From positions 1 through 35,609 of the forward strand of contig NZ_NKXO01000035.1 in assembly GCF_002843425.1 (NCBI RefSeq): DNA of 35,609 nucleotides. Reading direction: 5' to 3'. The DNA is from Raineya orbicola (GTDB lineage: Bacteria; Bacteroidota; Bacteroidia; Cytophagales; Thermonemataceae). Position 1 is the stretch's first letter. The number at the start of each line of letters is the position of its first letter. Position numbers and translations under genes: made by a program. Of this stretch, positions 1-35,609 are shown piece after piece. The notes beneath the pieces are model-generated. The model ran no database searches, had not been told where the DNA came from, and saw only the letters and a program-made list of their open reading frames with translations.

Positions 1-2
1 GA

Positions 3-80
3 GGTAATTGACTCATATGATTAAATATTTAAAAAGTACAACTCAAAGTTAATCATTTTTTCAATTACCCTAAGTTTTTT
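3..80 (+). terminator. Long interrupted hairpin with T-tract at the left edge
   Basis: GGTAATTGA (3-11) pairs with TCAATTACC (61-69), and inside it ATGATTAA (17-24) pairs with TTAATCAT (49-56). A 5/4-nt internal loop separates the two arms and the terminal loop is 24 nt. A T-tract (75-81) follows. It may terminate a + strand gene lying left of the window. The large AT-rich loop makes this uncertain, and it could instead be the end of a mobile element. Confidence 0.35.
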
Positions 81-156
81 TATTTAAATCCCTTGAAAAC
101 AATAAGTTAGACTTATAATTCACGTTTTAAATAATATTACATTCAGATATAAACTA

Positions 157-645
157 TTACTTTTTCTCTTCTTTTTGTATACCGAGCTTTATCAAATCAT
201 CAACGAGTTTGCAGGCAGGTGATTTTTCAAGCTCATCTAACACTCTTTGGGCTTGGGCTTCGGTCATTTTGGAAGCCGAATTTTTGAACTTATCAATACA
301 TATATTGAGTTTGCCTGCCTCTACATCTTTGCTAAATTTTTGGGCATCATCTACGGCTTTTTTCTGTTCGTTTTCAGGTAGGCTCATCAAATAATTTTGA
401 AATTTTTCAAGGGCTTTTTCTTCTCCCAAAGAAAGCATATCGTCAATGTATTGCCTGATACTGGGGTGGTATTGGTTAAAAAAGTTATTAATGCAGTTGC
501 AGAGTTCATCTGCTACTTTTTCGGGGGTAGCGGCAGAGTTATTGCGAGAGCCACTATTGCTTTTAACCCCTTTTTTGGAAGGTTGGGCAAGGGCTACACT
601 TCCACTAAGTAGCAGAAACATAGCAAAAGAGAATATTTTGGTCAT
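157..645 (-). CDS. Small exported helical protein of unknown function
   Basis: I do not recognise a named family. From the ATG at 645 the product is 162 residues. It opens with a signal peptide (MTKIF, then a hydrophobic run ending SVALAQ), so it is probably periplasmic or secreted. The reading frame is open further upstream to 699, but only the 645 start puts the signal peptide at the N-terminus. After a Ser/Asn-rich linker the mature part is predicted helical and carries four Cys: a C-N-C pair near the start, one in the middle and one near the end. Disulfides are possible. The C-terminus is Lys/Glu-rich. It is divergent from trxA, with about 140 bp between them. Confidence 0.6.
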   Translation of the reverse strand: MTKIFSFAMFLLLSGSVALAQPSKKGVKSNSGSRNNSAATPEKVADELCNCINNFFNQYHPSIRQYIDDMLSLGEEKALEKFQNYLMSLPENEQKKAVDDAQKFSKDVEAGKLNICIDKFKNSASKMTEAQAQRVLDELEKSPACKLVDDLIKLGIQKEEKK

Positions 646-746
646 ATTTTTGAAAAATTTTAGTCTCATAAAAGTAGGCAAAAAGTGTGCAGGAAACAAA
701 CTTGCTCACAAAATATTTTTGAACTTTTTTGGATAAAAATTTGTAG

Positions 747-754
747 TAGCTTTG
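747..754 (+). promoter_or_regulatory. Candidate -7 element of trxA
   Basis: TAGCTTTG fits the Bacteroidota -7 consensus TAnnTTTG and lies 33 bp before the trxA ATG. No well-spaced -33 TTG is visible: TTTG at 728-731 is too close and the one at 718-721 too far. Confidence 0.35.
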
Positions 755-787
755 TGAATATTTTTTCAACCAAAAAACAATACAACA

Positions 788-1105
788 ATGGGCAAAAAAA
801 CCGTAGAAATCACTGACGCAAATTTTCAAGAAATCATCAATTCAGGAAAGACAGTGCTAATTGACTTTTGGGCGGCTTGGTGCGGACCTTGCCTTATGAT
901 AGCTCCTACTATTGAGGAAATTGCCAATGAAGCGGGGGAAGATTTAATCGTAGGTAAATTAGACGTAGATGCCAATCCACAAGTTTCTATGCAACTCGGC
1001 ATTCGGAGTATTCCTACGCTGATGGTTTTCAAGAACGGACAGGTAAAAGCTACTCAAATTGGTGTTGTACCCAAAGCTACTATTCTTAAAATGCTCAACG
1101 TATAA
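788..1105 (+). CDS. trxA: Thioredoxin
   Basis: Cytoplasmic thiol-disulfide oxidoreductase of 105 residues, the normal length for bacterial thioredoxin 1. The active site WCGPC is at residues 31-35, Asp26 is the usual buried acid, and the cis-proline of the I-P-T motif is Pro76. There is no signal peptide. It reduces protein disulfides with electrons from thioredoxin reductase, which is not in this window. It stands alone on the + strand and converges on the Gcr-family gene across a region of nested inverted repeats. Confidence 0.95.
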   Translation: MGKKTVEITDANFQEIINSGKTVLIDFWAAWCGPCLMIAPTIEEIANEAGEDLIVGKLDVDANPQVSMQLGIRSIPTLMVFKNGQVKATQIGVVPKATILKMLNV

Positions 1106-1114
1106 AAGTAAAGA

Positions 1115-1250
1115 CTTGTAAAGTTGTTAAAGTGCTTGTCTAATTACTGAAAGCAAGTTTATGATGGGTTCAAAAGCCTAAAATTTAAATTCAAACCTGC
1201 AAACTTGCTTTCAGAAGTTTTGAGCAAACTTTACAGGTTTTCTTTTTTTG
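1115..1250. repeat. Nested inverted repeats between trxA and the Gcr-family gene
   Basis: A perfect 14-bp inverted repeat (CTGAAAGCAAGTTT at 1147-1160, AAACTTGCTTTCAG at 1201-1214) sits inside an outer 9-bp repeat (TGTAAAGTT at 1117-1125, AACTTTACA at 1227-1235). The 40-nt inner loop itself holds GGTT/AACC and the palindrome AATTTAAATT. A T-rich run follows on the + strand (1238-1249). The position between two convergent genes suggests a transcription terminator. The outer right arm covers the stop codon of the minus-strand gene. Confidence 0.5.
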
Positions 1251-3330
1251 AAGTTTTCTTCTCATCAGGTAAAAGTTCGGGAATTTGTAAAGGAAAGAAA
1301 AACGCCAAAGGCTTTTTGAAAAAAGCTTTAAGCAATATCTGTACAATCTTTCCTGTTTCTACAAAGGTAACATTTCGGGATTTGAGAGCAACAATAACTG
1401 AAAGACCAAAGCTCACCGTAACATTTACCAAACCTATCAAGAAAACACCCAAAAGTGTTTCTAAAATAATTTCCAGAGGCATTTGCCCGTGTTGTACTTG
1501 CAGGCACATTGCAAAAGCCCCTCCTGCGAAAGTTACGTGCCGAATATCTATGCCCAAGCCTATAATTTTACCAATGGTAGAAGTTGAGCCTAAAAATATT
1601 CCCAAAAAGAAGTTGCTGGCTAAGGCTCCTGTGTTTTTTTCAATGTATGCAACAAACTTTTCAAACAATTGTGAAGGTAAGATTTTCCTGAAAATAGAGT
1701 ATTTCCGCATACGAGCAGGAATATTATTATAGACCACTTGGTTATCGTAGTAGCCTGCAATCAAGCCTGCTGTCATCAGATATACACCTGCAATGGCGGC
1801 ATAGAGCAAAGAAAAGCTTGCCCAGGGCGAAAGTTCTTTTACGGTTTTTTCAGCTTTCTGAAAGCCTACTACATCTGTTTCAAAAATCCAAAAATATCCC
1901 ATTGTAAGCAGGTAAGCCACAGGAATTACAGCCAAAACATTTCCTGAAAGAGAAATAAATTGGCTTCTTATTATTCTGATAAGTGTATGAAGTAGTTGCC
2001 CATATAAAACACGTTCTTTACTTTTAGGGCTTTTCAAGTTTCGCCATTCGCTCAAAATATCGGCAATGGTAGAGGCAGTCATTGCAGGCTGTTTGGTGGC
2101 TAATGTGAAGTGAAAAATGTGTATCAGAATAAAGCCCAGTGAGTAGTTGAGGCTGTAAAATATAGCCATTAGCATGGGAGCCGTATCTTGCTCAATATAA
2201 GAAAGTTTAGCTTTGATGAGTACTAAAAAAGCCACAATTACACCGCCCCCCAATGCTTTTCTGAATAGTTCAAAATACTCTTTCCTGTTGTTTGTAATGT
2301 AGTGCTCGCCTGTTTTGGCAGTATGCTCTACAACTTTATGAGCCAAAAAGCTCAGATTATCTGAAAAGTGCTTGCGTAAGCTATATTTTTTATTTTCTGC
2401 CCAAACAATTTCTTTGAAAAAGAAAATTACCTCTTGCAAATTCGCTTCTTTTGAAGCAGGTTTGATGAAGAGTAAAATTTTTTTTAAGCGTTCAATATTT
2501 TGTGTAAGACGTAAAATGAAATAAGTTATTCTCAAACTAACCCCATACTTTTCTCTATCTTTGTGCAAACGAGCGATGCTATCTTCACATTGTTGCAAAA
2601 GCACCCAAATTTGGTTGTAATCTTCCTCGCTGGGAATTTGGTCGGTAGTAATATCTTTGTATTTTTCGACAAACTTGCTAATTTCAATGAGCATTGAAAG
2701 AAAAGGCGAGTTCAAATCGTCCATATCGGGCAACTTCTCAATGATTTCAGGCTCAAGCCCCAAGGAAGTAGCCTTTTGAGCAAGCACTACAATAGCATTG
2801 AGCATTTCATTGAGAAAGTATTTTTGCATTTCCTCGCTATCAAAGAGTTGGAGCGTATGAGCCAGTTCTATCCACAACTCATTGCTTATCAGGGTTATCC
2901 AGTTGTAGTCATCTTTTTTGTAAAAAACTTCATTGATAACGGTGCGTAACTCGCCTTCGCGATGCAAAGGAGGAAGTATTTTGTAAGAAAGTCTTTCATA
3001 AGTTTCTGTCCAAAAGCCTTTACTGCTCATTATGCCTACTTCGGTAAATACGAGTAGTGGGTTATTTTGCAGACAGATTTCTTCAATGAGTTTTTTAAGA
3101 TTATTTCGGGCTTGTGCATTTTGTTGGAGTAGTTGGATAAGTTCTTGAATTTTTTGCTCGGCAATTTTACGAATGTTGGTAAAAGTTCGTGGGCGAATAA
3201 TGCTGACTAAATCTTTCAGCAGAAAAATACGCCTTTCTTGAGCTAATTTGGTGTCCAGTCCGCTATCAGGATTAGATAACTCTTGATAAAAGTCTTGGAG
3301 CGAGTTAAAAAAATCGTTAAAAGTTTGCAT
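1231..3330 (-). CDS. Gcr-family ('SpecificRecomb', PF10136-like) membrane protein
   Basis: The 699-residue product resembles the family often labelled 'site-specific recombinase, Gcr'. The N-terminal half (about 1-355) is soluble, helical and rich in charged residues. The C-terminal half has several hydrophobic segments, starting near 355-380 (GGGVIVAFLVLIKAK) and running through the family hallmark LNYSLGF...HFTLATKQPAMTA. It ends in a highly charged tail. I see no tyrosine- or serine-recombinase catalytic arrangement, so the name is a historical label and an integral inner-membrane protein of unknown function is the safer reading. It lies 73 bp downstream of upp on the same strand and may be co-transcribed. 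Confidence 0.75.
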   Translation of the reverse strand: MQTFNDFFNSLQDFYQELSNPDSGLDTKLAQERRIFLLKDLVSIIRPRTFTNIRKIAEQKIQELIQLLQQNAQARNNLKKLIEEICLQNNPLLVFTEVGIMSSKGFWTETYERLSYKILPPLHREGELRTVINEVFYKKDDYNWITLISNELWIELAHTLQLFDSEEMQKYFLNEMLNAIVVLAQKATSLGLEPEIIEKLPDMDDLNSPFLSMLIEISKFVEKYKDITTDQIPSEEDYNQIWVLLQQCEDSIARLHKDREKYGVSLRITYFILRLTQNIERLKKILLFIKPASKEANLQEVIFFFKEIVWAENKKYSLRKHFSDNLSFLAHKVVEHTAKTGEHYITNNRKEYFELFRKALGGGVIVAFLVLIKAKLSYIEQDTAPMLMAIFYSLNYSLGFILIHIFHFTLATKQPAMTASTIADILSEWRNLKSPKSKERVLYGQLLHTLIRIIRSQFISLSGNVLAVIPVAYLLTMGYFWIFETDVVGFQKAEKTVKELSPWASFSLLYAAIAGVYLMTAGLIAGYYDNQVVYNNIPARMRKYSIFRKILPSQLFEKFVAYIEKNTGALASNFFLGIFLGSTSTIGKIIGLGIDIRHVTFAGGAFAMCLQVQHGQMPLEIILETLLGVFLIGLVNVTVSFGLSVIVALKSRNVTFVETGKIVQILLKAFFKKPLAFFFPLQIPELLPDEKKTSKKENL

Positions 3331-3403
3331 AGCCGAGTAGTTTAAGTGAGTAAGAGTAGTTTTTAAGTTTAGTAGTTTGAAATATGCTTAAAAACAAATA
3401 GGA

Positions 3404-4051
3404 TTATAATTTCACACCAAAAGCCAAATCGCCTGCATCGCCTAATCCGGGAACAATATAAGATTTGGGGTTGAGTTCATTATCCAAATCACCGAGCCAC
3501 AAAGAGAAATTATCAGAAATATTTTCTTGCAGATATGCAACCCCTGCCTTGCTTCCAATAATTGAGGCAATATGAATATGTTTGGGTTTTCCATTTTTGA
3601 GTAATTTTTTCAGGGCGATGTTCAAAGATTTACCTGTGGCAAGCATAGGGTCGGTGAGGATAAGAATTTTGTCGTTCAAGTCAGGAGCTACGCTGTAATG
3701 AAGCTGAATTTCAAAACTTTCGTCTTTCTGATGTTCGCCTCGGTAAGCTCCTACAAAGGCACTTTCAGCATTTTCAAAAACATTCAAAAATCCTTGATAA
3801 AAAGGTAACCCTGCCCGAAGAATAGTTGCCAGCACTATTTTTTCATCGCTGATTTGTACCTGTGCCGTTGCCAGAGGGGTTTGTACTTCTTTTTTATGAT
3901 ACGAAAAAGTTTTAGAAATTTCGTAAGCTAATATTTCGCCAATTCGGCACATATTTTGCCGAAAAGTAGCTCTATTTTTTTGCGTTTGAATGTTTCGCAA
4001 ATCTGCAAGCCAATGATTAGCTATGGAATTTTGTTGGGTAAGTACAAACAT
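3404..4051 (-). CDS. upp: Uracil phosphoribosyltransferase
   Basis: Pyrimidine salvage enzyme that makes UMP and PPi from uracil and PRPP in the cytoplasm. At 215 residues it is close to the usual 208-216. The PRPP-binding loop is TDPMLATGKS (about residues 131-140); most UPPs have GG where this has GK. The C-terminal uracil-binding signature YIVPGLGDAGDLAFG is intact. It lies between the M1 aminopeptidase (74 bp upstream) and the Gcr-family gene (73 bp downstream) on the same strand, so the three may share a transcript, although their functions are unrelated. Confidence 0.94.
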   Translation of the reverse strand: MFVLTQQNSIANHWLADLRNIQTQKNRATFRQNMCRIGEILAYEISKTFSYHKKEVQTPLATAQVQISDEKIVLATILRAGLPFYQGFLNVFENAESAFVGAYRGEHQKDESFEIQLHYSVAPDLNDKILILTDPMLATGKSLNIALKKLLKNGKPKHIHIASIIGSKAGVAYLQENISDNFSLWLGDLDNELNPKSYIVPGLGDAGDLAFGVKL

Positions 4052-4125
4052 AAAATTCAGAGTTTAGACATCAGAATAAAAGAAAAAAGAGGTGTTTGCT
4101 TTTTCAAACGCTAAAAGTTTCAATT

Positions 4126-6006
4126 TTACTTTGCCTGCACTGCAACCCCTAACATTTCTTCAATTTTGGCTCTTACAAGACTATGATAACCGCTTTTAGC
4201 TTTTTCATAAATCTGGATAGCTATTTTTTTCGTTTCAGGGTATTTACACATAGCTGTATAAAGTGGTGAAAGAAACTTTCGCCGCCCTACACTCATCAAA
4301 AATTTTTCAAGAGCAGGGTAAGCCTTTTCGTATTTTTTATGAATACAATGCACAAACCAAGCGGCAAGAATTTCGCTATTGCCCGAGTTTGTAAAGCCAA
4401 AGGCTTTATCCAACTGCTCCATATCTTGCAAGGTCATTGTATTTGGTAAATGACGTATAAAATGAAGCCACTCGTGGCTACTCCAAGAGGCGGTTTGGAG
4501 ACTATCAGTTTGTTTATGTGTTTGCCATTTTTTCAGCTCTTCATCAACTTTTTCAAAACGTACAGAACGAACTTTGGGGCAATTATCAGGAATGCCTACG
4601 CCAAAAATCCAGTCTTGATAGCGTATTTTATGGGCGAGGGTTTCGTTTCCTTCTAATAATTCTTTCTCCAAAAATTTAATAAAATTTTCGGTGTTCATTG
4701 CTTCAAAGGCAAAGGTTTTGAAATATTTTTTCACGAAACTATCAAATTTTTCCCTGCCTATGTTCTCTTCAATCAGACGCAAAAAGAAATAACCTTTTTC
4801 ATAAGCGATTTCTGTTACGGCATCATCGGGGTTGCGTTGGCGGAGGTCTAATTGTAGTTTGGTATCTTTACTATTTGCACCTAATTCTTCTATATCGGCA
4901 AGCAAATCTTGATAGCCCAAAAGAGCAAGCATTTCGGCATAGTCTCTACCTTCCAACTCTTCCATAATACGTCTTTCAAAATACACCGTAAAACCTTCAT
5001 TGAGCCAGAAATCATTCCAAGTAGCGTTGGTAACCAAATTGCCCGACCAAGAGTGAGCAAGCTCGTGAGCCACTAAACTTACTAATGATTTATCCCCTGC
5101 AATAATAGTAGGTGTAGCGAAAGTAAGACGGGGATTTTCCATTCCGCCGAAAGGAAAGCTCGGAGGCAACACAAGCAGGTCGTAACGTTCCCATTCGTAT
5201 TTTCCGTAGATTTTTTCTGCAATGCTCACCATTTTGCCCAAATCTTCAAATTCTTTGCGGGCAGTATCTAAGATTACAGGCTCGGCATAAATGCCTGTGC
5301 GTTCATCAATGGGTGCAAATTCTAAATCACCAACGGCTATGGCTACCAAATAAGCAGGAATAGCTTGCGGCATATCAAACTCATAAATGCCACTTGTATT
5401 TTTTTGTTGGGGGTTTTTAGCTGACATCAGAGCCAGCAGGCTATCAGGCACTTGCACGCGTGCTTTGTAAGAAAACCTTACACCTGGACTATCCTGACAA
5501 GGAAACCAACTCCGAGCCAGCACACATTGCGACTGACTGAATAAAAAAGGTGCTTTTTTGCCTGCGGTTTGTTCAGGAGCAAGCCATTGCAGAGCCGCCG
5601 CTTCGGGCGAAGTTTCATACTCTATGGCTACAGCTTTGGTATCGGGTTGAATTTGAATAGTGAGTGGCTCGCCAAGATATTTTACAGATTTGCCTATTTT
5701 GAATGAAGCATCTTCGCCATTATCCAAACGAACCCTTTTGATAGTGAGCTTGTCTGTATCTAAAATCAATTCTTTGATTTTGTGTGGGTTTTCAAAATGA
5801 ACAAGGGCTGAACCTGAAAGCACCTTACGTTCAAAATCTACTTTTAAGTCTAATTCTAAATGGTGCATTTGCACTTTATCGGTATTGGCAAAAGAGTGAA
5901 TATCTTTGAAGTACTGCATTTTCTTTTTAGGTTTAGAAAGTTCCTGACAACCAAATAACGCAAAAACCCCTATCCAAAGGGAAAAAAGAGTGTTTTGCAA
6001 AGTCAT
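4126..6006 (-). CDS. M1-family metallopeptidase, leukotriene-A4-hydrolase-like, lipoprotein
   Basis: Zinc aminopeptidase of 626 residues from the chosen ATG at 6006. The open frame extends upstream to 6066, but the 6006 start gives a clean lipoprotein signal with lipobox LFGC, so membrane anchoring in the envelope is likely. The exopeptidase motif GGMEN is at 287-291 and the zinc site HELAH at 314-318, with the third ligand Glu337 in WLNEG (HEXXH-x18-E). The catalytic-tyrosine region AYEKG follows. The sequence around the zinc site matches LTA4H more closely than PepN, and the C-terminal helical domain retains a YHSLVRAK segment like that family's peptide-carboxylate-binding region. Expected role: trimming imported or envelope peptides. 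CAAAAATA at 6036-6043 reads TATTTTTG on the minus strand, a possible -7 box. Confidence 0.9.
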   Translation of the reverse strand: MTLQNTLFSLWIGVFALFGCQELSKPKKKMQYFKDIHSFANTDKVQMHHLELDLKVDFERKVLSGSALVHFENPHKIKELILDTDKLTIKRVRLDNGEDASFKIGKSVKYLGEPLTIQIQPDTKAVAIEYETSPEAAALQWLAPEQTAGKKAPFLFSQSQCVLARSWFPCQDSPGVRFSYKARVQVPDSLLALMSAKNPQQKNTSGIYEFDMPQAIPAYLVAIAVGDLEFAPIDERTGIYAEPVILDTARKEFEDLGKMVSIAEKIYGKYEWERYDLLVLPPSFPFGGMENPRLTFATPTIIAGDKSLVSLVAHELAHSWSGNLVTNATWNDFWLNEGFTVYFERRIMEELEGRDYAEMLALLGYQDLLADIEELGANSKDTKLQLDLRQRNPDDAVTEIAYEKGYFFLRLIEENIGREKFDSFVKKYFKTFAFEAMNTENFIKFLEKELLEGNETLAHKIRYQDWIFGVGIPDNCPKVRSVRFEKVDEELKKWQTHKQTDSLQTASWSSHEWLHFIRHLPNTMTLQDMEQLDKAFGFTNSGNSEILAAWFVHCIHKKYEKAYPALEKFLMSVGRRKFLSPLYTAMCKYPETKKIAIQIYEKAKSGYHSLVRAKIEEMLGVAVQAK

Positions 6007-6136
6007 AAAAAATATGTTTATGATTACGAAGGAAGCAAAAATAAAGATTATTTTTGAAAAACACATCTAAATTTATTGTAAAATACAAAATTGAACGGGT
6101 AGTTTTGGGGGTATAAAAAATTTTTTCACTTTTTAT

Positions 6137-6165
6137 TTGATAATCAAATTTTATTCGTATATTTG
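6137..6165 (+). promoter_or_regulatory. Promoter of the rpsH-rplQ ribosomal cluster
   Basis: TTG (6137-6139) and TATATTTG (6158-6165) match the Bacteroidota -33/-7 pattern (TTTG ... TAnnTTTG) with an 18-nt spacer. The short leader holds a small hairpin, CCTCA-ATT-TGAGG (6169-6181), just after the expected start point, and rpsH begins at 6206. This is the best promoter match in the window. Confidence 0.65.
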
Positions 6166-6205
6166 CGTCCTCAATTTGAGGGCATAATATTTTAATGCAA
6201 GGAAT

Positions 6206-6610
6206 ATGGTAACAACAGACCCTATAGCCGATTATCTGACAAGAATCAGGAATGCTATCAAAGCAAGACATAGAGTAGTGGAAATCCCTGCTTCTAACAT
6301 AAAAAAAGCCATTACCAAAGTGCTTTTTGAAAAAGGGTATATTCAGAACTACAAATTTGAGGATACTCCTAATCATCAAGGGGTTATCAAAATTGCTTTG
6401 AAGTATCATCCTGCCACCAAAGAATCTGCTATCACCAAATTGGAGCGAGTGAGTTCGCCCGGTTTGCGTAAGTATGTAGGCGTAGAAGATATGCCAAGAG
6501 TCCTGAACGGTCTGGGGATAGCTATCCTCTCTACTTCCAAAGGAGTAATGACCGATAAGGAAGCACGCACTTTGAATGTAGGTGGCGAAGTGTTGTGCTA
6601 CGTTTATTAG
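6206..6610 (+). CDS. rpsH: 30S ribosomal protein uS8
   Basis: 134 residues, a normal bacterial S8 length. The N-terminus [14 protein letters not shown] and the C-terminal signature [13 protein letters not shown]...GGEVLCYVY are diagnostic. S8 binds the central domain of 16S rRNA, and in enterobacteria it also represses the spc operon. Unusually, it is the first gene of this run: rplN, rplX, rplE and rpsN, which normally precede it, are absent, and a promoter-bearing 199-bp gap next to a divergent peptidase gene takes their place. Confidence 0.98.
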
Positions 6611-6636
6611 TATAACGTCAAAAAAAACGAAAGACA

Positions 6637-7191
6637 ATGTCAAGAATTGGAAAAAAACCGATTGCTTTACCTGCCAAAGTTACCGTAAATGTGAGTGGTA
6701 ATGAGGTAAGTGTAAAAGGTCCGAAAGGCGAACTTCGCCAAACCATTGACCCCGATATCAAAGTAGTAGTAGAAGACGGGGCTGTACGTGTAGAAAGACC
6801 TACCGACCAAAAACGCCACAAGGCTCTTCACGGCTTGTATCGTGCCTTGATAAATAATATGGTGGTAGGCGTTACAGAAGGTTACAAAGTGGAATTAGAA
6901 CTTGTAGGGGTAGGTTACAAAGCAAGTGTATCGGGCAATGTATTGGAACTTGCCTTAGGATATTCACACCCTATATTTTTTGGCTTACCTCCTGAAATTA
7001 AGGCGAGTGCGGTTACTGAAAAAGGGAAAAACCCTACTATTACTTTGGAGTGTATAGATAAACAACTCATTGGGCATATTGCCGCAAAAATCCGCTCATT
7101 GCGTCCTGTGGAGCCTTACAAAGGTAAAGGTATTCGTTTTGTGGGCGAGGTAATCAGAAGAAAAGCAGGTAAAACAGCGTCTAAAAAATAA
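6637..7191 (+). CDS. rplF: 50S ribosomal protein uL6
   Basis: 184 residues with the N-terminus SRIGKKPI and the C-terminal rRNA-binding signature EPYKGKGIRFVGEVIRRKAGK, both typical of L6. L6 sits near the factor-binding region of the 50S subunit. It starts 26 bp after rpsH and 7 bp before rplR, within the spc-type operon. Confidence 0.98.
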   Translation: MSRIGKKPIALPAKVTVNVSGNEVSVKGPKGELRQTIDPDIKVVVEDGAVRVERPTDQKRHKALHGLYRALINNMVVGVTEGYKVELELVGVGYKASVSGNVLELALGYSHPIFFGLPPEIKASAVTEKGKNPTITLECIDKQLIGHIAAKIRSLRPVEPYKGKGIRFVGEVIRRKAGKTASKK

Positions 7192-7198
7192 TTGAGCT

Positions 7199-7546
7199 AT
7201 GGCAACGCAGAAAGATATTCGCAGAGAAAAAATCAAACGTAGAATTAGAGGCAGAGTGTTGGGTACGCCTGCTCGCCCTCGTTTGTCCGTATTTCGTTCT
7301 AATACGCGTATTTACGCCCAAATCATAGATGATACGCGTGGAGTTACGCTTGCAAGTGCTTCTTCTTTTGATTTGAACGCTACTAAACTTAATATTGAGG
7401 TAGCAAAAGAAGTAGGAAAAAAACTCGCTGAAAAAGCCACTGCTAATGGCATTAAGGCAGTAGTTTTTGACAGAAATGGGTATCTATATCACGGCAAAGT
7501 AAAGGCTTTGGCTGATGGAGCAAGAGAAGGAGGATTGCAATTCTAA
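7199..7546 (+). CDS. rplR: 50S ribosomal protein uL18
   Basis: 115 residues. Typical L18 features are the basic N-terminus, the segment [24 protein letters not shown], and the C-terminus [23 protein letters not shown]. It binds 5S rRNA in the central protuberance. It lies 7 bp after rplF and 13 bp before rpsE. Confidence 0.98.
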
Positions 7547-7559
7547 AAAAAATTAGCTT

Positions 7560-8072
7560 ATGAACAACAAAAAACATATCCGAGTTAGCGACGTAGAACT
7601 CAAAGAAAGAGTAGTAGCTATTGAGCGTGTTGCCAAAGTGGTAAAAGGAGGAAGGCGTTTTAGCTTTGCCGCTATTGTTGTAGTAGGCAATGGCGATGGT
7701 ATTGTAGGTTATGGATTAGGTAAAGCCAACGAGGTAACTGATGCCATTACCAAAGGTATCAATGATGCCAAGAAGAATTTGGTACAAGTACCTATCCTCA
7801 AACATACTATTCCTCACGAATCATACGGAAAATTCTGTGGGGGCAAGGTATTCATAAAACCTGCGGCGCCTGGTACAGGTGTAATTGCGGGTGGTGCGAT
7901 GCGTGCTGTGCTTGAAAGTGCGGGTATAAAAGACGTTTTGGCGAAATCCAAAGGTTCATCAAACCCTCACAATGTGGTAAAGGCTACCATTGATGCTCTC
8001 TTGAAACTTCGTGCTCCGCATACAATTGCACAGATGAGAGGAGTAAGTTTGCAAAAAGTTTTTAACGGATAG
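7560..8072 (+). CDS. rpsE: 30S ribosomal protein uS5
   Basis: 170 residues. The S5 double-stranded RNA-binding-like N-terminal domain is marked by [18 protein letters not shown] and GLGKANEV. The C-terminal domain has the [15 protein letters not shown] and [15 protein letters not shown] signatures. It contributes to decoding fidelity together with S4, which is also in this cluster. It is followed after 5 bp by rpmD. Confidence 0.98.
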
Positions 8073-8077
8073 AAGCA

Positions 8078-8257
8078 ATGACAAAGGTAAAAGTTACACA
8101 AGTACGTAGCCTAATTGGTCGTCCTGAAAGACAACACAAAATAATGGCTTCTTTGGGGCTAGGAAGAATTGGCAAAAGCCGTGAGCACACTCTTACCCCA
8201 CAGATTCAAGGTATGATAGAAAAAGTTAGCCACCTTGTTAAAGTGGAAAATTTATAA
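8078..8257 (+). CDS. rpmD: 50S ribosomal protein uL30
   Basis: A short gene of 59 residues that reads from ATG at 8078 to TAA at 8255-8257. The start MTKVKVTQVRSLIGRPERQ and the middle LGLGRIGKSREH are typical of bacterial L30, and the position between rpsE and rplO is the conserved one. A perfect hairpin follows the stop codon directly. Confidence 0.95.
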   Translation: MTKVKVTQVRSLIGRPERQHKIMASLGLGRIGKSREHTLTPQIQGMIEKVSHLVKVENL

Positions 8258-8263
8258 AATAGT

Positions 8264-8292
8264 TTAAGGTTTGATTTCGTGTCAAACCTTAA
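8264..8292 (+). promoter_or_regulatory. Intra-operon hairpin between rpmD and rplO
   Basis: TTAAGGTTTGA (8264-8274) and TCAAACCTTAA (8282-8292) form a perfect 11-bp stem with loop tttcgtg. No proper T-tract follows (TTTCCTAATTT), so it is probably not a strong terminator. Attenuation or a processing/stability role is possible. The 87-bp gap is otherwise empty. Confidence 0.6.
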
Positions 8293-8344
8293 TTTCCTAA
8301 TTTAAGTATAGCGTTCAGCGAAAGCGAGTTAAAACTAAAAAACA

Positions 8345-8791
8345 ATGAAACTACACGAATTAAAACCTGCCGAAGGTTCAGTAAAAAGTAGAAAAAGAAT
8401 AGGACGTGGTCCTGGTTCGGGTAGAGGTGGTACTTCTACACGCGGACACAAAGGGGCAAGGTCTCGCTCTGGCTATAAAGCCAAAAGAGGCTTTGAGGGC
8501 GGTCAGATGCCATTGCAAAGACGTATCCCCAAATTTGGCTTCAAAAATCCTTTCAAAGTTAGCTACAAACCTATCAATTTAGATACCCTTGCCGAACTTG
8601 CTGAGCAATTTGGCGTTCAGAGCATTGATGTTGCTTTCTTGCAACAACACGGCTTTGCGGGTAAAAAAGATTTGATAAAAGTTTTGGGCAGAGGAGAGTT
8701 GAAAGCTAAGTTAGATATTACTGCACACGCATTCTCTCAAACAGCCAAGGAAGCTATTGAAAAAATGGGCGGTGTAGCCACTACTATTTAA
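8345..8791 (+). CDS. rplO: 50S ribosomal protein uL15
   Basis: 148 residues. The glycine/arginine-rich N-terminus (KRIGRGPGSGRGGTSTRGHKG) and the GGQMPLQRRIPKFGF motif identify L15, a late-assembly 23S rRNA-binding protein. It ends 6 bp before secY, the standard order. Confidence 0.98.
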   Translation: MKLHELKPAEGSVKSRKRIGRGPGSGRGGTSTRGHKGARSRSGYKAKRGFEGGQMPLQRRIPKFGFKNPFKVSYKPINLDTLAELAEQFGVQSIDVAFLQQHGFAGKKDLIKVLGRGELKAKLDITAHAFSQTAKEAIEKMGGVATTI

Positions 8792-8797
8792 GCAGAT

Positions 8798-10141
8798 ATG
8801 AAAAAGTTTATCCAAACCATAAAAAACATTTTCGCCATTGAAGAGCTAAGAAAGCGTATTATCAATACGCTCATCTTGCTTATTGTGTTTCGGGTAGGGG
8901 CTCACATTGTTTTGCCCGGTATAGACCCCGACAAACTCGTTAAGCAAGCTGGCAATACGGCAAGAGGCTTTTTGGATATTTTCCTTGGGGGGGCTTTCCA
9001 AAATGTAGCCATTTTTGCATTAGGAATAATGCCCTACATATCAGCCTCTATTGCGGTACAATTGCTTTCTGTAGCTCTGCCAAGTTTTCAGAAAATGCAG
9101 AAAGAGGGCGAAAATGGTAGAAAAAAATTAAATCAACTGACCAAGTATTTGACGATAGTTTTTACTTTGGTGCAGTCTTATGCTTATTTACAAAATCCCG
9201 ATATTTTTGCCGCTTTGAACCCTAGTATTAGTCCTGCATTCTTTACGGCTTATGCAATGGTAATTCTCACGGCGGGTACTATGTTCTGTATGTGGCTGGG
9301 TGATAGAATTACAGATAAAGGGATAGGAAATGGGGTTTCAATGCTCATTATGATTGGGATTGTTTCACGCTTTCCGCAAGCAATTTATTTGGAATTTACA
9401 GCACGTTTCGGTAGTAAAGCCGCACCGGGTAGTCCGTTCTTGCTTGTAATGGAATTTGTACTACTATTTTTCATTGTGCTTTTGGTGGTAATGGTAACGC
9501 AGGCAGTACGCCGAATTACTATCCAATATGCTAAACAAGTTGTAGGCAATAAAGTATATGGTGGGCAAAGGCAGTATCTACCGCTCAAACTCAATACAGC
9601 AGGGGTAATGCCTATTATTTTTGCTCAATCTTTGATGTTTTTACCTTCACTGCTTGCAGGTTTATTTTCGGATAAAAGTCAGTTTGCCCAAGCTATTGTA
9701 ACGGTTTTTTCAAATCAGTTTAGTTGGCAGTACAACTTGATTTTTGCGGTAATGATTTTGTTATTCACCTATTTCTATACAGCTATTACTATCAATCCTA
9801 AACAGATAGCTGATGATATGAAACGAAATGGTGGATTTATTCCAGGTATAAAGCCCGGTGAGCCAACGGCAGAATACATTGATAGCGTATTATCAAAAAT
9901 AACCTTACCCGGCTCGTTATTTTTGGCATTTATCGCTATTGTGCCTTCGGTAGTAAGGGTAACAATGGGTACAGACTCTAATTTTGCAATGTTTTTTGGA
10001 GGTACATCTCTTTTGATTATGGTAGGAGTGGTATTAGACACCTTACAGCAAATAGAGAGTTACTTGCTAATGAAGCATTATGAGGGTCTGATGCAATCGG
10101 GTAAAATTAGTGATACTTCTACTTTGGCGGCAGTACAATAA
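8798..10141 (+). CDS. secY: Protein translocase subunit SecY
   Basis: 447 residues, close to E. coli SecY (443), with ten hydrophobic segments. SecY is the central channel of the Sec translocon in the inner membrane. Recognisable elements are the N-terminal LRKRIINTLILLIVFRVGAH, the plug/TM2 region GIMPYISASIAVQLL, the QYAKQVVGNKVYGGQ cytoplasmic loop that contacts the ribosome and SecA, and the LPLKLNTAGVMPIIFA segment. Its TAA overlaps the ATG of map by one base (TAATG), so translational coupling is likely. Confidence 0.98.
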   Translation: MKKFIQTIKNIFAIEELRKRIINTLILLIVFRVGAHIVLPGIDPDKLVKQAGNTARGFLDIFLGGAFQNVAIFALGIMPYISASIAVQLLSVALPSFQKMQKEGENGRKKLNQLTKYLTIVFTLVQSYAYLQNPDIFAALNPSISPAFFTAYAMVILTAGTMFCMWLGDRITDKGIGNGVSMLIMIGIVSRFPQAIYLEFTARFGSKAAPGSPFLLVMEFVLLFFIVLLVVMVTQAVRRITIQYAKQVVGNKVYGGQRQYLPLKLNTAGVMPIIFAQSLMFLPSLLAGLFSDKSQFAQAIVTVFSNQFSWQYNLIFAVMILLFTYFYTAITINPKQIADDMKRNGGFIPGIKPGEPTAEYIDSVLSKITLPGSLFLAFIAIVPSVVRVTMGTDSNFAMFFGGTSLLIMVGVVLDTLQQIESYLLMKHYEGLMQSGKISDTSTLAAVQ

Positions 10142-10959
10142 TGAAAGACGTAATCTTAAAAACCAACGCGGAGATAGAAATTATCAGGGCGAATGCACAA
10201 ATTTTGGGTAAAACCCACGCCGAAGTAGCCAAATGGATTGAGCCCGGTGTGAAAACAGCAAAGCTCAATCAGATAGCGGAAGAGTTTATCAGAGATCACC
10301 AAGCGAAGCCTTCGTTCAAGGGCTATAGTTTGAAAGAATCTCCTCCCTATCCTGCGGCTTTGTGTATTTCGGTAAATGAGCAAGTAGTACACGGCATACC
10401 TGGTGATTATGAGCTAAAAGAGGGGGACATTGTTTCAATAGATTGTGGGGTATTCAAAGATGGTTTTCATAGCGATAGTGCTTATACGTATGCAGTGGGA
10501 GAAGTAAAACCCGAAGTGCAGAAACTATTAGATGTTACAAAAGCCGCTTTATACAAAGGCATTGAACAAGTGCGTTTTGGAGCAAGAGTAGGAGACATCA
10601 GCTATGCCATACAGAAATATGTAGAAAGTTTCGGTTTTTCTGTTATTAGAGAACTTGCAGGGCACGGCGTAGGAAAACATTTACACGAAAAGCCCGATGT
10701 TCCTAATCACGGCAAACGTGGAAAAGGAGTAATGCTTAGAAATGGAGCAGTAATTGCCATTGAACCAATGGTAAGTATGGGTAAAAAAGAGGTGGTACAA
10801 GAGGAAGATGCTTGGACAATTCGTACCGTTGATAGAACCCCTGCCGCTCATTTTGAGCACACCGTGGCAGTGGTGAGTGGAAAAGCAACTATCCTAACTA
10901 CTTTTGAATATATTGAAGAAGTTTTAGCAAAAAAATATGGCAAAGCAGGCGTCCATTGA
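10141..10959 (+). CDS. map: Methionine aminopeptidase, type I
   Basis: Removes the initiator Met from nascent proteins. 272 residues, slightly longer than E. coli MetAP (264). The metal ligands are all visible: the two Asp in [14 protein letters not shown], the His in [12 protein letters not shown], the Glu in IEPMVSMGK and the Glu in EHTVAV. There is no N-terminal zinc-finger extension, so it is type Ia. It starts one base inside secY's stop, and its last 23 bases overlap the start of infA. Confidence 0.97.
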
Positions 10960-11155
10960 ACAAGACGGAATTATCACGGAAGCTCTTTCCAACGCAATGT
11001 TTAGAGTAGAGCTTCAAAACGGACACGAAATCATTGCTCACATTTCGGGTAAAATGCGTATGAACTATATCAAAATTTTGCCCGGTGATAAGGTAAAGGT
11101 GGAAATGTCCCCGTATGATTTAACCAAAGGCAGAATTGTTTATCGTTACAAATAA
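10937..11155 (+). CDS. infA: Translation initiation factor IF-1
   Basis: 72 residues, the canonical length, forming one S1/OB-fold domain. The hallmarks are [34 protein letters not shown] and [23 protein letters not shown]. It binds the 30S A site during initiation. The start codon lies inside map, a 23-bp overlap in a different frame that probably couples its translation to map. Confidence 0.97.
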
Positions 11156-11166
11156 AATTTACGGAT

Positions 11167-11283
11167 ATGAAAGTACGTGCTTCAGTAAAAAAACGCAGTG
11201 CAGACTGCAAGGTAATCCGTAGAAAAGGAAAAATCTATGTGATTAACAAAAAAAATCCTAAATACAAACAAAGACAAGGTTAG
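11167..11283 (+). CDS. rpmJ: 50S ribosomal protein bL36, zinc-free form
   Basis: 38 residues, ATG at 11167 to TAG at 11281-11283. [20 protein letters not shown] and the C-terminus NPKYKQRQG identify L36. Of the Cys-x2-Cys...Cys...His zinc ligands found in classical L36, only Cys14 is kept; the others are Ser/Asn/Tyr-type residues, so this is a C-minus form that should not bind zinc. It starts 11 bp after infA and ends 2 bp before rpsM. Confidence 0.95.
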
Positions 11284-11285
11284 TT

Positions 11286-11660
11286 ATGAGAATCGCTGGT
11301 GTAGATATTCCCAACAACAAGCGTGGAGAAGTTGCTCTCACGTACATTTATGGAATTGGTCGTAGCTCAGCCCAAAAAATTCTTTCCAAAGCAGGTATCT
11401 CTTGGGATAAAAAAGTGGCTGAATGGTCTGATGATGAAGCGGTAAAAGTTCGTAATATTATCAATGACGAATACACTACCGAAGGACAACTTCGCTCACA
11501 AGTGCAATTGAGCATCAAGCGTCTGATGGATATTGGTTGCTATCGTGGTATTCGCCACCGCAAAGGTTTGCCCGTGAGAGGTCAGAGTACTAAAAACAAC
11601 TCTCGTACGCGTAAAGGTAAGCGTAAGACCGTGGCTAACAAGAAAAAAGCTACGAAATAG
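11286..11660 (+). CDS. rpsM: 30S ribosomal protein uS13
   Basis: 124 residues. [26 protein letters not shown] at the N-terminus and the C-terminal [25 protein letters not shown] tail define S13, which contacts the P-site tRNA and bridges to the 50S subunit. It opens the alpha-operon part of the cluster (rpsM-rpsK-rpsD-rpoA-rplQ) without an obvious new promoter. Confidence 0.98.
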
Positions 11661-11686
11661 TAGGTAAAGTTTTAATTTCTGAAATT

Positions 11687-12085
11687 ATGGCAGCGAAAGA
11701 TAACAAAAAAGAAAAAGTAAAAAAGCGTTTGGTACAAGTAGACCCCGTAGGGCAAGTACATATCAAAGCGTCTTTTAACAATATCATCATCACCATTACT
11801 AATAACGGCGGACAAGTAATTGCTTGGTCTTCGGCGGGTAAAATGGGTTTTAGAGGTTCAAAAAAGAATACACCTTATGCCGCCCAAGTTACTGCTTCCG
11901 ATTGTGCTAAAAAAGCCTTTGATTTAGGACTTCGTAAAGTTGATGTATTTGTAAAAGGACCCGGTTCAGGCAGAGAGTCTGCTATCAGAACCGTGCAGGC
12001 TACGGGCATAGAGGTAATGACTATCCAAGATGTTACCCCTTTACCTCACAATGGCTGTCGTCCTCCTAAAAGAAGACGCGTTTAA
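11687..12085 (+). CDS. rpsK: 30S ribosomal protein uS11
   Basis: 132 residues. The S11 core [25 protein letters not shown] and the C-terminal signature [14 protein letters not shown]...[18 protein letters not shown] are intact. It is a 30S platform protein that contacts 16S rRNA near the E site. The spacer to rpsD is comparatively long (108 bp) and has only a weak bulged stem around 12116-12135. Confidence 0.98.
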
Positions 12086-12193
12086 TGAAAATTTTTGAGA
12101 GTTATGGATTGCAGGAAACCAATCAACTTGGGTTTGTGCGGTAGGCTTGCAAGACTAATTCTATAAGTTTCACTTTTAACCCTTTACAAAAAA

Positions 12194-12796
12194 ATGGCAA
12201 GATATACTGGTCCGAAAGCAAAAATAGGACGTAAGTTTGGTGAAGCTATCTTAGGAGCTAACAAATATGTGCAAAAGAAAAATTATGCTCCGGGTATGCA
12301 CGGCAGAGGCAAGAAAAGAAAGCAATCTGAATATGCTGTTCAGCTTGCCGCAAAACAGAAAGCAAAATACATTTATGGTGTATTAGAAAGACAATTTGCA
12401 AAAATTTTCCACAAAGCAAGTATCAAAGAAGGTATCACAGGGGAAAACTTGCTCAAACTTTTGGAAGCACGTTTGGACAATACGGTATATCGTTTGGGTA
12501 TTGCTCCTTCACGCCGAGCCGCTCGTCAGTTGGTTTCTCACAAACATATCACCGTAAATGGTGAAATTGTGAATATACCTTCTTATCAGTTGCGTCCTGG
12601 TGATATTGTAGGAGTACGTGAAAAGTCTAAGTCTTTGGAAGTGATTGTAGATAGCTTGGCAAGACGCTCCAACCGATTCAACTGGTTGGAATGGGATAAT
12701 AAACTAATGCAAGGCAAATTTGTTTCTTATCCTGAAAGAGAGCAAATTCCTGAAAATATCCAAGAGCAACTCATTGTAGAATTGTACTCTAAATAA
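12194..12796 (+). CDS. rpsD: 30S ribosomal protein uS4, zinc-free form
   Basis: 200 residues. [16 protein letters not shown] at the N-terminus and the S4 RNA-binding domain ([31 protein letters not shown]) are clear. The N-terminal region has no Cys, so it lacks the zinc knuckle of the C-plus type. S4 starts 30S assembly, and in several bacteria it represses its own operon by binding the mRNA. The structured spacer after it, before rpoA, is where such control could act here. Confidence 0.98.
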
Positions 12797-12800
12797 TTCT

Positions 12801-12857
12801 GATTTTGAAGGTTTGGTAGCTCAAGCCTTCAAAATTCAAACCAAAACTTTCAAAATC
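12801..12857 (+). promoter_or_regulatory. Competing hairpins in the rpsD-rpoA spacer (attenuator-like)
   Basis: GATTTTGAAGGTTTGGT (12801-12817) can pair with ACCAAAACTTTCAAAATC (12840-12857), about 17 bp with one mismatch and one bulge. The same left arm (ATTTTGAAGG, 12802-12811) can instead pair perfectly with CCTTCAAAAT (12826-12835). The two folds exclude each other. The second arm ends 8 nt before the rpoA ATG, so the fold could affect rpoA translation. No T-tract follows. Confidence 0.55.
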
Positions 12858-12865
12858 GTAAAGAT

Positions 12866-13855
12866 ATGTCCATTTTAGCGTTTCAGATGCCCAGCAAAGT
12901 AGTGATGGAAAAAGCCGATGATTTTCACGGCTTGTTTGAGTTCAAACCTCTGGAAAGAGGCTACGGAGTAACCATTGGAAATGCTTTGCGTAGAGTATTA
13001 CGCTCTTCCTTGGAGGGCTATGCCATTACAGCTTTCAGGATTCAAGGAGTTTTGCACGAATTTTCTACCATTCCCGGCGTAGTGCAAGATGTTACGGAAA
13101 TTGTACTCAATCTTAAAAAAGTGCGTTTCAAAAAGATTGCCGATGTTACTGAAAACAAGATAAGCATACAAATCAAAAATAAAGACGTGCTTACTGCGGG
13201 GGATATTGCCAAATTCTGCACTTCATATCAGATTACCAATCCAGATTTAGTGATTTGCGAAATGGATAAATCTGTGGTGTTGGATATGGAGTTAATTGTG
13301 GAAAAGGGGCGTGGCTATGTACCTGCCGAAGAGCATAAACTCCCTGACCAAACGCTAAATTTTATAGCCATTGATTCTATCTTTACGCCTATCAAAAACG
13401 TAAGATATGCCGTAGAAAATACAAGGGTAGAGCAAAAAATTGATTACGAAAAGTTAATTATTGAAATAGAAACTGATGGCACTATTCACCCCGAAGAGGC
13501 TCTGAAAAATGCCGCTCATATTCTCATACAGCACTTTATGCTATTCTCTGACCAAACTATGACTTTTGATGTGGTGCAGAAAGAAGAAACAGTTACCGTT
13601 GATGAGGAAGTATTGCGTATGAGAAAACTGCTCAAAACCCCTCTGGCTGACCTTGACCTTTCGGTACGTGCTTACAACTGCCTCAAATCGGCAGACATTA
13701 AAACACTTGGCGACCTTGTGCAGTTAGAGATTGCTGATATGATGAAATTTAGAAATTTTGGTAGAAAGTCCCTTACCGAATTAGAACAACTTGTAGCTGA
13801 AAAAGGCTTACATTTTGGTATGGATGTTGCCAAATATAAACTTGATGAAGAATAA
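12866..13855 (+). CDS. rpoA: RNA polymerase alpha subunit
   Basis: 329 residues, the same length as the E. coli subunit. The alpha-NTD dimerisation signature [25 protein letters not shown] is near residue 31. The alpha-CTD occupies about 250-315, with the DNA- and activator-binding helix-hairpin-helix ([22 protein letters not shown] and [14 protein letters not shown]). It assembles the polymerase core in the cytoplasm. The start at 12866 gives the expected N-terminus and lies just after the competing hairpins. Confidence 0.98.
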
Positions 13856-13899
13856 TGGTTGGATTTGAAGCCCTTGCTTCTTAAAACATTTTAATTTTT

Positions 13900-14427
13900 A
13901 TGAGACACGGAGATAAAGTAAAAAACCTGAATAGAACCGCCTCGCATCGCGAAGCAATGCTTGCTAATATGGCAAGCTCGCTGATTTTGGAAAAACGTAT
14001 TACTACTACCCTTGCAAAAGCAAAAGCTCTGCGAGTGTATGTAGAGCCACTCATTACCCGAGCCAAAGAAAGCAACAATACTACTACGCTTCAAGCGATG
14101 CACAACCGTAGAACTGTATTTGCTTATTTGCAGAACAAAGAGGCTATCAAAGAACTTTTTTCAGAAGTTTCTGCAAAAGTAGGCAATCGTAATGGTGGTT
14201 ACACGCGTATTATTAAGTTGGGTACTCGCTTGGGCGATGGAGCTGAAACTGCTATTATTGAATTAGTTGACTTTAACGAAACCTTCCAAAAAGAAGCTAA
14301 AACTGATAAAAAATCACGTCGTAGCAGAAGAGGTGGTAAGAAAACTAAAACAGAAGCAACTGAAACGCTCTCCCAAAATACAGAAAACACTGCTACTAAC
14401 GAGGAAAATAACACAACCCAAGCCTAA
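13900..14427 (+). CDS. rplQ: 50S ribosomal protein bL17 with long charged tail
   Basis: 175 residues against about 120-127 in Proteobacteria. The L17 core [24 protein letters not shown]...[18 protein letters not shown] occupies the first 120 or so. The remainder is a low-complexity tail, first basic ([12 protein letters not shown]), then Thr/Glu/Asn-rich ([16 protein letters not shown]), and is presumably disordered. Extended L17 tails are common in Bacteroidota. It is the last gene of the cluster and is followed by a strong terminator. Confidence 0.97.
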
Positions 14428-14457
14428 CTATTGAGGTGCTAATGTTAATACTTCATA

Positions 14458-14496
14458 CCCTACAAGTCTGCAAAAACTTGTAGGGATTTTTCTTTT
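14458..14496 (+). terminator. Intrinsic terminator of the ribosomal cluster
   Basis: CCCTACAAGT (14458-14467) pairs perfectly with ACTTGTAGGG (14476-14485) around the 8-nt loop ctgcaaaa. The T-rich run ATTTTTTCTTTT follows. It starts 30 bp after the rplQ stop codon. Confidence 0.9.
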
Positions 14497-14549
14497 AGAA
14501 AACCATTATTGCCTTTCTGTAAAAAATTTTACTTATCCCCAATAGGTAA

Positions 14550-15044
14550 ATTTTTGGCTGTGGTTTAGAATGTATGATAGTCATAATTCCATTGTTGAAA
14601 CATAATTTTGATAGCCGCTTCGTGATACTTGTCTTTTTTAGAGAAGCAAGTCGTTTTTCGTACAAAACGCCTATTTCTGACTCCTAAGGCATTATTCACC
14701 CCCTCAATATGACAGGTCAGATGTTTGCCAACTTGATGGTTTTGCCCTGCTAATACATCAGCAAAAGCCGCCCAATTATTGGCACAATACTGCTCTATTT
14801 CAATATCTTTAAGCATTTGCAATAGTTTTTTAATCGTTTTAGCACTGCGATTGCCTATCACACTGCTTACCACAAGATTTACACAAAAAATTTTGTGTCT
14901 CGTCTTTTTTACGACCATTTTTCACTACATTTGTACCTTGACAATGAGGGCAGTTTAATTTGTGAATACTTTGCATATATTACAAAAATACGCCCTCTTT
15001 GTCTTTTACTAAAATATCATACAATCTTTACCAAAACCTAAAAT
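14550..15044 (-). mobile_element. Degenerate, internally deleted IS1-family element
   Basis: Imperfect 30-bp terminal inverted repeats lie at 14550-14579 and 15015-15044 (24 of 30 positions match when one is reverse-complemented; shared core TTGTATGATA/AATGTATGATA). They enclose a decayed IS1-type transposase on the minus strand. The enclosed length, about 495 bp, is well below the roughly 770 bp of IS1, which agrees with the missing middle of the transposase. No convincing 8-9 bp target duplication is visible; the flanks share only AATA. Confidence 0.75.
14565..14976 (-). pseudogene. IS1-family transposase remnant (insA/insB-like)
   Basis: From ATG at 14976 one frame gives the InsA-like zinc finger (C9-P-H-C12 and C32-x2-C35), then stops at 14839. 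A second frame shifted by one base (open from 14918 to 14565) gives the C-terminal half of the DDE transposase: VIGNRSAKTIKKLL, CANNWAAF, IEGVNNALGVRNR and RKTTCFSKKDKYHE. The segment between the zinc finger and VIGNRS, which holds the first catalytic Asp, is missing. The second catalytic Asp (CTDNW in relatives) is Asn here. The element should not be able to transpose itself. Confidence 0.8.
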
Positions 15045-15048
15045 AATA

Positions 15049-15091
15049 CAAGGGACGCCACTATTAACTTGGGCGTCCCTTGTGTTTTTTT
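15049..15091. terminator. Intrinsic terminator beside the IS remnant
   Basis: CAAGGGACGCC (15049-15059) pairs with GGCGTCCCTTG (15072-15082), an 11-bp perfect GC-rich stem with a 12-nt loop. TGTTTTTTT follows on the + strand. On the minus strand the stem is followed by TATTATTTTAGG, so it may also stop transcripts from the minus-strand gene ending at 15123. Only 4 bp separate it from the right inverted repeat of the IS remnant. Confidence 0.8.
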
Positions 15092-15122
15092 ATTGGAGTT
15101 AAGTGAAATTTTTGAAAAGTAA

Positions 15123-16544
15123 CTATTTGGTAGTTAGTTCGTAGCAACCCCAGTGGTAAGTAGTGTTACCTGTTTTCTCATCTATTACAAAAGGGTTTTC
15201 GGGGTCTCCTTCAATGAAACTTATTTTTTTAACGGCATCTGTCAGTCCTTCAAAATACAACATAAAAGTATGCATTTCGCCATAAGCCGAAGATTGGCTA
15301 TAAGGGGCAAGAGCAATATTGAATACTTTGGTTACTGGATAAATTTTTTTAGTAGTTAAGTCATAAGCGTTGAACGCAGTTTTACCACCCGGAGCATCGG
15401 TGCGAATAGCAGAGCCTCTCACAAAAGTCGTATTTACGGTTTGGAAATAAACAATAGCTCCTTTATCGGTGTATTGGATTTTGTCTAAATAAAGCAATCC
15501 ACTACCTTTGCTATCACATTCCATAGTGTATTTGGCTTCTCTTACAATTTTCTGCTTGCTCAAAAATGTAGCAAAATCAAAGGCTTCATCTTTGGCTTTT
15601 CCATTGCTATATTCGATGGTACGAGTGGGTTTCCATTCTTTTTTATCATTTTCGCGGAAATTATCTTGTGTTTTGCCTTCTCTTACGCCATTTTTTACTT
15701 CAATCAGAGTAATTTCTGATTTACCGCTCAAACTCATTTCCTTTACAACCCCTGTGAAAGGCTGTCCATCTTTCAGGAATTTTTCAGAAGCGATAATATC
15801 GTTGTTGTAAGTAATAACAGCTACAACGCCATCGGCGTAGTAGTTTTTCCATTCGCCTACGCGATTATTTTTGCTAAAAGTGCCTTCTTGTACAAGGGTT
15901 TCTTTGTCTTCCCAAATGTGATATTTTTTGTAAGCCCCATCATAAAAATTAGAAAAAGAGCTATTGAGGGGATTTATTTGTTGATACCCTTCTATTTCTA
16001 AACGCCTGCCGATTTTTTTACCTGTAGGTTTTTTATTATCGTCTAAATGGTCGGCGATGTAATAAAAAAACATTTTTACTTTACGGGGAAACTTGCTGGC
16101 ATCTGAAAGAAAAACATATTTGTGGTCTAATACTTTGGTTTCAGGGTGGTAGAATTCTACCTCTTTCAAATCGCCCTTATCAAAGGTTTCTATGGTTTCA
16201 AGGATGCCTCCTAAAATGTAATTTTCTATTTTACCATTTTTTAATCCTGTAAAATAGTTCCCCTTTTCTACCATTTCTTTACCTTCCATTCCCATTGTGT
16301 ATATTTCCAGAGAGCCGTGCAAAAGTTCGCCTTGGAAAGAGCCTTTGCTATTACCAACTTTACCCCCTTTTACCCAATAGTAGGTTTTAGAAGGCTCGGG
16401 AGTAATTTTACAACTTACACATACTTCGGCGATACCTTCTTGGTCGCCGTCTTTAATTTTTACTTTTTTGGTTTGGTATTGTCCCAATACAAAACCCTTA
16501 GCTACAAAAAATAGCACTGCAAGCAGGTAAAACTTTTTATTCAT
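15123..16544 (-). CDS. Exported MORN-like repeat protein
   Basis: 473 residues with a signal peptide (MNKKFYLLAVLFFVAKGFVLGQ), so it is periplasmic or surface-located. The centre carries degenerate MORN_2-type repeats, seen as GELLHGSLEIY, NYFTGLKNGKIENY, GTFSKNNRVGEWKNYYADG and KDGQPFTGVV. This is the repeat style of the YwqK-like proteins common in Bacteroidota, whose function is mostly unknown. A Cys pair (C-V-S-C) near residues 42-45 precedes the repeats. The last 130 or so residues lack repeats and look like a beta-rich domain. It is monocistronic, with 249 bp of AT-rich DNA upstream. Confidence 0.7.
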   Translation of the reverse strand: MNKKFYLLAVLFFVAKGFVLGQYQTKKVKIKDGDQEGIAEVCVSCKITPEPSKTYYWVKGGKVGNSKGSFQGELLHGSLEIYTMGMEGKEMVEKGNYFTGLKNGKIENYILGGILETIETFDKGDLKEVEFYHPETKVLDHKYVFLSDASKFPRKVKMFFYYIADHLDDNKKPTGKKIGRRLEIEGYQQINPLNSSFSNFYDGAYKKYHIWEDKETLVQEGTFSKNNRVGEWKNYYADGVVAVITYNNDIIASEKFLKDGQPFTGVVKEMSLSGKSEITLIEVKNGVREGKTQDNFRENDKKEWKPTRTIEYSNGKAKDEAFDFATFLSKQKIVREAKYTMECDSKGSGLLYLDKIQYTDKGAIVYFQTVNTTFVRGSAIRTDAPGGKTAFNAYDLTTKKIYPVTKVFNIALAPYSQSSAYGEMHTFMLYFEGLTDAVKKISFIEGDPENPFVIDEKTGNTTYHWGCYELTTK

Positions 16545-16793
16545 AATGATTTGTGTGTTTTAATAAGAATTAACCAAGTATTAACACAATTTGTGCCGAA
16601 GTTACAAAAAATTAACGAATTTTTTACAGAAAAAACGTTTTTTTTTCGTAATTATTGCTTAGGATATATTTTTGTTGGAAAAGGCAAAGATAAGTTTGGT
16701 TAAATTTATTTAAATGTAAGCCTATAACATCTTGTATCAATTGTTTGTTTCTTGCTTTCAATGCAGGCTTAATAGAAACAACTACAAAGATTT

Positions 16794-18152
16794 TTAAGAA
16801 AATAGCCTTCTAATTCGCCATTCCGAAGGGTAGTAGTTGTTGAAACGACTGCCTAAATTTTTGAGCCAACCCAAACCTAAGTTTTGGTAACGTGCCAAAT
16901 ACCAACTTTTTTCATTAAGCGAAATCTGAAAATCTTGTTTGCTTAAAAATTGTAATGCTTCTTTTTCTGAAAGTTCTAAACTTTTCACTTCTTTGGAAAC
17001 ATTTGGACTTAAAGCTAATTCTGAACTGGGAATAAAATCTTTGCCTTTCAATTCACCAATTTTCAGAGCTGTTTGCCTAATATATGCAAACTGAGCTAAG
17101 TAACTTATCCAAGTAGTATGTTCGGGATTTAGTAAAAAAAATTGATTTTGGTAGCTAAAAAATTCTTGGTGGGTGGGCAAAACCCAACGCTGAAATTCGC
17201 TTTGCTCTTTGGAGTTCAAGCGTTGAAAAATATTTTTATGGATTTTTTGAGGTTTGGGAGGATTTTTACCTTTTTTTTGCATACAAGAAATGAAAAATCC
17301 TTCTCCTTTTAGAATATGAGGAAAGAAGCGATATGCGTAATTGCCCTTTTCCTGTATCTCTGTAATATTCCAATTTTCAGAAATAGGAATTTTTACACTT
17401 TGTAAGTCAAAGTTTTTGCAGAGCCAATGCAAGTTTTCTTCGTTTTCTTGGCGATTGAAGGTACAAGTGCTGTAAATCAGATACCCAGTAGGAGCAAGTG
17501 CAGGCAAAATAGCGGTAAGAATATCTTTTTGCCTTTTGGCACAAAAAAGTACATTTTCCTCAGACCATTCGTTAATGGCTTCTTTATCTTTGCGAAACAT
17601 ACCCTCCCCCGAACAAGGAGCATCTACCAAAATTACATCAAAAAAATCTTTTAATTTACCTAAACTTTCGGGACTGCTTTGTGTAACTACGTAGTTCGTA
17701 TAGCCCCAACGAGCTAAATTTTCAGCCAGTATATCAGCTCTATTTTTTATGATTTCGTTGCTTACAAGCAGACTTTGGCTATTCATTAGAGAAAGTAAAT
17801 GTGTGCTTTTGCCCCCGGGAGCGGCACTTAAATCAAGAATTTTCAAAGGTTTATCGGTGGTGATATGCTTAAAAATTTGCTCTAAAAACATAGAAGATGC
17901 CTCCTGTACATAAAAAGCCCCTGCCCAAAATAAAGGATTTTCTGTAAAAGAAGGTCTTTGAGAAAGGTAATAGCCATTTGGACACCAAGGCACGGCACAC
18001 ATAGGTGAATAGGGCAAACGTAATGTTTTTTTGAGCGGGTTGAGCCTCAATGAAGTTATAGGCAATTGGGAAAGACTTTGTAAAAAAAGTTCTTGATTTT
18101 CAGGTAGAAAGTTAGGTATGTCTTTAAGAAATTGAGTGGGTAGAGAAGTCAT
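16794..18152 (-). CDS. rsmF: rRNA (cytosine-C5) methyltransferase, RsmF/NOL1-NOP2-Sun type
   Basis: 452 residues. The Rossmann SAM-binding core begins at LKILDLSAAPGGKSTHLL. The two active-site Cys are in DAPCSGEGMFRKD (motif IV) and YSTCTFNRQENE (motif VI, nucleophile). The N-terminus (LPTQFLKDIPNFLPENQELFL, then SLRLNPLK) and the C-terminal extension ending YPSEWRIRR, probably PUA-like, match RsmF rather than RsmB, which carries a NusB domain. The expected reaction is m5C formation in 16S rRNA. It lies 51 bp downstream of the histidine kinase gene on the same strand. Confidence 0.88.
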   Translation of the reverse strand: MTSLPTQFLKDIPNFLPENQELFLQSLSQLPITSLRLNPLKKTLRLPYSPMCAVPWCPNGYYLSQRPSFTENPLFWAGAFYVQEASSMFLEQIFKHITTDKPLKILDLSAAPGGKSTHLLSLMNSQSLLVSNEIIKNRADILAENLARWGYTNYVVTQSSPESLGKLKDFFDVILVDAPCSGEGMFRKDKEAINEWSEENVLFCAKRQKDILTAILPALAPTGYLIYSTCTFNRQENEENLHWLCKNFDLQSVKIPISENWNITEIQEKGNYAYRFFPHILKGEGFFISCMQKKGKNPPKPQKIHKNIFQRLNSKEQSEFQRWVLPTHQEFFSYQNQFFLLNPEHTTWISYLAQFAYIRQTALKIGELKGKDFIPSSELALSPNVSKEVKSLELSEKEALQFLSKQDFQISLNEKSWYLARYQNLGLGWLKNLGSRFNNYYPSEWRIRRLFS

Positions 18153-18203
18153 AAAGGCAGATTTTAAGCAAAGAAAAGTAGTTTTTTGCGATAAAACAAG
18201 CCT

Positions 18204-19292
18204 TTACAACTGATTTGCAAACTCGTTTTGAGGGGTAGGTATATTTTCAGAAAGTTGGTTGGGAAAACGTTTGAGGGTTACTCGGAAGGTAGAGCCTTTA
18301 TCTACTTTGCTTTCAACTTCTATACTACCCTCGTGGGCATCAATGATTTGTTTGACAATCGCTAAACCCAAGCCGCTACCTCCTTTTTCTTTGGAACGAC
18401 TTTTTTCCACTCTGTAAAAGCGTTCAAAAATACGCGTGAGGTGTTTTTTAGGAATGCCTGTTCCGTTATCTTCCACTTCTATTACACAATGCTCTTTGGT
18501 TTGTAGTAACCAGACCTTTACAAATCCGCCTTCTTTACCATATTTGATGCCATTTTCCACTAAATTGGTTAGCACTTGTCTGATGCGATTTCTATCTGCC
18601 CAAATGACACATTCGGAACTGGTACGTTCATCAATGATAAGTGAAATATTGCGTTCAATGGCTTTTTCTTCCAGTTGTTCAAAAACTTCTTCCAAAATCA
18701 GGTTCAGATTGGTTTCTTGAAAGTGCATCTTGATAATGCCTGCCTCCATTTGCGAAAGCGTGATAAGGTCTTGTACGAGGTGGTCAAGTCCTTCAAGACT
18801 TTTGGCGGCTTTTTGTAAAAATTTATCGCGAACTTCGGGGTCTTCCACAGCACCATCTATAAGCGTATGAATAAACCCTTGTGCGGCAAAAATTGGAGTT
18901 TTAAGTTCGTGAGAAACATCTGCCAAAAATTCACGGCGAAAAGCCTCTAATTGCGTCAGATAATCTATTTCGGCTTGCTTTTTGGTAGCATATTCATAAA
19001 GTTCTTCATTGAGCTGTTGCAAAGGGCTTGCCGTAAGAGTAGAGAGCCTTCGGCGTGTGAGTTTGAAATCTTTTTTCTTAATTTTTTCAAAAGAGAGGTA
19101 AATTTCATTGATTTCCCGAAACACTAAAAATTCAAGTGCAGTGGCAATGAGAAAATAAGAGCTGGCAAAGCAAATCAGAAAAAGAATAATCAGAATAGAG
19201 GCTTCTACATTAAAAAGAGCAGAAAAAGAAGTTGTAATAATGGCTATCAGCAAAGCCAAAGAAACAGGCAATATACGAGATTGCCATTGCAT
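18204..19292 (-). CDS. Sensor histidine kinase, PhoR-like
   Basis: 362 residues. Two membrane segments (about 8-27 and 32-58) are separated by only a few residues, so there is no periplasmic sensor domain. A short linker leads to the HisKA domain with phospho-acceptor His128 in FLADVSHELKTP. The HATPase domain has the N box NLVENGIKYG, the G1 box DNGTGIP, the F box FERFYRVEKSRS and the G2 box GGSGLGLAIVKQII. The response regulator gene ends 5 bp upstream, so the two form a classical operon pair. The layout matches PhoR-type kinases for phosphate control, but nothing in the window confirms the stimulus. Confidence 0.9.
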   Translation of the reverse strand: MQWQSRILPVSLALLIAIITTSFSALFNVEASILIILFLICFASSYFLIATALEFLVFREINEIYLSFEKIKKKDFKLTRRRLSTLTASPLQQLNEELYEYATKKQAEIDYLTQLEAFRREFLADVSHELKTPIFAAQGFIHTLIDGAVEDPEVRDKFLQKAAKSLEGLDHLVQDLITLSQMEAGIIKMHFQETNLNLILEEVFEQLEEKAIERNISLIIDERTSSECVIWADRNRIRQVLTNLVENGIKYGKEGGFVKVWLLQTKEHCVIEVEDNGTGIPKKHLTRIFERFYRVEKSRSKEKGGSGLGLAIVKQIIDAHEGSIEVESKVDKGSTFRVTLKRFPNQLSENIPTPQNEFANQL

Positions 19293-19297
19293 AGAGT

Positions 19298-19990
19298 TTA
19301 TTCGTTTAGTGAAAACTTATATCCTACCCCCTTGACGGTTTTAATGTACCCTTCGCCAAGTTTTTCACGGAGTTTTCGTATATGCACATCTACGGTGCGA
19401 GCCAGTACATACACATCACTTCCCCAAATTTTTTGTAAAAGTTCTTCTCTGGAATACACTCTTTCAGGATTTTGAGCAAGAAAGAAAAGTAATTCAAACT
19501 CTTTACGAGGCATTTCAAAGATATTTTCGCCTTGTGTAATGGTGTAACTTCGTTTATCTATAATCAAATCATTCACCTCAAGAACTTCATCAGTTTTATT
19601 TTTTTTATTTTCTCTGCGAAAAACAGAAGCGATACGGCTCATTAAAGCACGTGGTTTGATAGGCTTCACGATATAATCATCAGCACCTATATCAAAAGCG
19701 GCGATTTCAGAGTACTCTTCGGAGCGAGCTGTAAGGAACATAATGTAAGTTTCAGCAATTTCGGGAGTTTCTTTAATGATACGGCTTGCCTCTATGCCGT
19801 CCATTTGTGGCATCATTATATCCATTAGTATCAGATGAGGCTGAAAGGAAAGGGCTTTTTCTATGGCTTCTTTGCCATTACTGGCAGTTTTGACTTCGTA
19901 CCCCTCTTTTTTGAGATTATATTGCAACATTTCTACAATATCGGGATCATCATCGGCTATCAGAACTCTTTGGAGCGTTTTTACTGCCAT
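19298..19990 (-). CDS. OmpR/PhoB-family response regulator
   Basis: 230 residues from the ATG at 19990; a TTG three codons upstream is less likely. Receiver domain: acidic pocket Asp13-15, phosphorylation site Asp57 in LILMDIMMPQMDG, Thr87 and Lys109. The C-terminal winged helix contains RTVDVHIRKLREKLGEGYIKTVKGVGYKF, which identifies the OmpR/PhoB class of DNA-binding regulators. It is encoded directly upstream of its probable partner kinase. CAAAATTA at 20010-20017 reads TAATTTTG on the minus strand, a possible -7 element. Confidence 0.93.
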   Translation of the reverse strand: MAVKTLQRVLIADDDPDIVEMLQYNLKKEGYEVKTASNGKEAIEKALSFQPHLILMDIMMPQMDGIEASRIIKETPEIAETYIMFLTARSEEYSEIAAFDIGADDYIVKPIKPRALMSRIASVFRRENKKNKTDEVLEVNDLIIDKRSYTITQGENIFEMPRKEFELLFFLAQNPERVYSREELLQKIWGSDVYVLARTVDVHIRKLREKLGEGYIKTVKGVGYKFSLNE

Positions 19991-20148
19991 AATCTGCAAA
20001 TTTTTAATGCAAAATTAAGCAGAAATTTACTGCTAAAAAAATTTTTACAAAAACTTCATCATTTGTTTATTAAGGCTTAAAATTTGAAATGTAAGATTTT
20101 AGGCTGTTTCTAAAAATACTTATATCAGTAGAGTTTATGATTTTTTCT

Positions 20149-20156
20149 TATTTTTG
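20149..20156 (+). promoter_or_regulatory. Candidate -7 element of the NatB-like gene
   Basis: TATTTTTG fits TAnnTTTG and lies 51 bp before the ATG at 20208. No -33 TTG is seen at the expected distance, so this is only a candidate. The surrounding 208-bp intergenic region holds nothing else recognisable. Confidence 0.3.
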
Positions 20157-20207
20157 CCTTACTTTACAACAAAGCTACTATAAAAACGTTTTTGAAAAAA
20201 ATCTGCT

Positions 20208-21530
20208 ATGAGTAAAATTTGGTTAATTATTCAGCGAGAATATTGGGTGCGGGTGCGTAAGAAGTCTTTTGTTATTATGACATTCCTGACACCTATTCTT
20301 TTTGCTGCTCTAATGGTTGTTCCTGCTATTATAGCTCGCTCTTCGCTATTTCAGGAAGAAAAAACTATCCAAGTTTTAGATAAAAGTAATTTTTTTGCCC
20401 AAAAAATTAAAAACGATGGGAAAATAAAGTTTGCTTATGTGCAGGGGGAGGTTAGTGAGGTGCGTAAGAATTTTGAAAGTGATGAAAAGGCTTATGCTTT
20501 GCTTATTATTCCAGAAATAACCTTGCAAGAACCCAAAGGTTTCCGAATAATTAGCAAAAAAAGCATCAGCTTGGAAACTGAAATGTACATAAAAGAGGAA
20601 CTTGAACGCATTATTCGTGAAGAGCGAATGCAGGCTATGGGTATCAAACAAGAAGATTTAGAAAAAACCAAAGCTCGTGTGAGCATCACTACCGAAACAC
20701 AAGAGGGTAAAGAGAGCAGTAGTGGAGTAGTATATGCAGTGAGTTTTATTGCGGCACTACTGATTTATATGTCGGTATTGCTCTATGGCGTACAAGTAAT
20801 GCGTAGTGTCATTGAAGAAAAAACTAATCGTATTGTTGAGGTAATGGTTTCTTCTGTGAAACCTATACAACTGATGCTCGGTAAGATTATCGGTGTGGCA
20901 GGTGTAGGGCTTACGCAGTTCTTACTTTGGATACTTCTTTCTTTTGCACTTTCCAGTGTGGCAAGTAGTGTTTTCTTAAAAAAGGAAGTTTCGGAAAACA
21001 CCATAGAAAAAGTGCAAAAAATGACAAACAATGATTTAGAAAACGTTGATATCAAATCAGAAAAGGAATTTCCTTTTGAAAAAATCAGTAATGCTTTTGC
21101 TACGCTTAATTTGCCTTTGATTTTAGCGAGCTTTTTATTTTATTTTGTAGGTGGTTATCTCTTGTATAGTGCTTTGTTTGCGGCAATAGGCTCAGCAGGT
21201 GATAACGAAACTGATGCCCAACAATTTACGCTTCCTGTAACCTTACCACTGATTATAGCCTTTGTACTTGCACAAGCCATTATCAACGAACCCAATAGCA
21301 GTTTAGCTTTTTGGCTTTCAATGATACCTTTTACCTCGCCTATTGTAATGATGGTGCGTATTCCTGCGGGTGTGCCTGTGTGGGAAATTGCTCTTTCAAT
21401 GTTTTTACTTGTAGCGGGCTTTCTTTTTATTACTTGGCTTGCCGCTCGTATCTATCGTATAGGTATCCTGATGTATGGTAAAAAAGTTTCTTTCAAAGAT
21501 TTGGGCAAGTGGCTTATGATGAAAAACTGA
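20208..21530 (+). CDS. ABC-2 family transporter permease, NatB/YhaP-like
   Basis: 440 residues. The N-terminus IWLIIQREYWVRVRKKSFVIMTFLTPILF is typical of NatB-type permeases: a cytoplasmic leader, one membrane helix, then a large extracytoplasmic domain (about 45-165). At least five more membrane helices follow, starting near 172 (VVYAVSFIAALLIYMSVLL). ERIVEVMVSS-like motifs (here EEKTNRIVEVMVSSVKPIQLMLGKI) mark the family. Such permeases export sodium ions, drugs or other substrates together with an ATPase (NatA). No ATPase gene is adjacent, so its partner must be encoded elsewhere or shared. Confidence 0.85.
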   Translation: MSKIWLIIQREYWVRVRKKSFVIMTFLTPILFAALMVVPAIIARSSLFQEEKTIQVLDKSNFFAQKIKNDGKIKFAYVQGEVSEVRKNFESDEKAYALLIIPEITLQEPKGFRIISKKSISLETEMYIKEELERIIREERMQAMGIKQEDLEKTKARVSITTETQEGKESSSGVVYAVSFIAALLIYMSVLLYGVQVMRSVIEEKTNRIVEVMVSSVKPIQLMLGKIIGVAGVGLTQFLLWILLSFALSSVASSVFLKKEVSENTIEKVQKMTNNDLENVDIKSEKEFPFEKISNAFATLNLPLILASFLFYFVGGYLLYSALFAAIGSAGDNETDAQQFTLPVTLPLIIAFVLAQAIINEPNSSLAFWLSMIPFTSPIVMMVRIPAGVPVWEIALSMFLLVAGFLFITWLAARIYRIGILMYGKKVSFKDLGKWLMMKN

Positions 21531-21552
21531 GTTTGCTTTGGGGTATTATAGC

Positions 21553-21583
21553 AACCTGCCTTTTGCTTATGGCAGGTTTTTTG
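21553..21583 (+). terminator. Intrinsic terminator between the NatB-like gene and gmk
   Basis: AACCTGCC (21553-21560) pairs with GGCAGGTT (21571-21578) around a 10-nt loop, followed by a run of T. It lies 23 bp after the permease stop codon and separates it from gmk. Confidence 0.8.
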
Positions 21584-21597
21584 TTTGAGAAAAGTCT

Positions 21598-21605
21598 TAT
21601 ATTTG
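21598..21605 (+). promoter_or_regulatory. Candidate -7 element of gmk
   Basis: TATATTTG is identical to the -7 box upstream of rpsH and lies 19 bp before the gmk ATG, right after the previous terminator. The only nearby -33-like TTG (21581-21583) is too close, at 14 nt. Confidence 0.5.
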
Positions 21606-21624
21606 CAAAATTTTTCATTAACTT

Positions 21625-22206
21625 ATGTCCAATCATCAAGGCAAACTCGTTATTTTTTCTGCTCCTTCGGGTTCGGGGAAAACCACTATTGTAAAACACT
21701 TGGTTCAGGAGATACCCAATTTGGGCTATTCTATTTCGGCTTGCACGCGTCCGCGTAGAGGAAGAACCGAAGAACACGGCAAAGATTACTATTTTATGAG
21801 CAAAGAAGAGTTTGAGCAAAAAATTCGGAATGAAGAATTTGTAGAATGGGAGCAAGTGTATCCGGGGGCTTATTATGGTACGCTCAAATCCGAAATTCAA
21901 CGAATTTGGAACGAAGGCAAGCACGTAATTTTTGATGTTGATGTTGTAGGGGGGTTGCGAATTAAAGAATATTATGGAGAGAAAGCATTAGCGGTTTTTG
22001 TGAAAGTAAAATCCGTAGAAGAGTTACGCAAAAGGCTTCTGCAACGCCAAACCGAAACCGATGCTACTCTGGAAACTCGCCTTGCCAAAGCTGAATATGA
22101 AATGTCTTTTGAAAATCGCTTTGATGTAGTATTACTGAACGAAGATTTAGAGGAAACACTGCAAAAAGCTCGTGATATGGTCAAAAATTTTTTAGAACAG
22201 AAATAA
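21625..22206 (+). CDS. gmk: Guanylate kinase
   Basis: Phosphorylates GMP to GDP with ATP in the cytoplasm. 193 residues, normal for the family. The P-loop is [18 protein letters not shown] (about residues 9-26). The GMP-binding segment [28 protein letters not shown] and the [14 protein letters not shown] motif follow. The ATG at 21625 places the P-loop at the usual position. It has its own promoter candidate, and the PDZ-hydrolase gene follows 43 bp downstream. Confidence 0.96.
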
Positions 22207-22249
22207 TAACACAACTGCACGTTTCGTTTTTCTATAAAATCTAAAAGCA

Positions 22250-23530
22250 ATGAAAACATATTGGCTTATTTTCAGCCTTTGGGGAATGGTGATAGGAGAA
22301 AATGCTTTTACGCAAAAACTTTCAAGAAGAGCTTTATTAGGGGTTGAAACTGAAAATAAAGAAAATAAACTGCTTATTACCAGAATTTTACCCCAAACTG
22401 CCGCCGCAAAAGCAGGTTTGCAAGTAGGTGATGAAATTCTGACCTTAGAAGGCATCAAACCTGCCAACCAAATGGATTTGGCAAAAATTGTGAGAAGTAA
22501 AAGCCCTCGTGAGGAAATTAGCGTTGTAGTTCGCAGAAATCAACAAATTTTTACACTCAAACCTATTTTAGAAGAAACGCCCCAAGAAAACTCTACGGCT
22601 TATTTTAAGGTACTTTATGACGAATTCCCCACGCAAGACGCTGTTTTACGAACTATTATCACTTCGCCCATAAAAACAGGTAAGCACCCCGCTGTACTTT
22701 TTGTGCAAGGGGTAGCCTGTTTCCCTATTGATACGCCCTTTGATACTACTTATGGACACGTACAAATTGCCCGTCAGCTTAGTAGGCACAATATTGTAAC
22801 TATGCGTGTAGAAAAATCAGGGGTTGGGGATAGTCAGGGCATTGATTGCGAAAAAATGGACTGGCAGACAGAAATTAAACATTTTTCTGATGCTCTAAAA
22901 ATTTTGCAAAGCTACCCATTTGTAGATAAAGATAATATTTTTGTCATTGGGCATAGTCTTGGAGGGGTTATCGCTCCTATTGTAGCCAAACGTGAAAAAG
23001 CCAAAGGGGTAGTAGTTTTTGGTACTATTGGGCAGAATTGGGTGAATTATCTCATTGATTCCCGAAGGCATATTGCTTTGCAAAAAGGTGAGGATTGGGA
23101 AGACGTAGAAGAATGGACAAAGACCGTAACGGATTGCAGTGTGCGGTTTTTTATTCAAAAACAAAATATGGATAGCGTAATCAAGCAAAACCCTGATTGC
23201 AAAGATTTTTTACGTCGTTTTGCTTTTCGGACACCTGCCTATTGGCACCAGCTTACAGATGCCAATATTGCCCAAATTTGGAAAGAATATGATGGATTTG
23301 TGCTTTCACTTTGGGGTGAGCAAGATAGAGCGGCTTTGGAAAAAGAACACCAACTCATCGCTGAAATTGTAAATAAGCATCACCCTCGCAAAGCAACTTT
23401 TCTTAAAATTAGCCGTACTGACCACCGAATGGCTCTGCAAAATGGGGAACAAAGAGAAAAGGATTTTAACCCACAAGTAGCTGAAACCATTTATGAATGG
23501 ATACAAAAAGTAAAGACAGGGGTAGAATAA
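22250..23530 (+). CDS. Exported PDZ-alpha/beta-hydrolase fusion protein
   Basis: 426 residues with an N-terminal signal peptide (hydrophobic to about 20, ENAFTQ cleavage region). Residues 28-105 form a PDZ domain (LLGVETE..., ITRILPQTAAAKAGLQVGDEILTLEGIKP). The rest is an alpha/beta hydrolase of the dienelactone-hydrolase/prolyl-oligopeptidase type. Its nucleophile elbow is GHSLGG (Ser236), with acid Asp359 in WGEQD and His392 in SRTDHRM, so the triad is complete. An envelope esterase or peptidase whose PDZ domain selects or docks a substrate is plausible; the substrate is unknown. The gene ends at the very base before the stop codon of the convergent neighbour. Confidence 0.82.
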   Translation: MKTYWLIFSLWGMVIGENAFTQKLSRRALLGVETENKENKLLITRILPQTAAAKAGLQVGDEILTLEGIKPANQMDLAKIVRSKSPREEISVVVRRNQQIFTLKPILEETPQENSTAYFKVLYDEFPTQDAVLRTIITSPIKTGKHPAVLFVQGVACFPIDTPFDTTYGHVQIARQLSRHNIVTMRVEKSGVGDSQGIDCEKMDWQTEIKHFSDALKILQSYPFVDKDNIFVIGHSLGGVIAPIVAKREKAKGVVVFGTIGQNWVNYLIDSRRHIALQKGEDWEDVEEWTKTVTDCSVRFFIQKQNMDSVIKQNPDCKDFLRRFAFRTPAYWHQLTDANIAQIWKEYDGFVLSLWGEQDRAALEKEHQLIAEIVNKHHPRKATFLKISRTDHRMALQNGEQREKDFNPQVAETIYEWIQKVKTGVE

Positions 23531-24508
23531 CTACTGCTTCCGCAGAAATTCTAGTAAAATTTCATTAAATTTTTCAGCGTGAGTTTCCATTAGGCAATGC
23601 CCTGCTTGCGGAATAACTCGCAAGGGTACAAATGAATGTTTTTGAACAAAAGCATCTGCAAGCGATTTTTTTACCCATTGATCATTCTCTCCCCAAACGA
23701 GTTGTAACCTTTCTGCAAAGTCTTGATAATCAGCAGAAACATTGAGCGTATCGGTGGGAGCGTTTTCAAAAGTGCTTAAAATAGCATCGGTTGTTCCTTG
23801 TATTTGAAAAGGGGCTAAATAGCCTTCTATATCTTCTTTTTCAGGTGTTTTTGAATAAGCAGAGGCAAGCAGTTCTTTGAACTTTTCAAAATTAAAATAA
23901 AAATTTTCTGCAATTACTTTTATCCAACGCTTAATAGGAGGATATTTCAGAAGCAAACTCATTCCTGCACTGCGGTAAGGGCGAAATTTATTGGGCAAAC
24001 CACCTACACAAAGCACTTTTTCTACTTTTTCGGGCTTATAGATAGCCATATTCCAAACATAGCTTGCACCCATAGAATGTCCAACCAAATGCCATTTGGC
24101 AGTAGGGTTGATGATTTCAGCGAGTTGCCACAAAATTTTTATTCTTTGCTCGTTGCTCATATTCCAGTGTTCTACTTGCCTATCGCTAAAACCGAAAGCA
24201 GGTAAATCTATACAAAGCACCTGATAGCCCTTTTCTTGGAAAAATTTTACATTTTTTCGCCACGAAAAAGTAGAACCCGAAAATCCGTGAATAAATAAAA
24301 TGCTACCCTGTGATTTTTGAGAAGGTTCAAAAACACGATAATGTAGCCAAACTCGGTCTATTTCAATAAATTTGCTTTCAGGAAAATAATTCTTTTGTTC
24401 CAAGAAATGAGGAAACTTACGCAGAGGAAAAGCATAAGGTAACAAAGATAGAAATACAAACAAAATCAGTATTCCTATGCCAATGCGTTTGAGCCATTTT
24501 CTAAACAT
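23531..24508 (-). CDS. Alpha/beta hydrolase, membrane-anchored
   Basis: 325 residues. An N-terminal hydrophobic helix (about 9-27, IGIGILILFVFLSLLPYAF) probably anchors it in the membrane with the enzyme outside. The oxyanion region is LFIHGFSGSTFSW. The nucleophile elbow is GHSMGA (Ser145), the acid is in LVWGENDQWV and the His in PQAGHCLMETHAEKF, so the triad is complete. It resembles general esterase/epoxide-hydrolase-like enzymes, and the substrate is unknown. It is the last gene of a minus-strand run, 13 bp after the TerD gene. Its stop codon abuts that of the convergent PDZ-hydrolase with no bases between. Confidence 0.85.
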   Translation of the reverse strand: MFRKWLKRIGIGILILFVFLSLLPYAFPLRKFPHFLEQKNYFPESKFIEIDRVWLHYRVFEPSQKSQGSILFIHGFSGSTFSWRKNVKFFQEKGYQVLCIDLPAFGFSDRQVEHWNMSNEQRIKILWQLAEIINPTAKWHLVGHSMGASYVWNMAIYKPEKVEKVLCVGGLPNKFRPYRSAGMSLLLKYPPIKRWIKVIAENFYFNFEKFKELLASAYSKTPEKEDIEGYLAPFQIQGTTDAILSTFENAPTDTLNVSADYQDFAERLQLVWGENDQWVKKSLADAFVQKHSFVPLRVIPQAGHCLMETHAEKFNEILLEFLRKQ

Positions 24509-24521
24509 TCAGGAGTAAAAT

Positions 24522-25163
24522 TTAATTGAGGTAGTGTTTTTGAATGTGTAGAATGGTCTCGTCTATGTTTTTGGTAGGTACAGCCTCACCGATAGCGGTA
24601 AATTCCCATTGTCCGTTTTCTTTGCGAGTTAGCTTACCTAGAACCATTGAAACGTGTTTTTTGAAGGCTTCTTCGGCGGAAAGATTGAAAGTAGCAAAAA
24701 CTGAATCTACTCTTTTACTATTACCTTCAAAAATACGAATTTTGGAATATGGTATTTCAGCGAAGTCTTGCCCATTGTAGGAATTGAGATAAAAAACGAT
24801 ATATTTTACTTTCGGATTGACTTTGGTCAGGTTAATTTCAATGACTTCGTTATCTAGTTCATCATCTCCGTAAATATCGCCATCTCTATCATCACCGCTA
24901 TGCACAATGGCACCATCTTTGGAACGCAATTTCCTGTAATACACGGTTTCTACAATTTGTTTATTTTCATCATAAGTAGTAACGCTTCCGTCTAAATCTA
25001 CGGCTACGGTTTGCTTGATCAGGTTGAACAAAATTCCTTTTTTGATAGCTCCCCAATTTAAGCCTATACACACTTCTTCCAAACGTTTTCCCTCTTTTTC
25101 TAAAGAAATCTTGCTACCTTTGGAAAGATTGATGCCTGTTTTTTTATCTAATTGTATGCTCAT
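24522..25163 (-). CDS. TerD-family calcium-binding stress protein
   Basis: 213 residues. The TerD fold is shown by INLSKGSKISLEK, then GLNWG, VAVDLDGSV (Asp56, Asp58), the acidic Ca2+-binding stretch HSGDDRDGDIYGDDE (88-102), and KYIVFYLNSYNGQDFAEIP. The end contains MVLGKLTRKENGQWEFTAIGE. TerD proteins belong to the tellurite-resistance/general stress systems and bind Ca2+; they are cytosolic and often associate with membranes. No TerA/B/C/Z neighbour is present. It follows the SGNH-LysM gene by 71 bp and precedes the hydrolase by 13 bp, so it is probably part of the same transcript. Confidence 0.9.
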   Translation of the reverse strand: MSIQLDKKTGINLSKGSKISLEKEGKRLEEVCIGLNWGAIKKGILFNLIKQTVAVDLDGSVTTYDENKQIVETVYYRKLRSKDGAIVHSGDDRDGDIYGDDELDNEVIEINLTKVNPKVKYIVFYLNSYNGQDFAEIPYSKIRIFEGNSKRVDSVFATFNLSAEEAFKKHVSMVLGKLTRKENGQWEFTAIGEAVPTKNIDETILHIQKHYLN

Positions 25164-25234
25164 AACTTTCAGAATGGTTTCAGTTTTTGCTGTAATGATA
25201 AGGAAATTTTATGAGAAAAGCAAATGGGTAAATT

Positions 25235-26785
25235 TTATTTTTGTAGCTCAATGATGAGTGCCTGCCCAATACGAAGATGGCTATCAGTCAGTTTGTTCCA
25301 AGTTTGCAGTTGCGAAACGCTCACTTTATATTTTTGAGCAATTGTAAAAAGCGTATCACCCTGTTTTACGATATAAGTAATGTTTTGGGTCTTGGGCTGA
25401 TTTTTAACGGGGACAATCGTTTGATTTTTTTCTATACTATCTTTGGGTTTTACAGGTTTTTTGGTGTTACTTGCTGAGTAACCATAGGCAAAAATACGTT
25501 TTTGCTGAAAGTGAGCCTGTGCTTGTTTAAGAGTATCCACATTAAGCAAGAAATGAGTTTTTTGGGGATTTTTTTCAAAATATTGAAAGCTATTGAGTAG
25601 TGCTTCAAAGAACAAATTACCCTTCAAAGTATAGCCTTGGGCATTGAGATGTACCATATCAGGCAAAGTAAGCCCTGCTTTGAACCAATCTCGCATAACG
25701 GTTTGTCCGCCTGCAACCCAATACCAATCATAGACAAGGCATTTGGTTTCGGAAGCGATTTTATGTATTAGTTCTGAAAAGGCAAGCCCCGATTTGATAT
25801 TTACTTTTCGCCAATATAAATCTTGGGCGGTAGTGAGCAAAATCACCGCATCAGGGCATATATTGCGAATTTTTGCAATAATTTCACGAATTTGGTTTTC
25901 TAAATTAGGGGCAATTTTATCATCATAGAGGTAATCGTTTGTACCGAAGTCAAGCACAATCAAATCAGGTTTGAAGTAGGGTAATTGCTTGGCTAAAAGT
26001 TCTTTTCGTAAAACAGAACCATATTTTGCCGCTCCTACACCCGCATTGTGTAGAATGGCATTTTTGTTTTGGTTATTTTCTAAAACCATTCCATAAAATT
26101 CAAAAAAATTCTGATTTTCACGATTTTTTTCTAATTCTAAACGCAAACTATGCTTTACAGGAGGAATAGCAATGCGAATAAAAGGCATTGCATCAGTGTT
26201 ATCTGTGGAAATTTGAATGTGTTGTGCTTCGTCTATGATAAGTTTTATATCAAAACTTTCGGGGCTTTTTTTGCAAAAAATGGTAAGTAAATTATTTTCA
26301 GTGTTTAAGGGTTCTTTGAAGGAAAAAGTAAGTGAAGCGGGTAATTTTTCAGTACGCACGCTCATTCCTGAAACTCCCAAAGGCAATTTGAGCGTATTCA
26401 TAAAACTTTTTGTGTACTGCCATTTACCTTCGTGAGTAGTCTTGTAATCGGCATTAGAATAGGTATTTGCCGCAGAGAAAGCTGTAAGCAATCCTTTACC
26501 TCCATTCCCTAAAACGGCTTGTAGGCGTTTGCGAAAGGCATCGGGGTAAGCTCCCTGTTGCAAGTGAGAATCGCCAAAGAAAACAACTGAAAATTTATCT
26601 TTTGGAGCTAATTTCCATTTGTAGTACAAATATGCCAAAACATCTCGCTGATAGTATTGTACGTAGTTGAGCGAAGGTTTGAGCCAAGGATATGCAAGCG
26701 TATCAGCAGAAGTTTTAGTGGCTTCCTGTGCTTTGCATTGCAGAAAAACGAATAATGATAGATATAGCAAATAAAATTTGGGCAT
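25235..26785 (-). CDS. Exported SGNH/GDSL hydrolase with C-terminal LysM domain
   Basis: 516 residues from the ATG at 26785. The frame opens earlier, at 26827, but only this start begins with the signal peptide (MPKFYLLYLSLFVFLQCKAQ). SGNH blocks: Ser73 in FFGDSHLQQG (block I), GTND at 281-284 (block III) and Asp376/His379 in DMVHL (block V). The last 46 residues are a LysM repeat (YIVKQGDTLFTIAQKYK...LRIGQALII) joined by a Lys/Pro linker. LysM binds N-acetylglucosamine polymers, so the enzyme probably works on or beside peptidoglycan. An O-acetylesterase role is possible, but the substrate is an inference. It lies 26 bp after the vWA-like lipoprotein gene. Confidence 0.85.
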   Translation of the reverse strand: MPKFYLLYLSLFVFLQCKAQEATKTSADTLAYPWLKPSLNYVQYYQRDVLAYLYYKWKLAPKDKFSVVFFGDSHLQQGAYPDAFRKRLQAVLGNGGKGLLTAFSAANTYSNADYKTTHEGKWQYTKSFMNTLKLPLGVSGMSVRTEKLPASLTFSFKEPLNTENNLLTIFCKKSPESFDIKLIIDEAQHIQISTDNTDAMPFIRIAIPPVKHSLRLELEKNRENQNFFEFYGMVLENNQNKNAILHNAGVGAAKYGSVLRKELLAKQLPYFKPDLIVLDFGTNDYLYDDKIAPNLENQIREIIAKIRNICPDAVILLTTAQDLYWRKVNIKSGLAFSELIHKIASETKCLVYDWYWVAGGQTVMRDWFKAGLTLPDMVHLNAQGYTLKGNLFFEALLNSFQYFEKNPQKTHFLLNVDTLKQAQAHFQQKRIFAYGYSASNTKKPVKPKDSIEKNQTIVPVKNQPKTQNITYIVKQGDTLFTIAQKYKVSVSQLQTWNKLTDSHLRIGQALIIELQK

Positions 26786-26811
26786 AAAGTACAAAATTCG
26801 TTTGACAAAAG

Positions 26812-27621
26812 TTATTCTACATTCCACTCTTTAAGTTCTTCTAATCCGAGCTTGGTGAGCATTTTTTCCCAATAATACAAAACATTGGGGTTGTTTTGGT
26901 TGGTGGTGCTTAAAGGTGAATGAGGCAAAACGTAAAATATCTCTACATCACTCAAATCAATATCAGTGAAACGCTTGACGTCTTTTTCAGCCCATTGCTC
27001 GGCTTCTTGCTTGCTAAAAGGTGGTCTTTTGTAGAAATCCCGACGCTCCAAACCGGGCATACTTTCTACCATATCGCTTAAAATAAATACTTTCAGAAGG
27101 CTATTTTCAGGTTTTTTGGCATTTTTTTTGTCAATAATGGGCAAAATCGCCCATATATCGGTATACTGCTTGGTTTCAGTAATGTTATCATCTAAAAGAG
27201 CTTCTATACAACGTTGTTGTATTTTGTTTTTTTCTTTTTTCAAACTTACCTGATAGGTATTTTTGATAGATTTAATATCCGTAGGGTTCAGCCCTGTGGT
27301 ATCTTTCATTTCTGCTTTGCACTGCATTGCAAATACGCGTGCCTGCGAAGTGTTTTCGTGCAGAAAATAGACTTCAATTTTATCACCTTTCTGACGAATA
27401 TTTTGTTGGACAATAGTTTGCAGGGCTTTTTCGTATTTTTCGCGTGTAAAGTTTTCTTTTAAGCTCACGCTTACAGTTTTATCTATGAAAATCAGCGAAT
27501 AGATATTTGGAGCAGGTTTAGGCGGAGGAACTTGTTGGGGAGGCTGATTGCCACCACAAGAACTAAAAAAAACACAAAAAAAAGAAAGTTTAGCTACCCA
27601 AATAGTAAGCAATGATTTCAT
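26812..27621 (-). CDS. Lipoprotein with cryptic von Willebrand A-like domain
   Basis: 269 residues. The N-terminus is a lipoprotein signal ending in FFSSC22-GG, followed by a Pro-rich linker (25-38). The next strand reads SLIFIDKTVSVS, with Asp47, Thr49 and Ser51 placed as a MIDAS DxTxS motif. Thr154 in YTDIWAIL and Asp183 in VFILSDMVES fit the second and third MIDAS positions. I infer a divergent vWA fold; no family name is recognised with certainty. vWA proteins mediate metal-dependent protein interactions. It lies between the 4-TM coiled-coil gene (14 bp upstream) and the SGNH-LysM gene (26 bp downstream). Confidence 0.7.
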   Translation of the reverse strand: MKSLLTIWVAKLSFFCVFFSSCGGNQPPQQVPPPKPAPNIYSLIFIDKTVSVSLKENFTREKYEKALQTIVQQNIRQKGDKIEVYFLHENTSQARVFAMQCKAEMKDTTGLNPTDIKSIKNTYQVSLKKEKNKIQQRCIEALLDDNITETKQYTDIWAILPIIDKKNAKKPENSLLKVFILSDMVESMPGLERRDFYKRPPFSKQEAEQWAEKDVKRFTDIDLSDVEIFYVLPHSPLSTTNQNNPNVLYYWEKMLTKLGLEELKEWNVE

Positions 27622-27635
27622 TGGAAAAAAGAGAT

Positions 27636-29222
27636 TTATTTTTTTCTAATTTTGCTTAAAACTTTACTGCTAATAGTGCGGTTAGGTTGAGGCGTTTCAG
27701 TGATACCTTCATTTATCATCTCTTCTTGTTTTTCTGTTTCTTCATTTTTTGCTTCTTTTGCTAAAATCTCTTGAATAGCTGCTTTACCATTGCCATTTAA
27801 GTTTTCTTCAAGGTTTGAGAGTTCTTTGGTTAGTTTTTCTGAATTGTATGTTTGTTCTTGCTTTTTTATTTCTTCTAGTTTGAAAGCGTGTTGCCCTTTT
27901 TCATAACCTAAATTGAGTTCATAAATTTGCAGTTCTACTTTGCAGGTATGCAAATCTTTTTTGAGTTTAAGAATAGTATCGGCAATTTCTTGTCTTTGCT
28001 TTTGTAATTCTTCCAAATTACCAAGAGCTTCTAATTGGCTTTTTTTGGCTTCTGCGATAGCAGTTTGCTCGCTTATAGTGTGCTCTAAATCCTCTACACT
28101 GCTTAACTGCGACTCGCGAATTTTCTGTAATTTACGTAATTTGATAGGAATTTGAAACCAAATTCTGATATACGCTACAAGAATTGGAAACGCAATACCC
28201 AAACAGATAGCCCCTGCAATGGCAAACATTACTCCTGAAAGTACAAAAGCCCACATTCCCGAAGGACTTTGTACTAAATCTTGGCTTAACTTTTCTGTTT
28301 TGCGAGAAAGTTCTTCTATCAGTGCTAAGTTTTGTGAGGTTTCCTCCTCTTGCAGCGTTAGAATGGTACTATTGAGGCTATTTTTGAGCTGGTCGGCTCG
28401 GTAGGCTTCATAACGAAAATAACCCAAAATACAAAGAGTAACTATGGTAAAAAGGACTACTAATATTTTGAAAATCAGATATACACGTTTAGAACGAAGC
28501 GTTTTATCTTCTAAATAAGGATACTCTATCAGTCTATCATAAGCAGGTTTCAAAAGCACTGAAACCATCGCTAAACCTACTGCAAAACTCCACGCCTCTA
28601 TGTTGTTTTTGATGTTGAGAGCATAAGCTACAATCTCGTGAGAAATAATTAAATCACCTGCAATAAATACAATCGCCGCAAGCAAAAATAAAATTCCTCC
28701 TAAAAATGAGTTGTTATTGCGTAAATTTTCTCTTTCTGTTTTATAGCTTTGAATTTGCTTTTCAGTTTCAGCAAGTCCCTCGCCACGTCTTTGGCGGAGG
28801 TTTATTTGATAGTCTAATTGGTAATTGATTTGAGTAAGTTCGCTAAAAATATCTTGATATTTTTGTTTATGAAGGGTTATTTTTTGTAAATTTTCTTGCA
28901 GGAGAGTTTCTTGGTAAAGCAGTTGGTCAAATATTTTATCATAACGCCCTTTTTCAGAAAGATAGGTTTCTAATGTATCTTTAGAAAGCCCAAAATAACC
29001 ATTCCAAAAGCCTGATTGGTAGTTATCATTTTTCTGCAAAGCCTCCTCAAAAAGGTCTAAAACAGGAGGATTTTCAGGGAGAGGAGTGGTAGTTTCAGTC
29101 GTTTCAATTGGTTGCTGAGAAGTGAAAGTTGTTTGAGTGTTTTCGGGCAAAATAGTTTCATCAACAGATTTAGGCTCACTGCTTTCGGACAAAGTTTCTA
29201 TATGTTTGATAGCCTCTTCCAT
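27636..29222 (-). CDS. Four-TM protein with flanking coiled coils, unknown function
   Basis: 528 residues from the ATG at 29222; an in-frame upstream start at 29258 gives an unlikely N-terminus. I recognise no named family. Order: an acidic Thr/Pro-rich N-terminal region (1-60), a coiled coil (about 75-165), four membrane helices (about 171-193, 205-222, 245-268 and 322-354) and a second coiled coil (about 365-470). The stretch between helices 3 and 4 (about 270-320) is also a likely coiled coil. The C-terminal tail is charged and ends in KIRKK. This looks like a membrane scaffold with long cytoplasmic helices. It lies between batD and the vWA-like lipoprotein gene and reads in the same direction. 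Confidence 0.65.
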   Translation of the reverse strand: MEEAIKHIETLSESSEPKSVDETILPENTQTTFTSQQPIETTETTTPLPENPPVLDLFEEALQKNDNYQSGFWNGYFGLSKDTLETYLSEKGRYDKIFDQLLYQETLLQENLQKITLHKQKYQDIFSELTQINYQLDYQINLRQRRGEGLAETEKQIQSYKTERENLRNNNSFLGGILFLLAAIVFIAGDLIISHEIVAYALNIKNNIEAWSFAVGLAMVSVLLKPAYDRLIEYPYLEDKTLRSKRVYLIFKILVVLFTIVTLCILGYFRYEAYRADQLKNSLNSTILTLQEEETSQNLALIEELSRKTEKLSQDLVQSPSGMWAFVLSGVMFAIAGAICLGIAFPILVAYIRIWFQIPIKLRKLQKIRESQLSSVEDLEHTISEQTAIAEAKKSQLEALGNLEELQKQRQEIADTILKLKKDLHTCKVELQIYELNLGYEKGQHAFKLEEIKKQEQTYNSEKLTKELSNLEENLNGNGKAAIQEILAKEAKNEETEKQEEMINEGITETPQPNRTISSKVLSKIRKK

Positions 29223-29309
29223 AAATAAGTGGTGTTTGCATATTTTTTGAAAGAACAAATCTACAAAATTATCTAACTTTGGGCAAATGTTTTTACAAGA
29301 AACATAGGG

Positions 29310-30704
29310 CTATTCCCTGAAATTTGATAAAACTTTATACAAAACTATCAAAAAAAGTAGAGCAAGCAAGCCAGTGGCTATCCAACGCGTACGTGAATAA
29401 GTACGCATTTGCATAGGAGTATCATCAGCTTTTTCAATCCAAGATTGTAGCTCGCTATTTTCTAATGAAGAAAATTCCAGAGGGCTACCGCTTACTTCCA
29501 ACACTAATTTGGAGCGTAGCGTATCTATTTTTTTAGTTTCTTGGTTGAAATAAGCTAGGAAAAAGTAGTTTTTGAGTGGATATTTGCCCGGTTTTTTCGC
29601 TAAAATGGTGTATCTGAACGATTTTACACCAATAATTTGCGAAGGCATTTTGCGTAGAGTTTGTTCGGTAGCGGTAGCATAAAATTCTAAAAAATTGTTG
29701 CTATTGGGGGGGGGTAAGTTAAGTCTTGCAAAGTTGGCATTGCCCACAATATTGATTTGATAATTCACGCTCTGCCCTGTTTGAATTTTAAGATAAGTAA
29801 TGATTTCTTGCATTTGTAGCCTTCCTGTGAGATTTTTGATATTTTTGGGTAGAGGCTTTATCAGAATAGAAAGAGGATTGCTTCGCAGGGAAAGCAGTTT
29901 TTCTTTTTCTTTATCCAAAACTTTAAGCTCCAAAGAGGGAATATTCCAGAGCAGAGGCTCGGTAGGGTAGAAGGCACTCTGAAAGAACTTGTAACGTTTG
30001 TACGTTTTCTTTTCTAAAATGATTTCATCAGTGCTTACGCTATCCAGCCCGTAGTTTTCTTGCCAAGATTTGGGTAAGTGAATTTGACGAATAATTTGGC
30101 TGATTTGTCTATCTAAATCATATAAATCCAAAGCTATGGGGGCGTTTTTGGCTACATACAAAGCAAAATTCAGATTGATTTCTTCTCCTACAAATACTTC
30201 TTTGGTATTGGCTGTAAGGGCAACAAATACATTTTGCAACTTACCTAAACCTACTAAGTCTTCTGCTTGGCTTTCTTCTTCAAGTTGTGAAAGCAAATCC
30301 GTTTCTGTATTTTCTGGGCTTTCTTCTACCCAAACCTCTTCTCCTTTGAATGTTTGTTTTTTAGTACCGACTTTTATTTCAAAAGAATTGATTTTGAATT
30401 TGCCTACCTTCAAGGGTTTGTAATTTTGTTCTATTCCTTTCCAAATTTCGCCTTTATCGCTGGTGTATTCCAAACTCACTTGAAAAGTTTTCTCAAAATC
30501 TTTGATTTCAGGGAAACCTTCTGCACCTTTGAAATCTTCATAATTTGATAACACACGGATTTGCAAAAATTCATTTTGTTTGATTTTCTTGCGGGCGAGT
30601 TCTATGCGTATTTCTTGCGAATAGCCCTGTAAAATGGTCAAGAATATAAATAACTGAAAAATAGTCTTTATCCAAGTTTTTTTTGAACTTTTTTGGGAAA
30701 ACAT
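29310..30704 (-). CDS. batD: BatD-family protein
   Basis: 464 residues. An N-terminal signal sequence ends near GYSQ, a large beta-rich extracytoplasmic part follows, and a single C-terminal membrane helix (WIATGLLALLFLIVLYKVL, about 440-460) is typical of BatD. The repeat-like segments EIRIELARKKIKQNEFLQI and VFVALTANTKEVFVGEEINLNFALYV match the BatD beta domain. In the Bacteroidota 'aerotolerance' (bat) operons BatD accompanies a MoxR ATPase and the vWA proteins BatA/BatB; none is adjacent here, though a vWA-like lipoprotein is encoded two genes downstream. It is the first gene of the six-gene minus-strand block. Confidence 0.85.
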   Translation of the reverse strand: MFSQKSSKKTWIKTIFQLFIFLTILQGYSQEIRIELARKKIKQNEFLQIRVLSNYEDFKGAEGFPEIKDFEKTFQVSLEYTSDKGEIWKGIEQNYKPLKVGKFKINSFEIKVGTKKQTFKGEEVWVEESPENTETDLLSQLEEESQAEDLVGLGKLQNVFVALTANTKEVFVGEEINLNFALYVAKNAPIALDLYDLDRQISQIIRQIHLPKSWQENYGLDSVSTDEIILEKKTYKRYKFFQSAFYPTEPLLWNIPSLELKVLDKEKEKLLSLRSNPLSILIKPLPKNIKNLTGRLQMQEIITYLKIQTGQSVNYQINIVGNANFARLNLPPPNSNNFLEFYATATEQTLRKMPSQIIGVKSFRYTILAKKPGKYPLKNYFFLAYFNQETKKIDTLRSKLVLEVSGSPLEFSSLENSELQSWIEKADDTPMQMRTYSRTRWIATGLLALLFLIVLYKVLSNFRE

Positions 30705-30744
30705 TTGGAAGTTTGTTTTTTTATACTTATTTTAGCATTCTAAA

Positions 30745-30758
30745 CAAAATTACATTTG
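30745..30758. promoter_or_regulatory. Overlapping divergent -7 elements
   Basis: CAAAATTA (30745-30752) reads TAATTTTG on the minus strand, towards batD, and TACATTTG (30751-30758) reads on the + strand, towards the small protein gene. Both fit TAnnTTTG and share two bases. No well-spaced -33 TTG is obvious for either. Confidence 0.4.
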
Positions 30759-30830
30759 CCTATGAAACAATGCTACGGCGAATACAACGCAAACTAAAAC
30801 TTTTGTTCATTGTTTCAAAATCTAATGCCT

Positions 30831-31019
30831 ATGTTAGAGTATTTTAAGATGATTTTAGAGAAAGTTAGTTTTGATAAATTATTGTTTGAGAAAGAGTTAC
30901 GCAAGGCTCTGGCACAACTAAAACCCACCGAACGCGAAGATTTGCGGCGTTGGTGCTATCTAAATTTTACCAAGTATCATCAAATTCTCAACAATCAATT
31001 CAAAATGGTACTTTCCTAA
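30831..31019 (+). CDS. Small conserved-looking helical protein
   Basis: 62 residues from the ATG at 30831; an upstream in-frame ATG at 30810 is less likely. The product (MLEYFKMILEKVSFDKLLFEKEL, then KPTEREDLRRW) is mostly helical, with many Lys, Glu and Leu. It resembles short proteins I associate with Cytophagia/Flavobacteria, but I can give no function. Support for it being real comes from a -7 element upstream and a perfect intrinsic terminator 20 bp after its stop. Confidence 0.65.
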   Translation: MLEYFKMILEKVSFDKLLFEKELRKALAQLKPTEREDLRRWCYLNFTKYHQILNNQFKMVLS

Positions 31020-31032
31020 AAATTGGCTTCTT

Positions 31033-31968
31033 TCATTCAAGGCTTGCAAATTGGATATTTCGTTGCAAGCCTTTTATTTTTGTTCTTTTCACTGCTGATT
31101 TAGGAAAAACTTTGGCAAAAACTTCTTCTGTAATTTCTAACCAATCTTTTTTCTGCATATTTTTCAGATGCTCATTAGGCTCAAATTCAGGGGTTTGGTG
31201 AGGCTTGGCAAAACGATTCCAAGGACAAACATCTTGACAAACATCACAGCCAAAAATCCAATTTTCCATTTTCCCCTGAAATTCTTGTGGAATTTCATTT
31301 TTTAACTCAATTGTAAGATATGAAATACACTTGCTCCCATCTACAACATAAGGACTTACAATCGCCTCCGTAGGACAAGCCTCCAAACAACGCCTGCACG
31401 TACCGCAATAATCGCCCGTAGGGGCATCATAGGCAAGTTCTAAATCTATAATGATTTCGCCAATGAAAAAGAAACTTCCTATTTTTCGGTTAATCAGATT
31501 TGTATGCTTGCCAATCCAGCCTAAACCGCTTCGTTCTGCCCAAACTTTATCCATTACAGGTGCCGAATCTACAAAAGCTCTGCCATTTATTTCTCCAATA
31601 TTCTCCCGAATAAAATTCAGTAATTCATTCATTTTGCGTTTCATTACAAAATGATAATCTTCCCCATAAGCATATTTGGAAATCTTGAAATTATCAGGGT
31701 TAGTTTGAGCCAAATCTTGCTTGGGAAAATAATTCAAAAGAACAGAAATAACAGATTTTGCTCCCTCTACTAAAAGTTTAGGATTGAGCCTTTTATCAAA
31801 ATGATTAGCCATATAGCTCATTTCGCCTTGCATATTGTTTTTGAGCCACATTTCAAGGCGAGGAGCTTCTTTTTCCAAAAATTCAGCTTTGGCAATACCG
31901 CAAAAATCAAAGCCAATTTCGCGAGCTTTTTGTTTGATAAGTTGGCTATATTTTTCTGCAAAGCCCAA
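31033..31968 (-). CDS. queG: Epoxyqueuosine reductase
   Basis: 311 residues. QueG performs the last step of queuosine synthesis in tRNA, reducing epoxyqueuosine with a cobalamin cofactor and two [4Fe-4S] clusters. The clusters' Cys are in [16 protein letters not shown] and, further on, [11 protein letters not shown]. The catalytic Asp lies in [26 protein letters not shown], a hallmark segment. The normal C-terminus (KGLQRNI) is kept. It starts 10 bp after the transketolase half on the same strand. Its last codons contain the terminator hairpin of the convergent small gene. Confidence 0.95.
31039..31080 (+). terminator. Intrinsic terminator embedded in the 3' end of queG
   Basis: AAGGCTTGCAA (31039-31049) pairs perfectly with TTGCAAGCCTT (31063-31073), followed by TTATTTTTG on the + strand. 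It ends the small + strand gene (stop at 31019) while encoding the last residues of QueG on the other strand. Confidence 0.8.
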
Positions 31969-31978
31969 AGCAGATAAT

Positions 31979-32935
31979 TTATTTTTTCCTTTGTAAAACT
32001 TTTTCTACAGCATCTACAACATTGGAAGTATCTAATCCGTATTTTTTCATCAATTCATCAGGCGTGCCACTTTCGCCAAAACTATCATTTACAGCTACAA
32101 ATTCTTGCGGAACAGGCATTTTTTGGCTTAAAAGTTCGGCAATGGCACTTCCTAAACCACCAAATCGCTGATGCTCTTCTGCGGTAACTACACAACGCGT
32201 TTTAGAGACAGAATCCAAAATAGCTTCCGTATCCAAAGGTTTAATGGTATGAATGTTGATAAGCTCGGCACTAATACCTTTTTGAGCAAGAACTTCCACT
32301 GCTTGCAAAGACTTCCAAACCAAATGCCCTGTGGCGAAAATAGTTACATCAGTGCCTTCTTGGAGTAATAGAGCCTTACCAATTTGAAAAGGCATATTTT
32401 CAGGAATAAAAATAGGCACTTTGGGTCTGCCAAAACGCAAATACACGGGTCCGTGATGTTCGGCAATGGCAATTGTTGCGGCTTTGGTTTGGTTGTAGTC
32501 GCAAGGATTGATAACCACCATTCCAGGGAGCATTCTCATCATTCCGATATCTTCCAAAATTTGGTGAGTAGCCCCATCTTCGCCCAAAGTTACCCCTGCG
32601 TGAGAGGCACAAATTTTTACATTTTTGTGCGAATAAGCGATAGACTGACGAATTTGGTCATATACCCTACCTGTGGAAAAATTAGCAAAAGTACCTGTAT
32701 AAGGGATTTTACCGCTGATAGCAAGTCCTGCGGCAATACCCATCATATTAGCTTCGGCAATACCTACTTGAAAAAAACGTTCAGGAAATTGCTTTTGGAA
32801 AGCGTCCATTTTCAGTGAGCCCGTAAGGTCGGCACAAAGAGCTACTACATCAGGGTTTTGCTTACCAATTTCCAGAAGTCCCGCCCCAAAACCTGAACGC
32901 GTATCGTTATTGCCTAAAATTTCGTATTTTTTCAT
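31979..32935 (-). CDS. Transketolase, C-terminal subunit
   Basis: 318 residues covering only the pyrimidine-binding and C-terminal domains of transketolase. Visible are [12 protein letters not shown], the Glu of [16 protein letters not shown] (needed to activate thiamine diphosphate), [21 protein letters not shown], and [15 protein letters not shown]. The start [13 protein letters not shown] is a natural N-terminus, so this is a split subunit rather than a truncation. The N-terminal, thiamine-diphosphate pyrophosphate-binding subunit is not next to it: the upstream neighbour is an ABC permease. Role: pentose phosphate pathway, after assembly with the missing half. Related dehydrogenase E1-beta-like enzymes share parts of this architecture. 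Confidence 0.9.
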
Positions 32936-32960
32936 CAGATTTTTATTTTGATTGGTTAAT

Positions 32961-33821
32961 TTACACTGTATCCATAAAATTTTTTTCTACTTTGTGAAAC
33001 AAAGCAACTCCTATCACAAAAATTACACTACTCACCGCCAAACTATACAGAAGCATAGAAATTTCAAAAACTCCTTGACCAAAAAACGCAAAACGAAACC
33101 CCTCTACAATGCCAAAAATAGGATTGAGAAGCACTAAATAGCGGTTTTCTTCGGAAATGTACGAAAGTGGGTGAATAACACCTGATACGTACATTAGCAA
33201 CTGCACCCCAAAACCAACAGCGTGAGTAAGGTCTCGGTATTTGGTAGTAAGCGATGAAACGATAATCCCCATTCCCAAGCCCAAAAGAGCCATATTAAAG
33301 GCAAATACAGGCACTAACAAAATATACCAATTTGGCTGAATAGCTGTATTGCCTTGCCAAAGCCAAAAATATAAATACACGCTCAAAAATAATAAAAACT
33401 GAATTCCAAAAGCTAAAAAGCCCGAGATAACATTCGCCACAGGCACCGTAAGACGAGGGAAATACACTTTCCCGAAAATGCCTGCATTGCTAACAAAAAC
33501 ATTAGAAGTGCTATTGAGTGAGCTTGCAAAATAGTTCCAAATGGTTATGCTACACAGGTAGAAAAGAAAATGAGGTATGCCATCGGTTTGAATTTTAGCA
33601 ATGTTTCCGAAAATAATAGAAAACACAATGGTAGTAAAAAGCGGTTGAATGATATGCCAAAGTGGTCCGAGAATGGTTTGTTTGTAAAGAGCTACAAAAT
33701 CTCTATACACAAAAAGCCCTATCAAATCGCGGTAACGCCATAATTCGGAAAGATTGATATCAAACCATTTTGTTTTCGGAGAAATAATTTCTGTCCATTC
33801 CTCTTGGTGCTGTTGGCTCAT
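32961..33821 (-). CDS. Polysaccharide-export type ABC transporter permease
   Basis: 286 residues from the ATG at 33821; an in-frame upstream ATG at 33884 would add a basic leader not typical of the family. Six membrane helices of the ABC-2 (Wzm/TagG/KpsM) type. Hallmarks are WRYRDLIGLFVYRDFVALYKQTILGPLWHIIQPL before the first helix, GIFGKVYFPRLTVPVANVISG in the middle, and NPIFGIVEGFRFAFFG near the end. It would export O-antigen, teichoic-acid-like or capsular glycan across the inner membrane with a Wzt-like ATPase, but no ATPase gene is adjacent. It is encoded 25 bp upstream of the transketolase half. Confidence 0.88.
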   Translation of the reverse strand: MSQQHQEEWTEIISPKTKWFDINLSELWRYRDLIGLFVYRDFVALYKQTILGPLWHIIQPLFTTIVFSIIFGNIAKIQTDGIPHFLFYLCSITIWNYFASSLNSTSNVFVSNAGIFGKVYFPRLTVPVANVISGFLAFGIQFLLFLSVYLYFWLWQGNTAIQPNWYILLVPVFAFNMALLGLGMGIIVSSLTTKYRDLTHAVGFGVQLLMYVSGVIHPLSYISEENRYLVLLNPIFGIVEGFRFAFFGQGVFEISMLLYSLAVSSVIFVIGVALFHKVEKNFMDTV

Positions 33822-33872
33822 AGCTTTTTTGAAAAATTTGCTCGCAAAAATACAAATTTTTGCATAAGGCTT

Positions 33873-33880
33873 TAATTTTG
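33873..33880 (+). promoter_or_regulatory. Candidate -7 element of the carotenoid desaturase gene
   Basis: TAATTTTG matches TAnnTTTG and lies 42 bp before the ATG at 33923. On the other strand CAAAAATA (33845-33852) reads TATTTTTG towards the ABC permease. Neither has a clear -33 partner. Confidence 0.3.
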
Positions 33881-33922
33881 CCAAAACAAAAAATCAGGCT
33901 TTCAGTTTATTGGTGAAAAACT

Positions 33923-35386
33923 ATGCAAAAAACGGCTTGTATCATTGGGGGAGGCATCGCAGGAATTGCTACCGCTATTCGTTTAGCTTGTAAGGGCTAC
34001 GCAGTAGAAGTTTTTGAAGCAAACGACTATTTAGGAGGAAAACTTTCTGAAATTCGGTTAGGAGCCTATCGTTTTGATGCAGGTCCTTCGCTTTTTACAA
34101 TGCCTCATTTTGTAGAAGAACTCTTTCAAGTTGCCAAAAAAGATATTAGGCAGTATTTTTCGTATCAGAAATTGGAGGTTGTTTGCAAGTATTTTTACGA
34201 AGATGGTACTACGATTGAGGCTTTTGCCGAAAGGAAACGTTTTGCTCAGGAAGTAGAAATGAAAACAGGCGAAAAAGCCGAAAAAATCTTGCAATACCTG
34301 CAAAAAAGTGCCAAAAAATACGAAATTACGGCAAATCTATTTCTGAAACGTTCTTTGCACAAAATAAATACGTGGCTTTGTGCCGATGCTTTCAAGGGCT
34401 ATAAAAACTTGCATAAGTTAGAGATTTTCAAGACAATGCATCAAGCTAATAGTCAATTTTTTAGAGATGAACGTTTGGTGCAACTTTTCAATCGCTTTGC
34501 TACTTACAACGGCTCTAATCCATACGAAACACCCGCCACGCTTACAATTATCCCTCATTTAGAGCATAATATTGGGGCTTTCATTCCCAAAGGTGGAATG
34601 TATGCTATCACGCAAAGTTTGGCAAACCTTGCAAAAGATTTAGGTGTAAAATTTCATTTGCAAAGCAAGGTAGAACGCATTTGGCTTGAAAATCAAAAAG
34701 CAGTAGGAATCGTAGTAAAAGGCGAAAAACGTAATTTTGATGTCGTGGTAAGCAATATGGATATTGTAGCAACCTATAAATACCTATTGCCTGATGTACC
34801 TGCTCCAACGAAAATTTTAGAACAACCCAAATCCAGCTCCGCTCTGATTTTTTATTGGGGAGTAAAAAAAGTTTTTCCTGAATTGCGTTTGCATAACATC
34901 TTTTTTAGTAAAAACTATCAAGCCGAGTTTGAGCATATTTTTCAGAAAAAAACCATCTACCACGACCCCACCATATACGTAAATATTGGCTCAAAATATG
35001 AGCCTTCCGATGCTCCTGCGGGTGCTGAAACGTGGTTCGTAATGATAAACACCCCCAACAATACAGGACAAGATTGGGATAAACTTATTTCAGAAACTCG
35101 CAAAAATGTTTTAGTTAAACTAAGCCGTTTGCTCAAAACCGAAATGGAGCCACTCATTGAAGTAGAAGGTGTTTTAGAACCTCGTAGCATTGAAGCTAAA
35201 ACATTTAGTACGCAAGGGGCTTTGTATGGTAATAGTTCTAACAATCGCTATGCGGCATTTCTACGGCACGCTAATTTTTCAAGGAAAATTAAAAACCTAT
35301 ACTTCGTAGGCGGGAGCGTACATCCGGGCGGCGGTATTCCTCTGTGTCTTTCTTCGGCAAAAATTACCGCTGATTTAATTGATTAG
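33923..35386 (+). CDS. Phytoene desaturase-family carotenoid desaturase, CrtD-like
   Basis: 487 residues. An FAD-binding Rossmann motif (IIGGGIAGIATAIRLA, from residue 7) is followed by YLGGKLSEIRLGAYRFDAGPSLFTMP. The middle has FNRFATYNGSNPYETPATL and GGMYAITQSLANLAKDLG; the C-terminal FAD-contact signature is FVGGSVHPGGGIPLCLSSAKI. FDAGPSLFTMP is closer to CrtD (1-hydroxycarotenoid 3,4-desaturase) than to CrtI, which usually has a DMGPSWY-type sequence, but CrtI or another carotenoid oxidoreductase remains possible. No other carotenoid gene is adjacent. The expected location is the cytoplasmic face of the membrane. Confidence 0.85.
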   Translation: MQKTACIIGGGIAGIATAIRLACKGYAVEVFEANDYLGGKLSEIRLGAYRFDAGPSLFTMPHFVEELFQVAKKDIRQYFSYQKLEVVCKYFYEDGTTIEAFAERKRFAQEVEMKTGEKAEKILQYLQKSAKKYEITANLFLKRSLHKINTWLCADAFKGYKNLHKLEIFKTMHQANSQFFRDERLVQLFNRFATYNGSNPYETPATLTIIPHLEHNIGAFIPKGGMYAITQSLANLAKDLGVKFHLQSKVERIWLENQKAVGIVVKGEKRNFDVVVSNMDIVATYKYLLPDVPAPTKILEQPKSSSALIFYWGVKKVFPELRLHNIFFSKNYQAEFEHIFQKKTIYHDPTIYVNIGSKYEPSDAPAGAETWFVMINTPNNTGQDWDKLISETRKNVLVKLSRLLKTEMEPLIEVEGVLEPRSIEAKTFSTQGALYGNSSNNRYAAFLRHANFSRKIKNLYFVGGSVHPGGGIPLCLSSAKITADLID

Positions 35387-35489
35387 TTTTTTTAGGAAAA
35401 ATTCAATTACTGCTTTGATTTAGATATTCTGCAAGCAGAAAATTTTTGTAAAAATAAACTTGCATTTTTCAAATATTTGTTAACGTGAG

Positions 35490-35609
35490 TTAAGCGGCAA
35501 TATCTTGAAAAAGTTCAAAATTTGTAAGTAGATTTTTTTCTTGAAAATCTCTAATAGTGGGCTTTTTATCTAGGAATTTGTAGGCAATAATTCCAGACCA
35601 CAAATTGAC
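35490..35609 (-). CDS. Partial gene running off the right edge
   Basis: An open frame enters from the right edge and ends at TAA (35490-35492), giving 39 C-terminal residues that begin VNLWSGIIAYKFLDKKP and end FELFQDIAA. It could be the tail of a transposase, but this is only an impression. The 103 bp between this stop and the desaturase gene hold only AT-rich DNA and a weak short palindrome. Confidence 0.35.
   Translation of the reverse strand, partial: VNLWSGIIAYKFLDKKPTIRDFQEKNLLTNFELFQDIAA

What the first reader, a model, noticed from the sequence alone, without database searches (positions are those of the whole stretch)
23531..30704. Six-gene minus-strand block linking BatD, a 4-TM coiled-coil protein, a vWA-like lipoprotein, an SGNH-LysM enzyme and TerD
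All six genes point the same way with gaps of 87, 14, 26, 71 and 13 bp, as in one operon. The set combines a Ca2+-binding TerD protein with a vWA-type fold, a pairing known from ter stress systems, but here the vWA-like protein is a lipoprotein and the partners are envelope proteins: BatD, a LysM-anchored hydrolase and a membrane scaffold. This could be an undescribed module that senses or repairs envelope damage. Co-transcription and joint function are inference.
Basis: partly seen in the sequence, partly recalled or inferred. Interest (0 to 1): 0.68.

Follow-up and report, generated by a model that had tools for sequence, protein, structure and literature searches.

The report
Paired membrane protein and vWA lipoprotein
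The six-gene block is a recent, genus-level cluster and not a conserved module, but two of its genes, an uncharacterised membrane protein and a lipoprotein with an integrin-like metal-binding domain, are present or absent together across the genomes searched, and in some bacteria they sit inside CRISPR immune loci.

Summary
The six minus-strand genes and their gaps (87, 14, 26, 71, 13 bp) are real. The six-gene module is not conserved: of four genomes held in the genus, the window's has six, two have five each, and one keeps only the 4-TM/lipoprotein pair together. A promoter-like site before the 4-TM gene persists where BatD is not upstream.

What survives is the pair. Of 390 genomes of the order, 85 have both genes, 304 neither; the one exception is a 20-bit match. 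In 71 of the 85 the two are not neighbours. Of 395 genomes of the phylum the same nine have both. The lipoprotein has a vWA fold with a complete metal site; the 4-TM protein has invariant charged residues in or near its membrane helices. A third membrane coiled-coil protein ('c2') lies beside the 4-TM gene in many lineages, but not in the window's family. In three of five genomes outside the window's class the triad sits in a type III CRISPR locus: III-A in Rhodothermus, III-D-like in another. I read it as a transmembrane switch; mechanism inferred.

The parts
27636..29222 (-). Core gene 1: membrane protein with three to four predicted membrane helices and cytoplasmic coiled coils ('4-TM'); no known family
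26812..27621 (-). Core gene 2: vWA-fold lipoprotein with complete MIDAS (D47, T/S49, S51, T154, D183; lipobox Cys22)
29256..29287 (-). Promoter-like site (TTTG-N20-TAGATTTG, Bacteroidota type) between BatD and the 4-TM gene; the stretch is conserved in three genomes of the genus, one of them without BatD upstream
   Evidence: the consensus is recalled, not from a call
25235..26785 (-). SGNH hydrolase with C-terminal LysM; next to the pair only in three genomes of the genus
24522..25163 (-). TerD-domain protein (long, divergent clade); next to the pair's block only in three genomes of the genus
29310..30704 (-). BatD-domain protein; its kept neighbour in the genus is queG, not the pair
23531..24508 (-). 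Alpha/beta hydrolase with N-terminal hydrophobic helix; absent from this place in G001
31033..31968 (-). queG (epoxyqueuosine reductase), neighbour of BatD in the genus; not part of the pair

Best explanation
The block is a recent side-by-side gathering of genes in one genus (Raineya) around an older two-gene unit: the 4-TM coiled-coil protein and the vWA lipoprotein. Shown: the two have the same distribution as single copies, mostly without being neighbours; the lipoprotein has a vWA fold with an intact metal (MIDAS) site; the membrane protein has invariant charged residues in or near its membrane helices; in several lineages a third membrane coiled-coil protein (c2) is encoded directly upstream of it. 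Inferred: the two form one envelope complex. The lipid-anchored vWA domain works outside the inner membrane and grips an acidic residue, of the 4-TM protein or of an envelope ligand, through its metal site. The 4-TM core passes the conformational change across the membrane to cytoplasmic coiled coils, or is gated by them in the reverse direction. In Rhodothermus and one other lineage, type III CRISPR loci have taken up the triad, probably as a membrane-acting arm of the response.
For: Same presence/absence: 15 of 59 genomes, own included; 85 of 390 in the order with one low-scoring exception; 9 of 395 in the phylum, where four further 4-TM hits match 73-99 profile positions in ORFs over 1000 aa. 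Of the 85, 14 have the genes within 5 kb, 24 on one contig but at least 97 kb apart, 47 on different contigs, so the joint profile is not a by-product of adjacency. Pairwise identities of the two proteins correlate, r = 0.96 over 52 genomes. MIDAS residues are kept in 53-54 of 54. vWA fold: pLDDT 86.7, Foldseek E 5.1e-6, VIA-align Z 12.1 to the integrin alpha2 I domain (rmsd 3.2, 165 aligned). D202, K237, R242, E245 and R282 of the 4-TM protein are invariant in 56 of 56. c2: genome-wide in 5 of 59 genomes, all five pair genomes, adjacent to the 4-TM gene in four of the five. CRISPR context.
Against: No direct evidence of contact or of signalling. The 4-TM model is weak (pLDDT 68.4; no PDB match at E 0.001). 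In Cytophagales the pair is not near Cas10 in the 26 pair genomes tested, and Cas10 is no commoner with it (5 of 15 against 7 of 44), so a CRISPR role cannot be general. Both profiles were built from the same 15 genomes and share the same reach, which favours agreement. No species tree was built. The r = 0.96 has no control gene. Two of the five genomes outside the class (G446, G482) have the triad away from CRISPR genes in the stretch seen. No CARF or SAVED match was found in the triad proteins scanned, so a CRISPR signal would need another route.
Confidence: 0.6

Rival explanations
1. The pair (with c2) is a membrane effector module of type III CRISPR immunity, and its CRISPR-free copies in Cytophagales are relics or answer another nucleotide signal.
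For: Triad between csm1/ring nuclease and csx2/csm6/cas6 on two Rhodothermus marinus plasmids; Cas10 match about 4 kb from c2 in G392 and G397; triad followed by Cas10-, Csx7- and Csx10-like genes, with a CRISPR array just upstream, in G687; membrane effectors such as Cam1, Csx23 and CorA are known in type III loci (PMC11229360 passages).
Against: Cas10 in 5 of 15 pair genomes against 7 of 44 others, and not near the pair in any of 26 Cytophagales pair genomes tested; G446 and G482 show no cas gene beside the triad among the neighbours annotated; no CARF or SAVED domain found.
Confidence: 0.2
2. One reading: all six genes form one envelope-stress operon.
For: Short gaps and one direction in the window; five of the six kept in each of two close genomes.
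Against: The order dissolves within the genus (G002), and outside it BatD, SGNH and TerD were not seen beside the pair; conserved promoter-like site inside the block.
Confidence: 0.06
3. The pair is a structural scaffold: a coiled-coil cytoskeletal or peptidoglycan-linking anchor with the vWA domain as an adhesive foot, without signalling.
For: Long predicted coiled coils, an adhesive-type vWA fold and single-copy presence in 69 genomes of one family, f11 (f11 genomes without it would not show in the capped lists).
Against: Invariant charged residues in or near the membrane helices and recruitment to CRISPR loci suggest more than anchoring.
Confidence: 0.2

Closest known systems
Integrin-type vWA (I) domains
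   Same: vWA fold and MIDAS signature DxSxS / T / D, kept in 53-54 of 54 sequences
   Different: Bacterial lipoprotein of 269 aa with its own conserved blocks (RRDF, LPxSP, NNPxVxxYW); no sequence match in PDB below E 0.5
ter stress systems (TerD with cytoplasmic vWA TerY; the pairing is recalled)
   Same: A vWA protein near a TerD gene in the window
   Different: The vWA protein here is a lipoprotein and occurs with or without TerD; TerD is its near neighbour only in three genomes of the genus
Bat operon (MoxR, vWA BatA/BatB, BatD; composition recalled)
   Same: One BatD-domain protein
   Different: No MoxR or BatA/B in the six genes and two flanking genes scanned; BatD lies beside queG in the genus
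Membrane effectors of type III CRISPR (Cam1, Csx23, CorA)
   Same: Membrane proteins that act in type III CRISPR defence (PMC11229360, PMC11014256, passages)
   Different: A two- or three-protein set with a vWA lipoprotein; present in many genomes without Cas10
CRISPR-linked vWA systems with transmembrane proteins (UAS-7, UAS-87 and others in PMC10910872)
   Same: vWA-related and transmembrane genes near CRISPR loci (passages)

Membership tests
vWA / I-domain fold | Rossmann-like vWA fold | tested here: met
   AF2 pLDDT 86.7; VIA-align Z 12.1, rmsd 3.2, 165 aligned to 4bj3_A; 534 of 995 chains at Z 8 or more
vWA / I-domain fold | Complete MIDAS motif DxSxS, T, D | tested here: met
   D47 54/54, T or S49 54/54, S51 53/54 (one T), T154 53/54 (one S), D183 54/54
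Bacterial lipoprotein | Lipobox cysteine after a signal peptide | tested here: met
   Cys22 in 53 of 54 aligned sequences; hydrophobic N-terminus in the window protein
ter stress system | vWA partner that goes together with TerD-family genes | tested here: not met
   TerD over 150 bits in 9 of 15 pair genomes and 12 of 44 others; pair without any TerD hit in G006, G017, G024, G035, G050
Bat operon | BatD together with MoxR ATPase and vWA BatA/BatB | tested here: not met
   Pfam on the six genes plus one gene on each side shows BatD only
vWA-MoxR-VMAP ternary conflict system | MoxR ATPase next to the vWA gene | tested here: not met
   No MoxR/AAA hit in the block, nor in those neighbours annotated in the loci outside the class
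Type III CRISPR accessory module | Encoded within a cas10 locus | tested here: inconclusive
   Met in R. marinus, G392 and G687; not met in the window genome (Cas10 on another contig), G446, G482 or any of 26 Cytophagales pair genomes tested
Type III CRISPR accessory module | cOA-sensing domain (CARF, SAVED or other) | tested here: inconclusive
   No such Pfam or NCBIfam match in the triad proteins scanned; Csx23 shows that unrelated sensors exist

The most novel reading that the evidence does not exclude
c2-4TM-vWA is an undescribed bacterial transmembrane switch with an integrin-like external metal-dependent domain, whose two core genes stay together in the genome even when scattered, and which at least two CRISPR loci of different subtype (III-A and III-D-like) have adopted as a membrane arm of immunity.
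Probability: 0.25. Interest if true: 0.8.

Novelty: new variant of a known kind. Interest (0 to 1): 0.52.

Why it matters
Two uncharacterised gene families without a curated model turn out to be tied to each other in 90 distinct genomes, mostly without being neighbours, which makes their joint function directly testable by paired deletion. The Rhodothermus marinus plasmid copies give a named strain in which the same triad lies in a type III-A CRISPR locus, so a role in immunity can be checked. The result also shows how a tidy operon in one genome can mislead: four of the six genes are companions found there only within the genus.

Tried and rejected
Six-gene module: rejected. TerD-vWA partnership: rejected; the excess with the pair (9 of 15 against 12 of 44, naive Fisher p 0.03) is weak and partly kinship. 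SGNH-LysM over 200 bits is enriched with the pair (7 of 15 against 2 of 44), but all seven lie in the window's own family and in four of them it is elsewhere in the genome; read as shared ancestry. General dependence on type III CRISPR: rejected by Cas10 counts. Defence and phage families for the pair: one PADLOC line (Cas2d, E 0.018) and two PHROGs (0.039, 0.099), read as chance. Viral contigs (two peptide patterns) and phage records: no relative of the lipoprotein; plasmids: only the two R. marinus records. PDB by sequence: lipoprotein best E 0.57; 4-TM profile only coiled-coil matches, best E 0.0045. Foldseek on the 4-TM model: mostly long-helix and coiled-coil chains, best E 0.0019. The R. 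marinus 4-TM protein matches coiled-coil NCBIfam models far below their cut-offs (best E 5.4e-6). c2 against 4-TM: profile comparison 40% probability, E 0.0003, over 68 columns, and the c2 profile weakly hits the 4-TM gene of G017 (E 7.2e-5); distant kinship is possible but not claimed. Sigma-70-type promoters and terminators: not above shuffles. My first ORF picker hid the vWA gene of G024 and c2 of G392 behind opposite-strand ORFs; corrected. The five odd 4-TM hits (G347, G480, G494, G583, G673) were judged from the tables alone. Papers: searches listed none; 74 one genome announcement (listing); 75 ten (listing, PMC7159879 then read in passages); 60 and 61 listings. PMC11229360, PMC11014256, PMC10910872 and PMC7159879 were seen only as passages; Shmakov 2018 and Shah 2019 are not held, so an earlier listing there cannot be excluded.
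Full report
Observation. Pfam names BatD, GDSL/SGNH plus LysM, TerD and an alpha/beta hydrolase; the 4-TM protein and the lipoprotein have no convincing Pfam or NCBIfam match. The window is contig C35 of a 3.07 Mb genome with two further TerD genes, side by side on contig C71. A scan of named genome contigs with the 4-TM protein found three relatives: Raineya sp. SKYG86, an uncultured Cytophagales MAG and Thermonema rossianum.

Conservation of the block. I compared gene order in the four genomes held of the genus. G000 has all six genes. G001 has BatD-4TM-vWA-SGNH-TerD and no hydrolase there. G003 has 4TM-vWA-SGNH-TerD-hydrolase; the gene upstream is a methyltransferase, and its BatD, split over two contig ends, lies beside queG. 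G002 has only 4TM-vWA together, with BatD beside queG, and with SGNH and TerD elsewhere. Beyond the genus none of BatD, SGNH or TerD was seen next to the pair in the neighbourhoods examined. Over 59 genomes (own plus 58 relatives), BatD hits 54, the SGNH-LysM query 56, many by LysM alone, and TerD 23.

Promoter. Roughly 75 bp directly upstream of the 4-TM start are alike in G000, G001 and G003, although in G003 the gene further upstream differs; the stretch holds a TTTG-N20-TANNTTTG site in G000 and G003, while G001 has CTTG at the first position; G002 shows no clear likeness. The consensus is recalled. Eight such sites (spacing 18-22) occur on both strands of the whole 35.6 kb window, so the motif alone is weak; its position and conservation carry the argument.

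The pair. With single-protein queries the 4-TM protein and the lipoprotein each hit 15 of 59 genomes, and the 15 are the same. With alignment profiles over 390 genomes of the order, the 4-TM profile hits 86 and the lipoprotein profile 85; all 85 are shared, with one hit each. The odd one, G347, is a 20-bit match over 110 positions in a 2175-aa ORF. In 14 of the 85 the genes are within 5 kb; in 24 they are on one contig at least 97 kb apart; in 47 on different contigs, not each checked against contig ends. Some matches carry a stop mark; I did not examine these. Over 395 genomes of the phylum, the lipoprotein hits 9 and the 4-TM profile 13; the nine are shared and the other four (G480, G494, G583, G673) match 73-99 profile positions in ORFs of 1009-1175 aa. 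Four genomes are in both sets, so 90 distinct genomes carry the pair. Of the 85, 69 belong to one family, f11; the lists of genomes without a match are capped, so I cannot say whether all of f11 has it. A naive Fisher test was run but ignores kinship and should not be used; the better argument is that presence varies within families f5 (G011 lacks both), f9 (G033, G048) and f13 (G019, G036, G051) and between families, and both genes change together each time. Limits: the two profiles come from the same 15 genomes and so have the same reach, and no species tree was built.

Proteins. The lipoprotein model has mean pLDDT 86.7. Foldseek lists vWA-bearing chains (best E 5.1e-6), and VIA-align gives Z 12.1 to the integrin alpha2 I domain with 165 residues at 3.2 A, tied with other vWA domains. 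Across 54 sequences the MIDAS residues are D47 54, T or S49 54, S51 53, T154 53 and D183 54; the lipobox cysteine is in 53. The 4-TM model is weaker (68.4): long helices at 97-182 and 332-486 flank the membrane part. Hydropathy gives three strong segments (187-205, 261-279, 343-361); the helix at 219-251 is the probable fourth. Lys/Arg counts around the segments fit, without proving, a cytoplasmic N- and C-terminus. Across 56 sequences D202, K237, R242, E245 and R282 are invariant and E221 is kept in 55. So many fixed charges in or near membrane helices suggest gating or signal passage, not mere anchoring (inference).

Third partner. Clustering of neighbours showed a protein of about 350-400 aa ('c2') directly upstream of the 4-TM gene in many genomes. 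It has a conserved N-terminal stretch (WLxDExxLRDEGVIFGL), coiled coils and two or three strong hydrophobic segments; three members scanned have no Pfam match above cut-off (best E 0.0049). The unbiased test is genome-wide: its profile hits 5 of 59 genomes, all among the 15 pair genomes, and in four of the five it adjoins the 4-TM gene (G015 is the fifth). In my table of 58 pair genomes it is found in 41 and adjoins the 4-TM gene in 40, but there I looked mostly in stretches fetched around the pair, and the profile was built from such neighbours, so the 40 of 41 is partly by construction. It is missing genome-wide from the eight genomes of the window's family and from G031 and G046 of f5; near the 4-TM gene it was not seen in G073, G085, G098, G235 and G369; G150 and G212 were not fetched for it. 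The simplest history is an old triad, with c2 lost in the window's family and the vWA gene moved away in f11 (inference).

CRISPR context. A tblastn of the G397 lipoprotein finds Rhodothermus marinus plasmids pRMAR01 (DSM 4252) and pRHOM17201. On both, the triad lies between csm1/ring nuclease and csx2/csm6/cas6, with csx2 starting 3 bp after the lipoprotein gene. G392, of the same genus, has a csx2-like gene after the triad, with a TnpB gene behind it, and a Cas10 match about 4 kb before c2. In G687, of another family, the triad is followed by Cas10-, Csx7- and Csx10-like genes and preceded by a seven-copy repeat array with spacings of 76-83 bp; more copies of that repeat lie about 14 kb downstream. 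Those three cas matches are below their NCBIfam cut-offs (Csx10 E 3.9e-42, Csx7 1.5e-12, Cmr2 2.7e-10); the Cas10 palm domain is above Pfam's. Of the other two genomes outside the class, G446 has Cas10 on another contig and G482 has none. In 75 chosen genomes Cas10 is in 17; among the 59 it is in 5 of 15 pair genomes and 7 of 44 others; of 26 Cytophagales pair genomes tested six have Cas10, none near the pair. So type III loci have used the triad in two lineages, but its wider role does not need Cas10.

Mechanism. Likeliest: one envelope complex in which the lipid-anchored vWA domain binds an acidic ligand through its metal and the 4-TM core couples this to cytoplasmic coiled coils. Shown are the parts and their shared distribution; contact, direction of signal and ligand are inferred. 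In CRISPR loci the same core could act from inside outwards, by analogy with Cam1 and Csx23, which disturb the membrane (PMC11229360 and PMC11014256, passages). PMC10910872 reports vWA-related systems with transmembrane genes near CRISPR loci (passage); whether this triad is among them could not be checked.

Noticed in passing
L135:8826-11279: In G392 a TnpB-family gene lies between two ORFs of the csx2 cluster right after the triad, as if a mobile element had interrupted csx2.
   Followed up: partly
L199 (G687), L198 and L203 (G363), L197 (G055): Short, divergent Cas10-like ORFs of about 490-560 aa with low palm-domain scores; the G687 one heads a III-D-like gene set.
   Followed up: partly
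window 24522-25163: The TerD here belongs to a long (about 213 aa), divergent clade at 46-97% identity, found in 21 of 59 genomes (own included), often inside clusters of several TerD genes; in the four genomes of this genus it lies away from the other TerD genes.
   Followed up: partly
window 31033-31968 and 29310-30704: queG and batD are neighbours in all four genomes of the genus (split over contig ends in G003), an unexplained pairing.
   Followed up: no
window 1231-3330: A 699-aa protein with the full 'site-specific recombinase' PF10136 domain (E 8.1e-201), a name that may not describe its function.
   Followed up: no
window 15123-16544: A 473-aa ORF without a Pfam match at E 1e-5; a homologue lies near the block in G001 too (L037:13021-14442).
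   Followed up: no
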